Source of the DNA: Oscillospiraceae bacterium
GTDB lineage: Bacteria > Bacillota > Clostridia > UBA1381 > UBA9506
DNA length: 64,000 nucleotides
Assembly: GCA_015068905.1 (NCBI GenBank)
Contig: SVJQ01000001.1
Location: 62,001 to 126,000, forward strand
Direction of reading: 5' to 3'
Shown: positions 1 to 64,000 of the stretch, one piece after another
Numbering within the stretch: the stretch's first letter is position 1
How the letters are laid out: every line of letters starts with the position of its first letter
The notes under the pieces: generated by a model
Database searches by the model: none
What the model saw: only the letters and a program-made list of their open reading frames with translations
What the model was told of the DNA's origin: nothing
Translations under genes and position numbers: made by a program

Positions 1-737
1 TGCTCTTTTAAAAGTGTTGTGTTAGGAACGGTGCCGACAGCAATGAAGACACCGTCTAAGGCAATTTTGTGGGCTGAGCTGTCGTTGCAGTTTTCCACTG
101 TGATACTTGTAACCTTGTTTTCGCCTTCGATTTCTGTTACAACATGGCTTAAAACAAGTTCAACATTATTTAAAGTCTTCACCTTTTCTGCAAGGGCGTG
201 TGTCCCTCGGAAGGTATCACGCCGGTGAATGAGGTAGACTTTTTCACAATATTTAGAGAGAAACAGCGCATCCTCTAAAGCTGTGTCACCACCGCCAACA
301 ACGGCAACGGTTTTGCCTTTATACAGAGCACCGTCGCAAGTAGCGCAGTAAGAGACACCACGGGCGCGAAACCGGTCCTCACCCTTTGCCCCTAAGGGTC
401 TGGGGGAAGCGCCGGTGCATAGAATGACAGCTTTTGCCTCAAAAGTTTCTTTTTTTGTTGTGATTTTCTTGACTTCTCCCGAAAGATCTAAGGAGAGAAT
501 TTCATCATAGCGGATTTCGGCGCCGGCACCTCTTGCCTGTTCTTCCATTTGCATGGCAAGGGTCACAGCATCAATGCCATTGGGAAAGCCGATATAATTT
601 TCTAAGTTAGAGGTGGTTGCCATTTGCCCACCGGCAAACATTTTTTCAAGCAAAAGGCAGGAAAGCCCGCTACGGGCAGCATAGAGTGCCGCATTTAAAC
701 CGGCAGGGCCACCGCCGGCAATGATGACATCATACAT
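1..737 (-). CDS. trxB: Thioredoxin reductase, 3' end cut by window edge
   Basis: This enzyme passes electrons from NADPH through FAD to thioredoxin in the cytoplasm. The visible 245 codons begin MYDVIIAGGGPAG, an FAD-binding glycine motif at residues 8-13. The redox-active CATC followed by DG lies near residues 131-134, and the NADPH-binding GGGDTALEDA follows it. That order (FAD, CxxC within the NADPH domain) is typical of the low-molecular-weight TrxB of about 310 residues, so some 65 residues lie outside the window. An upstream GGAGG about 8 nt away supports the start at 737. It sits 14 nt downstream of the DUF4364 gene and is probably cotranscribed with it. Confidence 0.95.
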   Translation of the reverse strand, partial: MYDVIIAGGGPAGLNAALYAARSGLSCLLLEKMFAGGQMATTSNLENYIGFPNGIDAVTLAMQMEEQARGAGAEIRYDEILSLDLSGEVKKITTKKETFEAKAVILCTGASPRPLGAKGEDRFRARGVSYCATCDGALYKGKTVAVVGGGDTALEDALFLSKYCEKVYLIHRRDTFRGTHALAEKVKTLNNVELVLSHVVTEIEGENKVTSITVENCNDSSAHKIALDGVFIAVGTVPNTTLLKE

Positions 738-751
738 AAAAAAACCTCCGT

Positions 752-1318
752 TTACTCTTCGTCTTCGTTATAGTCAGAGAGCAGTGTACTGAACTTTTCA
801 TAAAAACCGTAGGGGTCGTGGCGGAAGGCACGGCACATAGTCAGCGCCTTGTTTTTGTTGCCTGCAAAAATAGAAAGAGTCAAAAGAGAGGCCTTGCCCT
901 CTTTGAGCTCAAGCTCTACCTGAAACATCTGATCCCCCAAGGGCACAACATCACACCGCAGAGATTTTCTTGCAGTTTCGTTTTTATAGTACTGGTCAAC
1001 AGAGTTTTTGATGCTGGATTTTACACTGGGGAGAAGCTTATTTTCAAACATAGAAATCATATCCTCGCCGGAGGGGGTGAGAACATATTTATCCATCTCG
1101 TCACGCCATACAGTTTTCATGTGATTTTCATCTAAAAGCTGCCCTATGATATCACACAGCTCTAAGAAGTCAACGCTGGTGCTTTCTAACATACAATGCT
1201 TCAGTTCCACATCGCTGACAGGAATATCAGCATAAAAGATAACATATAAAATCGCCAGCTTGATTTCAACCGGGTCTTTGAGTCTATAATATACATTTTC
1301 CCAAATGTTTTTTTTCAT
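752..1318 (-). CDS. DUF4364 family protein, winged-helix-like
   Basis: This 188-residue protein resembles the DUF4364 family, which is widespread in Clostridia and has no established function. The first 90 residues look like a winged-helix fold (a hydrophobic helix with YVIFYADIPVS, then a recognition-like segment ending YVLTPSGEDMI). The rest is mixed alpha/beta, and the C-terminus is acidic (DYNEDEE). I see no signal peptide or membrane segment, so a cytoplasmic, possibly DNA-binding role is an inference from the fold. AGGAGG lies about 8 nt before the ATG. It is first in a two-gene unit with trxB. Confidence 0.8.
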   Translation of the reverse strand: MKKNIWENVYYRLKDPVEIKLAILYVIFYADIPVSDVELKHCMLESTSVDFLELCDIIGQLLDENHMKTVWRDEMDKYVLTPSGEDMISMFENKLLPSVKSSIKNSVDQYYKNETARKSLRCDVVPLGDQMFQVELELKEGKASLLTLSIFAGNKNKALTMCRAFRHDPYGFYEKFSTLLSDYNEDEE

Positions 1319-1339
1319 ACGTTTCGCCTCCTGTAATTA

Positions 1340-1368
1340 GTTATAACATATTAAAAAAAGGAAATCAA
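1340..1368 (-). promoter_or_regulatory. Sigma-A-type promoter for DUF4364-trxB
   Basis: Read on the minus strand, TTGATT and TATAAC are separated by exactly 17 bp, about 20 nt upstream of the AGGAGG that serves the DUF4364 start. Confidence 0.6.
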
Positions 1369-1385
1369 CAAAAATATGGTTTTAG

Positions 1386-1414
1386 TTGAAAAAAAACTCA
1401 ATCTGTAGTAAAAT
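1386..1414 (+). promoter_or_regulatory. Sigma-A-type promoter for the CapA-like gene
   Basis: TTGAAA and TAAAAT with a 17-bp spacer lie 55 nt before the start codon at 1469. It is divergent from the DUF4364-trxB promoter, with about 20 bp between the two -35 boxes. Confidence 0.6.
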
Positions 1415-1468
1415 ATATTTATATGTAAGAATAATGATGTTTATCTCTGTTACAGGTGAGGAAAGATT

Positions 1469-2623
1469 ATGAAAAAAAGAATTTTGTATGCCGTTATTGC
1501 GGCTTTTGCTCTGCTCAATGTGTGCGGTTGCCAAAGGCAGAAGCCGGCAGAGCCTGTGGCTGCCGAGCCGGTGCCTGTACATGAGGAAATAACCCTGCTT
1601 GCGTTGGGGGATAACCTTCTGCATATGCCGGTGGTAAACAGCGGCAAACAGTCAGACGGAACATACCATTATGCCCATTTGTTTGAAAAACTGCAACCGG
1701 GGATTAAAAATGCAGATATTGCTGTAATCGGTCAGGAAACTGTTTTTGGCGGTGCGGCGCTGGGGTATTCCGGTTATCCTTTGTTCAATTCACCATCAGA
1801 CATGGGCAAAAGCCTTGTAGAAGAGGGCTTTGATGTAGTGTTGCATGCCTCTAACCACGTTCTTGACCGTGGCGCATTGGGCGTTGAAAATACCTTGAAC
1901 TTCTGGGAAGAGTATCCTGCTATACAGGTACTCGGCATTCACGCAAGTACTGAGGAGCAAAACAGTGTCAATGTGCAAACAGTTAAAGGTGCTGACATTG
2001 CACTGCTGAACTATACTTATGGAACAAACGGCATTCCCCTGCCTCAGGGAAAGGAATATCTTGTAGACTTGATTGATGAAGAAAGAATCGAGGCAGATTC
2101 AAAATTTGCAGAAGAAAATGCAGACTTTACCATTGCTTTTATGCATTGGGGCACAGAGTATTCCATAAAGCCTAACGAGATGCAAAAGGAACTGGCACAA
2201 AAGATGTGTCAATGGGGTGTTGACCTTATTATCGGTTCTCATCCCCATGTGATTGAGCCGGTTGAATGGGTTACGTCTGAAAATGGCAACAAATGTCTTG
2301 TTTATTATTCTTTGGGGAACTATGTATCCCGTCAGCTTGAGGAACGCAACATCCTCGGCGGTGTGGCTGATGTGACACTTTTATACGACGGGGAAAAGGT
2401 CACCATAGCAGATTCGGCTTTTGTTCCCATTGTCACACACTATGACATAACTTACAAAAAGTTTTCGGTTTATCCTTTGGGTGAATATACCAATGAACTG
2501 GCAGCTGGACACGGGATTGTTCCCTATGTCGGCAAGGTTAGCTGTGAGGGTTGGAGAGATATAGTTTCTACGGTGTTTGAGGGCTATGATACCTCCTTTG
2601 TGCGGTATGAATTCGATGACTAA
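1469..2623 (+). CDS. CapA-family metallophosphoesterase-like lipoprotein
   Basis: This 384-residue protein belongs to the CapA/PgsA superfamily, metallophosphatase-fold proteins named after poly-gamma-glutamate capsule export. It starts with a lipoprotein signal: a charged MKKR, a hydrophobic run, then VCGC, with Cys21 the likely lipidation site. Family motifs follow in order: LALGDNLLH, GQETVF, ASNHVLDRG, HWGTEY and GSHPHVIEP, which would form the two-metal site. It is therefore expected on the outer face of the membrane. No capB/capC neighbour is present, so a capsule role is not supported here. The next gene, a polysaccharide deacetylase, is 39 nt downstream. Confidence 0.85.
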   Translation: MKKRILYAVIAAFALLNVCGCQRQKPAEPVAAEPVPVHEEITLLALGDNLLHMPVVNSGKQSDGTYHYAHLFEKLQPGIKNADIAVIGQETVFGGAALGYSGYPLFNSPSDMGKSLVEEGFDVVLHASNHVLDRGALGVENTLNFWEEYPAIQVLGIHASTEEQNSVNVQTVKGADIALLNYTYGTNGIPLPQGKEYLVDLIDEERIEADSKFAEENADFTIAFMHWGTEYSIKPNEMQKELAQKMCQWGVDLIIGSHPHVIEPVEWVTSENGNKCLVYYSLGNYVSRQLEERNILGGVADVTLLYDGEKVTIADSAFVPIVTHYDITYKKFSVYPLGEYTNELAAGHGIVPYVGKVSCEGWRDIVSTVFEGYDTSFVRYEFDD

Positions 2624-2662
2624 AAAGCAGTAGATTTCTATCTATATGACAGGAGTGATACG

Positions 2663-3517
2663 ATGCGCTATACATTTATGCGTTTTCCGGGTGGCAGAGC
2701 TAAAGCTGTTACCCTAAGCTATGATGATGGTAAAAAGCAGGACATAAGACTTTCTGATTTGTTGACCGCTTGTGGAATGAAATGTACATTTAATTTAAAC
2801 GGCGATACCTATCGCGGGCAGGCGGGCTTGACGCAGGAAGAGGTTATTGAACATCTTTTAAAGCCGGGTCACGAAATTGCCCTGCACGGATACTGTCACC
2901 GCGCGCCCGGTGGACTGCGCGCCATTGACGGCATCAAAGATATTTTGGATAACCGCTTAGAGCTGGAGCAAAAATATGACAGGATTATCAGGGGGTTAGC
3001 GTACCCTGATTTCGGCATTATCCGCTTTGAAAGCGGAGCAAGCTATGAGCAGATTAAAAGCTATCTGACCCATTTAGATATCGTGTATGCCCGTTCTTTG
3101 GGCGGCGATAATAACCGCTTTTATATGCCGACTGATTGGCACAACTGGGTGCCGACGGCTTCTCATAACAATCCGAAATTAATGGATTGGATTGATGAAT
3201 TTTTGGCGTTGGATGTTGACAATGAGGGATATCCTGCAGCCAGAGAGCCAAGACTGTTCTTTATGTGGGGGCACAGCTATGAATATGACGATAAAAACAA
3301 CTGGAACTTGATTGAATCAGTTTGCAAAAAGCTTGCAGGGCACTCAGACATCTGGTATGCCACCAATATGGAGATTTATGAATATACGAAGGGCTATGAA
3401 AAGCTGGTTTATTCAGCTGATGGCAAACGGATTTATAACCCGAACTTGTTTACCATTTGGTTTGAAGTTGACGGAAGACCTTATTGTATAGAGTCCGGTC
3501 AGACGATTACGCTATAA
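2663..3517 (+). CDS. Polysaccharide deacetylase family protein
   Basis: This 284-residue protein has a NodB-like fold. TLSYDDG near residue 20 corresponds to the TFDDG metal-binding motif, and HGYCH near residue 79 is the second metal motif. FFMWGHSYEYD near residue 200 fits the late histidine motif. Members remove acetyl groups from N-acetylated sugars in cell-wall or other glycans. No signal peptide is visible, so either it acts inside the cell or it uses an atypical substrate. AGGAG precedes the ATG. Its position after a CapA-like lipoprotein suggests envelope glycan work, but the substrate cannot be read from sequence. Confidence 0.8.
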   Translation: MRYTFMRFPGGRAKAVTLSYDDGKKQDIRLSDLLTACGMKCTFNLNGDTYRGQAGLTQEEVIEHLLKPGHEIALHGYCHRAPGGLRAIDGIKDILDNRLELEQKYDRIIRGLAYPDFGIIRFESGASYEQIKSYLTHLDIVYARSLGGDNNRFYMPTDWHNWVPTASHNNPKLMDWIDEFLALDVDNEGYPAAREPRLFFMWGHSYEYDDKNNWNLIESVCKKLAGHSDIWYATNMEIYEYTKGYEKLVYSADGKRIYNPNLFTIWFEVDGRPYCIESGQTITL

Positions 3518-3535
3518 AAGAAAGAGGGCATAGTT

Positions 3536-4288
3536 ATGGAAATGGTATTGTTAACAGCTGTCGGTGTTGGTGGTGCAACCGTGTTTGGTGCACTGATTGG
3601 CTTTTTGTTTAAAGATGTTTCGCATAAATTTTCAGACATTGTATTGTCCTTTGCGGCAGGGGTTATGCTTTCAGCCGCTGTGCTGGGGCTTGTGGTACCG
3701 TCGCTGGAATATGGCGGAAAATTCGGCATCATTATCACAATCTGCGGCATTTTCGCAGGTGCTTTGTGTTTGAATCTGATTGATAAACTGGTGCCTCATC
3801 TTCATAAACTGGTAGGGCCGGATATTGAAGCCCATAACAATGCCGGGCTTAGCAAGGTGCTTTTGTTTGTTATGGCAATCGCCATCCACAACCTGCCGGA
3901 GGGGATTGCCGCCGGTGTTGGTTTTGGCTCTGATAACCCCTCTCAGGCGTTACTCATTGCCGGTGGCATTGCCCTGCAGAACATTCCTGAAGGTATGGTC
4001 ATTATTGCCCCGATGCTGTCAGCCGGCATTAAGCCAAAGCGGACCTTTATCTGTGCGGCTCTCACCGGTCTGGTTGAGGTCATCGGCACATTAATCGGCT
4101 ATTTTGCGGTTAGTGTTTCTCAGGCGATTCTGCCCTTTGCGCTGGCATTTGCCGGCGGTACGATGCTGTATGTTGTCAGTGATGAAATGATACCCGAGAC
4201 CCATGCACACGGTAGCGAGCGTGGCGCAACCTACGCCCTTTTGGTGGGCTTTTGCGTGATGCTGATTTCAGATGTGTTGTTGGGCTAA
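3536..4288 (+). CDS. ZIP-family divalent metal transporter
   Basis: This 250-residue membrane protein has about eight hydrophobic segments and two ZIP signatures. HNLPEGIAAGVGF near residue 120 and QNIPEGM near residue 150 provide the His, Asn, Pro and Glu residues that line the metal path. The family moves zinc, iron or manganese into the cytoplasm, and the compact form with a short cytosolic loop fits the GufA-type bacterial branch. It starts 18 nt after the deacetylase stop, with AAAGAGGG upstream, so the two are probably cotranscribed. The metal cannot be assigned. Confidence 0.88.
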   Translation: MEMVLLTAVGVGGATVFGALIGFLFKDVSHKFSDIVLSFAAGVMLSAAVLGLVVPSLEYGGKFGIIITICGIFAGALCLNLIDKLVPHLHKLVGPDIEAHNNAGLSKVLLFVMAIAIHNLPEGIAAGVGFGSDNPSQALLIAGGIALQNIPEGMVIIAPMLSAGIKPKRTFICAALTGLVEVIGTLIGYFAVSVSQAILPFALAFAGGTMLYVVSDEMIPETHAHGSERGATYALLVGFCVMLISDVLLG

Positions 4289-4307
4289 AAAGCAATCGGA
4301 GGAGAGT

Positions 4308-5087
4308 ATGATACAAGAAATTACCAGTCAGGATCATAAGCTGGTCAAAAAAATAGCCAGCTTAAAAGAAAAGAAATATCGTCAGAAATATGGAGAATTT
4401 TTGGTGGAGGGTGCCCTTTCGGTAGAGTGGGCTCTTTCTTCTCCCTACAAGGTTTCTGACATTGTGTTTTCAGAAGATTTTTCCCTGCCGGCGAGCTTGC
4501 ATCAAAGTCTGAACGGGCAAAACCTTGTCAGGGTGCCGAGCCACATTTTTGCCAAAATGGCAGACACCAAAACCCCACAGGGTATTTTATGCACCTGCGC
4601 CCTGCCGGAGGTGCCAGAAGCACCGGAAAAGGGTCTGTTTATTTTTTGTGACCGTGTTCGTGATCCGGGCAATCTGGGCACGATTATCAGAACGGCTGAT
4701 GCCATGGGCTTTGACGGGGTGATTCTGTCACCGGATTGTGTAGACCCTTATAACCCGAAGCTGGTGCGGTCCACTATGGGGTCTCTGTTTCATATTTCGC
4801 TGTATGACGGCATCGGTTATGATGAGCTTACATCCTGGCAGAAAAAAGGTTTTCAGTTGGTAGTGTCAGCACTTTCTAAGGCATCTGTTACCCCGAAGGA
4901 ACTGACTTTTTCGGATAAAACGGTGATTGTGATGGGGAACGAGTCTTCAGGGGTTTGCCCGGAACTGATTGCCGCTGCCGACAGGGTAGTGAAAATCCCT
5001 ATGGCAGGCAGCGCAGAATCCCTGAATGTAGCAGCAGCGGCGGCGATTTTGATGTATGAAGCAGCCGGTAAGTCAGGCAGAATTTAA
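4308..5087 (+). CDS. TrmH/SpoU-family RNA 2'-O-methyltransferase
   Basis: SPOUT-class methylases transfer a methyl group from S-adenosylmethionine to a ribose 2'-OH in tRNA or rRNA. The N-terminus has the substrate-binding domain (KKYRQKYGEFLVEG). The catalytic half shows the three knot motifs: NLGTIIRTADAMGF, VMGNESSGV and IPMAGSAESLNVAAAAAIL. An in-frame extension to 4272 would overlap the ZIP gene. I prefer the ATG at 4308, which follows CGGAGGAGAGT at good spacing. The length of 259 residues is normal. The exact target nucleotide is unknown; many relatives are annotated as 23S rRNA methylases. Confidence 0.9.
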   Translation: MIQEITSQDHKLVKKIASLKEKKYRQKYGEFLVEGALSVEWALSSPYKVSDIVFSEDFSLPASLHQSLNGQNLVRVPSHIFAKMADTKTPQGILCTCALPEVPEAPEKGLFIFCDRVRDPGNLGTIIRTADAMGFDGVILSPDCVDPYNPKLVRSTMGSLFHISLYDGIGYDELTSWQKKGFQLVVSALSKASVTPKELTFSDKTVIVMGNESSGVCPELIAAADRVVKIPMAGSAESLNVAAAAAILMYEAAGKSGRI

Positions 5088-5100
5088 AAGGATTGATAGA

Positions 5101-5541
5101 ATGAACAATCAGTTTATGCAAGAGGCAATTCTCGAGGCGGAAAAAGCTGCAAAGCAGGGAGAAATTCCTGTAGGGGCTGTCTTGGTTAAAGATGGTCAGA
5201 TTGTTGCCCGTGGGCACAACCTGACCATAGAAAAAGACAATGTTTTAGCTCACGCTGAGTGCCTTGTGATAGAAAATGGACTTAAAAAACTATCGGCAAG
5301 AAGGCTGACTGGGTGCTCGCTGTATGTGACCTTAGAGCCTTGTTCTATGTGTGCCGGTGCTATTTTGCTCACCCGGCCTGACAGGGTCTATTTTGGTGCT
5401 TATGATGCAGAAGCCGGTGCCTGTGGCGGCAAACACGATGTGCTTTTAGGCAGCGGTATTGAAGTCTATGGCGGTATTATGGAAAATGAGTGTTCAAATC
5501 TTTTAAAAGCGTTTTTTAAGGATTTGCGAAAGAACTTGTAG
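5101..5541 (+). CDS. tadA: tRNA-specific adenosine deaminase
   Basis: TadA deaminates adenosine 34 to inosine in tRNA-Arg(ACG), and the active site binds zinc. The 146-residue protein shows the deaminase motifs AHAE (zinc His and proton-shuttle Glu) near residues 54-57 and PCSMCAGA (two zinc Cys) near residues 80-87. GEIPVGAVLV near the N-terminus is also typical. An upstream in-frame extension to 5056 overlaps the methylase. The ATG at 5101 after AAAAGGATTGAT is the likelier start. The gap to the TrmH-like gene is 13 nt, so both RNA-modifying enzymes are probably in one transcript. Confidence 0.93.
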   Translation: MNNQFMQEAILEAEKAAKQGEIPVGAVLVKDGQIVARGHNLTIEKDNVLAHAECLVIENGLKKLSARRLTGCSLYVTLEPCSMCAGAILLTRPDRVYFGAYDAEAGACGGKHDVLLGSGIEVYGGIMENECSNLLKAFFKDLRKNL

Positions 5542-5641
5542 GATTATGAAAAAAACGCTGGAAAACAGAGTGATTTTATGATACAATAAATATACTATTG
5601 TCAAATAAGCGTTACTGAAAGATAAAGGAGAACTGATATAC

Positions 5642-8092
5642 ATGGCAGCGAAGAAAAGGAAAACGACTGCAAAACAGAAGAAGGGAAAACAGCAGAAGGT
5701 TCAGACCTCTATGGCAAACGAATTTATTTCGTTGTTTATTATTGTGGCGGGTCTGCTTTTAGGTGTGTTTCTGTATGCCCCCAGCAGCATCATTGGGGAA
5801 TGGGTAGAGAACCTTTGCACAGGCCTTTTAGGTTTTCCGGCTTATGTTTTGCCTGTTTTGCTGCTTGCATTTGGTATTCATCGTGCCGTTGGCAAGTGTT
5901 ATGAACAGTTTAAACAGAAATATATCCTGAGTGCTTTTATCATTTTAGTGTTATCTTCATTGTTTCACCTGTTTTCAGGCTTTGCCGGTGCGAATCCTTT
6001 TGTGAGCCTTGCTGACTATTGGGCAATCGGTGTAGCGTGTGCAGGCGGTGGCGTGTTGGGCGGCATTTTGTGTGATATTTTTGCGGCTCCGGCAGGCTGT
6101 CTTGCTGCCGGTATTATCTTGTTTACCATTCTGCTTGTGCTGGTTATGATTTTGACCAAGTGGTCACCGTTAAAGGCACTTTTGCGCGTGATTGTCCGTA
6201 TGTTTATAGATGTAAAGGAAGTACGCAAGCAGGCAGCAAGTGAAGCGCAGAAAATTGCAGAAGAAGAGGCGGCAAAAGCCGAACTCAAAACACCGACCCG
6301 GAAAAAAATTGCGAACTTCAGCGATGAAGAAGTGGTACGCACCGAGAGTGAAGAAACACCGATGGTGATTGCCAAGGATTACGATGATAAAAATTATATT
6401 CCCGAGTCCCTTCGCGATATTCCCATTGATGGCGATGCAATGGGTTATGACTATAAAGATTTAGATGCGATTTTAGATCAGGTTGTGCCGGAGGAATTTA
6501 AGTCTGAGCCGGTCACTGCTACCAAAGAAGAGCCTGACACAGTTGCTGAGGAACCCAAAACACAGCTGCAGACCAAGGCGGAATCTCTTTCAGCCGAAGA
6601 AGCGGACGAAATTGTGCAGGAACTGGATGAAGCTTTTGAAAAAATCCCCTATACATATCCGGACATCACCTTGCTTGACCGTTCAAGCATTGACTTTGAC
6701 AGCGCTGATTCTCGCGCGGAATTAAAAGACACAGCAACTAAGCTGATTTCAACCTTAAAGAGCTTTAACGTTGAGGCAAAGCTGTTAAATGTCAGCAAGG
6801 GTCCTACCGTTACACGGTATGAATTAAAGCCCGGTGAGGGCGTTAAAGTCAGCAAAATTGTGGGTTTATCTGATGACCTTTCTTTGCGCCTTGCCACAAC
6901 CGGCGTGCGTATTGAAGCCATCCCCAATAAAGAGGCGATCGGCATTGAAATTCCCAACAAAACCGTTTCTGCTGTCAGCATTCGTGAGGTTTTGGATTCT
7001 GATGAATTTAAAAGCTTCCCCTCAAAGCTTGCCTTTGCATTGGGTAAGGATATTGCCGGTAAAAACGTGGTCGTTGATTTGGGCAAAATGCCTCACCTTT
7101 TAATTGCCGGCACCACCGGCTCCGGTAAGAGTGTTTGTATTAATACCTTAATTACCAGCATTATTTATAAAGCGGACCCCAACGAGGTTAAGCTTTTAAT
7201 GGTTGACCCCAAGGTGGTTGAACTTAATGTATATAACGGTATTCCTCATTTGATGATTCCTGTGGTAACTGACCCCCGTCGCGCTTCCGGCGCACTTTAC
7301 TGGGCGGTGCAGGAGATGACACGCCGTTATGCTATGTTTGCAGAAAGTAATGTCCGTGACATTAAAGGCTATAACGACATGATTAAGGAAAATGGCGGCG
7401 AAAACACCATGCCTTATATCGTGATTATCATTGACGAGCTTGCTGACCTGATGATGGTTGCCCCCGGTGAGGTAGAAGACTCTATCTGTCGCTTAGCGCA
7501 AATGGCCCGTGCCGCCGGTATGCATCTTGTTGTTGCGACCCAGCGTCCGTCTGTTGATGTCATCACCGGTCTGATTAAAGCCAACATCCCCTCACGAATT
7601 GCTTTTGCGGTATCCTCACAGATTGACAGCCGTACCATTTTAGATGCTGCCGGTGCCGATAAGCTCCTCGGTCGCGGTGATATGCTGTTTTCACCTGTGG
7701 GCTCGGCTAAACCCACAAGACTGCAGGGTGCCTTTATCTCTGATAAGGAAAGAGAAAGAGTTGTTGACTTTATTAAAAGCGGTCATACCGTGCGCTATGA
7801 TGAAGATGTTTTAGAAAAGATTGAAAACGGCAAAACCGTGAATATTTCCGGCAATGATGATGACCCGGGTGACAGTGATGAGTTGCTGCCCCGCGCTATT
7901 GAGATTGCTGTGGATACCGGTAAAATTTCTGCTTCTTATTTGCAGAGACGCTTAAAAATCGGCTTCTCCCGCGCGGCAAGAATTGTTGACCAAATGGAAG
8001 AGCGAGGATGGATTGGCCCTCAGGACGGCAGCAAGCCCCGTGAGGTGTTACTTTCCAAAGAAGATTATTTAGAAATGAGTATTCAGTCATGA
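5642..8092 (+). CDS. ftsK: FtsK/SpoIIIE-type DNA translocase
   Basis: This hexameric ATP-driven pump moves double-stranded DNA through the division or sporulation septum. The 816 residues comprise a lysine-rich cytoplasmic N-terminus, about four membrane segments within residues 28-185, a variable acidic linker (about 190-335) and the RecA-like motor. Walker A GTTGSGKS falls near residue 491 and the Walker B stretch [10 protein letters not shown] near residue 595. The winged-helix gamma domain at about 745-805 would read polar DNA sequences. Size and layout fit both FtsK and SpoIIIE, and in a spore former either role is possible. AAAGGAGAA precedes the start. The stop overlaps the next ATG by 4 nt. 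Confidence 0.93.
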
Positions 8093-10044
8093 GAGGAATA
8101 GATGCCGGCTTTCTGCCGGTCAGTAAGGAAGAGATGGAAGCCTTAGGCTGGGATGCGGTAGATTTTTTGTATATCTCCGGTGATGCCTATGTTGACCATC
8201 CTTCTTTTGCCGTGTCTGTCATTACCCGCGTTTTGACCGCTGCCGGTTATCGTGTGGGTGTTATCGCTCAGCCGGATTGGCAAGATGCGGAAGCCTTTAA
8301 GGTTTTGGGTGCACCCCGTTTGGGTGTTATGATTGGTGCCGGCAACTTAGATTCCATGGTGGCGCACTACACGGCAGCGAAAAAACCTCGCCGGCAGGAT
8401 ATGTATTCCCCCGGTGGGGAAAGCGGCAAGCGCCCTGACCGTGCAACGATTGTTTATGCAAACCGTGCAAAAGAGGTCTTTCCCGGTGTGCCGATTATCA
8501 TCGGCGGCATTGAAGCCAGTCTCAGACGGTTGGCGCACTATGATTATTGGCAGGACAAAGTGCGTCGCTCTGTTTTATTTGACAGCCGGGCTGACCTATT
8601 GCTTTACGGTATGGGCGAGCAGTCTGTGGTAGAGGTGGCAGATGCTTTAGCTGCAGGCGCAGAAGCTGTAAGGCTTAGACATATTCGTGGTTCTTGCTAT
8701 ATTGCGGGCAGCACGGATGAATTACCGAAGGACTATTTGTTACTGCCTTCTTATGAGGCGGTTTGTGAAGATAAAAAACAATATGCCGTAATGACCCGTG
8801 ATGCCTTTTATGAGCAGGATGCCATCAGGGGCAAAGCTCTGGTGCAACCTCACGGCAATCGGTTTTTGGTGCAGAATCCGCCTATGCCGCCGCTTTCGGG
8901 CAAGGCGCTGGATGCTGTCTATGAGCTTCCTTATGTGCGCAGGGCCCACCCTATGTATGATGAACAAGGGGGCGTGCCGGGGCTGACTGAGGTGCAGTTT
9001 TCCATCAGCTCATCCCGTGGGTGCTTTGGCTCTTGCAACTTCTGTTCTCTTGCCTTTCATCAGGGCAGGGTGGTGACGGCAAGAAGTCACGAATCCATCC
9101 TGCGTGAGGCAGAACTGTTAAAAGACCTGCCGGGCTTTAAAGGGTATATTCACGATGTGGGGGGTCCCACAGCGAATTTCAGGCAGGCTGCCTGTGAAAA
9201 GCAGAAAACAGCAGGGGTTTGTCGGAATAAGCGGTGCCTATATCCGAATGTTTGCAAAAACATCAAAGCTGACCATACAGATTATCGGCTGCTTTTGAAA
9301 AAACTGCGTGAACTGCCATACATTAAAAAAGTTTTTGTCCGTTCGGGCATTCGGTTCGACTATGTCATGGCTGATGCTGATGACAGGTTCTTTAAGGAAC
9401 TATTAGAGCATCACGTTAGCGGTCAGCTGAAGGTGGCACCGGAACATATTGCTGATTCTGTGCTGTCATGCATGGGAAAGCCGTCAGCGAAAGTCTATGA
9501 AAGCTTTAAAAATAAATTTTATAAGCTTAATGACAAACTGGGCAAAAAACAGTTTTTGATACCGTACTTAATGTCATCACACCCCGGCTCAACCTTACAA
9601 GAAGCCATTGAGTTGGCAGAATATTTAAGACGGGAAAAAATAAAACCGGAGCAGGTGCAGGATTTTTATCCCACCCCGGGCTCTGTTTCAACAGCTATGT
9701 ATTATACGGGGGTAGACCCCTTTACTATGACACCGGTTCATATCCCCAAGGGCGAAGAGAAAGCTATGCAAAGGGCGCTTTTGCAAGCCTTTTTGCCGGA
9801 GAACCGAAAGCTTGTCATAAAAGCATTACAAAAAGCCGGAAGAGAGGATTTGATTGGTTTCGGGCCACAATGCCTGATTCCGCCCCGACCGGAGAATACA
9901 GGAGGAAAGAACAATGAACGAAGCAAAAATCTTAGACGGAAAAGCGGTATCCCAGAGAATCAAAGACGAACTGAGAACCGAGGTAGAAGGACTCAAGGCA
10001 AAGGGCATAAACCCGGGTCTGGCGGTTATCATCGTGGGCGATGA
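8089..10044 (+). CDS. YgiQ-family radical SAM protein
   Basis: This is a B12-binding-like plus radical SAM protein of unknown substrate. The N-terminal half resembles the YgiQ N domain. The iron-sulfur motif CFGSCNFC (CxxxCxxC) lies near residues 309-316, and family-typical stretches such as [17 protein letters not shown] and QDFYPTPGS follow. The ATG overlaps the ftsK stop (ATGA), indicating translational coupling. The reading frame runs 131 nt into folD. The last 40 or so residues are basic and low in complexity, and they look like an out-of-frame reading of folD rather than a domain. The family's conserved part ends around [12 protein letters not shown], just before folD begins. Confidence 0.88.
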
Positions 10045-10774
10045 TCCGGCATCCCGCATCTATGTAAACAATAAAAAGAAAGCCTGCGAGTATTGCGGCA
10101 TTGAGTCTTTTGAATATGCAATGCCTGCTGAAACAACGCATGAAGAGTTAATGGCTTTAATTGAAAAATTAAACAATGACGACAGAGTTGATGGTATTCT
10201 GTGTCAGCTTCCTATCCCCAAGCATCTGGATGAAAAAGCGGTTATTAACGCCATCCGCCCGGATAAGGATGTGGATGCCTTCCATCCTGCAAATGTGGGT
10301 AAAATTATGATTGGTGATTATGATTTCCTGCCCTGCACGCCTGCCGGTGTTATGGAATTGATTAAAGAAAGCGGCATTGATATTTCCGGTAAGGAATGTG
10401 TGGTTATCGGCCGCAGTAACATTGTGGGAAAGCCTATGGCAATGCTGCTTTTGCATGCCCATGGTACTGTTACCATCTGCCACTCCCGCACAAAGGATTT
10501 GGCTGAAACTGTCCGCCGTGCTGATGTTGTTGTGGCGGCTGTTGGTGTGCCCGAACTTATTAAGGGTGATATGATTAAAGAGGGCGCTGTGGTTATTGAC
10601 GTTGGTATGAACCGTCTGGCTGACAAAAAGCTGGTTGGCGATGTGGAATTTGAAAGCGCTGCTAAAAAAGCTTCTGCCATTACCCCGGTACCCGGCGGCG
10701 TAGGCCCCATGACCATTGCCATGCTGATGAAAAACACCGTAAAAGCAGCTTTGGTACATAGCGAGAATAAATAA
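9914..10774 (+). CDS. folD: Bifunctional methylenetetrahydrofolate dehydrogenase / cyclohydrolase
   Basis: FolD interconverts 5,10-methylene-, methenyl- and 10-formyl-tetrahydrofolate using NADP, feeding purine and formyl-Met synthesis. The 286-residue length is normal. YVNNKKKAC holds the catalytic Tyr and Lys. QLPIPKH and [11 protein letters not shown] are the two family signatures, [12 protein letters not shown] marks the dinucleotide site, and [12 protein letters not shown] closes the protein. ACAGGAGGAAAGAACA gives a strong ribosome site for the ATG, although this lies inside the ygiQ frame. Intergenic sequence with a new promoter follows, so folD is probably the last gene of its transcript. 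Confidence 0.95.
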
Positions 10775-10795
10775 ATAAAAAAATTAAAAAAACAC

Positions 10796-10824
10796 TTGCA
10801 TTTATAAAAAAAATCTGTTATAAT
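10796..10824 (+). promoter_or_regulatory. Sigma-A-type promoter for rpmB
   Basis: A TTGCAT and a perfect TATAAT are separated by 17 bp, 113 nt upstream of rpmB, in an A-rich stretch. Confidence 0.65.
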
Positions 10825-10829
10825 ATTTT

Positions 10830-10870
10830 GTGCTGGCTTGTTTGTGCAGAATTTGCCAAAGGCTCAGCAC
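10830..10870 (+). promoter_or_regulatory. Possible structured leader hairpin of rpmB
   Basis: GTGCTG at 10830-10835 can pair with CAGCAC at 10865-10870, with extra partial pairing inside. The hairpin would sit at the very 5' end of the rpmB transcript. It could stabilise the mRNA or take part in control, but nothing shows which. I do not recognise it as a described leader motif. Confidence 0.3.
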
Positions 10871-10937
10871 ATGACAAAGTAAAAAATTTGCCGTATATTT
10901 TAATTGTTTTTTGAACATTATGGGAGGTGTACGATTA

Positions 10938-11126
10938 ATGGCAAAATGTGAAGTTTGCGGAAAAGGCCTGGTTTTTGGTATTAAGGTCAGCCATTCCCAC
11001 AGAAGAACAAACAGAACCTGGAAGCCGAACTTAAGAAAGGTTAAGGCAATGGTTAACGGAACACCGAAGACCATCAATGTTTGCTCCAGATGCCTTCGTT
11101 CCAACAAGGTAACGAGAGCTGTCTAA
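10938..11126 (+). CDS. rpmB: Ribosomal protein bL28
   Basis: This 62-residue protein of the large ribosomal subunit begins MAKCEVCGKGLVFG. It carries a CxxC near the start (CEVC) and another near the end (CSRC), so it is the zinc-binding form of L28. SHRRTNRTWKPNL is the family core. GGGAGGTG eight nt upstream fixes the start at 10938 rather than the in-frame codon at 10911. It has its own promoter and terminator and is therefore monocistronic. Confidence 0.97.
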   Translation: MAKCEVCGKGLVFGIKVSHSHRRTNRTWKPNLRKVKAMVNGTPKTINVCSRCLRSNKVTRAV

Positions 11127-11138
11127 TTAAAGATGCAT

Positions 11139-11168
11139 AAAAGGTACCGAGTTATCGGTACCTTTTTT
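11139..11168 (+). terminator. Intrinsic terminator of rpmB
   Basis: AAAAGGTACCGA and TCGGTACCTTTTTT flank a GTTA loop, 13 nt after the rpmB stop. Confidence 0.9.
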
Positions 11169-11180
11169 GTTTGCCCAAAT

Positions 11181-11395
11181 CGGGTGTAGCAAAATGCACA
11201 GATCGCGCAAAGCAAGAAAAGGGCTGTGAAAAAGAGGTATTTATAATAGAATTAAGGTAGTATTAAAAGAGGAAATTCGCGAAAGCGAATTTCTTTTTTT
11301 GTGCTTTGCGCTTTGAATAAACTTCACCTCTCGCTGTACACAAGTACAGCGTCGGGATTCAGTTTATCCAATCTGCACTATTTTGCGTCCACCCG
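11181..11395 (+). repeat. Structured intergenic repeat, copy 1 (215 bp)
   Basis: First copy of the family described in the findings; no ORF is present. The ends form an imperfect inverted repeat of about 25 bp: CGGGTG at 11181-11186 faces CACCCG at 11390-11395, and GCAAAAT faces ATTTTGC just inside. A hairpin with a GAAA loop (11272-11293) followed by seven T resembles a terminator. Downstream, TTGAATAAAC (11313-11322) pairs with GTTTATCCAA (11362-11371) and encloses GCTGTAC-ACAA-GTACAGC (11333-11350). The repeat lies between the convergent rpmB and HAD genes. It could be a small structured RNA, a decayed non-autonomous mobile element, or both. Confidence 0.75.
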
Positions 11396-11400
11396 AAAAA

Positions 11401-11615
11401 TATGTGTAGCAAAATGCACAGACCGCGCAAAGCAAGAAAAGGGCTGTGAGAAAGAGGTATTTATAATAGCATTAAGGTAGTATTAAAAAAGGAAATTCAC
11501 GAAAGCGAATTTTTTTTTTTGTGCTTTACGCTTTGAATAAACTTCACCTCTCGCTGTACACAAGTACAGCGTCGGGATTCAGTTTATCCAATCTGCACTA
11601 TTTCGCGTCCACCCG
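11401..11615 (+). repeat. Structured intergenic repeat, copy 2 (tandem)
   Basis: This is a near-identical tandem copy of the preceding unit with an exact 220-bp period (GTGTAGC at 11184, 11404 and 11624). It keeps the two-stem domain unchanged. The terminator-like hairpin has one broken pair (ATTCAC versus GCGAAT), and its outer end reads TATGTG instead of CGGGTG, so the closing stem is weakened. High identity to copy 1 suggests recent duplication. Confidence 0.75.
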
Positions 11616-11620
11616 AAAAA

Positions 11621-11656
11621 TATGTGTAGCAAAATGCACAGACCACCCTAAACAAG
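11621..11656 (+). repeat. Partial third repeat copy
   Basis: The first 24 bases repeat the start of units 1 and 2 (TATGTGTAGCAAAATGCACA and GACC). Similarity then fades into an AAACAAGAAAA stretch that runs into the terminator of the HAD gene. It marks the right-hand edge of the tandem array. Confidence 0.6.
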
Positions 11657-11698
11657 AAAACAGGCTGTAACAAAAAATATTTGTTACAGCCTGTTTTT
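11657..11698 (-). terminator. Terminator of the HAD gene
   Basis: A long stem pairs AAAACAGGCTGTAACAAA with TTTGTTACAGCCTGTTTT around an AAATA loop. It overlaps the HAD stop codon. T-rich flanks on both sides mean it may also stop plus-strand transcripts. Confidence 0.8.
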
Positions 11699-12347
11699 AT
11701 ATCAGTAAATTTTTTAAGTCTTCTACTGTTTCCGCAAGAGCGGTTGCATCTTTAAGCTCTTCTTTATTTCCGTAGCCGTAAAGGACACCAATGGTGGTAA
11801 GCCCGGCTTCTTTTCCGGCATCAATATCAAAGCATCTGTCGCCGACCATAACGGCGTTTTCGCGGTTAATATTTTTTTCTTTTAAGACATACTCAATAAC
11901 ATCTTTCTTTTCAACCCGTTCGCCGGTCAGCTCGCTGCCGCCGATAAAGTCAAAATATTCTGCCAGCTTAAAATGCTCTAAGATTTGCGTCGCATAAACC
12001 GTTGGCTTTGAGGTGGCAACAAGCAGACGCATATTGTGTGCTTTTAAGGCTTTCAGCAGTGACGGAATCCCCTCATAAACTTGATTTTCAAACAGCCCGG
12101 TTTTTGAAAAATATTCCCGATATTTTTGAAGGGCAACTTCAGCATCCTCTTCAGAAAAACCGTAAAAATTTTGAAACGAGCCTTTCAGGGGCGGACCGAT
12201 AAAGGGGGTCAGTTCCTCAAGTGTAGCAACATCTATGCCAAAATGGCCAAGGGCATAACGCACCGACTTTGTAATCCCGATCATGGGGTCGGTTAAGGTT
12301 CCGTCTAAATCAAATAATATATCCGTTTTCTTCTGCAAAATCGTCAT
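11697..12347 (-). CDS. HAD-family phosphatase, phosphoglycolate phosphatase-like
   Basis: This cytoplasmic phosphatase of about 217 residues carries FDLDGTLTDP, with the nucleophilic first Asp and the acid/base second Asp. LVATSKP supplies the motif II Ser/Thr. The lysine of EKKDVIEYVL and MVGDRCFDIDAGKEAG complete the HAD site, with a helical cap after motif I. It resembles Gph/PpaX-like enzymes, but the substrate is uncertain. The start is unclear: the ATG at 12347 is only about 1 nt after AAAGGAG, while TTG at 12338 is 10 nt away from it. In-frame codons further upstream, up to 12404, overlap the neighbour more. It overlaps the SSB-like gene end and is cotranscribed with it. Confidence 0.85.
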   Translation of the reverse strand: MTILQKKTDILFDLDGTLTDPMIGITKSVRYALGHFGIDVATLEELTPFIGPPLKGSFQNFYGFSEEDAEVALQKYREYFSKTGLFENQVYEGIPSLLKALKAHNMRLLVATSKPTVYATQILEHFKLAEYFDFIGGSELTGERVEKKDVIEYVLKEKNINRENAVMVGDRCFDIDAGKEAGLTTIGVLYGYGNKEELKDATALAETVEDLKNLLI

Positions 12348-12984
12348 TCTCCTTTGTGCGGCTTGTGTCATCACCGATCTCAAGTCGGTTAACAGACACT
12401 TCATAAGCGGTTTTGGTAACGCTTTCTGTTTCGCTGATCTTCTTCTGATATTCCCTTGATTGCATTCTGCCCCAGATTTTTATGTTTTGCCCCACGTCTA
12501 AATGCTTGACAAAACGGGCATTTCTGCCCCAGGCAATGCAGGGTATGTAATCAGACTTATTAAACGCCCGATTGACAGCCAGCAAAATGTCAGCAATTTC
12601 TCTGCCGAAGGGCGTCACCCGATATACAATGGGCTTGCAGATATAGCCGTTTAGATAAATTTCGTTAACGGGGGTATCAGTTTCATCTGCAATTTTTATG
12701 TCCTTTGCAAACAATGTCAGCACCAGTTTGTTGCCCACACCTGTATAATTATTATACGAGCGGAACTGACCGGTAATGGCAAGATGCATGCCCAGGTCAA
12801 TGCTGATATCTGTAAGCATTTTATCTGAAACGGTTACGCAAATTAGGTCGCTGTTCTGACTTAAGCGGTCAGACTGAAGCATAAAGCGATAAAACCGTTC
12901 TCCGTACACATCGTGGCTATAAGACAGATAGCTGCAGACAACGCCTACAACATAGGCCTCGTTATCTTCTATGCAGTTTAACAT
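12310..12984 (-). CDS. SSB-like protein with two OB-fold domains
   Basis: This 224-residue protein has two OB-fold-like halves. The second (from about residue 105) is clearly SSB-like: YLNGYICKP, TPFGREIADILLAVNR, SDYIPCIAWGRNARF and IWGRMQSREYQK. The first half (residues 10-98) is a weaker copy with AITGQFRSYNN. It lacks the acidic C-terminal tip (DDDxPF type) that recruits repair enzymes, which the canonical SSB in this window keeps. It probably binds single-stranded DNA or acts as an accessory or primosomal protein; this is inferred from the fold. AAAGGAG precedes the ATG. Its 3' end overlaps the HAD gene. Confidence 0.8.
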   Translation of the reverse strand: MLNCIEDNEAYVVGVVCSYLSYSHDVYGERFYRFMLQSDRLSQNSDLICVTVSDKMLTDISIDLGMHLAITGQFRSYNNYTGVGNKLVLTLFAKDIKIADETDTPVNEIYLNGYICKPIVYRVTPFGREIADILLAVNRAFNKSDYIPCIAWGRNARFVKHLDVGQNIKIWGRMQSREYQKKISETESVTKTAYEVSVNRLEIGDDTSRTKENDDFAEENGYII

Positions 12985-13007
12985 ACCGTATGTCTCCTTT
13001 CGTAGTA

Positions 13008-13034
13008 GAAAAAAGAGGGGAGCGCCCTCTTTTT
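13008..13034 (-). terminator. Probable terminator of murC
   Basis: AAAAGAGGG and CCCTCTTTT surround a GAGCG loop about 70 nt past the murC stop, with a U-run when read on the minus strand. Confidence 0.65.
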
Positions 13035-13101
13035 AAATAGGATATACGGTATATTGTATTATTAGTTTTTTTGATTTATGCTCAATTTTTAAGGTGTATC
13101 A

Positions 13102-14496
13102 TTAAATATTTTCTGCTACAAGATTTTCTGCAATCTTATTCACATCACCGGCACCTAAGGTAATAATAAAATCACCCGGTTTTGCCCACTGTTTTAAAAC
13201 TTCCTCAGCTTTTGCAAAGCTTTCAGCATATTGCGCGTTATGGGACTGCTTTTCAATTTCGTCTGCTAAAGTTTTAGAGTGAATGAGCCCGGTGTCCTTT
13301 TCTCTGGCGGCGTAAATATCTACCACCACAACGCCGTCAGCCTCTTTAAAGCTTTTAGAAAATTCATCCTTCAGCTTAAAAGCACGGGTGTAGGTATGGG
13401 GCTGGAACACGCACCAAACCTTGCTGCTAGTGGCGTTTTTAGCGGTTTTTAAGGTAGTCATAATCTCTGTGGGGTGATGAGCGTAGTCATCAATTACACG
13501 GGCACCGTTGTAGAGGCCCTTTTGTTCAAAACGGCGCTTGGTGCCACCAAAGGTGTCAAAGCCTTTTTGCATATCGCAAGGCTTCACCTGCAAAAGGTCA
13601 GCCGCCGCAATAACAGCCAAAGCGTTTTTCACGTTGTGAGGGCCGGGAACAGACAGGGTAGCCGTCATATAAAAAGCACCGTTTTTAAGCACCGTAAAGG
13701 TGGCACAACCTTTTTCGTTATAGGTCACGCCCTCTGCGAAAAAGTCTGCTGTTTTGTCCTCAGTTGAAAAAGTGACAACCTTTCTGTTTACGCCTTTTAC
13801 AGCTGCTAACGCATTTTTATCGTCTGCGTTAACAACCAGCGCCCCGTCTTCCGGCGTTTTTTCTGCAAAGGCGTGGAAACAGTCGATAATGTCGTTAATA
13901 TCCTTAAAATAATCCAAATGGTCTTCTTCTACATTTAAAATCAAACTGATTTTCGGGAAAAATTTTAAAAAGCTGCCGCAATATTCACAAGCCTCAGTCA
14001 CCAGATACTCTTGGGCACCAAGCCGCATGTTGCTGGCAATGGAGGGGAGAATGCCGCCCACTAAAATGGTGGGGTCAAGCTCAGCTGCGAGCAGCACCTG
14101 AGAGAGCATAGAGGTGGTTGTGGTTTTGCCGTGGGTACCGCTGACGGCAATGGGGGTGTCATACCGCTTCATGATGGCACCTAATAAAACGGCACGTTCC
14201 ACAACGGGAACGCCGAGAGTTTTAGCATACATCAGCTCAGGGTTATCCTGAGAAATTGCCGCGGTATAAACCACTGCGGAAGGGTCTTTGACGTTTTCAG
14301 GACTGTGACCCACAGAAACTGCAATCCCCCGACGGATTAAGCTCTGCACGGCAGAACTGTCTTTAAAATCCGAGCCGGTGACGGTGAATCCGTCTGCCTG
14401 TAAAATCACAGCAAGGGCGCTCATGCTGATGCCCCCGATGCCAATCATATGAATGGGTTTTTGTTTATCTAATGTTTCCAGATTAAAATATTCCAT
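13102..14496 (-). CDS. murC: UDP-N-acetylmuramate--L-alanine ligase
   Basis: MurC adds L-alanine to UDP-MurNAc at the expense of ATP, the first peptide step of peptidoglycan synthesis in the cytoplasm. The 464-residue length is normal. MIGIGGISMSALA at the N-terminus binds UDP, GTHGKTTTTSM near residue 120 is the ATP P-loop, NVEEDHLDYF is the central-domain signature, and DYAHHPTEI marks the C-terminal ligase domain. No other mur/ddl/fts genes flank it, so it lies outside a dcw cluster here. GGGAGC precedes the ATG. It is divergent from spoVG. Confidence 0.96.
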   Translation of the reverse strand: MEYFNLETLDKQKPIHMIGIGGISMSALAVILQADGFTVTGSDFKDSSAVQSLIRRGIAVSVGHSPENVKDPSAVVYTAAISQDNPELMYAKTLGVPVVERAVLLGAIMKRYDTPIAVSGTHGKTTTTSMLSQVLLAAELDPTILVGGILPSIASNMRLGAQEYLVTEACEYCGSFLKFFPKISLILNVEEDHLDYFKDINDIIDCFHAFAEKTPEDGALVVNADDKNALAAVKGVNRKVVTFSTEDKTADFFAEGVTYNEKGCATFTVLKNGAFYMTATLSVPGPHNVKNALAVIAAADLLQVKPCDMQKGFDTFGGTKRRFEQKGLYNGARVIDDYAHHPTEIMTTLKTAKNATSSKVWCVFQPHTYTRAFKLKDEFSKSFKEADGVVVVDIYAAREKDTGLIHSKTLADEIEKQSHNAQYAESFAKAEEVLKQWAKPGDFIITLGAGDVNKIAENLVAENI

Positions 14497-14650
14497 TTCA
14501 AAAGCTCCCTATCAAAAATGCTTCCTATATACTTATATAATTTATTATATTACATCTTGCGAAAAAATAAAAGCACTTTTTTTGAAATTATGTATATTTC
14601 TGCGCCGGTAGCGAAAAATAAGGTTACATTTATGACAAAGGAGCAGACAA

Positions 14651-14932
14651 ATGCAGATAACAGATATCAGAATCAGAAAAATAAATTTAGATTCCAAAAT
14701 GAAAGCGGTGGTTTCCGTCACCTTTGATAATTCTCTGGTGATTCACGACATTAAGGTGATTGAGGGGACAGATAAGCTGTTTATCGCCATGCCCAGCCGC
14801 AAAACACCTGAGGGCGAGTTTAAGGATATTGCACACCCCATCAATATGGATATGCGCGACACTTTAGAAAAAAATATTCTGGAAAAATATCAGTCCGCGT
14901 TAGTTGCAGAGTCAGAAGACCTTCCGTCCTGA
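14651..14932 (+). CDS. spoVG: Septation/sporulation regulator SpoVG
   Basis: SpoVG is a small nucleic-acid-binding regulator that affects septation and sporulation and binds RNA in several Gram-positives. The 93-residue protein begins [11 protein letters not shown] and has the family core [35 protein letters not shown] gives the ATG good spacing. The 154-bp region between murC and spoVG is AT-rich. I could not find a convincing sigma-A or sigma-H promoter there. spoVAF starts 28 nt after the stop, so the two probably share a transcript. Confidence 0.95.
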
Positions 14933-14960
14933 CACAGCCTGCTAAAAGCGAGGTGCTACT

Positions 14961-16370
14961 ATGATTTTGAAAAAAAGCCTGCAAGAGAACATGGCCATTT
15001 TAGATGGCATTCTGCCGGTTGGCAAAAGTCAGGACCTTTTGGTCAGAAATTTTAACTTAGGCGGGCGGTGCGCCCGGGTTTATTATTTAGACGGTTTTTT
15101 AAACGATGTGGTTATGGAGCGCATGGTCAGCCGGATGTTTCAAATCACGCCGGAGCAGATTGAAAAGACAAAAGACCTGCGGGATTTTGTAGAAAAATTC
15201 ATCACCTATACCGAGGTGGATATTTACACCAAAACAGACGATGTTATTTTGCAGATTCTCTCCGGTAAAAGTGTCTTTTTAGTAGATGGCTTAGAGGGTG
15301 CTCTGGCTGTAGACCTTCGTGAATATCCGGCACGCAGTGTGGATGAGCCGGAGAAAGAACGGGTGATGCGTGGCTCTCGGGATGGATTTGTGGAAACCAT
15401 CATCTGGAATGCGGCTCTCATCCGCCGTCGCATTCGTGACCCGAAGCTGGTGGTAGAGATTATCCACGTTGGCAAACGGTCACAAACGGATGTTGCCATT
15501 GTGTATATCGAAGATTTGGTGAAACAGGATGAGCTTTCCATTGTCCGCAGCAAGCTTGGTGGTATTCAGGTTGATTCTCTGACTATGAATATGGAGAGCC
15601 TGACAGAGTGTATGGTCAAAAAACGGTGGTATAATCCCTTTCCTAAGGTTAGGTACACCGAAAGACCGGATTCTGCAGCTGCGGCTATTTTAGAGGGTGA
15701 TGTGGTGGTTTTGGTGGATAACGCTCCCCAGGCAATGATTATGCCAACTACACTTTTTAGCTTTATGGAAGAGCCCAATGACTATTACTATCCGCCACTG
15801 GTGGGGAGTTATATCCGCTTTGTGCGGACAGCTGTGTTTTTTGTAACCTTGGTGCTGTCGCCCCTTTGGTATCTGGCGGTGGAATATCTTGATAAGCTGC
15901 CGCCTGCACTTGCATTTTTAAATGTTTCTGAGCCGGCAAAGGTGCCGATTATCATTCAGCTGTTACTCTTAGAGGGTGCCATTGATGTGCTAAGGCTTGC
16001 CTCGGTAAACACGCCCAATATGCTAGGAAACTCACTGAGTATTATCGGGGCACTCCTGTTGGGTGAATTTGCGGTGAAATCCGGCTGGCTTGTACCGGAT
16101 ACCATCTTATATATGTCCTTTATTGCCATTGCAAGCTTTACCCAGCCCAATATTGAACTGGGGTATGCCTTTAAGTTTATGCGGGTGATGATTTTGCTTC
16201 TCACCTTTTTCTTTAAAATATGGGGTTTCGCCCTTGGTCTGTTATTGGTACTGTTTTTTGTGGCAACCAACAAAACCGTTACCGGTAAAGGGTATTTATA
16301 TCCCTTGATTCCGTTTAACTGGCAGGCGTTAAAGGCGCATCTTTATCGGCGCAAGCTTAGAGTAAAATAA
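14961..16370 (+). CDS. GerA-family spore germination protein, SpoVAF-like
   Basis: This 469-residue membrane protein belongs to the GerA germinant receptor A-subunit family. The soluble N-terminal half carries the conserved block RGSRDGFVETIIWNAALIRR near residues 134-153. The C-terminal half has about five hydrophobic segments (from about residue 285) and ends in a basic tail. The MRGSRDGF and RRRIRDP wording matches SpoVAF better than classic GerAA. SpoVAF-type proteins act in the inner spore membrane during germination. No spoVA genes or gerB/gerC partners are adjacent. GAGGTG precedes the ATG. Confidence 0.85.
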   Translation: MILKKSLQENMAILDGILPVGKSQDLLVRNFNLGGRCARVYYLDGFLNDVVMERMVSRMFQITPEQIEKTKDLRDFVEKFITYTEVDIYTKTDDVILQILSGKSVFLVDGLEGALAVDLREYPARSVDEPEKERVMRGSRDGFVETIIWNAALIRRRIRDPKLVVEIIHVGKRSQTDVAIVYIEDLVKQDELSIVRSKLGGIQVDSLTMNMESLTECMVKKRWYNPFPKVRYTERPDSAAAAILEGDVVVLVDNAPQAMIMPTTLFSFMEEPNDYYYPPLVGSYIRFVRTAVFFVTLVLSPLWYLAVEYLDKLPPALAFLNVSEPAKVPIIIQLLLLEGAIDVLRLASVNTPNMLGNSLSIIGALLLGEFAVKSGWLVPDTILYMSFIAIASFTQPNIELGYAFKFMRVMILLLTFFFKIWGFALGLLLVLFFVATNKTVTGKGYLYPLIPFNWQALKAHLYRRKLRVK

Positions 16371-16374
16371 AAAA

Positions 16375-16593
16375 GGGGATGTAAAAAAAGTCCAGAACGC
16401 AAAAAAGAAATGAAACGTATATTATAAGACAGAAAAGCAGAAGCTATTATGTAACAATAAAAGAAAAAACTCAAAAATTTGAGTTTTTAAAAAATTTATT
16501 CTTTTTTGCTATGAACAAACTTCGCCTCTCGCCGTACCAATGTACGACTTTGGGACTCAGTTTGTCCATTCTGAAGCATTTTTTTCTATCCCC
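16375..16593 (+). repeat. Structured intergenic repeat, diverged copy 3 (219 bp)
   Basis: This element shares the architecture of the pair at 11181-11615 although much of the primary sequence has diverged. The ends pair as GGGGAT (16375-16380) with ATCCCC (16588-16593), with further imperfect pairing inside. A hairpin AAAAACTCA/TGAGTTTTT occupies 16465-16488. ATGAACAAAC (16511-16520) pairs with GTTTGTCCAT (16560-16569) and encloses CGTAC-CAAT-GTACG (16533-16546). The unpaired flanks TTCGCCTCTC and GGGACTCA are almost the same as in the other copies. It starts 5 nt after the spoVAF stop and ends just before that gene's terminator. Confidence 0.7.
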
Positions 16594-16595
16594 TC

Positions 16596-16637
16596 AAAAA
16601 AGGCGATGTAAAAATATATTTTTACATCGCCTTTTTT
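16596..16637. terminator. Bidirectional terminator between spoVAF and the zinc-ribbon gene
   Basis: A perfect stem pairs AAAAAAGGCGATGTAAAAA with its complement around TATA, with A- and T-runs on either side. It serves the convergent transcripts. Confidence 0.9.
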
Positions 16638-17247
16638 ATTTCTTTCGTTTTAAAATCAGTTGTTTTAAATGAGAAAAATCACTGTTTCGAATCACATCGG
16701 CAGATAAGGAAACGGTCGCACCGCAAAGGCAACATTCAAGAATCAAATCATCTTCGCGAACTTCAACATCAATCATATTAGAACCACATTCACAGTACAG
16801 ACTTTCATTATCAGAAAGCTCCTGAATTTTGTCCAGTGCCTTAAGCATGGTCACGCCGTTTTTGCCGGTATGCTCTAAGCCGCAGGCGGCAATAACCTCT
16901 TCAATATACTGTTCGTTACGGATAACGGCTTTTTGTACAGCATCATTTTTGCCGATGAACACAAGGCCGACTGCAACGTTGGGGCAGGCAAATTCTGTAC
17001 AATCTTTTTTAGCCAATGACTGAAAGGGGAGAGAGAACTTATGGGTCTCATCACAAACCAAACAGTCAACTGAAACGATAAAGTTATTTTTATTTTCCGG
17101 AATGATAGCCAGATTTGACTGACCGCAGGAGCATTCTATACAAACGCCTTTTTCGCCGGAAAGCTCAAACATAGAAAAGCTGCCGAAAGCAATCTCCCCA
17201 CAGCTGGGGCAACGGTAGGCAGCCGTTCTGTCAAAGTTGATAATCAT
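16636..17247 (-). CDS. Hypothetical protein with several zinc-ribbon cysteine pairs
   Basis: I do not recognise a named family for this 203-residue protein. Paired cysteines occur as CPSCG near residue 13, CIECSCG near 37, CLVC near 62, YCECG near 152 and CCLCG near 172. They look like two or three treble-clef or ribbon zinc sites, one at each end and one central. Between them lies an alpha/beta part (VGLVFIGKNDAVQKAV). There is no signal peptide or membrane segment, so it is cytoplasmic and possibly nucleic-acid or protein binding. AGGAAATAAC precedes the ATG. It appears to be a single-gene unit convergent with spoVAF. Confidence 0.75.
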   Translation of the reverse strand: MIINFDRTAAYRCPSCGEIAFGSFSMFELSGEKGVCIECSCGQSNLAIIPENKNNFIVSVDCLVCDETHKFSLPFQSLAKKDCTEFACPNVAVGLVFIGKNDAVQKAVIRNEQYIEEVIAACGLEHTGKNGVTMLKALDKIQELSDNESLYCECGSNMIDVEVREDDLILECCLCGATVSLSADVIRNSDFSHLKQLILKRKK

Positions 17248-17324
17248 GTTATTTCCTCACTCATCTATTCTAATCCACTACTAATCATACTACAAATCAA
17301 GGGAAAAGTAAAGAGTTATTATAC

Positions 17325-17359
17325 AAAAAAAGAGCCGTGGCTTATGCCATGGCTCTTTT
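17325..17359 (-). terminator. Terminator of secDF
   Basis: AAAAGAGCCGTGGC and GCCATGGCTCTTTT enclose a TTAT loop 12 nt after the secF stop, with a U-run on the minus strand. Confidence 0.88.
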
Positions 17360-17370
17360 GCAGTTTATAC

Positions 17371-18267
17371 TTATCTTTTTGCTAATTTCTTCTTTTTGCG
17401 GTTAGCCTGCAGATTTTTCATCAGTACCCAAAGGGGACCGGCAAGCAGTACAGAAGAATAGGTACCGGCTAAAAGACCAACCATCAGAGGAATGGTAAAG
17501 TGACGGATTGATGTCACGCCGAAGATAAACAGCATGATAACCGGCAGCAAGGTGGTGATGGTGGTGCTGATTGAACGACCCAAAGTCTGCTTGATGCTTG
17601 TGTTAACAATTTCAGCAAAGGATGCTTTTTTGTTCTTTGCATAGTTTTCACGAATGCGGTCAAACACAACGATTGTGTTGTTGATTGAGTAACCAACGAT
17701 GGTTAAGATTGCCGCAATAAAGTTTGAGTTAACGGGAATACGGAATACAGCATATACAGTCAGCATAATGAGCACGTCATGAATCAGACAGATAACAGCT
17801 GCAATACCGGTTCTCATTTCAAAACGGATAGTAATGTAAATCAGCATCAGTACGGCAGCAATTAAGGTGGCTGTTAACGCCTGTGTTTTTAATTCCTTAC
17901 CAACGCTTGCATCAACATTATCGACCTGCAGGATAGCTTCTTCACCCAGCTCATATTTTTCTAAAATGGCTGCCTGCAGCTTGTCACGGTCTTCTGTGCC
18001 GATGGGGGTTGTCTTGATAACAATCTGTGTACCATCAGATTTCTGTACAGTGGGGTTTACACCATCGGGCGTATTATCTTTAATAAATTGTTCTAATTCG
18101 CCATAATTGATATCATCTTTTCCCATATCAATATACATAGTCATACCGCCGGCAAAGTCAACGTCTTGTGCAAAACCGCCGCAAATGCCGAAAACAACGG
18201 CACCGATAATGATAATAACCAGGGAGATAGCTGCGAAAATTTTAAACTTTTCTACAATTTTAAGCAT
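17371..18267 (-). CDS. secF: Protein translocase subunit SecF
   Basis: SecF pairs with SecD in the membrane and uses the proton gradient to pull exported proteins off the Sec channel. The 298-residue protein has a first membrane segment, an extracytoplasmic domain containing VDFAGGMTMYID, then five membrane segments with the family stretch VGYSINNTIVVFDRIREN. A lysine-rich tail ends the protein. I place the start at the ATG at 18267, seven nt after a GGGGG ribosome site. A TTG at 18273 is also in frame. It overlaps the secD stop by 8 nt. Confidence 0.95.
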   Translation of the reverse strand: MLKIVEKFKIFAAISLVIIIIGAVVFGICGGFAQDVDFAGGMTMYIDMGKDDINYGELEQFIKDNTPDGVNPTVQKSDGTQIVIKTTPIGTEDRDKLQAAILEKYELGEEAILQVDNVDASVGKELKTQALTATLIAAVLMLIYITIRFEMRTGIAAVICLIHDVLIMLTVYAVFRIPVNSNFIAAILTIVGYSINNTIVVFDRIRENYAKNKKASFAEIVNTSIKQTLGRSISTTITTLLPVIMLFIFGVTSIRHFTIPLMVGLLAGTYSSVLLAGPLWVLMKNLQANRKKKKLAKR

Positions 18268-19558
18268 TTTCAATCCCCCTTTTCTTCACGCCAAACAGGC
18301 TCATGTTTTTAATTTTTAAACCAACCAGCTGACGAAGCAGGAACTTCGTGATAACGATGGCAGTAAACATGCTGACTAAGGTACCAATTGCCAAGGTGAT
18401 AGCAAAGCCCTGAATCGGACCGGTACCAAAGTAATACAGCACAACTGCTGCAATCATGGTGGTAACGTTTGCGTCTAAAATAGCAATGAATGCACGGTTA
18501 AAACCGGAATCAACAGCTGTTTTAACTGTTTTGCCAAGGGAGAGCTCTTCCTTCATTCTGGCAAAGATGATAACGTTTGCATCAACCGCCATACCAACAG
18601 ATAAGATGATACCGGCAATACCCGGCAGGCTTAAGTTGATTCTGAAAAAGCTCATGATGAATGTAACGATTGCAATGTAAGCAACCAGAGCAATGTCAGC
18701 CATAAGACCGGGCAGACGATAGCAAACAACCATGAACACTAAAATTAACAGAATACCGATTGCAGCTGCAAACAAGCTGGTCTCTAATGCCTTTTCACCC
18801 AAAGTCGGACCAACACTTCTCAACTCAACGTCTTTGATTGAGAAGGGCAGGTTACCGGAGTTGATTAAAGATGCCAGCTCGTGTGTTTCGCTACGGTCAG
18901 CAAAACCACCGGAAATAACACAGGTGTTTGAGTTAATGGTCTGGCTGACTGACGGTCTGCTGATTTCTTTTTCATCAAGCATAATGGAGATGTAGTTTGT
19001 GCCGTCTGCTTTAGCGGCTGCAGCTGCAGTTGCTTCGGCAAACTTTGCAACACCGCTGTCGTTAAGCTTTAACTGAACATAGTGCTGGTCGCCACCGGTT
19101 TCACTAACCTGACCGAATGCGGCGGTTGCACTTGCTACATCAGTACCTTCCAGTACTACGTTACCGTCAGCATCGCGGAAGGTAAGTTTTGCAGTCTGAC
19201 CCAGGGTCTGTACTGCTTCTTCAGGGTCTTGAATCGCAGGAATTTCAACGCGCACCTTTTTCTCACCCTGACGGGTAACGGTTGCTTCGTTGTAGCCCAG
19301 CGTGTCAAGACGCTTTCTCAATACATTTTTAACGGTTTCCATTTCAGAATCCGTCGCACTTTCTGCCTGTGCCTCATAGGTGATAACAGAACCGCCGACA
19401 AGGTCCAAGCCCTGTCTGATGCCCTGTTCTTCATCCAGCGCGTTCGGGTAGCTAATATGCCAGCCGCCAAGCTGAATGTTAAAACCAAACAGTGCAATAG
19501 ATGCACCTAAGGCAATGACTAAAATTGCAATCACAAGTTTTGTGATGCTTTTGCCCAT
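18260..19558 (-). CDS. secD: Protein translocase subunit SecD
   Basis: This is the larger partner of SecF in the RND-type export motor. The 432 residues include one N-terminal membrane segment, the motif GIRQGLDLVGGSVITYEA in the first extracytoplasmic part, and five C-terminal membrane segments with GMAVDANVIIFARMKEE, the conserved Asp-containing proton-path signature. The length is at the compact end for the family, typical of Firmicutes with separate secD and secF. AGGAGGAGACAATT precedes the ATG, and a sigma-A-like promoter lies just upstream. Confidence 0.96.
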   Translation of the reverse strand: MGKSITKLVIAILVIALGASIALFGFNIQLGGWHISYPNALDEEQGIRQGLDLVGGSVITYEAQAESATDSEMETVKNVLRKRLDTLGYNEATVTRQGEKKVRVEIPAIQDPEEAVQTLGQTAKLTFRDADGNVVLEGTDVASATAAFGQVSETGGDQHYVQLKLNDSGVAKFAEATAAAAAKADGTNYISIMLDEKEISRPSVSQTINSNTCVISGGFADRSETHELASLINSGNLPFSIKDVELRSVGPTLGEKALETSLFAAAIGILLILVFMVVCYRLPGLMADIALVAYIAIVTFIMSFFRINLSLPGIAGIILSVGMAVDANVIIFARMKEELSLGKTVKTAVDSGFNRAFIAILDANVTTMIAAVVLYYFGTGPIQGFAITLAIGTLVSMFTAIVITKFLLRQLVGLKIKNMSLFGVKKRGIENA

Positions 19559-19592
19559 AATTGTCTCCTCCTTTGTGAAATCACATAAAGCT

Positions 19593-19622
19593 ATTATAAT
19601 ATATTTATAGAGAGATAGTCAA
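19593..19622 (-). promoter_or_regulatory. Sigma-A-type promoter of secDF
   Basis: On the minus strand TTGACT and TATAAT are 18 bp apart, about 35 nt before the secD start. Confidence 0.7.
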
Positions 19623-19712
19623 CTAAAATCTTAAATTTTAATGAATTTGTAAAGAAATTTTCCTCTTTTTTATATAAATTAGAAAAAAGTCGTGAAAAAC
19701 TTGATTTTATTA

Positions 19713-19741
19713 TTGCACTAACTGCAGAAAAATGATATAAT
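19713..19741 (+). promoter_or_regulatory. Sigma-A-type promoter of mnmG
   Basis: TTGCAC and a perfect TATAAT are 17 bp apart, leaving a leader of about 65 nt before mnmG. The rest of the 250-bp secD-mnmG gap is AT-rich without other visible signals. Confidence 0.7.
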
Positions 19742-19812
19742 ATGATAGAATGTCTATAATATGCTTATTGAGCAGTTTACTTACGTTTTAAAGGATACAG
19801 AAGGGTTTGTTT

Positions 19813-21717
19813 ATGAACGATACAAGCAAAATTTTACCTGAGGGTGCCGCATACTATGCCGGGCGGTATGATGTCGTCATTGTGGGCGGCGGTCACGCCG
19901 GCTGTGAGGCGGCACTTGCCTGCGCCCGTTTAGGTGTGTCTACGGCTATGTTTGCCATAAATTTAGATTCTGTCGCCAATATGCCCTGTAACCCCTCAAT
20001 CGGTGGTACGGCTAAGGGGCACTTAGTTCGCGAGATTGATGCCTTGGGCGGCGAAATGGGTAAAGCGGCTGACCGCACCTTTTTGCAGTCTCGCATTCTG
20101 AATCGCGGTAAGGGCCCAGCGGTATATTCCCTGCGTGTACAGTCTGACAGACGTGCGTATCAGATTGATATGAAGCACACGCTGGAAAAAACGGACAATT
20201 TAGATGTAAAGCAGGCTGAGATTATTGCCTTACATACAGAAGAGGGTAAGGTTTGTGGCGTAACTACCCACACTGGTGCTTATTATGAGGCTCCTTGTGT
20301 GATTTTAGCTACCGGTACTTTCTTAAAAGGTAAAATTATTATTGGTGATGTTTCTTATAGCGGCGGGCCGGACGGGTTGTTCCCGGCAGACCGCTTGTCT
20401 GCAAGTCTGGCAGAAAACGGTGTGGCGCTTCGCCGGTTTAAAACCGGTACCCCTGCCCGTGTTAGCCGGAGCAGTATTGATTTTTCAAAGATGGAAGAGC
20501 AAAAGGGGGATGACCCCATTACACCTTTTTCCTTTGAAACGGAAGACCCCGGGGAAAATAAGGTCAGCTGCTATCTGACCTATACCAACGAAAAAACCCA
20601 TCAGGTCATTCGTGATAATTTGCATCGCTCACCACTCTTTGGCGGCAAAATAGAGGGCGTTGGCCCCCGTTATTGCCCCTCTATTGAAGACAAGGTAGTG
20701 CGTTTTGCTGATAAAAACAGACATCAGCTTTTTATTGAGCCTATGGGCATGCAGACAGAGGAAATGTATGTACAGGGGCTGTCAAGCAGCCTGCCGGAGG
20801 ATGTGCAGATTGAAATGATTCGCACCATTTCCGGCCTTGAAAACGTTAAAATGATGCGTACGGCGTATGCCATTGAATATGACTGTGTGGACCCGACGGA
20901 GCTTTTGCCGACCTTAGAATTTAAAAAAATTAAAGGTCTTTTCGGCGCCGGTCAGTTTAACGGCAGCTCAGGCTATGAGGAAGCTGCAGCCCAAGGTCTG
21001 ATGGCCGGTATCAACGCGGCTATGCAGATTTTAGGAAGAGAACCCTTTGTGCTTGACCGTTCAGAAAGCTACATCGGCACGTTGATTGATGATTTGGTAA
21101 CAAAGGGCACCCCTGAGCCTTACCGAATGATGACCTCACGCTCTGAGTACAGACTGTTGCTCAGGCAGGATAATGCAGATTTGCGCCTGACGGAAAAGGG
21201 ATACAGAATCGGCCTGATCAACGAGGAACGGTATCAGAAGTTTTTGAAAAAAAGGGCAGCGATTGAGCAGGAAATCAAGCGCCTTTCTGACACGGTGGTT
21301 CCGCCGTCAGTGACTGTTCGTGCTTTTTTAAAGGAGCATAATTCGGCAGATATACAGACGGGCATCAGATTGTCTGAACTGTTGCGCCGCCCTGAATTTA
21401 CATACGATTTGCTTGCACCCTTAGACCCTGACAGACCGAAGCTTTCACAGGCAGAGGCAGAGCAGGCAGAAATTCAGATTAAATATGAAGGTTATATTAA
21501 CCGTCAGCTCAGGCAGGTGGAAGCCTTCCGCAAAATGGAGGATAAGCTTTTGCCGGAGGATATAGATTATGCAAATATTGACGGCCTGCGTATAGAAGCC
21601 CGTCAAAAGCTTCTGAAAATCCGCCCCCGTTCACTGGGTCAGGCAAGCCGCATTTCCGGCGTGAGCCCGGCGGATGTTTCGGTGCTTTTGATTTATTTAG
21701 AACAGCATAAATTCTGA
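19813..21717 (+). CDS. mnmG: tRNA uridine-5-carboxymethylaminomethyl modification enzyme MnmG (GidA)
   Basis: MnmG works with MnmE to add the carboxymethylaminomethyl group at wobble U34 of several tRNAs, using FAD and a folate carbon. The protein is about 634 residues. [16 protein letters not shown] is the FAD motif near the N-terminus, and [16 protein letters not shown] and [20 protein letters not shown] are family signatures. The ATG at 19813 fits AGAAGG spacing better than the in-frame TTG at 19807. mnmE, rsmG and parA, its frequent neighbours near the origin, are absent here; yicC follows instead. Confidence 0.96.
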
Positions 21718-21740
21718 TTAACAGATAAAGAAGGTAGAGT

Positions 21741-22625
21741 ATGAGTACAGTAAAAAGTATGACCGGCTTCGGTCGCTGTGAGTGCGTTGACGCACAAAAG
21801 AAAATTGTGATTGACCTTAGAAGCGTGAACCATCGGTATTGCGACATTAACGTAAAATTGCCGAGAATGTATATGTACTTAGAGGACAAGATTAAAGAGT
21901 ACGTAGGCAAGCGTGTTCGCCGCGGTAAAATTGATGTATCTTTGTATTTTGAAAGCTATGTCAGCCAGAATAAGGCTATTTCGTTGGACAAGGACCTTTT
22001 GCAAAGCTATTATGATGTGCTGACAGAAATCCGTGATACCTATGGCATCCGTCACGAAATAGGCTTATCTGACCTGACACGTTTTTCTGATATTTTCATT
22101 GCCCGCCAGGAGGAAGAGGATCAGGAAGTTATCTGGCAGATGGTTTTAGAATGTCTCACAAAAGCGGTGGATGATTTTGAAGCTATGCGTGAGCGCGAAG
22201 GCAGCCGTATGGTAGAGGACCTGCGCCTGCGTGCATCCAACGTGCTTTCTGACCTTGAAAAGGTTGAGGTGCTTGCTGAAAAAGCGGCAGATGGCTATGC
22301 CCAGCGCCTGCGTGAGAGAATGAAAGAGCTTTTAGAGGATGTGCCTGTGGATGAGCCCCGTTTCATGACAGAGGTTGCCTTAATGGCAGACAGAGTTTGT
22401 GTCAGCGAAGAAACGGTACGCTTGCGGAGCCATTTTAATGAGCTTGAAAACATTTTGGGCGAAGCAGACGGCATTGGCAGAAAGTTGGACTTTTTGGTGC
22501 AGGAGATGAACCGTGAGGTTAACACCATTGGCTCAAAAGCCAACGATTTGCAGATTGCCAAGCTGGTTGTGAATATGAAGGCTGAAATTGAAAAATTAAG
22601 AGAACAAATTCAGAATATTGAATAA
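21741..22625 (+). CDS. yicC: YicC/YloC-family endoribonuclease
   Basis: This protein belongs to the YicC family, members of which have been shown to cut RNA. The 294 residues begin SMTGFGR, the family start, and contain [16 protein letters not shown]. The C-terminal signature [20 protein letters not shown] is clear. The cytoplasmic location follows from the absence of a signal peptide. AAAGAAGGTAGAGT precedes the ATG. It starts the conserved Gram-positive block yicC-remA-gmk-rpoZ, with 14 nt to the next gene. Confidence 0.93.
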
Positions 22626-22639
22626 GAGAAGGAATCACT

Positions 22640-22918
22640 ATGAAACTGATTAACATTGGATTTGGTAACATTGTATCGTCTCAGCGCTTAGTTGCTGTTG
22701 TTTCCCCTGAATCTGCGCCCATTAAGCGCATGGTGCAGGAAGCAAGAGAAAGAAGTATGCTGATTGACGCAACCTACGGTCGTCGCACCCGCGCGGTTAT
22801 TATTATGGACAGTGACCACATTGTGCTGTCTGCCCTGCAACCTACGACGGTGGCAAACCGCCTGAATGAAAACGGCGATGTGCTCTTAGAGGAGGAAGAA
22901 GTAGAAGATGAAGAATAA
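22640..22918 (+). CDS. remA: RemA-family regulator (DUF370)
   Basis: RemA is a small DNA-binding activator of matrix genes in Bacillus. In Clostridia its targets are less clear. The 92-residue protein shows the family core [28 protein letters not shown] and [16 protein letters not shown]-like wording (here [14 protein letters not shown]). The C-terminus is acidic. Its stop overlaps the gmk start by 11 nt, so translation is probably coupled. Confidence 0.93.
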
Positions 22919-23516
22919 AGGTCTTTTATTGGTTGTTTCCGGCCCCTCCGGTGCAGGTAAGGGAACGGTTTGCAAAGCACTGATGGAAAAGTATCCTGAA
23001 GTTTGCATGTCAGTTTCAGCAACCACCCGAAAGCCCCGCCCCGGTGAGGTTGACGGCGTGAATTATTACTTTTTAGAAGAAGAAAAGTTCCGCAGTATGA
23101 TTGAAAATCATGAATTTATTGAGTGGGCGTGCTTCTGCCAGAATTATTATGGAACCCCCAGAAAAAGGGTAGAAGACCTTTTGGCTGAGGGCAAGGATGT
23201 TATCCTTGAAATTGAGGTGCAGGGTGCCATTCAGGTAAAGAGCAAATTCCCTGAAGCAGTTTTCATTTTTGTTATGCCGCCGTCACTGGAGGAACTCAGA
23301 AACCGCCTGTCAGGCAGAGGAACCGAAAGTGCTGAGGTGGTGGAAGAACGTTTGCAGACTGCCCTGTGGGAATGCACAAATATTGAAAAATATAATTACA
23401 TATTAATAAATGATGATGTAAATGATGCAACTGACCGTTTTGCGGCGATTATCGAGGCAGAGAAAATGAGAATCGAGCGGAACGGACAGTGGATTCAAGA
23501 TATACGTAAAGCATAA
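22908..23516 (+). CDS. gmk: Guanylate kinase
   Basis: Gmk phosphorylates GMP to GDP with ATP. The 202-residue length is normal. [15 protein letters not shown] near residue 8 is the P-loop, [20 protein letters not shown] binds GMP, and [10 protein letters not shown] and VFIFVMPPS are typical of the family. The ATG lies inside the acidic end of remA, preceded by GAGGAGGAAG. Confidence 0.96.
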
Positions 23517-23533
23517 GAAAGGAATGATATTTT

Positions 23534-23851
23534 ATGATGCTGTATCCTTCTATTATGGATCTGATGGAAAAGGCAGGAAACCGTTACTCTTTGGTGATTG
23601 CAGCTTCTAAGCGTGCAAGAGACATTCTGGAGAATGCCAAAGAGGAAGAAAACAATATTGATGGTGCAAGAAGCATCACCCGTGCAGTTGAAGAAATTGC
23701 CGAAGGCACTATTTTGGTTGTGAATGAAACCAAAGAGCAGGAAGAAGAGCGTGAGGCTGAATATCAGGCAAAGGTAGAGGCTTTGGAAGCTGCTGAACAA
23801 AAACAGGCTGAAGAAGTGCCGGAAGTAGCCGATGCCGCTGACGCTGAATAA
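23534..23851 (+). CDS. rpoZ: RNA polymerase omega subunit
   Basis: Omega helps assemble and stabilise RNA polymerase. The first 70 residues hold the family core: YPSIMDLMEKAGNRYSLVIA, ASKRARDI, and AVEEIAEGTI. The last 35 residues form a highly charged, mostly acidic helix-like tail rich in Glu and Ala, longer than in E. coli. ATG at 23534 is chosen, with the next codon also ATG. GAAAGGAATG lies upstream. In many Firmicutes coaBC and priA follow rpoZ, but here rimO does. Confidence 0.93.
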   Translation: MMLYPSIMDLMEKAGNRYSLVIAASKRARDILENAKEEENNIDGARSITRAVEEIAEGTILVVNETKEQEEEREAEYQAKVEALEAAEQKQAEEVPEVADAADAE

Positions 23852-23863
23852 GGGGAACTGGCT

Positions 23864-25186
23864 TTGAATATTGGAATTGTATCGCTGGGTTGTGCAAAGA
23901 ATCTGGTTGACACTGAAGTTATGCTCAGCCTTTTAGATGGTGACGGCCACAAAATTGTGGCAGACCCGTCTGAAGCTGAGGTTATCATTGTCAATACCTG
24001 TGCCTTTATCGACTCCGCTAAAGAAGAATCCATACAAACAATTTTAGAGATGGCGGCTTATAAAGAAGACCGCTGTCAGCTTTTGATTGTCTGTGGGTGC
24101 TTAGCGGAACGGTATCGGGAAGAAATTATGCAGGAACTGCCTGAGGTTGATGCCGTTGTGGGCACCGGTGATTACGCTAAAATTGCCGAGGTTGTCCGGC
24201 AGGCAAATGCCGGTGAGCAGGTAGTTTTATATGGTCACATGAATGACCCCATTGCTGAAGAGAGCCGTATGCTGGCAACCCCGGGTTATATGGCATACTG
24301 CAAAATTGCTGATGGGTGTGACAATCGTTGTACCTATTGCGTGATTCCTCAGCTTCGCGGCAGCTATCGCAGTCGTGAGATGGCAGAGATTGTAGCCGAG
24401 GCAGAGCGCTTAGCTGAGGGTGGTGTTCGTGAGCTTGTTGTCATTGCTCAGGATACATCCCGCTATGGTATTGACCTTTATGGAGAGTATAAGCTGCCCG
24501 AGCTTTTGACAAAGCTTTGTGCTATCGAAAAGCTGCATTGGGTGCGTGTTTTATATCTGTACCCTGAAATGATTACAGACGAGCTGATGGACGTATTTGC
24601 CAAGGAAGAAAAGCTGGTTAAATATATGGATATTCCCATTCAGCACGCTGACAGTCAGGTACTGCGCCGTATGGGGCGGCATCTGACTCATGAAGAGTTG
24701 GTTACGCTTATTACAAAGCTCAGAGACCGTGTGCCGGGCATCGTACTTCGTACCACGGTGATTGCAGGCTTTCCCGGTGAGACGGAGGCGCAGTTTGAAA
24801 CCCTGCTTTCTTTTGTAAAAGAAATGCGGTTTGACCGTTTGGGTGCCTTTGCCTATTCTCAGGAGGATGGCACACCGGCGGCAAAATTACCTGACCAACT
24901 GCCGGAAGATGTTAAAAATGCCCGTGCTGAAAAGGTTCTTGCAGCACAGGAGGAAATTTCGCTGTCTTTGCAGCTTGACAAGATTGATACCCTGATGGAA
25001 GTGTTGGTTGAGGGGTATGAAGAAGAGAGCCTGATGTATTTCGGTCGCTCTGCCGGCGATGCGCCGGAGGTGGATAACACCGTTTATTTTGTTTCAGAAG
25101 ATGAGCATACCCCCGGTGAGTTTGTGACGATTAAAATTTTAAATGCCGATACCTATGAGCTGGTGGGCAGTGCGGTTTTAGAGTAG
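23864..25186 (+). CDS. rimO: Ribosomal protein S12 methylthiotransferase RimO
   Basis: RimO is a radical SAM enzyme with two iron-sulfur clusters that adds a methylthio group to an Asp of ribosomal protein S12. The 440 residues contain the N-terminal cluster Cys residues in SLGCAKNLVDTE, NTCAFID and CGCLAERY. The SAM motif CDNRCTYC lies near residues 147-154. A TRAM-like RNA or protein-binding domain ends the protein. The start is TTG at 23864, after AAGGGGAA, 12 nt from rpoZ. A downstream methionine in SLDVTE-type wording would remove the first cluster Cys, so TTG is needed. Confidence 0.94.
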   Translation: MNIGIVSLGCAKNLVDTEVMLSLLDGDGHKIVADPSEAEVIIVNTCAFIDSAKEESIQTILEMAAYKEDRCQLLIVCGCLAERYREEIMQELPEVDAVVGTGDYAKIAEVVRQANAGEQVVLYGHMNDPIAEESRMLATPGYMAYCKIADGCDNRCTYCVIPQLRGSYRSREMAEIVAEAERLAEGGVRELVVIAQDTSRYGIDLYGEYKLPELLTKLCAIEKLHWVRVLYLYPEMITDELMDVFAKEEKLVKYMDIPIQHADSQVLRRMGRHLTHEELVTLITKLRDRVPGIVLRTTVIAGFPGETEAQFETLLSFVKEMRFDRLGAFAYSQEDGTPAAKLPDQLPEDVKNARAEKVLAAQEEISLSLQLDKIDTLMEVLVEGYEEESLMYFGRSAGDAPEVDNTVYFVSEDEHTPGEFVTIKILNADTYELVGSAVLE

Positions 25187-25201
25187 AAAGGAGCCACAAT
25201 T

Positions 25202-25756
25202 ATGAATACACCGAATAAATTGACGCTTTTACGCGTTATTATGGTGCCTTTGTTTATGGTTTTTATGATGTATGACTGGTTTGCTTATTCCCGCTTGGTG
25301 GCGGCATTAGTATTTCTTCTTGCCTTTGCCACCGACTGGCTTGACGGCTATCTTGCAAGAAGGAATAATCAGGTAACAAACTTCGGCAAGATTATGGACC
25401 CTTTAGCTGATAAAATGCTGACCACAGCGGCACTTGTATGCTTAAATGCAACAGGTGATGTATCTCCTTGGGTTACGGTTATTATTTTAGCCCGTGAATT
25501 TATTGTATCCGGCGTGCGCATTGCAGCGGCTGCTGAAGGCAACGTGATTGCCGCAAGCATCTGGGGCAAAGCGAAAACCATGTGGCAGTTCATTGCGCTG
25601 ACTCTGGCAATCATTTGTGCAGAAGAGATGCTGTTTGCCGGCATTCCCGTCGTCGGTATTGTTGTCGATGTTTGCATTTGGCTGGCGGCTGCTCTTACCA
25701 TTATCTCAGGCGTTGACTATTTAGTGAAGAATGCAAAATATTTATCTATGAAATAG
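25202..25756 (+). CDS. pgsA: CDP-diacylglycerol--glycerol-3-phosphate 3-phosphatidyltransferase
   Basis: PgsA makes phosphatidylglycerol phosphate from CDP-diacylglycerol and glycerol-3-phosphate at the membrane. The 184-residue protein has about four to six hydrophobic helices. The CDP-alcohol phosphatidyltransferase motif fits exactly: DG, two residues, AR, eight residues, G, three, D, three, D, found in DGYLAR and GKIMDPLAD near residues 48-71. GAAAGGAGCC precedes the ATG, 15 nt after rimO. Confidence 0.95.
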   Translation: MNTPNKLTLLRVIMVPLFMVFMMYDWFAYSRLVAALVFLLAFATDWLDGYLARRNNQVTNFGKIMDPLADKMLTTAALVCLNATGDVSPWVTVIILAREFIVSGVRIAAAAEGNVIAASIWGKAKTMWQFIALTLAIICAEEMLFAGIPVVGIVVDVCIWLAAALTIISGVDYLVKNAKYLSMK

Positions 25757-25773
25757 GTATTAAAACAGAATAT

Positions 25774-25816
25774 TCATAGCATTTGAGCGTGTTATCGATG
25801 AAAGCAAATGCTATGA
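25774..25816 (+). terminator. Hairpin after pgsA, possible weak terminator
   Basis: TCATAGCATTTG pairs with CAAATGCTATGA around a 19-nt loop. No U-run follows, so it may be a 3'-end stabiliser or part of another signal rather than a true intrinsic terminator. Confidence 0.4.
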
Positions 25817-25836
25817 GAATGAGTTGAAAAAAGTTC

Positions 25837-25865
25837 TTGACAAAAACGATTTTGTCAGCTATAAT
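25837..25865 (+). promoter_or_regulatory. Consensus sigma-A promoter of rpsF-ssb-rpsR
   Basis: A perfect TTGACA and a perfect TATAAT are 17 bp apart, the strongest promoter match on the plus strand of this window. The leader to rpsF is about 80 nt. Confidence 0.9.
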
Positions 25866-25903
25866 TATACTGTTATGTCATATTTTGTGATATAAGTATC
25901 CTT

Positions 25904-25926
25904 GCTCTTAGCTGGTGGCTGAGAGC
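25904..25926 (+). promoter_or_regulatory. Leader hairpin before rpsF, possible S6/S18 control site
   Basis: GCTCTTAGC and GCTGAGAGC form a nine-pair stem with one G-U pair and a TGGTG loop, ending 13 nt before the ribosome site. Leaders of rpsF operons in many bacteria bind the S6-S18 complex to shut down their own translation. I do not see the CCG-containing bulge of that motif clearly, so the assignment rests on position. Confidence 0.4.
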
Positions 25927-25951
25927 CAAAGTCCAGAAGGAGGTGAAAAAG

Positions 25952-26266
25952 ATGATTGAAGTAATCAACAAGTACGAGACCATTTTCGTAATCGACGCTT
26001 CTTTAGAAGAAGAAAAGATTCAGGCTTTGGTTGAAAAGTTCAAATCATTAATTTCAGACGCAGGTGAAATTGAATCTGTGGATGAATGGGGTAAGCGCAG
26101 ACTTGCATATCCTATCAATGATTTAACAGAAGGTTACTATGTGTTGATTCATTTCAGCGCCAAACCGGATTTTCCGCAGGAGCTTGAAAGAATCTACCGG
26201 ATTACCGATGGCATTTTACGCGACATCGTAATCAAAAAGGAAGAAAAAAGAAAGATCAGCAAATAA
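25952..26266 (+). CDS. rpsF: Ribosomal protein bS6
   Basis: This small-subunit ribosomal protein of 104 residues binds next to S18. NKYETIFVID at the start, EWGKRRLAYPINDLTEGYYV in the middle and RITDGILRDIVIKK near the end are the family landmarks. AGAAGGAGGTG lies 8 nt before the ATG at 25952. An in-frame GTG at 25943 overlaps the ribosome site and is unlikely. First gene of rpsF-ssb-rpsR. Confidence 0.97.
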   Translation: MIEVINKYETIFVIDASLEEEKIQALVEKFKSLISDAGEIESVDEWGKRRLAYPINDLTEGYYVLIHFSAKPDFPQELERIYRITDGILRDIVIKKEEKRKISK

Positions 26267-26304
26267 TAAGAGGGACTTTTCGTTTGCGGAAAGGATGAGG
26301 AAGC

Positions 26305-26751
26305 ATGAATAAAGTTGTTTTAGTGGGTAGACTCGCCCGTGACCCCGAGCTGCGGACAACCCAGTCCGGTACAGCTGTGGTCAGCTTTACAGTTGCTTGT
26401 GACAGACGTTTTACCCGTCAGGGTGAAGAGCGTCAGGCAGATTTTATCAACTGTGTTGCCTGGAATAAAACTGCTGAATTTGTTAGTCGTTACTTTACCA
26501 AGGGTATGCGTATCGCCTTAGACGGTCGTATTCAGACCCGGTCCTATGATGACCAGAATGGTAATAAGCGCTACATTACAGAGGTTGTTGCAGAGGATGT
26601 TGAGTTTGCTCAGAGCAAGAATGAAAACGGTGCAGGTGGCTATATAGCTGATGCTCCGGCATATTCTGCGCCCCAGACAGCTGCTCCCCAGGCACCGTCA
26701 GCTGATATTGATGGTTTTATGCCTGTTGAAGAAGAAGATTTACCCTTTTAA
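26305..26751 (+). CDS. ssb: Single-stranded DNA-binding protein
   Basis: SSB coats single-stranded DNA during replication, repair and recombination. The 148-residue protein has the OB-fold starting MNKVVLVGRLARDPELR, and continues with VSFTVACDR and FINCVAWNKTAEFV. A flexible Ala/Pro/Gln linker follows, and the tip EEEDLPF is the protein-docking tail. Its place between rpsF and rpsR is the usual Firmicutes arrangement. It contrasts with the tail-less SSB-like gene at 12310-12984. Confidence 0.97.
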   Translation: MNKVVLVGRLARDPELRTTQSGTAVVSFTVACDRRFTRQGEERQADFINCVAWNKTAEFVSRYFTKGMRIALDGRIQTRSYDDQNGNKRYITEVVAEDVEFAQSKNENGAGGYIADAPAYSAPQTAAPQAPSADIDGFMPVEEEDLPF

Positions 26752-26787
26752 TGTTTAGCGGAAGATTACCGGAAGGAGGCGTTTGAC

Positions 26788-27024
26788 ATGGCAGAAAGAC
26801 CCATGAGACCCAGAAAGGCAAAGAAAAAAGTTTGTGCCTTTTGTCAGGATAAAATCGATTACATCGATTACAAAGATACAGCAAAGCTGAGACGTTTTGT
26901 ATCCGAGCGTGCTAAGATTCTTCCCAGAAGAATTACCGGTACCTGTGCAAAGCATCAGAGACAGCTTACAGAGGCTATCAAGCGTGCAAGACATATCGCA
27001 CTGCTGCCCTTTACCTCTGAATAG
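26788..27024 (+). CDS. rpsR: Ribosomal protein bS18
   Basis: This 78-residue protein of the small subunit platform starts with a basic stretch [11 protein letters not shown]. It then has [15 protein letters not shown], which carries the cysteine pair of zinc-type S18, and the core [18 protein letters not shown] and [34 protein letters not shown] precedes the ATG. It ends the operon, with a terminator 8 nt after the stop. Confidence 0.97.
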
Positions 27025-27031
27025 AAACAAT

Positions 27032-27061
27032 AAAAAACCCGCTTTTAAAGCGGGTTTTTTT
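27032..27061 (+). terminator. Terminator of rpsF-ssb-rpsR
   Basis: AAAAAACCCGC and GCGGGTTTTTTT enclose TTTTAAA. Confidence 0.92.
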
Positions 27062-27092
27062 ATCGGATGAGCAAACAAGAAGGCGGGATTTT

Positions 27093-27626
27093 ATGGAACT
27101 ATCAGCATATATTTTAAGCATTTTGGCACTCGTTATGATGACCTTACCCTCTGCACTCAAGGGCAAAAACATGAAAGGCATTTTGGTGTTGCTCTGTCTG
27201 GGAAATGCTATGATGGGCACAAGCTATCTTTTAGAAGGAAGCATTAACGGTGCAGTTTCAAGCTACATAGGAGTTTTGACAACAGCCATTAATTTTACCT
27301 TTGAGGTCAAGAATAAGCCGATTCCCAAATGGCTCATTGGCACGTATATGGGCGTATCGGTTGTCATGAATGTAGCAGCCTCCGGTGGCGTTGACCTCAG
27401 TATGCTTTTAGTGATTGGTGCAGCGATAGCGTATCAGATGAGTGTTACAAGAAAAAGCGGTGCACAGTACCGCATTTGGATTTTGTTTAACATACTTCTG
27501 TGGTGCGTTTATGATGTTGTTTCCGAATCCTACGGTGCGCTGATTACTCACGGCGTTCAACTTGGTATCAATATAGTCAGTATGCTGGTATATGACAGAA
27601 AGACACAAAAGCCCCCATGCTCGTAA
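27093..27626 (+). CDS. YgjV-like membrane protein
   Basis: This 177-residue protein has about six hydrophobic segments across its length, with short loops and a hydrophilic end (YDRKTQKPPCS). The organisation resembles the YgjV-type inner-membrane family, whose function is unknown. GTSYLLEGSINGAVSSYIG and WILFNILLWCVYDV are the most family-like stretches. It sits after the S18 terminator with AAGGCGGG as ribosome site and could be expressed by read-through. The assignment is by pattern and moderately sure. Confidence 0.6.
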   Translation: MELSAYILSILALVMMTLPSALKGKNMKGILVLLCLGNAMMGTSYLLEGSINGAVSSYIGVLTTAINFTFEVKNKPIPKWLIGTYMGVSVVMNVAASGGVDLSMLLVIGAAIAYQMSVTRKSGAQYRIWILFNILLWCVYDVVSESYGALITHGVQLGINIVSMLVYDRKTQKPPCS

Positions 27627-27642
27627 ATATCCACATACAGAA

Positions 27643-27691
27643 AAGTCGGTAGCAAAACATGTTAAAGTGTTTTGCTACCGACTTAATTTTT
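27643..27691. terminator. Bidirectional terminator between YgjV-like and flavoprotein genes
   Basis: AAGTCGGTAGCAAAACA pairs perfectly with TGTTTTGCTACCGACTT (17 bp) around an 8-nt loop, followed by a T-run. Confidence 0.9.
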
Positions 27692-27696
27692 TTATC

Positions 27697-28956
27697 TTAT
27701 ATTTCGAGAATTGCTCCGTTTGATTTTAATTTTTCTCTCACAATACCGGTATCTAAAGTGTGGGTGTTTGTGTTTGTTTGTTTAGCTACTGCTATAGCAA
27801 GACCTGCAGCTTCACCCATACAAGCACAAATCGGCATAATTCTTACCGATGCCTGTGCTTCGTGTGTAGCTGAAATACAACGTCCTGCAACAAGCAAATT
27901 ATCAAGTTCTTTAGGAAGAAGGGATCTGTATGGAATAGAATAGTATTCCCCGGGCTTGAAATAATAATGACTTGTGCCGCTGCCTGCCGGATTGTGAATA
28001 TCTATATCATAATTTCCTAAAGCTATGCCATCTTCGAATTTTGTACAATTTTTTAATTCTTCTTCTGTTAAAATATGTTCTCCGCGCAATTTTCTGCTTT
28101 CGCGAACGCCAATGTCGGACGCAACTGAAATAACAGTGCTGTTTTTAAATGCAGGGGAAGCTTCTTTTAAGAAATTTGTGATTTCAAAAATTTGCTCTCT
28201 TGCGGCTTTTTCAGCCTTGCTGACATCAAAGGGATCTGTCGGGTTTAACTTTACAATTCTTGTTGTATTAAAGTGCAGAATTCCTTCACCAATGCCATCA
28301 AAAGTCAGAATATCTTCTCTCGGGTTGGTTATTTCACCTGATTGTTGCTTTTCACAATATAATTTGTGAATGTTTCTGCTTTCAGCATGATAAAGCTTTA
28401 AATCCACGCCACTCATGCGGAAGCAGGTTGTCATAGGCTGGCATAAATTGTCGCTTTCGCGGCCAAGTTGATAGTCACAGCCTGCTATATAAAACAGATT
28501 TCCGTCACCGGTTGTATCAATAAAAAAGTCAGCGCTAAGTTCAAGCTTTTCACTACCTGCTATAACCTTAATACTCTTGATTTTCCTGTCGTCGTTGACA
28601 ACATCGTATAAAGTAGTGTGGAATAAAACATCGACACCTGCCTCAGAAGTCAGTTCGTCAAGGATGAATTTAAAATGCTCCGGACTGAAATTCATATCGT
28701 TTGTGTTTAAACACATTTCTTTCTGCTTATTCAGCATTTCTTTAAAAATGCCGCCTGAAAGATATTTTTTCTCATTTGTTTCCGTATCGGTTGTCCAATA
28801 GCGCATAAACGGATAAACCAATGAATTGGACATTGCGCCGCCCAACGCGCCGGATTTTTCTATTAAGAGAACGCTCATACCGGCTCTTGATGCGGCAACA
28901 CTTGCGTTCACACCGGAAAGACCGCCTCCGACAACGATTAAATCATATTTTTTCAT
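27697..28956 (-). CDS. FAD-dependent oxidoreductase (FAD_oxidored type)
   Basis: This 419-residue flavoprotein opens with YDLIVVGGGLSGVNASVAAS, an ADP-binding glycine motif, and carries the GALGGAMSN stretch shared with relatives that flavinate organic acids or sugars. SADFFIDTTGDGNLFYIAG and a late LLVAGRCISATHEAQASVR also match the FAD_oxidored family. The substrate is unknown. GAGGTG lies before the ATG. It is divergent from a PocR/AraC regulator 125 bp away, the classic arrangement of a regulator and its target. The region is AT-richer than its neighbours, which may reflect transfer. Confidence 0.85.
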   Translation of the reverse strand: MKKYDLIVVGGGLSGVNASVAASRAGMSVLLIEKSGALGGAMSNSLVYPFMRYWTTDTETNEKKYLSGGIFKEMLNKQKEMCLNTNDMNFSPEHFKFILDELTSEAGVDVLFHTTLYDVVNDDRKIKSIKVIAGSEKLELSADFFIDTTGDGNLFYIAGCDYQLGRESDNLCQPMTTCFRMSGVDLKLYHAESRNIHKLYCEKQQSGEITNPREDILTFDGIGEGILHFNTTRIVKLNPTDPFDVSKAEKAAREQIFEITNFLKEASPAFKNSTVISVASDIGVRESRKLRGEHILTEEELKNCTKFEDGIALGNYDIDIHNPAGSGTSHYYFKPGEYYSIPYRSLLPKELDNLLVAGRCISATHEAQASVRIMPICACMGEAAGLAIAVAKQTNTNTHTLDTGIVREKLKSNGAILEI

Positions 28957-29081
28957 AACAAATCACCTCACAAGTATAGTATCACAAAAGGAACATAAAA
29001 TCTTTAAAATTTTGGACTTTATATTGAACAAATCATACTTTTATGATAATATATAGATATAAATGTAATAAGGAGTTTAAT

Positions 29082-29894
29082 ATGGAGTATAATAGTCTCT
29101 TCGATTTGATTACATATCTGCAATATGGAACCAAATTACATATTGGTGTTTTGTTTTTTGGAAATTATGGAAATAAAAAGTGTATTCTGCCTCAGGAACA
29201 AACCATTCATGCCAGCAGAATATGCGATGAATTTAAGAGTTGTGCAGGTGGTCTTACAAGGTGCTTTAAGTGCAGAAATGCAGCAATAAAAAAGGCACAT
29301 CGTACAAAAAGCGCGTTTGATGGCTTGTGTATCAATGGCGTATATGAATATACCAGGCCTGTTGTAATCGGAAAAGATGTGGCTTGCATTATTTATATAG
29401 GCAATATTTTAGAGAAAACGAAGGGAATTGAAAAACTCAAAAAAAATTTAGGTAATAGGGATTACTTGCTCGATAGTCTGGAAAAGAATTTTAGCTATGA
29501 CCAATGCGAAGTTGTCGGCTCTTTACTTGAAACATATATACGTACATTGTTGGAAAACATACCTTCGGACAATTTAAATAATTTTAATCCACGGATCGAA
29601 AACATAAAAACGTATATTGAAACAAACCTTGAATATGATATAAAAATTTCGCAGGTTGCAAAAATTTTTCATTATAATGAGCAGTATCTGGGACGTCTTT
29701 TCAAAAAAGAAATGCACATGAGTTTCAGTAACTATGTAAGCAAACAAAGAATTGAACGTGCAAAACTGCTGTTAAAAGAAACTGATGATTCTGTCATTGA
29801 TATAGCAATTAAAGTAGGTTTTAATAATGTTACGTATTTTAATCGTGTATTTAAAAAACATCTGAAAATGACACCGTCAGAATTTCGGATGTAA
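29082..29894 (+). CDS. AraC-family regulator with PocR-like sensor domain
   Basis: This 270-residue transcription factor has two parts. Residues 1-165 resemble the PocR sensory domain and have clustered cysteines (ICDEFKSC, RCFKCR) that may bind a ligand or metal. Residues 175-270 form the AraC double helix-turn-helix: ISQVAKIFHYNEQYLGRLFK, then the second helix pair and VGFNNVTYFNRVFKKH ending in LKMTPSEFR. AAGGAG fits the ATG at 29082; the upstream frame to 29043 is unlikely. It probably controls the divergent flavoprotein gene. The inducer is not known. Confidence 0.88.
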   Translation: MEYNSLFDLITYLQYGTKLHIGVLFFGNYGNKKCILPQEQTIHASRICDEFKSCAGGLTRCFKCRNAAIKKAHRTKSAFDGLCINGVYEYTRPVVIGKDVACIIYIGNILEKTKGIEKLKKNLGNRDYLLDSLEKNFSYDQCEVVGSLLETYIRTLLENIPSDNLNNFNPRIENIKTYIETNLEYDIKISQVAKIFHYNEQYLGRLFKKEMHMSFSNYVSKQRIERAKLLLKETDDSVIDIAIKVGFNNVTYFNRVFKKHLKMTPSEFRM

Positions 29895-29973
29895 AGCGTG
29901 GAAAAGGGTACAATTAAAAGGAAATATAATTTGAAGCGAGCCAAACACATGATGTGTCAAAAATGGAAAGCTG

Positions 29974-30018
29974 AATATAAAAGAAGCATCTACATGAAGT
30001 AGATGCTTCTTTTATATT
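29974..30018. terminator. Terminator between the AraC gene and the his operon
   Basis: A 20-bp perfect stem built on AAAAGAAGCATCTAC surrounds ATGAA. It ends the his operon (minus) and probably the regulator transcript (plus). Confidence 0.9.
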
Positions 30019-30022
30019 GATT

Positions 30023-30493
30023 TTAGTTTATGTCAAAAAATTCTACGGTCAGTTTTTCGCCTTCCGCTGTCAGTATTGCATAGGAGCAACCGGGATAGCA
30101 GACCGAACCGGGGTTGATAACGCGAATGCCGTCGATGGTTTCATCCACCCGTTTGTGAGTGTGCCCAAAGAGCGCCACCTGACAATCGTTCTTTTTTGCC
30201 TTGTAGGCAAGTAAGCTGAAATCACGCTTTACCCGCTCCTGATGGCCGTGTGTGATATAAAACCGAACACCCTCAAAGGTTATAGAAGTATAATAAGGTT
30301 TTTCAGCATACCATTCATTGTTACCGCTGACGGAGCAAATGGGTACAAGATTCGGCATAACATAACTCATATATTCGCAATCACGCTCAACGTCACCGCA
30401 ATGAATCACCTGATCTATTTTTCCGCATTGTTCTAAGATATCATCAATGTGATTGGTGTCGTTATGAGTGTCACTTAGCAGCAAGATTCTCAT
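30023..30493 (-). CDS. YfcE/MJ0936-type metallophosphoesterase
   Basis: This 156-residue enzyme has the full calcineurin-like motif series: LLSDTHND, IHCGDVE, SGNNEW, THGHQE and LFGHTHKR, which bind two metal ions. Such proteins hydrolyse phosphodiesters or phosphomonoesters of uncertain natural substrate. The ATG overlaps the hisH stop by 4 nt, so the gene is translationally coupled to histidine synthesis. Whether it dephosphorylates a pathway intermediate is only a guess. It is the last gene of the operon. Confidence 0.88.
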   Translation of the reverse strand: MRILLLSDTHNDTNHIDDILEQCGKIDQVIHCGDVERDCEYMSYVMPNLVPICSVSGNNEWYAEKPYYTSITFEGVRFYITHGHQERVKRDFSLLAYKAKKNDCQVALFGHTHKRVDETIDGIRVINPGSVCYPGCSYAILTAEGEKLTVEFFDIN

Positions 30494-31101
30494 AGATTCA
30501 CACCGTTTGCAAAATTTGCAAGCATCTGAAGACCCGTTTTGCCGCTTTTTTCAGGGTGGAACTGAGTCAGGTGAATGGAATCGGTTTCAACCAATACATC
30601 TGCCACATCACCGTATTCAACCGTCGCGGCAACAGTAGCCTTATCCTTAGCGTCTACATAATAAGAGTGTACAAAGTAAACGTAAGGGGGCAGTTCGATG
30701 CCGGACAGCAGACGGGATTCTTTCTGCACGGTCAGGTGATTCCAGCCGATTTGGGGAATTTTTAAGCCGTGCTCTTGCGAAAAACGTTTAACCGTTCCGC
30801 CTAAAATGCCCAAACCCTCACAGTCACCCTCTTCGCTGTATTCATACATCAGCTGCATACCAAGGCAAATGCCAAGGAAAGGCGTTTTTTGTGCAACAAC
30901 TTCACGGACAACTGAGTCAAGACCGGCGGCCTTTAGCTTATCCATAGCATCACGAAAGGCACCCACACCGGGGAGAACCACACGGTCAGCCGATAAAATG
31001 GTTTTGGCATCAGCCGTGACGGTGACATCTTGTCCTAAATATAAAAATGCTTTTTCGACGCTTCTCAGGTTTCCTGCGTCATAATCTAAAATTGCAATCA
31101 T
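30490..31101 (-). CDS. hisH: Imidazole glycerol phosphate synthase glutaminase subunit
   Basis: HisH hydrolyses glutamine and passes ammonia to HisF, which makes imidazole glycerol phosphate and AICAR. The 203-residue protein shows DYDAGNLRSVEKAF at the N-terminus, the nucleophile in FLGICLGMQLMYE (Cys near residue 78), and the triad His-Glu in QFHPEKSG near residue 181. AGGTAAAAT lies before the ATG. hisF is not adjacent, nor are hisA, hisB or hisIE, so its partners must be encoded elsewhere. Confidence 0.95.
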   Translation of the reverse strand: MIAILDYDAGNLRSVEKAFLYLGQDVTVTADAKTILSADRVVLPGVGAFRDAMDKLKAAGLDSVVREVVAQKTPFLGICLGMQLMYEYSEEGDCEGLGILGGTVKRFSQEHGLKIPQIGWNHLTVQKESRLLSGIELPPYVYFVHSYYVDAKDKATVAATVEYGDVADVLVETDSIHLTQFHPEKSGKTGLQMLANFANGVNL

Positions 31102-31109
31102 ATTTTACC

Positions 31110-31745
31110 TCATCCTAAAAGAGCTTTGATTTTTTCAACTAACGCTAAAATGCGCTCTGACTCCATCTTCATGCTGACACGGTTAACAACAAACCGGGCA
31201 GAAAGGTCGCAGATTTCTTCTAAGACCACAAGACCGTTTTCCTGCAGGGTTTTGCCGCTTTCAACAATATCAACAATGACTTCGGAAAGTCCAACTAAGG
31301 GTGCAAGCTCAACAGAGCCGTTTAACTTAATCAGCTCAACGGATTGCTTTTTAGTATGGAGATAATAGTTTTTAGCAATCTGAGGATATTTTGTTGCCAC
31401 GCGCATATTGTGGATTTCGTCTAAATGACCGACAAGCTCTTTAGGGCCTGCAACAGCCATACGGCAGGCGCCAAAGCCTAAGTTAATCATCTCGTATAAA
31501 TCCTTGCCGGATTCAAGCAACGTATCTCTGCCAACAACGCCGATATCTGCCGCACCGTATTCAACGTAAACGGGAACGTCAGTGGCTTTAACTAAAATAA
31601 ATTTAAACTTATTTTTTTCATCAGTAAAAATCAGTTTTCTTGACTTTTCTCTTAATTCGCTTACATCTAAGCCGGCTTGCTCTAACAGGTCAACGGTTAA
31701 ATCTGCCAGTCTGCCTTTTGCCAGCGCAATTGTAATATATTCCAT
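31110..31745 (-). CDS. hisG: ATP phosphoribosyltransferase catalytic subunit, short form
   Basis: HisG starts histidine synthesis by joining ATP and PRPP. At 211 residues it is the short form that lacks the C-terminal regulatory domain and needs His[21 protein letters not shown] at the N-terminus, [16 protein letters not shown], and the PRPP loop [15 protein letters not shown] are visible. Its ATG overlaps the hisZ stop by 1 nt (TGATG), consistent with fixed stoichiometry of the complex. Confidence 0.96.
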
Positions 31746-33040
31746 CAGTCCTCGTCGCCTCCCTCACAGTGGTCACAATGACAGTCTTCATCGTGCTCAA
31801 ACAGCTCGTGCAAATTGGCCGCAGTGGTTTCACACAGTTCTACATTGTAGATTTCAGCATGGTGTGCATCCTTCACTGTTAAAATGCCCTGAATGTTATT
31901 CTTTTCAGCATAAGCACGAAGCGCTTCAGCATCATCATCTGTTAATGCCCGTTCTGCCACATAGCCGCTTTCACGCAGGGAAGAAAGAACAGATTGTGCC
32001 AGCTTGCTGTCCTTGCAAACAACCAGAAAATCAGAGCCAAAAACGGGCTCTAAACAGTTCTGACGAGAGAGGACTGTGAGCAATCTGTCAGTGCCGATTG
32101 CCATGCCTACAGCAGGTAAATCAGCGCCGAATTCGCCGGTTAAACCATCGTAACGCCCGCCGGCACAGATGGAATAGCCAATGCCGTGGGTGATGCCTTT
32201 AAAGATAATGCCGGTATAACGGTTGATACCTTGCACCAAAGACAGGTCAATGGAGATATAATCTTCATAGCCATAGTCAACAAGAATCTGATACACAGCC
32301 TTTAAGTTGCGAATGGCTTCTTTAGCCTGAGCGCTTAAAAGGCTTGTGTCTAAGCGGTCTAACACTTCAGGTCCGCCAAAGAGAGAAGGCAACTCTTCTA
32401 AAAGTGCGGCAAGCTTTGGTGCAACCTTGCGGTCTTTTAAAAATTCGTGAATGGCAATGGCGTCTTTTTTATCCATTAAAACACGGAGAGACTCGGCATC
32501 GTCATCAGAAAGGCCTGAGTCTGCCACAATGGCTTTATAAAAGTCAACCTGACCGATTTCAATCTGAAAACGCTCAAGACCTGAAGCAAGGAGCGCCTCA
32601 ATGGCACAACAAATAACCTCGCTGTCAGCTAAATCGCTTTTTACGCCAAAGAGCTCAATACCTGCCTGACAGAATTCGCGCTCGCCGGAGGTGTTTGGGT
32701 CTAAGTAACGGAAGACCTTGCCACAGTAGTAAAGACGCTTGGGGTAGCATCCATCATCCAGCTTGCAGGCAACCATGCGGGCAAGGCATGTAGTGATGTC
32801 CGGTCTCAGAACCAAAATGCGACCCTGTGCATCAAAAAACTTGAACATGGTTTCCTGCGGTATTTTACCGCTGGGGGTGTTAAATGCATCATAAAACTGC
32901 ATAACCGGGGTTTCAGCAACCATGTAGCCGTAGCTTTCAAACACATCTGAAATTGCGGCTTCCGTCTTCATTTTATTTGTACATTGGCGGGGGAGTACAT
33001 CCTGTGTACCCTCCGGTGTATAACGTTTCCAATCTGCCAT
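31745..33040 (-). CDS. hisZ: ATP phosphoribosyltransferase regulatory subunit
   Basis: HisZ is a histidyl-tRNA-synthetase-like protein without synthetase activity that binds short HisG and mediates feedback inhibition. The protein is 431 residues. [26 protein letters not shown] and YYCGKVFRY match class II motifs, and [15 protein letters not shown] is the histidine site region. The ATG at 33040 is spaced correctly from GGAGG, which itself lies inside the longer frame from 33052. The C-terminus carries an unusual Cys/His/Asp-rich run ([16 protein letters not shown]) that could bind metal. Confidence 0.93.
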
Positions 33041-33078
33041 AATAGCCTCCATAAATGTATGTAGTCACTAATTACATA

Positions 33079-33107
33079 ATTATACAACAAAATTCATAAA
33101 GTTGCAA
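33079..33107 (-). promoter_or_regulatory. Sigma-A-type promoter of the his operon
   Basis: On the minus strand TTGCAA and TATAAT are 17 bp apart, 39 nt before hisZ. The leader is too short for a T-box, so histidine control must act another way. Confidence 0.75.
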
Positions 33108-33175
33108 TATGTTTTTGCAAAAGTTATGCGACAAATGGCTTTATTGCATGATAAAGATAATATTTTTTTTACTTA

Positions 33176-33204
33176 TTTACTTATAAAAAATCTTATGATA
33201 CAAT
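33176..33204 (+). promoter_or_regulatory. Possible promoter of the SLH gene
   Basis: TTTACT and TACAAT are 17 bp apart, 87 nt before the SLH start. The leader has a GATGCATC palindrome but no recognised riboswitch. Confidence 0.4.
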
Positions 33205-33291
33205 ATCATTGTAATCAATGGTGGTAAGATGCATCTTTGCAGAGTGAAAGGGCACTGCCAAGAAACAAGTGACTAATAAGGGGGACTATAT

Positions 33292-33906
33292 ATGAAAAAG
33301 AGAATGGTTTGTATTGTTTTATTATTGTTAATGTCGGTCAATCTGACAGCCTTTGCAGATGTAAACTATACAGATGTAAAAGAAAGTGATTATTTCTATA
33401 CAAATGTGTTGTTTGCAACTGAAAAGGGAATTATAAATGGTATAGGAAATGGTGAGTTTAATCCACAAGGCACTTTGACAGTAGCACAGGCTATTAAAAT
33501 ATCTGCTTGTATCAATGCCAATTTCTATGAAAAAGATATGCCTTATGATGGTGGAACACATTGGGCAGACAGTTATTATTACTATGCTGTGGAAAATGGC
33601 ATTATAAAGGAAACTGACTTTGCAAAGGCTGATTTTGATAAGCCTATCACAAGGGGCAGGCTTTTTTATATCTTTGCCAACACTCTGCCTGATAGTGAAT
33701 ACATAGCGATAAATGAAAAAGAAAATGCACCTGAAAGCTCTATGACAGACTATATTGAAAAGCTGTTTTGCGCAGGCATTATAACAGGAAATGAAAATGG
33801 CTTTGAACTTGAGAAGAATATCACAAGAGCAGACACAACTATACTGATTTCAAGAATGTGCGCTTATTCAAGAAGACAGATGGTTTTAGAGCCTATGGCT
33901 CAGTAG
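33292..33906 (+). CDS. Secreted protein with S-layer homology (SLH) domains
   Basis: This 204-residue protein has a clear signal peptide (MKKRMVCIVLLLLMSVNL ending near AFA) and then about three SLH-like repeats. The first has TDVKESDYFYTNVLFATEKG and GNGEFNPQGTLTVAQA, and the others follow with TRGRLFYIFA and ITRADTTILISRM. SLH domains attach proteins to pyruvylated cell-wall glycan. There is nothing else in the protein, so it may act as a small wall anchor or spacer. AAGGGGGACTATAT precedes the ATG. Confidence 0.85.
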   Translation: MKKRMVCIVLLLLMSVNLTAFADVNYTDVKESDYFYTNVLFATEKGIINGIGNGEFNPQGTLTVAQAIKISACINANFYEKDMPYDGGTHWADSYYYYAVENGIIKETDFAKADFDKPITRGRLFYIFANTLPDSEYIAINEKENAPESSMTDYIEKLFCAGIITGNENGFELEKNITRADTTILISRMCAYSRRQMVLEPMAQ

Positions 33907-33924
33907 GAAGCTGATACATGCATT

Positions 33925-33961
33925 AAAAAAGAGTCGATGTTTAACATCGACTCTTTTTTTA
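33925..33961. terminator. Bidirectional terminator between SLH and phosphohexomutase genes
   Basis: AAAAAAGAGTCGATGT and ACATCGACTCTTTTTT enclose a TTA loop. Confidence 0.9.
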
Positions 33962-33966
33962 TAGCC

Positions 33967-35463
33967 TTACGGCAGGGGCGTAATATCAATACAGTCAAAA
34001 CCGGATAAGAAATCCTTTAAGAAGCTGTAAATGCTGTCTAAGCATTCCTGCGTATCACACTGGATGTCCAGCGGCATCAACGGGTCATGAAGAGACAGAC
34101 GGAGCAGGAACCAACCGTCACCGATGTTCACACGAACACCTTCAAAGTTGGGCTCTTCTAAGCTCATATTGTCAGATGCCTTAACAGCTTCTGAAAGAGC
34201 GTCTAAAATCTTTTGTCCACATTCTTTAAAGTTTTCACAGGTTAAGTTCAGACGATGGCCTGCAGCCAGCTTGGGCTCTTTTAAGGTGGCAATGAGCTCG
34301 GTGAGCTTTCTGCCCTCGACGCGCATATTAACAGCCTTAATTAAAAGCTTTGTTACAAGGTAAGCACCGTCATCTAAGAAATAGTTTTCAGCAAGTGCAG
34401 CGTGGCCGCTGGTTTCAATGGCCAGGGGGCAATAAGCGCCTTCTTTATTTAAGCGTTTTGCTTCATTAATAACGTTTTTGTAGCCACGTTTAAATCTGTG
34501 GTGAACACCGCCTAAATCCTTCTGAATGAACTCAGCAAGACCGGTAGAGGTAACAGAGTCTGTTACGATGGTGCCTTTCTTTTCTTCCAATAAAACGGCA
34601 GAAATCAGAGCGATTAAGCGGTTTTTGTTGATTTCGCCGCCCTTATCGTCAACAATAGCGGCACGGTCAACGTCGGTATCAAAGATAACACCTAAGTCAG
34701 AGCCGGAGTCTAAAACAGCCTTGGAAATAGCTGCCATAGCCTCTTTGTCTTCAGGGTTGGGGATGTGGTTGGGGAAGGAACCGTCAGGCTCTAAGAAGCA
34801 GCTGCCGGAAACGTCAGCACCCAGAGGCGCCAGAACCTTTTCAGCATAGAAACCGCCGGCGCCGTTACCGGCATCCACAGCAATTTTCATACCGGCAAAA
34901 GGTTTGTCAAGATCTGTACCCTTCTTAATAATGCCGGCAATTTGCTCAGCATAGCGGGATAAGTAGTCAAAGGTTTTCACTTCGCCTGCCTTTTTGGGGT
35001 TGAAGGTATAGCCGTCTTGAGCGTATGTTAAAATTTCAGTGATGTCAGCACCCTCTAAGCCCCCTTCACGGGTAAAGAATTTAAGACCGTTGCGGTTAAA
35101 GGGCAGATGGCTGGCGGTCAGCATAATAGATGCAAAAATGCCAAGCTCTTCATCAATTGTGCTCATAAACATTGCCGGGGTAGTACACAGAGCAAAGTCA
35201 TACACATTTGCGCCGGTAGCGGTAATGGCACGGAGGCAGGCATTTTTAATGCGCTGTGCCGATACGCGGCTGTCGTGACCGATAGAAATGGTAATTTCTT
35301 CAGCCTTTACCTGATATTTTTCCTGCAGAAAGGCAACAAAGCCTGCGGCTATTGCCTCAACAACGGGGTCTGTTAAATTAATTTCAGCGCCGGGGATGCC
35401 TTCGCTTCCCACACCGCGGATGTCACTGCCGTTTTTTAAGGCAGCCCATTCTTTCGTCAGCAT
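33967..35463 (-). CDS. Phosphoglucomutase/phosphomannomutase
   Basis: This 498-residue alpha-D-phosphohexomutase interconverts sugar 1- and 6-phosphates. TASHLPFNRNGLK near residue 116 holds the catalytic phosphoserine, VIFDTDVDRAA the Mg-binding Asp cluster, and IETSGHAAL the sugar-binding loop. The N-terminal SDIRGVGSEG is also typical. The exact sugar (glucose or mannose) cannot be read. AAGGAATGATGTAA precedes the ATG. It appears monocistronic, set between two terminators. Confidence 0.92.
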   Translation of the reverse strand: MLTKEWAALKNGSDIRGVGSEGIPGAEINLTDPVVEAIAAGFVAFLQEKYQVKAEEITISIGHDSRVSAQRIKNACLRAITATGANVYDFALCTTPAMFMSTIDEELGIFASIMLTASHLPFNRNGLKFFTREGGLEGADITEILTYAQDGYTFNPKKAGEVKTFDYLSRYAEQIAGIIKKGTDLDKPFAGMKIAVDAGNGAGGFYAEKVLAPLGADVSGSCFLEPDGSFPNHIPNPEDKEAMAAISKAVLDSGSDLGVIFDTDVDRAAIVDDKGGEINKNRLIALISAVLLEEKKGTIVTDSVTSTGLAEFIQKDLGGVHHRFKRGYKNVINEAKRLNKEGAYCPLAIETSGHAALAENYFLDDGAYLVTKLLIKAVNMRVEGRKLTELIATLKEPKLAAGHRLNLTCENFKECGQKILDALSEAVKASDNMSLEEPNFEGVRVNIGDGWFLLRLSLHDPLMPLDIQCDTQECLDSIYSFLKDFLSGFDCIDITPLP

Positions 35464-35532
35464 TTACATCATTCCTTATCTATAAATTACATTAGTATCA
35501 GTATATCAAATTATTATATAAAAAGCAAGAAA

Positions 35533-35566
35533 AAAAGACTGCCGATTTTAAAATCAGCAGTCTTTA
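35533..35566 (-). terminator. Terminator of the twelve-gene operon
   Basis: AAAGACTGC and GCAGTCTTT flank an inner GATTTTAAAATC stem. On the minus strand it is followed by a long U-run. Confidence 0.85.
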
Positions 35567-35574
35567 TGATTTTA

Positions 35575-37587
35575 TTATTCTTCAGTAGCAGGAGCTTCTA
35601 CAGCATCGCCGATGGTGTTTACAACTTCATCGGTGTAAGAGGTGGGTTCAGCATCCTCTGCTTCAACTGCAGGTGCTTCTTCCACAACAGGTTCTTCTAC
35701 AGGCAGAAGAGCACGAATGGAAAGAGCAATCTTCTTGTTCTCCCAGTCAATGTCAACGATTTTAACGTCAACTTCCTGACCGATGGAGAGCTCGTCCTGA
35801 GGTTTGCCGATGCGCTTGTTAGCAATCTGAGAAATGTGAATCAGACCGTCAACGGTGGGCATAATTTCAGCAAATGCGCCGAAGGGCAGCATGCGAACGA
35901 TTTTAGCAGAAACAACATCACCAACGTTTAATTTGGATTTAGCAATTTCCCAGGGATTTTCTAAGGGGTTTTTGTAACCTAAAGAAATCTTCTTGGTGTC
36001 TTCTGCAATGTCTTTAATGTATACTTCAATGCTGTCGCCAACGCTGACAACATCAGAAGGATGCTTGATTCTTGCCCAGCTCAGTTCAGAAATGTGAACT
36101 AAACCGTCAACACCGCCGATATCAACGAAAGCACCAAAGCTTGTGAGAGATTTTACGATACCGGTGTATTTTTTGCCAACTTCAGCAGCTTCCCAGAAAG
36201 CTTTTTCAAGCTCTTGCTTCTGAGCCATTAAAACAGTCTTGATGTTACCAACGATCCGCTTTCTGCCTTTGTTGATTTCTAACACTTTAAAGGGAACGGT
36301 TTTACCAACCAGTTCATTTAAGTCGGTGAGGTAGCGATCGTTTGCAAGTGATGCAGGAACGAATACGCGGAAACTTTTATATGTAACTATAATACCGCCA
36401 TTAACAACGCCGTCTACTTTCCCTTCCAGAATATCGCCGTTTTCGCGAGCTGCTTCGATTGCATCCCATGTTTTAAAGGAATCAAGCCGCTTTTTAGAAA
36501 GGGTGATTTTGCCTTCTACGTCATTAACACGGACAACATATCCTTGAATTTCGTCGCCAACCTTAACAATGTCTTCAGGGGTCAGGCTGGGATCGTCTGA
36601 AATCTCAGAAGCGGGGATAACACCGTCCTGCTTAACGCCTAAGTCCACGATAACTTCGGTAGGACCTACTTCAATTACAGTACCGGTTACGATATCTCCT
36701 GTGTTGATTGCTTTCAGAGATTCTTCTAAGAGTGTTGCAAAGTCTTTGTCTTGGTTTTCCATCTTGTTGATAGCCTCCTTAATTATAACTGCCGGTGTTG
36801 ATGCACCTGCAGTAATTCCAACGCGCTTGTTTTGAAACCGCTTGATATCACCTAATGCCTCGATTGATTCGGCACAGTATGCTTCAGGGCAGACGCCTTT
36901 GCAAATCTGGTAGAGCTTTTGGGTGTTGGAACTGTTCTGCCCACCCAGGACCACCATTACGTCTACTTCACCTGCGAGCATTTGCGATTCAGCTTGTCTC
37001 TCTTCAGTCGCATTACATATTGTATCAAATATTACTGTGTTTTGGCAAGTTTTTTTTAAAAAAAATATTATTTTTTTGTAAATATTTTTGTTAAAAGTGG
37101 TTTGTGCCACAATACAGACCTTTTTTTCAGGGGGGAGGAGGGCTTCTGCCTGCTCTAAATTCTCAATAATAATGGCAGAATTATCGCACCAACCATTGAT
37201 GCCGATAACCTCAGGATGACGGCTGTCACCAATGATAATAATCTGGCACCCTTCTGCGTGGTGGGTGCTCACTAAGGTGTGAATTTTTTTCACGAAGGGG
37301 CAGGTCAGGTCAAGATAAGGGATACCACGGTTTTCTAGCTCCTGATACACACTTTTGGGAACGCCGTGGGTGCGTATGATAACCGTGACATCATCCTGCA
37401 GATTATCTAAAGAATCAATCACGCCAACACCTTTTTCTGCAAGGTCGCTGACAACCTGTGCGTTATGGATGATGGGACCCAGGGTACAATATTTTTTGCC
37501 GTCTTCTTCGGCGCATTGATAGGCACGGTCAACAGCACGGGCAACACCAAAGCAAAAACCGGCGGTTTTGGCTACTCGAATATCCAT
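35575..37587 (-). CDS. ispH: Fused IspH (HMBPP reductase) and ribosomal protein S1
   Basis: A 670-residue bifunctional protein. Residues 1-275 are IspH, the iron-sulfur enzyme making IPP and DMAPP at the end of the MEP isoprenoid route: GFCFGVARAV (Cys12), LDLTCPFVKK and TICNATEERQ carry the cluster cysteines. Residues 290-640 contain four S1 RNA-binding repeats, including TSFGAFVDIGGVDGLVHISE and LPFGAFAEIMPTVDGLIHIS. An acidic tail ends it. This fusion is known from Clostridia. The ATG overlaps plsC by 16 nt, with GGAGACATC before it. Confidence 0.95.
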   Translation of the reverse strand: MDIRVAKTAGFCFGVARAVDRAYQCAEEDGKKYCTLGPIIHNAQVVSDLAEKGVGVIDSLDNLQDDVTVIIRTHGVPKSVYQELENRGIPYLDLTCPFVKKIHTLVSTHHAEGCQIIIIGDSRHPEVIGINGWCDNSAIIIENLEQAEALLPPEKKVCIVAQTTFNKNIYKKIIFFLKKTCQNTVIFDTICNATEERQAESQMLAGEVDVMVVLGGQNSSNTQKLYQICKGVCPEAYCAESIEALGDIKRFQNKRVGITAGASTPAVIIKEAINKMENQDKDFATLLEESLKAINTGDIVTGTVIEVGPTEVIVDLGVKQDGVIPASEISDDPSLTPEDIVKVGDEIQGYVVRVNDVEGKITLSKKRLDSFKTWDAIEAARENGDILEGKVDGVVNGGIIVTYKSFRVFVPASLANDRYLTDLNELVGKTVPFKVLEINKGRKRIVGNIKTVLMAQKQELEKAFWEAAEVGKKYTGIVKSLTSFGAFVDIGGVDGLVHISELSWARIKHPSDVVSVGDSIEVYIKDIAEDTKKISLGYKNPLENPWEIAKSKLNVGDVVSAKIVRMLPFGAFAEIMPTVDGLIHISQIANKRIGKPQDELSIGQEVDVKIVDIDWENKKIALSIRALLPVEEPVVEEAPAVEAEDAEPTSYTDEVVNTIGDAVEAPATEE

Positions 37588-38198
37588 GTAGATGTCTCCT
37601 TTTTCTCGGGTTTATCACCATAGCCTGCCATATACAGAATATGCTCAAGCAAATAGTCACTGGCTTCCTGCTGTTCACTGCCTGAAAGCTTTTCTCCGGT
37701 TTTGCTTTTGAGATACATAGGCTTGCCGATATCCACATTCACTCTTGCTAAAAAGCGATACTTGCCGGAAAGAGCTACAGGCAAAATGGCTGCGCCGGTT
37801 CGGTCAGCCAGCATGGCAACGCCGGCTTTGGCTGTATGCTCTTCACCGGGAAGCACCCGCCGGCCTTCAGGGAAAAGCGCAAAAGCCTTTTGCGCCTTTA
37901 AGGCAGATAACGCCGCTTTAATGGCACCTAAATCATTCTTACCTCTCGCCACGGGGAAAACCCCTGCCCATTTTAAAATCCACTTTAAAACGGGGATATC
38001 AAACAACTCTTTTTTTGCCATAATGGTCAGCTGGCGGGGCAGGCAAACTGCCACCACAGGACCATCCCACAGGCTTTTGTGGTTCATGGCAACAATAACG
38101 GCACCCTCTTTTGGCATATTCTCTTTGCCGGTGACCTTTAAGCGGAAAATCAGGTGCATAAAACCGCAGGCGATTTTGCGGAAAATAGAAAATAACAT
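37572..38198 (-). CDS. plsC: 1-acyl-sn-glycerol-3-phosphate acyltransferase
   Basis: PlsC puts the second acyl chain on glycerol-3-phosphate to give phosphatidic acid. NHKSLWD near residue 38 is the catalytic NHxxxxD motif and FPEGRR is the substrate motif. A hydrophobic N-terminus anchors it to the membrane. The protein is about 208 residues. I chose the ATG at 38198, after GAAAGG within the end of cmk; the in-frame TTG at 38219 would overlap cmk. The order cmk-plsC-ispH-rpsA is common in Clostridia. Confidence 0.93.
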   Translation of the reverse strand: MLFSIFRKIACGFMHLIFRLKVTGKENMPKEGAVIVAMNHKSLWDGPVVAVCLPRQLTIMAKKELFDIPVLKWILKWAGVFPVARGKNDLGAIKAALSALKAQKAFALFPEGRRVLPGEEHTAKAGVAMLADRTGAAILPVALSGKYRFLARVNVDIGKPMYLKSKTGEKLSGSEQQEASDYLLEHILYMAGYGDKPEKKETSTWIFE

Positions 38199-38202
38199 AG
38201 AA

Positions 38203-38865
38203 TCAGAGCCTTTCTTCAATGATGGTGATCAGATGTGACAGAGATTCTTCAAAGTTCATCTCTGAGGTATCTACCAAAATGCTGTCTTCAGCCTGTTTTA
38301 AAGGTGAAAATGCACGGGTAGAATCATTTTTATCACGGAGTAACAGCTCTGCTAAAACATCCTCATACTTGCAGGCTTCGCCACGCTCAGTAAGTTCAAG
38401 AAAGCGACGTTTTGCCCGTTCTTCGGGGCTTGCTGTTAAAAAGATTTTAATGGGGGCATCCGGCAAAACATAGGTGCCGATGTCGCGCCCGTCCATAATG
38501 ACATCACGGGTTTCGGCAAGCTTCCGCTGCATTTCTACAAGGCGGATACGCACCTCGGGGATGGCAGAAACATCTGACGCAGCCATAGATATTTCAGGGG
38601 TGCGGATAAGAGCGGTAACATCTTCGCCGTTTAAAATGATTTTCTGGCCGGCACTATCAGGAATTAAATCAATGGTTGCGCTATCCACAATACTGATAGC
38701 AGCCTCAGTATCTTCTTTAATGTTAATGCCCCTGCGAACGCATGCAAGTCCTGCTGCACGGTACATAGCACCGGTATCAATGTAAACCAGATTGAAGTGC
38801 TTAGCAAGTTTTTTAGAAAGTGTACTTTTTCCGGCACCGCCGGGACCGTCAATTGCGATTTTCAT
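38203..38865 (-). CDS. cmk: Cytidylate kinase
   Basis: Cmk phosphorylates CMP and dCMP with ATP. The 220-residue protein begins IAIDGPGGAGKSTLSKKLA, the P-loop. YIDTGAMYRA, VIMDGRDIGTYVLPDAPIKI and the Arg-rich lid around RRFLELTERG follow as in the family. AGGAGGTTACAT precedes the ATG. It is 4 nt from plsC and 21 nt from cvpA. Confidence 0.96.
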   Translation of the reverse strand: MKIAIDGPGGAGKSTLSKKLAKHFNLVYIDTGAMYRAAGLACVRRGINIKEDTEAAISIVDSATIDLIPDSAGQKIILNGEDVTALIRTPEISMAASDVSAIPEVRIRLVEMQRKLAETRDVIMDGRDIGTYVLPDAPIKIFLTASPEERAKRRFLELTERGEACKYEDVLAELLLRDKNDSTRAFSPLKQAEDSILVDTSEMNFEESLSHLITIIEERL

Positions 38866-38886
38866 ATGTAACCTCCTACACAGGTT

Positions 38887-39534
38887 CTATTGTAAAAAAT
38901 TCAAAAGTATATTTTGATGATACATAACGGAAATAACACGGGATTCAAGCACCAGTTCAAGGGCTGTTTGCAAAGGTTTTACAGTTGCCCCAAGGGTGAA
39001 AAGCGTCAGAATCATATAGATAACCAAAATGCCGTAAACCGCGCCGAGCATACCGCCAAAGAGCTTGTTTGCAGAACGCAGAACAGGCAGACGCGAAATC
39101 AGGTCAAGAAAATGAGACAGCAAAAAGACAAGCAACTTTACCAAAATAAACACAATAATGGCACTCAAAACATTGAGGGTGACGGTTGTCACACTGTCTG
39201 CAAGCTGCTTCTGAACACTGAGTGCGGTTTCTTCAGCTTCATCTGTGATGGCTTTTGTCATCATCTTCGGCAAGGGCAGAGAAGAGGCGACCTCTTTAGC
39301 CTTGGCCTCAGTGACATCTTCATTTACAAGTATTTCATAAGCACTTTTGTGCACATAGTCGCCGATAAAACTCTTTTCTAACAATCCGGAAACCGGAGAC
39401 GACAGCAGAAAAGCCAGAATCAGGGCAATGACAAAAGAACTCAGACTGAAAACGCCTTGCATAAAGCCTTTCCGTGTGCCCCAGATGATAAAAAGCAAAA
39501 CAATTAAGATGCCAATGATATCAGCCAGATTCAT
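38887..39534 (-). CDS. CvpA-family membrane protein
   Basis: This 215-residue protein has about four hydrophobic segments: the first begins ADIIGILIVLLFIIWGTRKG, a CvpA signature, and the last is SANKLFGGMLGAVYGILVIY. A long polar loop with AKEVASSLPLP lies between. E. coli CvpA is tied to colicin V production; the general function is unclear. GAGGAGGATTCTGT supports the ATG at 39534 over the longer frame from 39561. Confidence 0.85.
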   Translation of the reverse strand: MNLADIIGILIVLLFIIWGTRKGFMQGVFSLSSFVIALILAFLLSSPVSGLLEKSFIGDYVHKSAYEILVNEDVTEAKAKEVASSLPLPKMMTKAITDEAEETALSVQKQLADSVTTVTLNVLSAIIVFILVKLLVFLLSHFLDLISRLPVLRSANKLFGGMLGAVYGILVIYMILTLFTLGATVKPLQTALELVLESRVISVMYHQNILLNFLQ

Positions 39535-39547
39535 ACAGAATCCTCCT

Positions 39548-40690
39548 CTAATGAAGCTCAATCATTTCAGCACCGGAAGCAGTGATACCGATGCCTTTTT
39601 TATTACTGCCGAAAAAGGCAAAATCGCGTAAGTCAAAGTTTAAGTTGATCTGCCGCTTTTCCTGACAGTGACTGTCTAAAAGAGACATGGTTCTGCCGTT
39701 ATTTAAGATAATGGTTCCATCCCTGACATCTAAATAATCGAATTCCTGCATAACAGAAAAGCTACCGGTGTTTTTGCCTTTATGGTTGAAGGTTTTAATT
39801 TCAGCCACACCTGTGTTTTCAGATGCACCGGAGAAAACCAGAACCAGCATATCGCCGTCTAAGGCGTACCCTTGCAGCACGCGCTCGTTATAGGCAGCAG
39901 TACCGACACATTTGCCGTAGTTGTTATAGATGTGTGCGTTGGTTGTGCCAATGCAATACAAATGACCGCCACTGTACCGGACGATGGAGAACATATCTTT
40001 TTCATAAGTGTCATTCGTAAAAGGCTTTTCTTTTGCCGTGTTAAACATAATAATCTGGTTTTTAATAATGCCCTCATCGGTGTTCAACGCCGAAACGGTA
40101 ATATCCTTGTTGTTGTCAGAAACATCAGCTGCAATGACAGATAAGTTACCGGAATTCCACTTAAACAGCTCTTTGCCGCTATCGTTATAAACCGTGACGG
40201 CACATTTATGCAGGTTGCTTTCTGTTACAAACAGCGCATACCCGTTCTTGTTCAGGGCGGCGAGAAGAATATTCTCTTCAAGGGTGTAAGAGTTTTTAAC
40301 TTTCGTGCCGTTATAGATGACGGCATTTTTGCCGCCTGCATCATAAAGCAAAACAAAAGAACCCTTAGAGGCCACTGTCGGATGGGCGAATTTTAAGGAA
40401 ATATCCTCCTTGAGTTCACCTTTGGAATTAAGAATTTTTAAATTCTCGGTACTGTAAAAGAACACGGAGTTATCCGTCACAATGTTTTTATATGTAACGC
40501 CGGGATCCAACTCAAAGTCTAAAGACGTAATGGTCGGCTGGTTGTTGACAGCAACCTTTTTTTCAGAGCCGACAATTTTGTTTACAAAAAACAGTATCAG
40601 CCCAATGATGAGAAGTGCCGCCAGAGTAATGGCAACGCCGATTAAAACACGGCGAAACGTATTCGGTTTATAAAAAAGAGGACTTCTCAT
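39548..40690 (-). CDS. DUF5711 family protein with N-terminal membrane anchor
   Basis: This 380-residue protein has one membrane segment (residues 15-38) and a large outside domain made of repeated short beta-strand units with Asn/Gly turns. Repeats such as FVLLYDAGGKNAVIYNGTK and LLAALNKNGYALFVTES suggest a beta-propeller. I would assign it to DUF5711, found in Clostridia, with no known function. Its ATG overlaps the truA stop by 4 nt. Placement beside cvpA hints at envelope work but is not proof. Confidence 0.75.
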   Translation of the reverse strand: MRSPLFYKPNTFRRVLIGVAITLAALLIIGLILFFVNKIVGSEKKVAVNNQPTITSLDFELDPGVTYKNIVTDNSVFFYSTENLKILNSKGELKEDISLKFAHPTVASKGSFVLLYDAGGKNAVIYNGTKVKNSYTLEENILLAALNKNGYALFVTESNLHKCAVTVYNDSGKELFKWNSGNLSVIAADVSDNNKDITVSALNTDEGIIKNQIIMFNTAKEKPFTNDTYEKDMFSIVRYSGGHLYCIGTTNAHIYNNYGKCVGTAAYNERVLQGYALDGDMLVLVFSGASENTGVAEIKTFNHKGKNTGSFSVMQEFDYLDVRDGTIILNNGRTMSLLDSHCQEKRQINLNFDLRDFAFFGSNKKGIGITASGAEMIELH

Positions 40691-41451
40691 TGCTTCACAT
40701 CCTTTATCTGAATTTCGTCAGCATATTCTGCACGCAGTAAGGTAAGACCGTGAGCGGGCGCCGTCATACCGGCACGGGTGCGGTCTTTTGATACAATAAT
40801 GTCAGGTATGTCGTCAGGGTCAATCTTGCCCTTGCCGACGGCAACCAAAGTGCCGGAAATAATACGCACCATGTTATACAAAAAGCCGTTTCCTGTAATG
40901 CGATAGGTGAGCAGGCCGTCCTGCTCTGAAAAAGAGGACTCAAAGATGGTGCGGGTGAAGGTTTTTGAACTGCCACCCTGAGCCATAAAGCCTGAAAAAT
41001 CGTGACTGCCTAAAAAACAGCCGGCTGCTTTTTGCATATTTGCAAGGTTTAACGCCTGAGGCACGTGCCAGGCATAGTTTCTGTAAAACACGTTGCCGTG
41101 GGGAGTGGTGTCAATGCGATAGAGATAGGTTTTTTGCACAGCGTCAAACCGGGCGTTAAAGTCCTCATCGCAGGGCTCTGCGCCAATAACCCGAATATCC
41201 TCCGGCAGGAGTGCATTTGTGCCGCGAAACAGTCTGTAAGCATCTATTTCATTTTCAAGATGTACGTTTGCGGTAAAACAGGCAGCGTGAACCCCTGCAT
41301 CTGTCCGGCTGACACCCACGGTGGAAACCGCCTCGCGGGTGATGACTGACAAAGCCTTTTCAAGCTCACCCTGAATGGTGACTGCATTATTCTGGCGTTG
41401 CCACCCGGCATAGTGAGTACCGTCATACATAAGTTTGAGTCTGTAATTCAT
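40687..41451 (-). CDS. truA: tRNA pseudouridine synthase A
   Basis: TruA converts uridines 38-40 of the tRNA anticodon arm to pseudouridine. The 254-residue protein has YDGTHYAGWQRQNNAVTIQG at the start, the catalytic Asp in GVSRTDAGVHA near residue 52, and FLYNMVRIISGTLVAVG in the second half. AGAGGTTATGT precedes the ATG. Its position right after ecfT repeats the common Firmicutes order ecfA1-ecfA2-ecfT-truA. Confidence 0.96.
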   Translation of the reverse strand: MNYRLKLMYDGTHYAGWQRQNNAVTIQGELEKALSVITREAVSTVGVSRTDAGVHAACFTANVHLENEIDAYRLFRGTNALLPEDIRVIGAEPCDEDFNARFDAVQKTYLYRIDTTPHGNVFYRNYAWHVPQALNLANMQKAAGCFLGSHDFSGFMAQGGSSKTFTRTIFESSFSEQDGLLTYRITGNGFLYNMVRIISGTLVAVGKGKIDPDDIPDIIVSKDRTRAGMTAPAHGLTLLRAEYADEIQIKDVKQ

Positions 41452-41462
41452 ACATAACCTCT

Positions 41463-42266
41463 TTATAAGAAAAATCTGAGGACCATAACAGCGGCAAAGA
41501 CCACAAGAAAGATGCAGGCGGCGATCAGATCAATGCCGGCAAAGTGAATCTCGTTCAGTCGGGTTCGCAAGGAGCCGCCCTGATAACAGCGGCTTTCCAT
41601 GGCAACGGCTAAGTCGTCTGCCCGGCGAAAGGCACTGATAAACAAGGGTATGAGCATAGGTGCTAAAGCCTTTACACGGCGAATCAGCGAGCCTGACTCA
41701 AAATCGGCACCTCTTGCTTTTTGTGCCTTCATAATTTTGTCGGTTTCTTCAATCAGTGTGGGGATAAACCGGATAGCAATGCTCATCATCATAGCAAGCT
41801 CAAAGGTAGGAAGCCCCAGTTTTGCAAAGGGCGACAACAGCTTTTCAATGCCGTCCGTCAGTGCAATGGGGGAGGTGGTATAGGTTAAGGCTGAACTTGC
41901 AAAAATCAACAGCACCAACCGAAGCGCCATTTTGCCGGCCAAAATAAGACCCTCAACAGTTATAGGCGTCTGATAGCCGAACAGCTCAATTTTTGTTCCT
42001 GTGGTTAAAAATATGTTTAAAATGGCTGTAAAAATGATGACGAATAAAATCGGTTTCAAGCCCCGGATATAAGTTTTTAAGGATACCCGGGAAAGCAGGG
42101 CGATAGTCAACGTGAGCAGTGTAACCAAACCGCAGGTGAGGGCGCTGTCTGCCAGAAAAATTGCGACAATGAGTAAAACCAGCAGTAAAAGCTTTGTTCG
42201 GGGGTCTAAGCGGTGTATGGGTGAGTTAATGGGGAAATATTGACCTAAGGTGATGTCGTTCAGCAT
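41463..42266 (-). CDS. ecfT: Energy-coupling factor transporter transmembrane protein
   Basis: EcfT is the membrane scaffold of group II ECF importers that take up vitamins or metals with interchangeable S-components. The 267-residue protein has about five hydrophobic segments. YFPINSPIHRLDPRTKLLLL is the typical start, and KAQKARGADFESGSLIRR carries the Ala-Arg-Gly coupling motif that contacts the ATPases. GGAGGTGACAAACC precedes the ATG, which lies inside the end of ecfA2 (7-nt overlap). Confidence 0.94.
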   Translation of the reverse strand: MLNDITLGQYFPINSPIHRLDPRTKLLLLVLLIVAIFLADSALTCGLVTLLTLTIALLSRVSLKTYIRGLKPILFVIIFTAILNIFLTTGTKIELFGYQTPITVEGLILAGKMALRLVLLIFASSALTYTTSPIALTDGIEKLLSPFAKLGLPTFELAMMMSIAIRFIPTLIEETDKIMKAQKARGADFESGSLIRRVKALAPMLIPLFISAFRRADDLAVAMESRCYQGGSLRTRLNEIHFAGIDLIAACIFLVVFAAVMVLRFFL

Positions 42267-43135
42267 GGTTTGTCACCTCCGGCATTTTTTCCGGCAAGCA
42301 TCAGTTGAATGGTTGCCTTTGCTTTTTCAATGGTATAAATGCTGTTATCAAAGCGAATGCCACGGCGGCGAAGCTCACAGATAAGTTCCGTAATCTGAGG
42401 CACATCCAGCCCCATAGCACGCAGGGCATCTGCCTGTGCAAAAATATCAGCAGGCTTGCCGTCTAAGGCGACGGCGCCTTTGTTCATAACAATAATCCGT
42501 CCGGCAATCCGTGCCACATCTTCCATCGAGTGTGAGACGAACAGAACGGTCATTTTCCGCTCTAAATACAGGGCGCGAATCTGTGTCAGAATCTCTTCGC
42601 GGCCTGCCGGGTCAAGTCCGGCTGCCGGTTCATCTAAAATTAAAACATCCGGTCGCATAGCTAAAACACCGGCAATGGCAACACGGCGCTTTTGACCGCC
42701 GGAAAGCTCAAAGGGAGAGCGGTTCATATATTTTTCAGAAAGCCCGACATGGTGCATGGCTTCCTGCACTCGTTCATCAATTTCGTCCTGAGGAAGGTTC
42801 ATGTTTTTAGGACCGTAGCTGATGTCCTTATAAACCGTTTCTTCAAACAGCTGATGCTCAGGGTATTGAAAAACAAGGCCCACCTTCTGGCGCAACTTTT
42901 TCATATCGGCACCCTTTGCGGTAATATCTTCACCACCGATGGTGATGGTGCCGCTGCTTGGCTTTAATAGGCCGTTTAAATGCTGAATCAGGGTAGACTT
43001 GCCCGACCCTGTGTGCCCGATGATGCCGACAAACTCACCATCGGCAATTGACAGGCTTACATTCTTTAAGGCTTGCTTTTCAAAAGGGCTGCCTTCCATA
43101 TATACATAATTTAAACCGGATATTTCGATAGACAT
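42260..43135 (-). CDS. ecfA2: Energy-coupling factor transporter ATPase EcfA2
   Basis: Second ATPase of the ECF module, 291 residues. GHTGSGKSTLIQHLNGLLKP is the Walker A, LSGGQKRRVAIAGVLAMRP the ABC signature, LILDEPAAGLDPAGREEI the Walker B, and FVSHSMEDVARI the switch histidine. Relative to EcfA1, its early YMEGSPFEKQALKNVSL suits the A2 subtype. It is 21 nt downstream of ecfA1. Confidence 0.94.
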   Translation of the reverse strand: MSIEISGLNYVYMEGSPFEKQALKNVSLSIADGEFVGIIGHTGSGKSTLIQHLNGLLKPSSGTITIGGEDITAKGADMKKLRQKVGLVFQYPEHQLFEETVYKDISYGPKNMNLPQDEIDERVQEAMHHVGLSEKYMNRSPFELSGGQKRRVAIAGVLAMRPDVLILDEPAAGLDPAGREEILTQIRALYLERKMTVLFVSHSMEDVARIAGRIIVMNKGAVALDGKPADIFAQADALRAMGLDVPQITELICELRRRGIRFDNSIYTIEKAKATIQLMLAGKNAGGDKPC

Positions 43136-43156
43136 AGTATTACTCCCGTTTATAAG

Positions 43157-43993
43157 CTAGCGCAAAAGCTCTTCCAGCGCATCGGCACATTCCTCGACGG
43201 TTAAAATATCACCGGGTAAGGAAGCGCCGGATTTGTTTAATAAATAGCAAAGCTCGGTGACCTGAGGTACATCCAGCCCCAGATTTTTAAGCTGCTTGAC
43301 TTCTGAAAAAACCTTTTTTGGCACATCATTCATCACAATTTTGCCTTTATGCATAACCACTACACGGTCTGCCTTTACAGCCTCTTCCATATAGTGTGTG
43401 ATGAGTACGATGGACATTTTCTTTTCATTTTTTAATTTTAAAATGGTGTCAATAACCTCTTTGCGGCCTTTTGGGTCAAGCATAGCGGTAGGTTCATCCA
43501 AAACAATGCACGCCGGCTCCATAGCAATGACACCGGCAATGGCAACACGTTGCTTTTGCCCACCGGATAAAAGGTGTGGTGCGTGACGCCTGAGGTCATA
43601 CATATCAACGGTTTTTAAGGCCTCATCAACCCGCTTGCGGATTTCCTCAGAGGGGACGCCTAAATTTTCAGGCGCAAATGCCACATCTTCTTCCACAACG
43701 GTGGCAACAATCTGATTGTCAGGGTTCTGAAAGACCATTCCTACAGTTTTTCGGATATCCCAATAATATGCTTCATCTTTTGTATCCATACCGGAAACAT
43801 ACACCATACCACCGGAGGGGAGAAGCAAGCCGTTAAAATGTTTGGCGAGGGTAGACTTACCGCATCCGTTGTGACCCAAAACGGCAACAAACTCACCGGG
43901 TGCGACAGAAAAGTCAATATCGTCCAATGCAAATTTCAGTTCTTCCGACTCTGCGGCGTTATAAGCATAGCGCAGATGCTCCGTTTTAATCAT
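43157..43993 (-). CDS. ecfA1: Energy-coupling factor transporter ATPase EcfA1
   Basis: First ATPase of the module, about 278 residues. [20 protein letters not shown] is the Walker [21 protein letters not shown] the signature, and [19 protein letters not shown] the Walker B, with LITHYMEEA after. The start at 43993 is favoured because AAAGGA is 8 nt away, while the in-frame ATG at 44002 touches it. The usual upstream neighbour rplQ is replaced here by proA. Confidence 0.94.
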
Positions 43994-44010
43994 ATTGTCC
44001 ATCCTTTGTG

Positions 44011-45249
44011 TTATCTGATTTGACCGTTGCCGTAAATGATATGCTTGGTAGAAGTCAGCGCCGTCAGCCCCATGGGACCGCGGGCGTGAAGTTTTTGGGT
44101 ACTGATACCAATTTCGGCACCGTAGCCGAATTCATTACCGTCGGTAAAGCGGGTAGAGGCATTTACATACACAGCGGCGGCATCAATTTCATCCAAAAAG
44201 CGGTTTGCAGCAGCATAGTCAGAGGTTACAATCGCCTCGGAATGCCCTGTGCCGTGCTCATTAATGTGGCTGATGGCTTCGGTTAAGCCGTCCACTACCT
44301 TGACGGATAAAATATAGTCATTATATTCTGTGTAAAAATCTTCGTCTGATGCTTTTTTAGCTTCAGGTAAAATCTCACAGGTCTTTTCGCAACCCCGGAT
44401 TTCAACGGAGAAGGGGCGCAGCGCCTCTGCCAGCATCGGTAAAGTCGCTTCTGCAATACAAGCATCAATGAGCAGCGATTCAGCCGCGTTGCATACAGAG
44501 GGACGGCTGGTTTTGGCATTGACTAAAATGTCCCTTGCCATAACTGTGTCTGCTGTTTTTTCAATGTAAATATGGCAGTTGCCGGTGCCTGTTTCAATCA
44601 CGGGGACAGAGGCGTTTTCTACCACAGCAGAAATCAGACCCTTGCCGCCACGGGGAATTAAAACATCTAAATAATCGGATAAGCGCATCAGCTCTTTGGC
44701 GGTTTCTCTTGAGGTATCTCTGACAAGCTGCAGACTGCCTTCAGGGAAGCCGGCTTTTGTCAGCGCCTCATTCATAATATCAACTAAAACAGAGTTAGAA
44801 CAAATCGCCTCGCTGCCACCGCGCAAAATGCAGGCATTGGCGGTTTTTAAACATAAAACGGCCGCATCCACCGTAACGTTGGGGCGGGCTTCATAAATAA
44901 TGCCGATGACACCTAAAGGCACGCGCTTTGTGCCAATGACAAGACCGTTGGGGCGTTTAGTCATACCCAACACCTCACCAACCGGGTCGGGCAGGGCGTT
45001 AACCTTTAACACGCCGTCAGCCATATCACAGATGCGTTCTTTGGTTAGCGTCAGGCGGTCCACCATGGCAGACGAGCCGCCACGGGCGAGAAAGGCATCC
45101 ACATCTTTTTTGTTTTCAGCCAAAATTCTATCGGTATTGGCTTTTAAAGCCTCAGCCACAGCTAAAAGTCCGGCGGACTTTGTTTCGGCACTGAGGTTTG
45201 CAAGTGTGAGGCTGGCTTTTTTTGCTAATTTTCCCATTTCTGTCAGCAT
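44011..45249 (-). CDS. proA: Glutamate-5-semialdehyde dehydrogenase
   Basis: ProA (gamma-glutamyl phosphate reductase) makes the semialdehyde that cyclises toward proline, using NADPH. The 412-residue protein contains [19 protein letters not shown] and the catalytic Cys in [31 protein letters not shown] and [20 protein letters not shown] are family signatures. AAAGGAGGATGCCAC precedes the ATG, which overlaps the proB stop by 7 nt. Confidence 0.96.
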
Positions 45250-46061
45250 GTGGCATCCTCCTTTTGATGACCCTTAAACAAGGTGCCCACCTGTTTGCCT
45301 TCTAAGATATCATAGATAACAGCCGGCTGGTTGCCGTTTGTGATGACCATGTTAATGCCGGCTTCCATAACCGTTTTTGCGGCAATCAGCTTGGTGGTCA
45401 TACCGCCTGTGCCACGGGCAGAGCCGGCAGAACCTGCAATGCTGAATAATTCATCTGTTACTTCGCTGACTTCGTCTAACAGCTGTGCATCCTCTGATTT
45501 ATGGGGGTCAGAACTGTAGAGCCCGTCAATGTCTGAGAGGATGATTAAAAGGTCTGCGTCAATCAAGGTTGCAACCATGGCAGACAAGGTATCGTTATCG
45601 CCAAACTCAATTTCTTCGGTTGAAATGGCGTCATTTTCATTAACAATAGGGATGACACCCCATTCAAGCAGGGTGTTGAAGGTGGTGGTGGCGTTTTTCT
45701 TGCGCTGTTCGTCCTCAATGACGTTTTTAGTTAAAAGCACCTGCGCCACATCGCAGCCATATTCGCCAAACAGCTTACCATAAATGCTCATCAGCTCGCT
45801 TTGACCGATGGCAGAGGTAGCTTGCTTTTCACGGGTTGTTTTTGGCTTTTCGGCAAAGCCCATCTTACCCATGCCAACGCCAACAGCGCCGCTTGACACT
45901 AAAATAATCTCTCTGCCTTCGTGGCATAAATCTGCCAGCGTTCTTGCCAGAAGATCAATTTTACGCAAATGAATGCGACCGGTGGAATAGGTCAGAGAAG
46001 AGGTCCCCACCTTAACGACAATGCGCTTGGCGTTTTTTAATTTTGAAATGGAAGTTTGCAT
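45243..46061 (-). CDS. proB: Glutamate 5-kinase, form without PUA domain
   Basis: ProB phosphorylates glutamate, the first and feedback-controlled step to proline. The 272-residue protein is an amino-acid kinase only: RIVVKVGTSSLTY, LVSSGAVGVGMGKMGF, PIVNENDAIS and GTGGMTTKLIAAK. The C-terminal PUA domain of E. coli ProB is absent, as in several Gram-positives. An in-frame extension to 46130 would overlap the glycosyltransferase. The ATG at 46061 after AGGTGATAAAT is preferred. Confidence 0.94.
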   Translation of the reverse strand: MQTSISKLKNAKRIVVKVGTSSLTYSTGRIHLRKIDLLARTLADLCHEGREIILVSSGAVGVGMGKMGFAEKPKTTREKQATSAIGQSELMSIYGKLFGEYGCDVAQVLLTKNVIEDEQRKKNATTTFNTLLEWGVIPIVNENDAISTEEIEFGDNDTLSAMVATLIDADLLIILSDIDGLYSSDPHKSEDAQLLDEVSEVTDELFSIAGSAGSARGTGGMTTKLIAAKTVMEAGINMVITNGNQPAVIYDILEGKQVGTLFKGHQKEDATC

Positions 46062-46089
46062 ATTTATCACCTGTTTTATCTCGTATGTA

Positions 46090-47205
46090 TTATATGGATT
46101 GGCGGTCTTTGTAGACTTCTTTATATACATCCTCTAATCGGGTTACGGATTTTTGAACCGTATACTGTTGTGCGATTTTCTGACCGGCAGCTTCGCCGAT
46201 GATAGAAGCAAAATCCGGATTGCAAATCAGCCGGAGCATAGCCAGCGCCATTGAGGTGCTGTCGGCATAGTTTACCAAAATACCATCTTCGTTATCCGTA
46301 ATGAGCTCACAGTTACCGCCGACGCGGGTGGCGATGATGGGCTTGGAAAGGCTCATTGCTTCCATCAGCGAAAGGCTCATCGCCTCAAACTTTGAAGCAT
46401 TTACAACAATATCGATAGCGCTTAAAAGCTCAGTTACATCATCCACAAAGCCTGTAAAGATAATGTGGTTCTCAAGCCCGTAGCGGCCGATGCGTTCTTT
46501 CAACTCTTGTTCCATACTGCCGGCGCCCACAATGATGAACTTTGCTTTAGGATATTCCTTTACAACCTGCCAGGCGGCTTTGATAAAATATTTATGCCCT
46601 TTATCCGGGTCCAGACGCCCGAAAATGCCGAGCAGAATTTCATCATCCTTAACATCGTAGCGATGACGGATATAGGAAATTGCTTCGTTGGATGCACGGC
46701 GAATCGGTACAATGCTTGTGCCGGCGATTCTGATTTTGTGTTGGGGGATGCCGCTGTCAGCCAGATTGCTTGCAGCAGCTTCTGATACTGCAATGTAGTA
46801 GTTGCAGGAAGGGTTGTGCAACAGGCCGTTAACCATAGCCCCCAGACTTTGCTCGGGGAAGGTGATACGATGCTGTGTGCCAATAACAACAGGCACCTTT
46901 GCCTTTTTGCCGGCAATGCAGGCAGAGGGGCAAGCGTGGGTTTGTACAATGTGCGGTTTGATTTTTAAAAATATGTCCTTTAAGCCGTTGACGCACTGTT
47001 TGTCATAGTTCTTGGCGGAAATATACGGAGATTCAATCAGTGTTACATCTTCTATAGCGCTCACAGCTTCAACCAGCTTACAGTTTTGTGGCAGGATTAC
47101 TGTGACGCGGAACAGAACACGGTCAAAATTTTCAAGATAATTTAAAAGATATTTTCCTGCATCGTCAATAATAGCCTCAGAAAGTACCTGCACTACATGT
47201 GTCAT
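46090..47205 (-). CDS. Family-4-like glycosyltransferase
   Basis: This 371-residue retaining glycosyltransferase of the GT-B fold has LLGIFGRLDPDKGHKYFIKA in the nucleotide-sugar domain and the EX7E-type motif FEAMSLSLMEAMSLSKPII, both typical of GT4. The N-terminal domain begins THVVQVLSEAI. Neither acceptor nor donor can be told. It appears to be the first gene of a long operon, with a consensus-like promoter upstream. Confidence 0.88.
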   Translation of the reverse strand: MTHVVQVLSEAIIDDAGKYLLNYLENFDRVLFRVTVILPQNCKLVEAVSAIEDVTLIESPYISAKNYDKQCVNGLKDIFLKIKPHIVQTHACPSACIAGKKAKVPVVIGTQHRITFPEQSLGAMVNGLLHNPSCNYYIAVSEAAASNLADSGIPQHKIRIAGTSIVPIRRASNEAISYIRHRYDVKDDEILLGIFGRLDPDKGHKYFIKAAWQVVKEYPKAKFIIVGAGSMEQELKERIGRYGLENHIIFTGFVDDVTELLSAIDIVVNASKFEAMSLSLMEAMSLSKPIIATRVGGNCELITDNEDGILVNYADSTSMALAMLRLICNPDFASIIGEAAGQKIAQQYTVQKSVTRLEDVYKEVYKDRQSI

Positions 47206-47311
47206 CTGTGAACACCCCCGTTAGTATTTTGCACTGTTGCGTTAAGGTCAAAAAATCGACAAAAAATTATTTTTGCCTGAGTTTGTACCTAAAAATAATT
47301 ATACAGATTAT

Positions 47312-47340
47312 ATTATATAACTAAATGCGCTAAAAGTCAA
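47312..47340 (-). promoter_or_regulatory. Sigma-A-type promoter of the twelve-gene operon
   Basis: On the minus strand TTGACT and TATAAT are 17 bp apart, 107 nt before the glycosyltransferase start. The 212-bp gap otherwise holds only the terminator of the SLOG gene. Confidence 0.75.
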
Positions 47341-47372
47341 TAAATTTACTATGGTTTTGCGGTAAAAACAAT

Positions 47373-47401
47373 AAAAAAACCGTGCCTTTAAAATAGCACG
47401 G
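47373..47401 (-). terminator. Terminator of the S24-repressor/SLOG unit
   Basis: CCGTGC and GCACGG enclose a 10-nt loop, with seven U on the minus strand. Confidence 0.8.
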
Positions 47402-47418
47402 TATACGGAAATATTTGT

Positions 47419-47919
47419 TTACAATAAAGACAGTTGCTGAGAGTCGGCGCCATCCAGCAAAAGGACTGAAATCCCTGACTTTTCAGCATAATTTACGGTG
47501 TATTTTGTGCCGCCACGGTTTTGCTCTAAATAGGCCAGCAAGCAAGAGGCTGAATCCACCAAAAAACGGTTTCGCCTTTGCATACAACCGTTGTCATAAT
47601 CCTCGGCTGTGTATACAATCTTATCGGCAGCAGCAACCAGTTGACGATAGACCTCTTTTTGCCCGCTTGACCAATACTTATCCTGATTTTTGCAGGGAAG
47701 AACCATACAAAGATGGATGTGGGGAAATTCATTCTTTAAGCTGATTACAGTTTGGGCGGCAAGTTGGTCAAACCCTAAGGCGCCACCGGAACAAAAATCA
47801 GTATAGCCTTTTTCAATCAGTGAGCGAACTGCAGAGTTAAGCTGTTTTGTCAATGCATCCCTCCGGCAGCTTCTGATTATTCTGTGGCCGGTAAAAGAGC
47901 AGGTTGTTTCTCGTTTCAT
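47419..47919 (-). CDS. SLOG-domain protein (DprA/LOG-like, DUF1273-type)
   Basis: This 166-residue Rossmann-like protein begins TCSFTGHRIIRSC and contains YTDFCSGGALGFDQLAAQTV, the glycine-rich loop of the SLOG superfamily that binds nucleotides or nucleotide-like ligands. CMVLPCKNQDKYW follows. Relatives include Bacillus YpsA; the function is not settled. GGGAGGGCTT precedes the ATG. It starts 27 nt after the repressor gene and probably shares its transcript. Confidence 0.85.
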   Translation of the reverse strand: MKRETTCSFTGHRIIRSCRRDALTKQLNSAVRSLIEKGYTDFCSGGALGFDQLAAQTVISLKNEFPHIHLCMVLPCKNQDKYWSSGQKEVYRQLVAAADKIVYTAEDYDNGCMQRRNRFLVDSASCLLAYLEQNRGGTKYTVNYAEKSGISVLLLDGADSQQLSLL

Positions 47920-47946
47920 AAGCCCTCCCGTTGGTGGTTTGCCGTC

Positions 47947-48612
47947 TTAAAAAATAGAGTGCAGGGACTTAATCACCTTGCCGAGAATTTTAAAAGACTG
48001 TTCATTCGGGTTGACAACAACAGGGCGGTAAACCGGATTGCTGCTTTCGCTTTCAAGCAATACAAACTCACCCTGACGGAAATAGCGGCAGAAAAATGCC
48101 GGATTATCTTCAAGGGCAACAGCGATAATTTCACCGTCGTCAGCATAGTCCTGTTCACGGATAATGGCAATACTGCCGTCAGGAAGGGCGGCGCGGTCCA
48201 TTCTGTCGCCGGAGACTTTTAAGCCGAAAATCTCACCTTCACCAACGAATGAGGTTGAAAAAATAAATTCATGAATGGGGACAGTGTGGGTTGTTAAATT
48301 AAGATACACAGGGACTGTTTTTTGAGTGAAAGAGACGGTAGGCTCTTCACCAAGAGTGTTAGCCGGTGCGGGAGATTTTTTTTCAATGCAAGCTTTAAGA
48401 TCATCAAAAGTAACGTTTGGATTTGTAAGATCGTCAGATTTCACACCGTAAAAACTTGCCAGCTGATCTAAGGTTGCACGGGGTGGCTTTGTATAACCGG
48501 TTTCGTGATTGGAGATGGTGGTTTTGCCCACGCCCAGCATTTGTGCCAGTTCGTCTTGATTCAGACCCTTATATTTTCTGAGCTTTTTTAACTTAAATTC
48601 GAGACTGTTCAT
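47947..48612 (-). CDS. XRE-family repressor with S24-like domain lacking the catalytic dyad
   Basis: This 221-residue regulator has a helix-turn-helix in residues 6-62 (LNQDELAQMLGVGKTTISNH), a linker and a LexA/CI-like S24 fold. In active S24 proteins the Ser sits in GDSM; here it reads VSGDRMDRAALPDG, so Ser is replaced by Arg. The catalytic Lys (VKR or LKK type) aligns with Cys in AFFCRYFRQ. Self-cleavage is therefore not expected. AAAGGAGCGCATCTT supports the ATG at 48612 rather than the frame start at 48675. It is probably autoregulated. Confidence 0.85.
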   Translation of the reverse strand: MNSLEFKLKKLRKYKGLNQDELAQMLGVGKTTISNHETGYTKPPRATLDQLASFYGVKSDDLTNPNVTFDDLKACIEKKSPAPANTLGEEPTVSFTQKTVPVYLNLTTHTVPIHEFIFSTSFVGEGEIFGLKVSGDRMDRAALPDGSIAIIREQDYADDGEIIAVALEDNPAFFCRYFRQGEFVLLESESSNPVYRPVVVNPNEQSFKILGKVIKSLHSIF

Positions 48613-48681
48613 AAGATGCGCTCCTTTGTTTTTTGATTGCACACATAGTTCAGAAATAGATAATCTGTTTGACATATACCG

Positions 48682-48710
48682 ATTATAACATAAAAAAAAC
48701 TAAAATTCAA
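48682..48710 (-). promoter_or_regulatory. Promoter of the repressor/SLOG unit
   Basis: On the minus strand TTGAAT and TATAAT are 17 bp apart, 70 nt before the ATG. Confidence 0.7.
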
Positions 48711-48720
48711 CAAAAAAATG

Positions 48721-48743
48721 TTTCAATTTGTTTCAATTTGAAA
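48721..48743. promoter_or_regulatory. Possible operator next to the repressor promoter
   Basis: TTTCAATTTG at 48721 is followed directly by TTTCAATTTGAAA at 48731, a palindrome around one T. It lies 10 bp upstream of the -35 box, a plausible place for autoregulation. The remaining 125 bp to the next terminator show nothing I can name. Confidence 0.4.
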
Positions 48744-48870
48744 AAATGATTGATTTTTTTATTCTTTTTATTTTAAAAATACAACTTACAGACTTAAAAA
48801 TACAATTAGCGGCAGGCAGTTATTCCGCTTTTTACGACGCTGTCTTGCGCCCATAACAGATATACAAACA

Positions 48871-48905
48871 AAAAAAGAGCTATGCAAATGCACAGCTCTT
48901 TTTTG
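48871..48905 (-). terminator. Terminator of the NlpC/P60 gene
   Basis: GAGCTATGC and GCACAGCTC enclose an AAAT loop with one A-C mismatch, flanked by A- and T-runs. Confidence 0.85.
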
Positions 48906-48907
48906 TC

Positions 48908-49591
48908 TTAATGTATAATTCTTCTTGCTGCATAATAGCAATTGTTATAGTAACCGGTTGTGATGCTGGTATATTTGACAACATCGCCGGTCTGCGGTGC
49001 GTGAATCATCATACCGTCACCGGCGTAAATGCCAACGTGATTGACATAAGTATTACCGGCACGCATAAACAGAACCAGGTCACCGGGGCGCAGCTCTGAC
49101 TTGCTGACGGGAACACCGTTTGCAAGCTGGTCGTGGGCGACACGGTTAATGTTATAGCCCAACTGACGGTATATGTAAGAGGTGAAACCGGAACAGTCAA
49201 AACCGGAAGGGCTTGAACCACCATATACATAAGGAACGCCTAAATACTGTTTGGCAAGCTGAACCACACGGTCGCCACCGGAAATATTCCCGCGGGAAGC
49301 AATATCTTCAGCACGGGTGCTGACATAGTCGCCGCAAATGTAGCCTTCAACACCATTGGGGCGTTTGTACATATACCAGTTACCGTATTTGCCGTAAAAG
49401 GTTAATGTAATTCCTTTAGATGCCTGCGTGAGAATCTCACGGTCGGTTCCGGCACCGGCGCGAACATTTACATTATCACCGGTAATGACGCCGGTACAGG
49501 GGAAAGTTTCCGCCACGACGGTCATAGAAAAGCCGCTGACAAGTAGCACAAAAGCGCTAAGTGTTGCAATCAGTTTTTTGTTTATTTTCAT
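48908..49591 (-). CDS. Secreted SH3-NlpC/P60 cell-wall hydrolase
   Basis: This 227-residue protein has a signal peptide (MKINKKLIATLSAF, cleaved near VVAE), an SH3b domain (GVITGDNVNVRAGAGTDREI) and an NlpC/P60 peptidase at residues 110-227. GFDCSGFTSYIYRQLG carries the catalytic Cys, NHVGIYAGDG the His, and MIHAPQTG the third polar residue. Such enzymes cut peptide stems of peptidoglycan. TCGGAGGAAAATTTTTT precedes the ATG; the longer frame to 49804 is not plausible. It is monocistronic. Confidence 0.93.
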   Translation of the reverse strand: MKINKKLIATLSAFVLLVSGFSMTVVAETFPCTGVITGDNVNVRAGAGTDREILTQASKGITLTFYGKYGNWYMYKRPNGVEGYICGDYVSTRAEDIASRGNISGGDRVVQLAKQYLGVPYVYGGSSPSGFDCSGFTSYIYRQLGYNINRVAHDQLANGVPVSKSELRPGDLVLFMRAGNTYVNHVGIYAGDGMMIHAPQTGDVVKYTSITTGYYNNCYYAARRIIH

Positions 49592-49651
49592 AAAAAATTT
49601 TCCTCCGAAAGGTAATTCGTAAAAAGTTATTACGAACTTGTTACAATTTGT

Positions 49652-49680
49652 ATTATACAGGAGCACAACATAATTGTCAA
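49652..49680 (-). promoter_or_regulatory. Consensus sigma-A promoter of the NlpC/P60 gene
   Basis: A perfect TTGACA and TATAAT lie 17 bp apart on the minus strand, 61 nt before the ATG. Confidence 0.9.
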
Positions 49681-49763
49681 CCCTTTTTAAAACTTTTTTA
49701 ACAATTTCGTTAAAAATTCGGTGTGAAATTATATAATTTTTACCAGGTACTTTTGTCGGAATC

Positions 49764-49792
49764 TTGCATTTTTTTTGGTTCTGTGGTATTAT
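49764..49792 (+). promoter_or_regulatory. Promoter of the HAD/histidine-phosphatase pair
   Basis: TTGCAT and TATTAT are 17 bp apart, 80 nt before the GTG start at 49872. Confidence 0.55.
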
Positions 49793-49871
49793 AGCTGAGT
49801 GCATATATTATAATTTTATAAACGTATGCACGCCCTTTACTGATGAATCGTATATAAATGAGGTGAAGCAA

Positions 49872-50513
49872 GTGAGCTATTCAACATACCTGTTTGATTT
49901 TGACGGCACTTTAGTGGATTCTATGCCGGCATATATCGGCGTTATGTTACGGATTTTAGATGAAAACAATATCTCTTATGAAAAAGATATAGTCAAAATT
50001 ATTACACCTTTAGGATATGTGGGAACAGCAAAATATTTCAAACAACTGGGCATTACTACGGCTGAAGAGGAGCTGGTTGCTTTAATGAACCGTTATGCCT
50101 ATGAGGAATATGCCTGTCATATCCCCGCTAAGGACCATGTTGTATCGACCCTTTCGGCCTTAAAGGAAGCCGGAGCAGACCTTCACGTGTTAACGGCAAG
50201 TCCCCATAAGGTGTTAGATGTCTGTCTGAAACGGCTGGGTATTTACGGTTTGTTTGAAAATGTTTGGTCCTGCGATGATTTTAACACCACCAAAGCTGAT
50301 CCTGCCATTTATACCATGGCAGCAGAGAAAATCGGCAAACCGGTGGGTGACATTCTGTTTTTAGACGATAATCTGGGCGCTGATAAAACTGCAAAAGCTG
50401 CAGGTATGAAAGTTTGTGGTGTATATGATGCTTCTTCTGCAGAATATACTGATGACATCAAAGCCGTGACAGACCATTATATCAACGATTTTTCAGAACT
50501 GCTTGCTATATAA
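49872..50513 (+). CDS. HAD-family phosphatase
   Basis: This 213-residue HAD phosphatase carries LFDFDGTLVDSMPAY (motif I), LHVLTASPHKV (motif II) and ILFLDDNLGADKTAKAAG (motif IV). A helical cap lies after motif I, as in beta-phosphoglucomutase- or Gph-like enzymes. The substrate is unknown. I place the start at the GTG at 49872, which fits AGGTGAAGCAA; the frame is open to 49764 but covers the promoter. It is followed 19 nt later by a histidine phosphatase. Confidence 0.85.
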   Translation: MSYSTYLFDFDGTLVDSMPAYIGVMLRILDENNISYEKDIVKIITPLGYVGTAKYFKQLGITTAEEELVALMNRYAYEEYACHIPAKDHVVSTLSALKEAGADLHVLTASPHKVLDVCLKRLGIYGLFENVWSCDDFNTTKADPAIYTMAAEKIGKPVGDILFLDDNLGADKTAKAAGMKVCGVYDASSAEYTDDIKAVTDHYINDFSELLAI

Positions 50514-50532
50514 GCTATAAGGAGAGACAAAG

Positions 50533-51174
50533 GTGACGACAGTTATTTTAATCAGACACGGCGAAAGTGAAGCAAACCGAAAGAATGTTTTTGCCGGACA
50601 TATTGACCCTGATCTGGAAGAACAAGGCTTGCGTCAGGCAAAGCTGACGGCGCGTTATGTTGCTGAAAATTATCAGGTGGATGCTGTTTATGCAAGCGAT
50701 TTAACCCGCGCCAGTAAAACAGCGCAGTGCTTGGGTGAGCTTTTACAAATGCCGGTTATAAAGGAAAAAGGCTTGCGTGAGATTGACGCCGGCAAGTGGG
50801 AAGGTGTCAGCTTTAATGAAGTGCCGGTGCTGTATCCGGAAGAGTTCAGTGTATGGGTGCGTGACCTTGGAAGTGCTCGGTGCCCGGGCGGCGAAAGCGT
50901 CAGGGAGTTAGGCGCAAGAGTTTTTAAAACCCTGACAAGCATTGCAGAAAAAGAGGCGGATAAAACCGTTGTTGTCGCCACTCACGCAACGCCCATCCGT
51001 GCGATGCAGAGTATTGTGACAACCGGTGATGTTCGGGCGATGAAAGACATTCCCTGGGCGTCTAATGCCTCTCTTACTGTTTTTACTTATGAAGGCGGCA
51101 AATGGAAGCTTGTAGAGGCAAGTATTGACGGGCATCTGTCTGACTGCAAAACAGCTTTGCCCGATACCGTTTGA
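50533..51174 (+). CDS. Histidine phosphatase (phosphoglycerate mutase-like)
   Basis: This 213-residue enzyme begins TTVILIRHGESEANRKN, the RHGE motif with the phosphorylated His, and keeps the second His in VVATHATPIRAM near residue 155. LREIDAGKWEGVS and PGGESVREL are typical of alpha-ribazole phosphatase or broad PGM-like members. The start is GTG with GGAGAGACAAA before it. The substrate cannot be told from sequence. A terminator follows. Confidence 0.88.
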   Translation: MTTVILIRHGESEANRKNVFAGHIDPDLEEQGLRQAKLTARYVAENYQVDAVYASDLTRASKTAQCLGELLQMPVIKEKGLREIDAGKWEGVSFNEVPVLYPEEFSVWVRDLGSARCPGGESVRELGARVFKTLTSIAEKEADKTVVVATHATPIRAMQSIVTTGDVRAMKDIPWASNASLTVFTYEGGKWKLVEASIDGHLSDCKTALPDTV

Positions 51175-51196
51175 CTGCCCGGTCTGTATGCATTAT

Positions 51197-51243
51197 AACA
51201 GAAGCCGGGGCAAACAGCCTTTGTTTGTCCTGACTTCTGTTTT
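51197..51243 (+). terminator. Terminator of the phosphatase pair
   Basis: AACAGAAG and CTTCTGTT form the base, and CAAACA pairs with TGTTTG above an internal bulge; a T-run follows. Confidence 0.75.
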
Positions 51244-51263
51244 GCTTTGAGAAATTTTTTTTA

Positions 51264-51292
51264 TTGAAAATCCACATTCAGTGTGGTATAAT
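51264..51292 (+). promoter_or_regulatory. Promoter of the LTA-synthase-like gene
   Basis: TTGAAA and TATAAT are 17 bp apart, 60 nt before the TTG start. Confidence 0.75.
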
Positions 51293-51352
51293 ATCATCTG
51301 TCGTTTTTTGAAATAAACTGTCATTTTCTGACAGATTGCAGAGGGTGAGCTA

Positions 51353-53206
51353 TTGAAAACTTTTTTACAAAATGCGCTGTCTCTTTTAAAAAAATATAAT
51401 TTTATACTGTTTGCTTTTGTGGCACTGGTTCTGCCGGATGTTATGCTTAAACGTCTTGTGCATCCGGGCACTTTTACGGAAAACTTTGTTCCGATAACAG
51501 CAGGACTTTTTACGTTGGCGTGGGTATGTGTGATTCTGTTTTTATGTGTCATTCTGCTTTCAAAACGGTGGGGCAGAATTGTGTTTGCTGTCATTTCGGT
51601 GCTCTTTACGGTGTACGCTTTTAGTGAAAGTATGTATTATAAAATTTTTGATCAGTTTTTCTGGCTGAAAAGCATTGCGCTGGCAGGTGAAGGGGCTGAC
51701 TATTTAAGCTATGTTTTTAAGTTGATGGATGCCAATATTATTGTATGCGTTGTTTTGGCTCTTGCTTCTATTGTGCTTGCTCTTGTTTTCTGGAAGGATG
51801 TAAAGGTTGGCATCAAAGCTAAATGTATTTTTATGCTTGTTCCGGTTTTGGTTATAGTGGCTGTTCATGTGTACCTGCAGCCTGTTTTTCAGCAGAATGC
51901 CATGAATCAGTGGGATACCTGGCGCAAGCCCAGAGCTGTGTATAAAAATTTTACTGATGCAAACCGCAGCTTTGAGATAACCGGCATTTATCAGTTTTTA
52001 TATTTAAATGCCTATACTACCATTTTTCCCAATGAACGTTACACTGAGGAAGATTACAAAAAGGCAGAGGCCTTTTTTGAAGCAAAAGGCGAGATGCCGG
52101 TTCATGAATATACGGAACTTTTTAAAGGCAAAAATGTGATTGCCGTCATGATGGAGAGTATGGACGGCTGGGCGATTGATAAAAAAACAACACCGACATT
52201 GCATTATATGATGTCTAACGGCATCAACTTTTCAAATTATAATGCACCGCTGTTTGGCTCGGGCTTTACATTGGGGTCTGAGTTTGCCTTTAACACGGGT
52301 TATTACACGCCTCTTTCCGCTGTTAGTCCGGCTCATTTCAGCGGTAACAGCTATCCTTATGCGTTGGCAAATTTGTTCCGGGATGCAGGCTATGCCACCA
52401 ATTCCTTCCATTTTAATGAGGCAACTTTTTATAACCGTGGCATTTTGCATAGGGCGTTTGGCTATGAAAAGTATAATGCATTTGAAGACTTTGGCTTATC
52501 CGGTGTTGAGGCAGAGCTTGACAGCAACATTTTGAAAAATGATGACATTTATAAAAAAATGACTGAAAAACAGCCGTTTTTCAGCTTTGTTATAACCTAT
52601 TCGGCGCATCTGCCCTATACAGATGACAGCCCTAAATTGAAGCTTGCCAAAACCTATCGACCGGAATTGATTGACGAAACCATGCACCCCGAAGAAAACA
52701 GTATGCAGATTCTTGCAGCAGATACGGATGCTTTTTTTAAACAGCTTCTGACACGGCTGGAAGCAGACGGATTGCTGGAGGACACGGTTATTGTGGCATT
52801 TACCGATCATTTTTCTTATGGTATTTCGGATGAGGCATTATTATCAGAATGCAGGGGCGATGAACTGATTTATCGCGTTCCGGCGTTTATTTACGCAAAG
52901 GGCATAAAGCCTGTAAAAATTTCAAAACCCATGATGACAGCCGACTGGGCGCCCACTTTAGTGAATTTGTTTGGTCTGGACCGTGAGGGCGACTATCTGG
53001 GCAATGATATTTTAGACCCCGAAAACGATGGCTTTGTTTATTTTGAAAATTGGTCATGGATGGATTCTGAGCGCTACTATAATTTGTCTGAAGAGAAAGA
53101 GGAAGAGGAGACGGATTATATCCGAGAGCAGAACCAAAGGGTTAAAGCCAGCATGGATGCAAACAACATTGTCATTTTAGGCGATTATTATGCTAATTTT
53201 AAGTAA
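51353..53206 (+). CDS. LTA synthase-family sulfatase-like protein
   Basis: This 617-residue membrane enzyme of the LtaS/alkaline phosphatase superfamily has about five N-terminal membrane helices (residues 13-190). The outside catalytic domain follows: VIAVMMESMDGW with the metal-binding Glu, SGFTLGSEFAFNTG with the likely catalytic Thr, and VAFTDHFSYG with late metal ligands. LtaS polymerises glycerol-phosphate lipoteichoic acid; relatives may act on other lipids. The start is TTG after GAGGGTGAGC. The C-terminal EEKEEEETDYIREQNQRV looks like a short coiled helix. Whether it truly makes LTA is an inference. Confidence 0.87.
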   Translation: MKTFLQNALSLLKKYNFILFAFVALVLPDVMLKRLVHPGTFTENFVPITAGLFTLAWVCVILFLCVILLSKRWGRIVFAVISVLFTVYAFSESMYYKIFDQFFWLKSIALAGEGADYLSYVFKLMDANIIVCVVLALASIVLALVFWKDVKVGIKAKCIFMLVPVLVIVAVHVYLQPVFQQNAMNQWDTWRKPRAVYKNFTDANRSFEITGIYQFLYLNAYTTIFPNERYTEEDYKKAEAFFEAKGEMPVHEYTELFKGKNVIAVMMESMDGWAIDKKTTPTLHYMMSNGINFSNYNAPLFGSGFTLGSEFAFNTGYYTPLSAVSPAHFSGNSYPYALANLFRDAGYATNSFHFNEATFYNRGILHRAFGYEKYNAFEDFGLSGVEAELDSNILKNDDIYKKMTEKQPFFSFVITYSAHLPYTDDSPKLKLAKTYRPELIDETMHPEENSMQILAADTDAFFKQLLTRLEADGLLEDTVIVAFTDHFSYGISDEALLSECRGDELIYRVPAFIYAKGIKPVKISKPMMTADWAPTLVNLFGLDREGDYLGNDILDPENDGFVYFENWSWMDSERYYNLSEEKEEEETDYIREQNQRVKASMDANNIVILGDYYANFK

Positions 53207-53256
53207 ATGCCGGCACGAGTCATGTTGACTCTTTGGCGAATTATGTCATATTATGA

Positions 53257-53285
53257 TTGACAGGCAAAAAAGTCTGTGCTATACT
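53257..53285 (+). promoter_or_regulatory. Promoter of the TM2/DUF4234 pair
   Basis: TTGACA and TATACT are 17 bp apart, 34 nt before the ATG. Confidence 0.85.
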
Positions 53286-53318
53286 GAATTTATAAAATTA
53301 ATTAAGGGGGACTTAATT

Positions 53319-53723
53319 ATGTATTGTAAAAATTGTGGCGAAGCTCTGAACGAAGGTCAGGCAGTATGCGTGAAATGTGGTGTTAAAGTTGGTCAGGGTA
53401 GCGGTTATTGTGCTAACTGTGGTGCTACTTTAGCTTCTAATGCAGACGTTTGTATGTCTTGTGGTGTTGCTGTTAAAAAGTCAGCTGCAAGCAATTCAAA
53501 TGAAAACCTGAATGGTCAGGACAAAATCGTTATGATTTTAATCTGTTTCTTCTTAGGCGGCCTTGGTATCCATAACTTTATGATGGGTGAAACCAAGAAG
53601 GGTGTACTGAAGCTTGTTTTGTTCCTTGTTTCATGTGGTAGTATCAGTAGCATCATTGCTTTAATTGATTTAATCAAGCTTGCAATGGGTAATTATGTAG
53701 CTGATCCTGAAAAGCTCATCTAA
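53319..53723 (+). CDS. Zinc-ribbon and TM2-domain membrane protein
   Basis: This 135-residue protein has two zinc ribbons in residues 1-52 (CKNCGEALNEGQAVCVKCG and CANCGATLASNADVCMSCG) joined to a TM2-type domain with two membrane segments. GGLGIHNFMMGETKKGVLKL is the conserved TM2 sequence. Such fusions are common in Gram-positives but of unknown role. AAGGGGGACTTAATT fits the ATG at 53319. The next gene starts 13 nt after it. Confidence 0.87.
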   Translation: MYCKNCGEALNEGQAVCVKCGVKVGQGSGYCANCGATLASNADVCMSCGVAVKKSAASNSNENLNGQDKIVMILICFFLGGLGIHNFMMGETKKGVLKLVLFLVSCGSISSIIALIDLIKLAMGNYVADPEKLI

Positions 53724-53736
53724 TCAGGAGGTCATT

Positions 53737-54162
53737 ATGGAGAATATGAACAATTCTGCACCGGCTGTGCAGCTTAAAACAAACAAAGGTTTATTAAAGT
53801 ATATTCTTCTCTCTATTATTACTTTTGGTATTTATCCTTTAGTTGTTATGTCTTCTGTTTCGGATTCTGTCAATATTGCAGCCTCCAGATATGACGGTAA
53901 AAAGACAATGCATTATTGCCTTTTATATTTCATTGTAGCTCCGATTACCTTGGGTATAGGCGCTTTGGTATGGTACCATAATATTTCAAACAGAATCGGT
54001 GATGAACTTAGAAGACGCGGCATTGCCTATAGCTTTGGTGCTGCTGACTTCTGGCTTTGGAACATTTTAGGTTCCTTCATTCTTATCGGTCCTTTGGTAT
54101 ATACACACAAACTGTTTCGGGCTACAAACCTGATGTGTGCAAACTATAACATTAACGGCTGA
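53737..54162 (+). CDS. DUF4234 domain-containing membrane protein
   Basis: This 141-residue protein has about three hydrophobic segments. ITFGIYPLVVM near residue 30 and LGIGALVWYHNISNRIGDEL match the DUF4234 pattern. The function is unknown. AGGAGGTCATT precedes the ATG. It forms a two-gene unit with the TM2 protein. A pairing of a zinc-ribbon membrane protein with DUF4234 suggests a shared membrane task, but I cannot say what. Confidence 0.8.
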   Translation: MENMNNSAPAVQLKTNKGLLKYILLSIITFGIYPLVVMSSVSDSVNIAASRYDGKKTMHYCLLYFIVAPITLGIGALVWYHNISNRIGDELRRRGIAYSFGAADFWLWNILGSFILIGPLVYTHKLFRATNLMCANYNING

Positions 54163-54181
54163 TAACTTTTTAAATGGTATT

Positions 54182-54219
54182 AAAAACGGCAACTTCTAAA
54201 AAGAAGTTGCCGTTTTTTT
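54182..54219. terminator. Bidirectional terminator after DUF4234 and the creatininase-like gene
   Basis: AAAAACGGCAACTTC and GAAGTTGCCGTTTTT enclose a TAAAAA loop. Confidence 0.9.
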
Positions 54220-54223
54220 GTGT

Positions 54224-55084
54224 CTAAATTTCGTTGTGTGGCTTTTGCTTTGCCAGCCATTCTTTTTTGTATTCCTCTGAGACGGTTTCTGTTTTTAAAA
54301 ACTTCAGCACATCGCACAGCTTTTTAACAGAATATTCTACCATAGCCTTGGCAATGCGCTCGTTCATACCCTCGTGCATATCGCCTTCTACTGAATTGGG
54401 GAAGTTTGCCATCCAGCTAAAGGGGGTATTAATGCGTTTAGAGGAAAATTCATCAAAGCGGTGGGTTGACTCACAGCTTTCCTGATTCATTTTGTCAAGT
54501 CGAACCGTTTCGGGGCGTACGCCGTAAACCCAACCGGTTTCAATAAAGTCAGCGTGACCGAACCGCTTTTTTTCATCGTTATATGCCTGCAGAATCTTGC
54601 GGTCTTCTGTGGTAAGGAATGAAAAGCCTTCATTCAGGATTTTTTTCGGTGTGGCAAAATCAGAGCCCAAAGAATAATCAAACACAGAATAGGGTGTTTT
54701 TTCATACAAAAGTCCGCGCATAAAATAAGAAATCATAGCCTGATTGCCACCGTGACCGTTATAAATCAGAATTTTATTAAAACCGTTTCGGTAAATTTCG
54801 CTGCAGGTCTCTTTTAAAATCTGCAGCCTGAGCTCTGGGCTGAAAATGACTGTGCCCAAAAATTCACCGGCACCGGTTTTTTCACCGAAATACATAGTGG
54901 GGAAAACGCAAACCGGCTCTATTTCAGCGGCACGCTTTGCAATTTCGGTTATGTGTATCACATCGGTTCCCACCGGCAGATGCTGCCCGTGTTTTTCTAA
55001 GCAACCCACAGGCAGAATACAAACTCCACCGGAGGTTTTTATTGCATCGCGAAACTCTTCTTCGCGCAAATTTTCCCATAACAC
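54224..55084 (-). CDS. Creatininase-family amidohydrolase
   Basis: This 286-residue protein belongs to the creatininase/MftE family of metal-dependent amidohydrolases. LPVGCLEKHGQHLPVGTDV contains the Glu, His and Asp that bind metal, and YNGHGGNQ the next ligand set. Members cut creatinine, formamides or a peptide in cofactor synthesis, so the substrate is open. It starts with GTG at 55084, with AGGGGTGATAATTT before it. It is divergent from a Gfo/Idh gene, suggesting shared catabolism. Confidence 0.85.
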   Translation of the reverse strand: MLWENLREEEFRDAIKTSGGVCILPVGCLEKHGQHLPVGTDVIHITEIAKRAAEIEPVCVFPTMYFGEKTGAGEFLGTVIFSPELRLQILKETCSEIYRNGFNKILIYNGHGGNQAMISYFMRGLLYEKTPYSVFDYSLGSDFATPKKILNEGFSFLTTEDRKILQAYNDEKKRFGHADFIETGWVYGVRPETVRLDKMNQESCESTHRFDEFSSKRINTPFSWMANFPNSVEGDMHEGMNERIAKAMVEYSVKKLCDVLKFLKTETVSEEYKKEWLAKQKPHNEI

Positions 55085-55118
55085 AAATTATCACCCCTGT
55101 TGTATATTCCATACCTTT

Positions 55119-55146
55119 ATTATACTATTTTTCCTGGCTTTGTCAA
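55119..55146 (-). promoter_or_regulatory. Promoter of the creatininase-like gene
   Basis: TTGACA and TATAAT with a 16-bp spacer on the minus strand, 35 nt from the start. Confidence 0.75.
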
Positions 55147-55170
55147 TGCGAGAAAAATGAGAAAAAAGGG

Positions 55171-55199
55171 TTGTTTTTTAGTAGTCCCTGTGGTATAAT
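55171..55199 (+). promoter_or_regulatory. Promoter of the Gfo/Idh gene
   Basis: TTGTTT and TATAAT are 17 bp apart, 39 nt before the ATG and 24 bp from the divergent promoter. Confidence 0.65.
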
Positions 55200-55238
55200 C
55201 AAAAAGAACTATTTAGTTACTTTTTAGGAGGGCTCAAG

Positions 55239-56195
55239 ATGATTCGTTTGGGTATTATCGGTGCAGGTAATTTCAGTTATACTCACAGACGTGCCATTCG
55301 TCAGGTCGATGGTTGCGAAATCTGCGGAGTCAGTGATTTGGTAGAAGAAAAAGCAACAGCACTGGCTGAAGGAACAGGTGCTAATGTATATACAGATTAT
55401 CAGGAGATGCTGGCAAAGGAAAAGCCGGACGGCGTCATACTAAACCTGCCTCATTTTCTGCATAAGGACGTAACCATTGATTGTCTGGAGCGTGGCGTTC
55501 CGGTTCTGGTAGAAAAGCCTATGGCACTCAATACGGAAGAATGTGATGCCATGATTGCTGCTTCCCGAAAAACGGGCGTTCCTTTTGCAGTCGGCCATCT
55601 GGCGGGGTACAGCAAAGCCGGCCAGGAACTGAAAAAACTGATTAAAGAAGAATCCTTAGGCAAGTTGGTCGCTATGACGGAAATTCGCACCGCTAATTAT
55701 TTTGCGAACCGCCCCAAATGGTTTTTGGATAAAAAGTTATCCGGCGGTGGCATTATGATGAATCTGGGTGCCCATTATGTAGATAAAATTCTGTACCTGA
55801 CAGATGCGGAGCCGGAGGATGTTTATTCAGTCTTCAGCAACAAGGTGACGGATGATAACGTAGAAGCAACAGCACAGTTTTTGCTTCGCTTGCCCCAAAA
55901 TGTCAGCGCATCCGGCACGTTTAGCGGCTGTGCAAGCTCTAACCAATGTGAAACGACCTTTTATTTTACAGACGGTGCGGCGCAAATCCGCTTGGGTTTA
56001 GAGCTTTGGATTTCTAAAGCAGGAGGCGCGTATGAGCCGGTTGTGGTGGGTGACCATACCGAGCTTATGGACGGTAATATGTGTAATCAGATTGTTGAAT
56101 TTATGAAGCTGATTCGTGGCGGGGAAAATCACGCCACAACACCGGAACACGGCCGCCGTGTTATCTCTGTGCTGGAAAAGATTTTGAGCGAATAA
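55239..56195 (+). CDS. Gfo/Idh/MocA-family oxidoreductase
   Basis: This 318-residue NAD(P)-dependent sugar or cyclitol dehydrogenase has the Rossmann glycine motif GIIGAGNFSYTHRRAI at the N-terminus and the catalytic-lysine motif VEKPMALNTEE near residue 91. GGGIMMNLGAHYVDKILYL, with its conserved His, is in the C-terminal substrate domain. TTAGGAGGGCTCAAG precedes the ATG. The family's breadth prevents naming the substrate. It is divergent from the creatininase-like gene. Confidence 0.9.
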   Translation: MIRLGIIGAGNFSYTHRRAIRQVDGCEICGVSDLVEEKATALAEGTGANVYTDYQEMLAKEKPDGVILNLPHFLHKDVTIDCLERGVPVLVEKPMALNTEECDAMIAASRKTGVPFAVGHLAGYSKAGQELKKLIKEESLGKLVAMTEIRTANYFANRPKWFLDKKLSGGGIMMNLGAHYVDKILYLTDAEPEDVYSVFSNKVTDDNVEATAQFLLRLPQNVSASGTFSGCASSNQCETTFYFTDGAAQIRLGLELWISKAGGAYEPVVVGDHTELMDGNMCNQIVEFMKLIRGGENHATTPEHGRRVISVLEKILSE

Positions 56196-56202
56196 TAGCA
56201 AT

Positions 56203-56230
56203 AAAAAAGACCGCTTTGGCGGTCTTTTTT
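56203..56230 (+). terminator. Terminator of the Gfo/Idh gene
   Basis: AAAAAAGACCGC and GCGGTCTTTTTT enclose TTTG, 8 nt after the stop. Confidence 0.9.
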
Positions 56231-56231
56231 A

Positions 56232-56260
56232 TTGACTATAAGTGCGAATTATGATATACT
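56232..56260 (+). promoter_or_regulatory. Promoter of the flavodoxin/MATE pair
   Basis: TTGACT and TATACT are 17 bp apart, 39 nt before the flavodoxin ATG. Confidence 0.7.
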
Positions 56261-56298
56261 GTATTATGGAATAAAATTTGTGTAAAGGAGCCAGTTTT

Positions 56299-56826
56299 AT
56301 GAAAGCCATTGTTATCTACAAATCAAAATACGGCTCGACAAAAACCTATGCAGAATGGATAGCGGAAGCCCTTTCCTGCAAGGCGGTAGATACTAAAACT
56401 GTTAAAGTAGATGATTTAGATGGGTATGACACTATTATTTACGGCGGTGGTTTATATGCTGAGGTTATTGCCGGTGTCAGCCTCATTACAAAGAATCTGG
56501 ATAAGCTGAAAGATAAGAAGTTGATTGTCTATTCAACGGGCATTACACCTCTTGATTGCAGAGATTATTATGACAAATTGGTTTTGGAGAAAAACTTTAA
56601 AGGTGACAGCCTTTCATACATAAAGGTTTTTAACTTTCTTGGCAAAATGATTTTGTCAGAACTGTCCCTTCCTCACAGAACGGCAATTCGCGCCCTCAAA
56701 AAGCTGATGAGCGGGAAGGAAAACCCCACAGAAATGGAAAAACTTTTAATTGAGCTTTGTGATGCTGACGGGGACTTTACAGATAAAAATGCCATTAGTG
56801 ACTTAGTGGCATACGCAAAAAACTAG
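56299..56826 (+). CDS. Flavodoxin-domain protein
   Basis: This 175-residue protein begins KAIVIYKSKYGSTKTYAEWI, whose SKYGSTKTYA loop binds FMN phosphate, and continues with IIYGGGLYAEVIAGV. The closest pattern is the flavodoxin type that includes HemG-like protoporphyrinogen oxidases; without heme genes nearby I would not go that far. AAAGGAGCC fits the ATG at 56299. The MATE pump starts 22 nt downstream and probably shares the transcript. Confidence 0.85.
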   Translation: MKAIVIYKSKYGSTKTYAEWIAEALSCKAVDTKTVKVDDLDGYDTIIYGGGLYAEVIAGVSLITKNLDKLKDKKLIVYSTGITPLDCRDYYDKLVLEKNFKGDSLSYIKVFNFLGKMILSELSLPHRTAIRALKKLMSGKENPTEMEKLLIELCDADGDFTDKNAISDLVAYAKN

Positions 56827-56848
56827 ACGAAAAAACTGGAGAAAAATA

Positions 56849-58225
56849 ATGCTGAAAAAACTATTTGCACCAACAGATTTAACACAGGGAACACCCTGGA
56901 AGGGTATCTTGCAATTTACCTTTCCTATGATTATCGGTAACATTGCCCAGCAGCTTTACAGCACTGTTGACAGTATTGTAGTCGGGCAGTATGTAGGCGA
57001 CAATGCTTTAGCGGCAGTTGGCAGCGCTATGCCGATACTCAATATGCTGCTTGTGCTGTTTGTGGGCATATCAGCCGGTGTGAACATTATGGTCTCACAA
57101 TATTTTGGGGCGAAAAACCGGGAGGGGCTTTCTTATTCTATTGGGAATGGCCTGACCGTTACGGCTATTGCTTGCCTGATTTTAATGTTGGCAGCAACGC
57201 CTCTTGTTAAGCCTATGCTGGTGATGCTGAACACCCCCGAAACGATTTTGCAGGGGTGCTACGAATACCTGATGATTTCTGTCATCGGTATTGCCGGTAT
57301 GGCATACTACAACATTTTAAGTGGTATCATCCGTGGTATGGGCGACTCGGTTTCGGTTCTTATCTATCTTTTGGTTGCAACGGTGATTAACATAGGCCTG
57401 GATATTTATTTTGTTGCAGGTCTCAACATGGGTGTTGCCGGGGTTGCGCTGGCGACAGTAATTGCTCAGGGCATCTCTTCTGTCCTGTGCATTATCAAGC
57501 TTGCCAGAATGCGGCAGGAATTTGATTTTAAATCGAAATTTTTTGCACCCAAGGCACAATATGTAAAAACCATGATTCGGTTAGGGCTGCCTTCCGGCTT
57601 GACCCAGATGATAATGTCCTCTGCCATGATTGTGGTGCAGTCGCTGACTAATCAGTTTGGTGAACAGTTTATTGCGGCAAACGTTGTCATTATGCGTGTT
57701 GACGGCTTTGCTATGATGCCCAATCTTTCCTTCGGTATGGCACTCACGACCTACGCCGGTCAAAATGTTGGAGCAGGGCGTTATGACAGAGTTACCAAAG
57801 GTGCGGGGCAGGGAACCTTGCTTGCGGTTCTGTTTTCGACTGTCATCACAGGTGTTATTCTTTTATTCGGCAAAGGGCTGATGGGTGTTTTCACGGATAC
57901 CCGTGAGCTTGTGGATCTAAGCTATCGGCTGATGCAGATTCTGGCTGTGGGTTACATTGCCGTTGCAGTGACCCAAAGCTTGTCTGGCATTATGCGCGGC
58001 GCAGGGGATACGGTAACACCAATGTGGATATCTCTTCTCACTACCGTTGTGGTGCGTGTTCCTTTGGCTTATGGCCTGTGTTATTTAACAAGAACCCCTG
58101 AGCTTCCCATCGGCAGACAGGAGTGTATTCAGATTTCTTTGGTGTCTTCATGGGTTTTAGGGGCACTGGTTACGACAATTTTTTATCGCTTAGGCAGATG
58201 GAAGAAAAAAGCGATTAAACAATAA
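56849..58225 (+). CDS. MATE-family efflux transporter
   Basis: This 458-residue protein of about 12 membrane helices resembles the multidrug and toxin extrusion family, which exports drugs or metabolites by sodium or proton antiport. PMIIGNIAQQLYSTVDSIVV and VGDNALAAVG at the start, and FGMALTTYAGQNVGAGRYDR in the second half, are MATE signatures. GGAGAAAAATA precedes the ATG. The substrate is unknown. Confidence 0.92.
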   Translation: MLKKLFAPTDLTQGTPWKGILQFTFPMIIGNIAQQLYSTVDSIVVGQYVGDNALAAVGSAMPILNMLLVLFVGISAGVNIMVSQYFGAKNREGLSYSIGNGLTVTAIACLILMLAATPLVKPMLVMLNTPETILQGCYEYLMISVIGIAGMAYYNILSGIIRGMGDSVSVLIYLLVATVINIGLDIYFVAGLNMGVAGVALATVIAQGISSVLCIIKLARMRQEFDFKSKFFAPKAQYVKTMIRLGLPSGLTQMIMSSAMIVVQSLTNQFGEQFIAANVVIMRVDGFAMMPNLSFGMALTTYAGQNVGAGRYDRVTKGAGQGTLLAVLFSTVITGVILLFGKGLMGVFTDTRELVDLSYRLMQILAVGYIAVAVTQSLSGIMRGAGDTVTPMWISLLTTVVVRVPLAYGLCYLTRTPELPIGRQECIQISLVSSWVLGALVTTIFYRLGRWKKKAIKQ

Positions 58226-58252
58226 AATATTATTAATATACAGGAGGATATT

Positions 58253-58747
<495 letters not shown>

Positions 58748-58768
58748 TAGAATAAGGAGATGACAACT

Positions 58769-60247
58769 ATGTCTGAAACAAGCAAGGTTTTAGCCTTTGA
58801 CTTTGGTGCATCCAGCGGCCGTGCTATGCTGTTTACCTTTGACGGCAAGACACTTTCTATCGAGGAAATGCATCGCTTTTCCAATGACCCCGTCACAGTT
58901 CGCGGCAGCTTTTACTGGGATGTTTTAAGACTGTTCCACGAAATTAAAACCGGTATTTTAAAAACCATGCACGCAGGGCATACCGATATTTTATCCATCG
59001 GTATCGACACCTGGGGTGTTGACTTTGGTCTGTTTGATAAAAACGGTAACCTTTTGGGCAATCCCCACCATTACCGTGACAGCCGGACAGACGGTATGAT
59101 TGAACAGGCTGATAAAGAAGTGGGCAAACGGTATATCTTTGACCATACCGGTATTCAGTTTAACTTCTTTAATACTCTGTTTCAGCTTATGGCAATCCGC
59201 AAAGATCCGTCTTTAGAGCTGGCAGACCGTCTTTTATTCACACCTGACATTTTCAACTATTTTTTGACAGGTGAAATGAAGAATGAGTATACCATTGCTT
59301 CTACCTCTCAGTTGCTTGACGCTAAAGCAAGAGATTGGGACAAGGAGCTTTTGGATAAGCTTGCAATTCCCACGCATATGTTAGGTGAATTGGTACAGCC
59401 CGGCACAGTTGTTGGCTATCTGACAGACGAGCTTTGCGAAGAGCTTGGCTGCCCGAAAATCCCCGTGGTGGCGGTTGGTTCTCACGATACAGCATCTGCT
59501 GTTGCCAGCGTGCCTGTAACAGAGAATTATCCTTATGCATACATCAGCAGCGGTACCTGGGCGCTCATGGGCGCAGAATTGGATGAGCCTGAGATTTCAG
59601 ACATCTCCTTCCGCTATGACTTTACCAATGAGGGTGGCGTTTGTGACAAAATCCGCTTCCTGAAAAATATTATGGGTCTTTGGATTGTGCAGGAATGCCG
59701 CCGTCAGTGGAAGCGTGAGGGCAAAGAATTTTCCTTTGACGATTTAGAAAAGGCAGCACGCAGCGCAGCACCCCACCGCAGCTTTATTGACCCTGATGAT
59801 TTAAGTTTTGCACCGCCGGGCAACATGCCCCGTCGGATTCGTGAGTTCTGCGAAAAAACCGGTCAGTCGGTACCCCAGACAGAGGGTGAAGTAATCCGCT
59901 GCGCGATGGAAAGCTTAGCCCTTAAATGCCGCATGGTTGTAGATGCCTTAGAGGATGTACAGGGCAAGAACTTAGAGGCTGTACACATGCTTGGCGGTGG
60001 TATTAAAGATACCATGCTTTGTGAATTTGTGGCTTGTGCAACCCGCAAAAAGGTTCTGGCAGGCCCTGTTGAAGCAACCAGCACAGGTAATGCTATTGTG
60101 CAGCTGATGGCTATGGGCAAAATTTCTGACCTGACCGAGGGTCGCAAGGTTGTGAAAGCCTCCTTCCCGGTTAAAACTTATGAACCGACAGATGGTGACG
60201 GTTGGGAGCAGGCATTTTCAGACTATAAAAAGTTTGTGAAATTTTAA
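58769..60247 (+). CDS. rhaB: Rhamnulokinase
   Basis: RhaB phosphorylates L-rhamnulose to L-rhamnulose-1-phosphate with ATP. The 492-residue FGGY-fold protein shows LAFDFGASSGRAMLF at the N-terminus (phosphate loop), SIGIDTWGVDFGLFD with substrate residues, VGSHDTASAVASVP, and MLGGGIKDTMLCEFVA near the end. The ATG at 58769 is well spaced from AAGGAG; the one at 58760 overlaps it. No rhaA, rhaD or transporter is adjacent, so the pathway assignment is by family only. A related sugar kinase remains possible. Confidence 0.88.
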   Translation: MSETSKVLAFDFGASSGRAMLFTFDGKTLSIEEMHRFSNDPVTVRGSFYWDVLRLFHEIKTGILKTMHAGHTDILSIGIDTWGVDFGLFDKNGNLLGNPHHYRDSRTDGMIEQADKEVGKRYIFDHTGIQFNFFNTLFQLMAIRKDPSLELADRLLFTPDIFNYFLTGEMKNEYTIASTSQLLDAKARDWDKELLDKLAIPTHMLGELVQPGTVVGYLTDELCEELGCPKIPVVAVGSHDTASAVASVPVTENYPYAYISSGTWALMGAELDEPEISDISFRYDFTNEGGVCDKIRFLKNIMGLWIVQECRRQWKREGKEFSFDDLEKAARSAAPHRSFIDPDDLSFAPPGNMPRRIREFCEKTGQSVPQTEGEVIRCAMESLALKCRMVVDALEDVQGKNLEAVHMLGGGIKDTMLCEFVACATRKKVLAGPVEATSTGNAIVQLMAMGKISDLTEGRKVVKASFPVKTYEPTDGDGWEQAFSDYKKFVKF

Positions 60248-60264
60248 GTGATACCGGGGGGCGT

Positions 60265-60675
60265 ATGGTAGAGCTTATAAAAGAGGCAAAGCTTTCGGTC
60301 AGGCTCAACTGGGCTCTTATGATTACCGGTGCTGTTTTGCTGACAATCGTGGGCTTGCTTCTACTACACCACGATGTGGCAAATGAAGAAAAGGCAACAC
60401 CGGAGTCTGTGTATCAACCGCCGGTTGCGACAAATGTGCCGGAGGTGGCTCCTGCCTACAGCGGCAAGAGGCTGGATTTAAATCTTGCAACTAAGGGAGA
60501 ATTAATGAATCTGCCCGGCGTGGGTGACACACTGGCACAGCGCATTATAGATTACCGCACAGAGTCGCCTTTCAAGGTTGTCCGTGATTTAAAGAAGGTT
60601 TCCGGCATTGGTGAAAAGACCTTTGCTTCTATTTGTGACTATGTGTATGTAACCTTGCCGGAAGACGGGCGGTGA
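60265..60675 (+). CDS. ComEA-like helix-hairpin-helix protein
   Basis: This 136-residue protein has one membrane segment near residues 15-37, a proline-rich stretch and a C-terminal helix-hairpin-helix domain: LDLNLATKGELMNLPGVGDT, then IIDYRTESPFKVVRDLKKVS and GIGEKTFASICDYV. ComEA proteins bind DNA outside the cell during uptake. Other competence genes are not in view, so this may be a ComEA relative in a different role. The start is ATG at 60265 after GGGGGGCGT. Confidence 0.87.
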   Translation: MVELIKEAKLSVRLNWALMITGAVLLTIVGLLLLHHDVANEEKATPESVYQPPVATNVPEVAPAYSGKRLDLNLATKGELMNLPGVGDTLAQRIIDYRTESPFKVVRDLKKVSGIGEKTFASICDYVYVTLPEDGR

Positions 60676-60735
60676 CCTTTTTAACAAACTGCGTGTAAGT
60701 CTGAAAGAAAGTTTTTTCACCAAAGGGGTATTTTA

Positions 60736-62016
60736 ATGGAATTAGAAACAGTTATTGGTAATATAGCAAACAACACATTTTCTTCTGTGCTTTCCAAGCT
60801 ATACGGCGAGTATGAACTGGACCGTCAGAAAAAGCGGTATCTTGCGGCGATTAAAAGCTTTCAGGAGCTATACCCAAACGATACAGACATCCGGATTTTT
60901 TCAGCCTCCGGCAGAACGGAAATCGGTGGCAATCACACCGACCATCAGCATGGTTGTGTGCTGGCTGCGGCGGTACACATGGATACCATTGGCGTTGTCA
61001 GCTTTCACAAAGAGGGTGTGATTCGGGTTAAATCAGAAGGGTACAAGGCATTTTCTGTGTCCCTTTCTGATTTGTCTGTTCAAAGAGATGAAAAGGGTTC
61101 AGCGGCGATTGTCCGCGGTGTTGTGGCAGGCTTTTATAAAAAGGGCATAAAGGTAGATGGCTTTGACCTGTACTGCACCTCTGACGTGCTTTCCGGTAGC
61201 GGTATTTCCTCTTCAGCAGCTTTTGAAACTCTGATTGGCACTATGATTGACAGCTATTACGGTGGCGAAAAAGCTGTAGGTGCGGTTGAGATTGCTAAAA
61301 TCGGTCAATTTTCTGAAAATGTTTATTTTGGCAAGCAAAGCGGCCTGATGGACCAAATGGTTTCGTCTGTGGGTGGCTTGGTTGCCATTGACTTTCACGA
61401 TACGGAAAACCCGACAATCGACAGCTTTCAGTATGATTTTGAAAAAGAAGGCTATTGCATCTGCCTGACAGATACCAAGGGTAGCCATGCCAACCTGACA
61501 GATGATTATGTTGCCATCCGCACGGAGATGGAAAGCGTCGCAAAAGAGTTCGGCGCATCTTTTCTGCGGGATGTGGATGAGACTGCCTTTTATGAGAAAA
61601 TTCCTGAACTGAGAAAGGTTTGCTCTGACCGTGCACTTGTACGGGCGGCTCACTTTTTTGCCGAAAACAAACGGGCGATACAGGAAGCAGAAGCACTTAA
61701 AAAAGGCGATTTTAAAGGCTTTCTAGAGCTGGTACGGGAGTCCGGCGAATCTTCTGCCACCCTTTTGCAAAATCTGTACCCCTGCCACAGCCCCGGCAAG
61801 CAGGAAATTCCCCTTGCATTGATGTTGAGTCAGCGCATATTGGGCGATTGTGGCGCTGCCCGTGTTCACGGCGGCGGCTTTGCCGGCACAATTCAGGCGA
61901 TAGTGCCGTTTGATAAGCGGGAGACATACATAAAAGAAATGAGCCGCATTTTTGGTGAGGGCGCTTGCATAGAGCTCAGAATCAGACCGGTTGGCGGAGT
62001 AGAAGTTACAAAGTAA
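60736..62016 (+). CDS. galK: Galactokinase
   Basis: GalK makes galactose-1-phosphate from galactose and ATP, the first committed step of the Leloir route. The 426-residue GHMP kinase contains GRTEIGGNHTDHQHG near residues 55-69 (galactokinase signature), LSGSGISSSAAFETLIG (ATP loop), and GGGFAGTIQAIVP near the end. It is a little longer than usual at the N-terminus. No galT or galE is adjacent. AAAGGGGTATTTTA precedes the ATG. Confidence 0.93.
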   Translation: MELETVIGNIANNTFSSVLSKLYGEYELDRQKKRYLAAIKSFQELYPNDTDIRIFSASGRTEIGGNHTDHQHGCVLAAAVHMDTIGVVSFHKEGVIRVKSEGYKAFSVSLSDLSVQRDEKGSAAIVRGVVAGFYKKGIKVDGFDLYCTSDVLSGSGISSSAAFETLIGTMIDSYYGGEKAVGAVEIAKIGQFSENVYFGKQSGLMDQMVSSVGGLVAIDFHDTENPTIDSFQYDFEKEGYCICLTDTKGSHANLTDDYVAIRTEMESVAKEFGASFLRDVDETAFYEKIPELRKVCSDRALVRAAHFFAENKRAIQEAEALKKGDFKGFLELVRESGESSATLLQNLYPCHSPGKQEIPLALMLSQRILGDCGAARVHGGGFAGTIQAIVPFDKRETYIKEMSRIFGEGACIELRIRPVGGVEVTK

Positions 62017-62049
62017 AAAAAACCACCTGTTTTTTCAGGTGGTTTTTTT
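62015..62049 (+). terminator. Terminator of galK
   Basis: AAAAAACCACCTG and CAGGTGGTTTTTTT enclose six T, right at the galK stop. Confidence 0.9.
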
Positions 62050-62113
62050 ATGGATAAAACAGCCATAATTGGTTACACTATCAGTAAACAAAAAGAAAGC
62101 AGAGGTAATCAAT

Positions 62114-62293
62114 ATGGCAAACGCAAAGAAAACAGACACCCCCTTATCCGGCGTATCCTGCACCGTGACGAACTGCGTCTATAACGGTGGCAACATGACC
62201 TGCGAGGCATCAAACATTGAGGTGACAACCTGCGACCCCGTGCAGCAATGCAGTGTGCAGTGCAAAACCTTTGAGCCCCGTGCCGGCAGATAA
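62114..62293 (+). CDS. DUF1540 domain protein
   Basis: This 59-residue protein carries the DUF1540 pattern of cysteines: VSCTVTNCVYN, MTCEASNIEVT, then CDPVQQCSVQCKTF. Such small proteins often occur in Clostridia, and some are linked to spores; the function is unknown. The cysteines could bind metal. I chose the ATG at 62114, after AGAGGTAATCAAT; the frame is open from 62069. Confidence 0.8.
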   Translation: MANAKKTDTPLSGVSCTVTNCVYNGGNMTCEASNIEVTTCDPVQQCSVQCKTFEPRAGR

Positions 62294-62301
62294 AATATAA
62301 A

Positions 62302-62330
62302 TTGCAATCTTAATTTTTTTGTGCTATACT
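62302..62330 (+). promoter_or_regulatory. Promoter of addA
   Basis: TTGCAA and TATACT are 17 bp apart, 35 nt before the ATG at 62365. Confidence 0.65.
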
Positions 62331-62364
62331 TTACCTATAACATCCGTTATAGGAAGTGGTGCAG

Positions 62365-64000
62365 ATGGCAAGAAAATGGACACCGGCGCAAAACGATGCA
62401 ATCTTTGCCCGGAATGCTGACCTTTTGGTTGCAGCAGCTGCCGGTAGCGGTAAAACCGCAGTTTTAGTTGAACGCATTATTCAAAGAATTACGGACGAGC
62501 ATGAGCCGGTCGATTTAGACCGGCTTTTAGTCGTGACCTTTACCAATGCGGCGGCGGCGGAAATGCGGCAACGTATCGGTGCAGCCCTCACTGAAAAACT
62601 GGAGCAGGACCCTTCAAACGAACTTTTGACCCGCCAGATTGCCCTACTGCCCAGAGCTTCTGTTACCACGATGCACGCCTTTTGTCATAAAATTCTGCGT
62701 GCAAACTTTAATCTGTTGGGGTTGGACCCGAACTTTTCTTTGGCAGACCCTACTGAAAACGAGTTGATTCGCCTTACAGCTTTAGAAGAAGTGATTGAGG
62801 AAATGTACGAGGACCCTGTTTTTGCAGAGGACTTTTTAAAGCTGACAGAGGCATATCTGAACATTAAAAAACCGGACACTTTTTATAACCTCATTAACCA
62901 CATTTATGATTTTGCTATGAGCCTGCCTGACCCGCTTAAGTGGCTTTCGGCTTCGGCAGAAAGCTTTCATACCGATGACGAGGTTTCTTTTGATGAAACC
63001 GATACGGCGAAGCTGGTGCTTGCAGCCGGCAAAGGCAAGATAGAATCTGCCATCAAAAAATATGACACAATGATACATATGGCAGACCGTGACGACGGCG
63101 GCGAGGTGCTTGTGCCCTTTTTAAAGCAGGAGCAGGTAATGCTTTGCTCCCTGACAGAGGCAGAAACCTACTCTGAATTTTATGAAAAACTTTCACAGGT
63201 CGTCTTTAAAAACATCCCCGGTGTTCCCGAAGGTGCTGTGCCGAAATATCGAGAGTCCATTCGCGCTATGCGTGACGATGTGAAGGGAAAAGATATTAAA
63301 AAGATGAGAGAGGATTTGTTTTTCCTGCCGGCAGAAGAACAAAGAGAAATTTTGGAAAAACTGTATCCTGTGATGCGTTGTCTGTCAGAAACGGTGCACC
63401 GCTTAATGGTGCGATTTGACGAAAAAAAGAACGAAAAAAATCTTTTGAATTATAATGACTTGGAGCATGGTTGCTATCGCCTTTTTACCAATGAAGACGG
63501 TACGCCCAGTGAGCTTGCAGAATCCGTTAAAGACCAGTTTGACGAAATTTTAATTGACGAATATCAGGACACCAGCGCCCTGCAGGAAGCTATTTTTACT
63601 TCCATTAAAAAGGAAAGCGGACTGTTTTTGGTTGGTGATGTTAAGCAGAGTATTTACCGTTTCCGTAATACCAATCCCCTTCTGTTCCGCGAGAAAAAGG
63701 ACAGGTACATCGAATCTGCCGATGCGAAAGAGAGAAAAATTATTCTGTCTAAAAACTTCAGAAGCCGGGCAGAGGTTTTAGATGGCATTAACTTTGTGTT
63801 TTCACGGATTATGTCTCCTGATGCCGGCGAGCTTGACTATAATGAAGAGGAAAGGCTGTATCCCGGCGCAACCTATCCCGAGATGGCAAAGCCTTTGCCG
63901 CCGGAAACAGAGCTTTATCTGATAGAAACAGGTGAGCAGTCAAAAGACGACGATGAGCTTGAAGCCATTGAAGCAGAAGCCGTTTTAGCGGCAGAAAAAA
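62365..64000 (+). CDS. addA: ATP-dependent helicase/nuclease subunit A, 3' end cut by window edge
   Basis: AddA is the helicase-nuclease subunit of AddAB, which processes double-strand breaks for recombination. The first 545 codons are visible. WTPAQNDAI and VAAAAGSGKTAVLVERII are the Q motif and Walker A; VVTFTNAAAAEMRQRI is motif Ia, LIDEYQDTSALQEAIF near residue 394 is Walker B, and VGDVKQSIYRFRNTNP is motif III. The C-terminal nuclease domain with its iron-sulfur cluster should be outside the window. The ATG follows AGGAAGTGGTGCAG. The partner addB is not directly upstream. Confidence 0.93.
   Translation, partial: MARKWTPAQNDAIFARNADLLVAAAAGSGKTAVLVERIIQRITDEHEPVDLDRLLVVTFTNAAAAEMRQRIGAALTEKLEQDPSNELLTRQIALLPRASVTTMHAFCHKILRANFNLLGLDPNFSLADPTENELIRLTALEEVIEEMYEDPVFAEDFLKLTEAYLNIKKPDTFYNLINHIYDFAMSLPDPLKWLSASAESFHTDDEVSFDETDTAKLVLAAGKGKIESAIKKYDTMIHMADRDDGGEVLVPFLKQEQVMLCSLTEAETYSEFYEKLSQVVFKNIPGVPEGAVPKYRESIRAMRDDVKGKDIKKMREDLFFLPAEEQREILEKLYPVMRCLSETVHRLMVRFDEKKNEKNLLNYNDLEHGCYRLFTNEDGTPSELAESVKDQFDEILIDEYQDTSALQEAIFTSIKKESGLFLVGDVKQSIYRFRNTNPLLFREKKDRYIESADAKERKIILSKNFRSRAEVLDGINFVFSRIMSPDAGELDYNEEERLYPGATYPEMAKPLPPETELYLIETGEQSKDDDELEAIEAEAVLAAEK

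Follow-up and report, generated by a model that had tools for sequence, protein, structure and literature searches.

The 64,000-nt stretch of an Oscillospiraceae contig that was analysed (hereafter, the window) carries an XRE-family repressor gene followed by a gene for a YpsA-type SLOG protein, and the two very probably constitute a functional, conserved two-gene operon (Table 1). This operon is probably controlled by its own repressor, whose LexA/CI-type S24 domain has lost the residues needed for self-cleavage. Taken as a whole, the reading in which the operon is autoregulated and repression is relieved without self-cleavage, most likely via the SLOG partner, is credible, if slightly short of probable. 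Sequence comparison establishes that the genes form a pair conserved in the genus, that the repressor's catalytic dyad is dead and the SLOG protein has its pocket motif, and that a terminator closes the unit ahead of a distinct promoter for the next genes.

Table 1. Features of the repressor-SLOG unit and its downstream limit (window coordinates).
Feature	Position	Strand	Size or basis
YpsA-type SLOG protein	47419-47919	-	166 aa
XRE helix-turn-helix repressor with degenerate S24 (LexA/CI-type) C-terminal domain	47947-48612	-	221 aa, ATG at 48612
Promoter-like site of the pair, TTGAAT-17-TATAAT, TG before -10	48682-48710	-	scan and alignment
Operator-like 10-bp direct repeat TTGAAACAAATTGAAACA, upstream of -35	48719-48736	-	comparison of genus members
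Terminator-like hairpin and T run 3' of SLOG	47379-47402	-	scan and comparison
Promoter-like site of the next glycosyltransferase-proBA genes, TTGACT-17-TATAAT	47312-47340	-	scan and alignment

A degenerate S24 repressor and a YpsA-type SLOG protein

The repressor shares the helix-turn-helix (HTH) and S24 architecture of the self-cleaving LexA and lambda-CI repressors (PF00717), as indicated by Pfam (PF01381 HTH_3, 1.7e-12; PF00717 Peptidase_S24, 2e-15; both above cut-offs) and by an AlphaFold model resembling LexA. The model, based on an eight-row genus alignment (mean pLDDT 84.6, pTM 0.54; residues 80-92 below 50), retrieved LexA structures as its top Foldseek matches (2.7e-10), with C-terminal domains that superpose at about 2-3 Å. 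Unlike LexA and CI, the protein has an HTH of XRE type and lacks both the Ser-Lys dyad and an aligned cleavage site. Alignment with LexA places Arg at the Ser position (SGDRM) and Cys at the Lys position (AFFCRYF). The initial annotation had described a repressor without self-cleavage residues, and this description extends to all nine genus repressors (L051 included), in which the Ser position is occupied by Arg in eight and Ala in one and the Lys position by Cys, Ser, Gly, or Ala. Likewise, no Ala-Gly or Cys-Gly linker cleavage site was aligned in any of the nine, in a region where the alignment is gappy. The same comparison took in 13 homologues from family f3, of the same order, and found Ser, Lys, and an A-G or C-G site intact in 13/13. 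A longer reading frame of 242 aa, starting at 48675, is an alternative for the repressor; AAAGGAG directly precedes the ATG at 48612.

The genome encodes its own LexA on the same contig, with the Ser-Lys dyad and the AG/CG site intact; therefore, the repressor described here is not the SOS repressor. No LexA box GAACN4GTTC occurs in the window, but none was found at one mismatch in the genome's own lexA locus either, so the box does not discriminate here. Among same-family homologues outside the genus, Lys is missing in 7/7; Ser is also missing in three (G001, G008, and G009) and aligned in four (G005, G006, G007, and G010). A homologue from family f4 (G093) has Ser and lacks Lys. Because same-family and f4 homologues are already without Lys, the loss of cleavage seems to be older than the pairing with SLOG. 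Lys-less S24 repressors also occur in sister genera without a SLOG neighbour, and a second XRE regulator with a dyad-less S24 domain is found in the same genome (G000:C20:9000-9284, locus L044; A and A in place of the dyad).

The SLOG protein scores over the curated cut-off for PF06908 YpsA (1.2e-22, 81.1 bits, cut-off 27.7). Its AlphaFold model, also from an eight-row genus alignment (mean pLDDT 90.9, pTM 0.86), matched YpsA of B. subtilis best in Foldseek (PDB 2nx2, E 1.2e-12, TM 0.84), followed by ShosA and DprA; the match to the SLOG domain of ThsA was weak (E 0.015). The fold and pocket motif are thus those of YpsA proper (PF06908), from which the protein differs in being 22% identical over the structural alignment, in scoring 65.5 bits on the PRK13660 equivalog, below the cut-off of 165, and in the lack of gpsB among its Pfam-named neighbours. 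The eight rows represent eight of the nine genus members, with L051 (G019) omitted from both the repressor and the SLOG alignment. Across them, the motifs FTGHR, ALGFD, RNR, and GGT do not vary and 49 positions are invariant, including GGT and G49-F50-D51, which contains the predicted nucleotide-pocket motif GxD/E (G49-x-D51, by alignment to YpsA). The available portion of PMC6459960 reports that mutation of the GxD/E motif disables YpsA. A known defence system was also considered and set aside: PADLOC yielded weak matches for the SLOG protein (SIR2 7.5e-4, ShosA 2.6e-3) or generic HTH matches, and nothing more.

Conservation of the pair and its transcription signals

The initial annotation had placed the two genes 27 nt apart between one promoter and one terminator, and had proposed conservation across genomes as a check. 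The reading frames, both on the minus strand with a 27-nt gap, the promoter-like site, and the hairpin with its T run were all found, and, contrary to the refuting outcome it had named, the genes are neighbours in relatives: they are adjacent and co-directional in nine of ten genus genomes. In the tenth (G014), genes for dehydroquinate synthase and prephenate dehydrogenase come after NlpC/P60, and the contig ends there. Genes of the same sizes, with a DAHP synthase outermost, lie between NlpC/P60 and the pair in L052; thus, G014, whose contig stops before the expected place, cannot be counted as lacking the pair. The gap between the genes is 13-34 nt in 7/9 members and longer in L051 (162 nt) and L053 (49 nt or 127 nt according to which start is taken), which leaves room for a separate SLOG promoter in these two. 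In the tree, the nine SLOG orthologues cluster together, with an SH-aLRT of 84 that is below the starred level.

ProB and ProA homologues lie downstream of the pair in 9/9 members, and an NlpC/P60 homologue lies on its other side in seven, with intervening genes in L047 and L052; on that side, L049 has gyrase B and the contig of L048 ends without an NlpC/P60 homologue. A 15-pair hairpin at 48871-48904, which separates the NlpC/P60 gene from the repressor promoter, is probably the NlpC/P60 terminator. The interval from SLOG to ProB in L054 holds, by Pfam, MurJ, Wzy_C, GT4, and two DUF4330 genes. A Wzy-size gene, GT4, and two genes of 166-175 aa were found there in 7/9 members (named by size and order beyond L054) and a MurJ-size reading frame in 6/9, while the window and L047 have GT4 alone. 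At 47205-47419 of the window, the MurJ-, Wzy-, and DUF4330-size genes are missing, as in L047, and the almost invariant promoter has been retained, so that it now precedes the glycosyltransferase and proBA genes.

The -35 and -10 positions of the pair promoter coincide in nine aligned genus members, window included. The promoter of the glycosyltransferase-proBA genes (TTTATTGACTT...TATATAAT) is nearly invariant in the nine aligned members and sets the downstream limit of the unit, and a scripted search recovered the hairpin with a T tail 3' of SLOG in 8/9, L051 being the exception. On account of this nearly invariant promoter and of the hairpin, the pair looks like its own unit. Scans of 47100-49000 returned 8 promoter-like sites against a shuffled mean of 4.1 and 3 terminator-like sites against 2.1, each weak by itself; the comparison across members gives the better support for both predicted signals.

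Autorepression is suggested by the direct repeat at the pair promoter, which occurs with at most one mismatch in 4/9 members (the window, L047, L049, and L050), a count made on the same members from which the pattern was derived, and as one exact copy in the genome (87% complete). The repeat has three mismatches in L051 and is not clear in the remaining four, and a box that is clear in only 4-5 of nine members counts against its use as an operator. Allowing two mismatches genome-wide gave 3 sites versus 1 for a backwards control, and allowing three within the window gave 3 matches versus 1.22 expected; a wider regulon acting through this box is not supported by the genome-wide comparison.

These observations would also suit ordinary local control, in which the repressor limits its own operon and SLOG is a housekeeping factor without feedback. 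The single exact operator-like site at the pair promoter, the unit's own terminator, the separate promoter that follows it, and inheritance at one place upstream of proBA all fit such an arrangement. What it leaves unexplained is why many unrelated XRE regulators recur beside SLOG genes and why a whole S24 domain is retained without catalysis, and local control of this kind is, on balance, unlikely, although it is the alternative to be taken most seriously.

A proposed route to relief without self-cleavage

In the preferred reading, a vertically inherited, autonomous operon would encode a LexA/CI-shaped repressor that binds its own promoter, putatively at the 10-bp direct repeat upstream of -35, and so sets the levels of itself and of SLOG. 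Because the S24 domain cannot cut, relief needs another route; the domain would serve dimerisation and offer a docking or ligand site, and nothing else. Repression would then be lifted with no need of RecA-driven self-cleavage, and the SLOG partner is the most likely agent: it might contact the repressor as a sensor of a nucleotide (NAD/ADP-ribose-like), or it might make or remove the repressor's ligand. The SLOG pocket would be the natural place for a signal; candidate ligands come from the available part of PMC9503650, which predicts NAD or ADP-ribose derivatives for viral SLOGs of the YpsA-like clade. That the SLOG protein acts on the repressor is put forward tentatively. The initial annotation had imagined a small signalling unit; the conserved unit, the dead dyad, and the SLOG pocket motif agree with that picture, whereas the coupling between repressor and SLOG is the part that we infer.

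Precedents for such relief come, by analogy, from two phage systems, each known here from the available portions of its report. The Gifsy repressors resemble the one in the window in that they are not cleaved, and antirepressor binding, i.e., a second protein, inactivates them (PMC3121763). At 136 aa, the Gifsy-1/-2 repressor is much the smaller and has no cleavage motif, and its antirepressor is encoded elsewhere than in the immunity region, under LexA control (PMC3121763); the gene of the candidate partner in the window is adjacent and encodes a SLOG protein. In phage TF-smORF modules, a transcription factor, in some cases an XRE, stands beside a divergent gene, and the product of the divergent gene inactivates a repressor independently of SOS (PMC10432266). 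Their partner is a small protein without a predictable domain (PMC10432266); the partner in the window has a nucleotide-binding fold, and no second repressor is known for the pair. Thoeris ThsA/ThsB has the SLOG fold in common with the pair, according to the part of PMC9503650 available. It differs in that the partner here is a repressor, and none of the named neighbours (NlpC/P60 and GT4; in L054, MurJ, Wzy_C, and DUF4330) is a TIR, SIR2, or effector gene. If the coupling is true, a CI/LexA-type switch would answer to a nucleotide signal in place of RecA, and a first testable partner would be at hand for the numerous genes annotated as 'SLOG family protein', so far unexplained, in gut Clostridia and the mobile elements of these bacteria. 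With a dead dyad kept in a conserved pair, it also becomes possible to test directly what non-cleavable S24 domains respond to.

XRE genes beside SLOG genes outside the genus, and competing origins

Outside the genus, homologues of the repressor and SLOG were not found as neighbours in 85 genomes of the order (E 1e-15, place tables read by eye); in G009, G046, and G049, they share a contig at 13-18 kb from each other. A survey of SLOG neighbours was made on the best 80 of 321 relatives (8 from the genus, leaving 72 genome loci) plus 12 viral loci. By Pfam, HTH_3 was found in 22/78 of the next upstream and 4/76 of the next downstream neighbours of SLOG at these loci outside the genus (Fisher p 1.6e-4), a count that entered 78/80 upstream and 76/78 downstream neighbours, omitted L146 and L147, and was affected by overlapping spurious reading frames that masked short XRE genes. 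With an XRE profile and an improved choice of reading frames, such genes were found next upstream in 41/81 and next downstream in 3/80 cases, again at these loci, and in 34/660 of the other reading frames of the surveyed loci (Fisher 3.8e-12 versus downstream, 1.6e-24 versus other frames). The profile was built from 26 of the neighbours counted and is circular for those 26 loci; 23 of them match HTH_3 independently at E 0.01, and most of the added ones were accepted by eye. Where frames overlapped, the profile survey favoured XRE frames on all sides alike, and its sets B and C share loci with each other and a few with set A. The recurrent theme is statistically strong, though sampled from the best-matching SLOGs.

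Orientation among the 41 upstream neighbours is divergent in 39 and co-directional in two; head-to-head pairs of a short XRE and SLOG are found in many Clostridia and on some viral contigs (range L073-L156), for example at L079:4549-4869 and L115:4550-4873. Same-family SLOG loci have an upstream XRE in 6/16 and a downstream one in 0/16 (p 0.018), including paralogues within the genus (G012, G014, and G017) and a co-directional XRE overlapping SLOG in genus g5 (G009:C50); for the best same-order loci, the upstream figure is 1/20. This low figure, the lack of repressor-SLOG neighbours in the 85 order genomes, and the Lys-less S24 repressors that have no SLOG beside them in sister genera all weigh against the preferred reading. 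Clustering of the 47 XRE neighbours gave 10 groups at 35% identity and 19 at 50%. A quickly built SLOG tree, many of whose forks are weak, requires 17 changes of the XRE label against a shuffled mean of 23.1, and starred branches force three changes and no more; these labels derive from the first (Pfam) survey and lack the cases found later. Since the XRE clusters are diverse and the label is scattered on the tree, the pairing was probably gained or lost repeatedly.

This recurrence is the strongest hint of a link between repressor and SLOG, yet it involves other XRE types in mostly divergent arrangements. Because 39/41 are divergent and the XREs are short and unrelated, it need not inform the pair in the window. 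A broader proposal, speculative and itself unlikely, is that Clostridia and the mobile elements they carry possess in XRE-SLOG a general two-gene regulatory module that has not yet been described and that was recruited repeatedly with unrelated XREs. In it, the XRE would both control and be switched by a SLOG protein that senses or processes nucleotides. The window would then hold a chromosomally fixed form, in which LexA-like self-cleavage has been traded for SLOG-mediated, nucleotide-gated relief. No description of the XRE-SLOG pair was found in the available portions of the literature searched; one may exist in the founding SLOG survey, which is reportedly that of Burroughs from 2015. The terms helix-turn-helix and HTH are absent from the main text of PMC6459960, the available part of which lists four YpsA contexts: gpsB, phosphoribosyltransferase, NAD processing and salvage, and conflict systems. 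Sporadic SLOG-HTH fusions in phages are mentioned in the available part of PMC9503650.

A different history, in which the pair is a domesticated immunity region of a prophage or integrative and conjugative element (ICE), now fixed in the chromosome and perhaps of minor present function, would account for several matches. The best PHROG for the repressor is the phage repressor family phrog_4 (3.2e-28), SLOG matches phrog_289 (1.2e-14), and XRE-SLOG pairs occur on viral contigs (8/12 loci, L145-L152). For example, in Vescimonas fastidiosa (RefSeq annotation), a helix-turn-helix regulator stands 151 nt from a divergent SLOG family protein gene, next to ArdA and a transposon-transfer gene. A mobile origin is nevertheless decidedly unlikely, given that no integrase, phage, or transfer gene appears among the Pfam-named neighbours (window, L054, and a few others) and that the nine orthologues, all with proBA alongside, group together.

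A toxin-antitoxin-like reading, modelled on RES-Xre, would cast the XRE as antitoxin and autorepressor at once, with SLOG as an effector that consumes nucleotides or NAD. Typical toxin-antitoxin loci are patchily distributed, whereas this pair lies upstream of proBA in 9/9 genus members that have it, and the PADLOC matches of SLOG are weak. The regulator gene does come first in the pair; RES-Xre modules acting on NAD+ are known (PMC9503650), and overexpression of B. subtilis YpsA causes filamentation, an effect lost in the pocket mutants G53A and E55Q (PMC6459960), as far as the available parts of both reports go. Weighed together, these points leave the reading quite improbable. Finally, a regulator of envelope or cell division that answers wall status would suit NlpC/P60, GT4, and, in L054, MurJ and Wzy_C as neighbours, and the influence of YpsA on B. 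subtilis division and S. aureus cell size (PMC6459960), but it is very improbable, as the next operon has its own promoter, the operator-like box would need at least four mismatches there in 9/9 members, and the pair persists in the window and L047, where MurJ and Wzy are missing.

Further observations concern the other genes near SLOG. A link to NUDIX genes was considered and dropped, the gene after SLOG in L123 being unrelated to the NUDIX hydrolase gene that overlaps the SLOG end in L115 (L115:5465-6049, a roe deer rumen genome). Vescimonas alone, among five annotated SLOG regions, has an annotated regulator adjacent; the others comprise the already known phosphoribosyltransferase-SLOG arrangement on a Bacteroides plasmid, CidA/LrgA in Monoglobus, and hypothetical genes in two phages.
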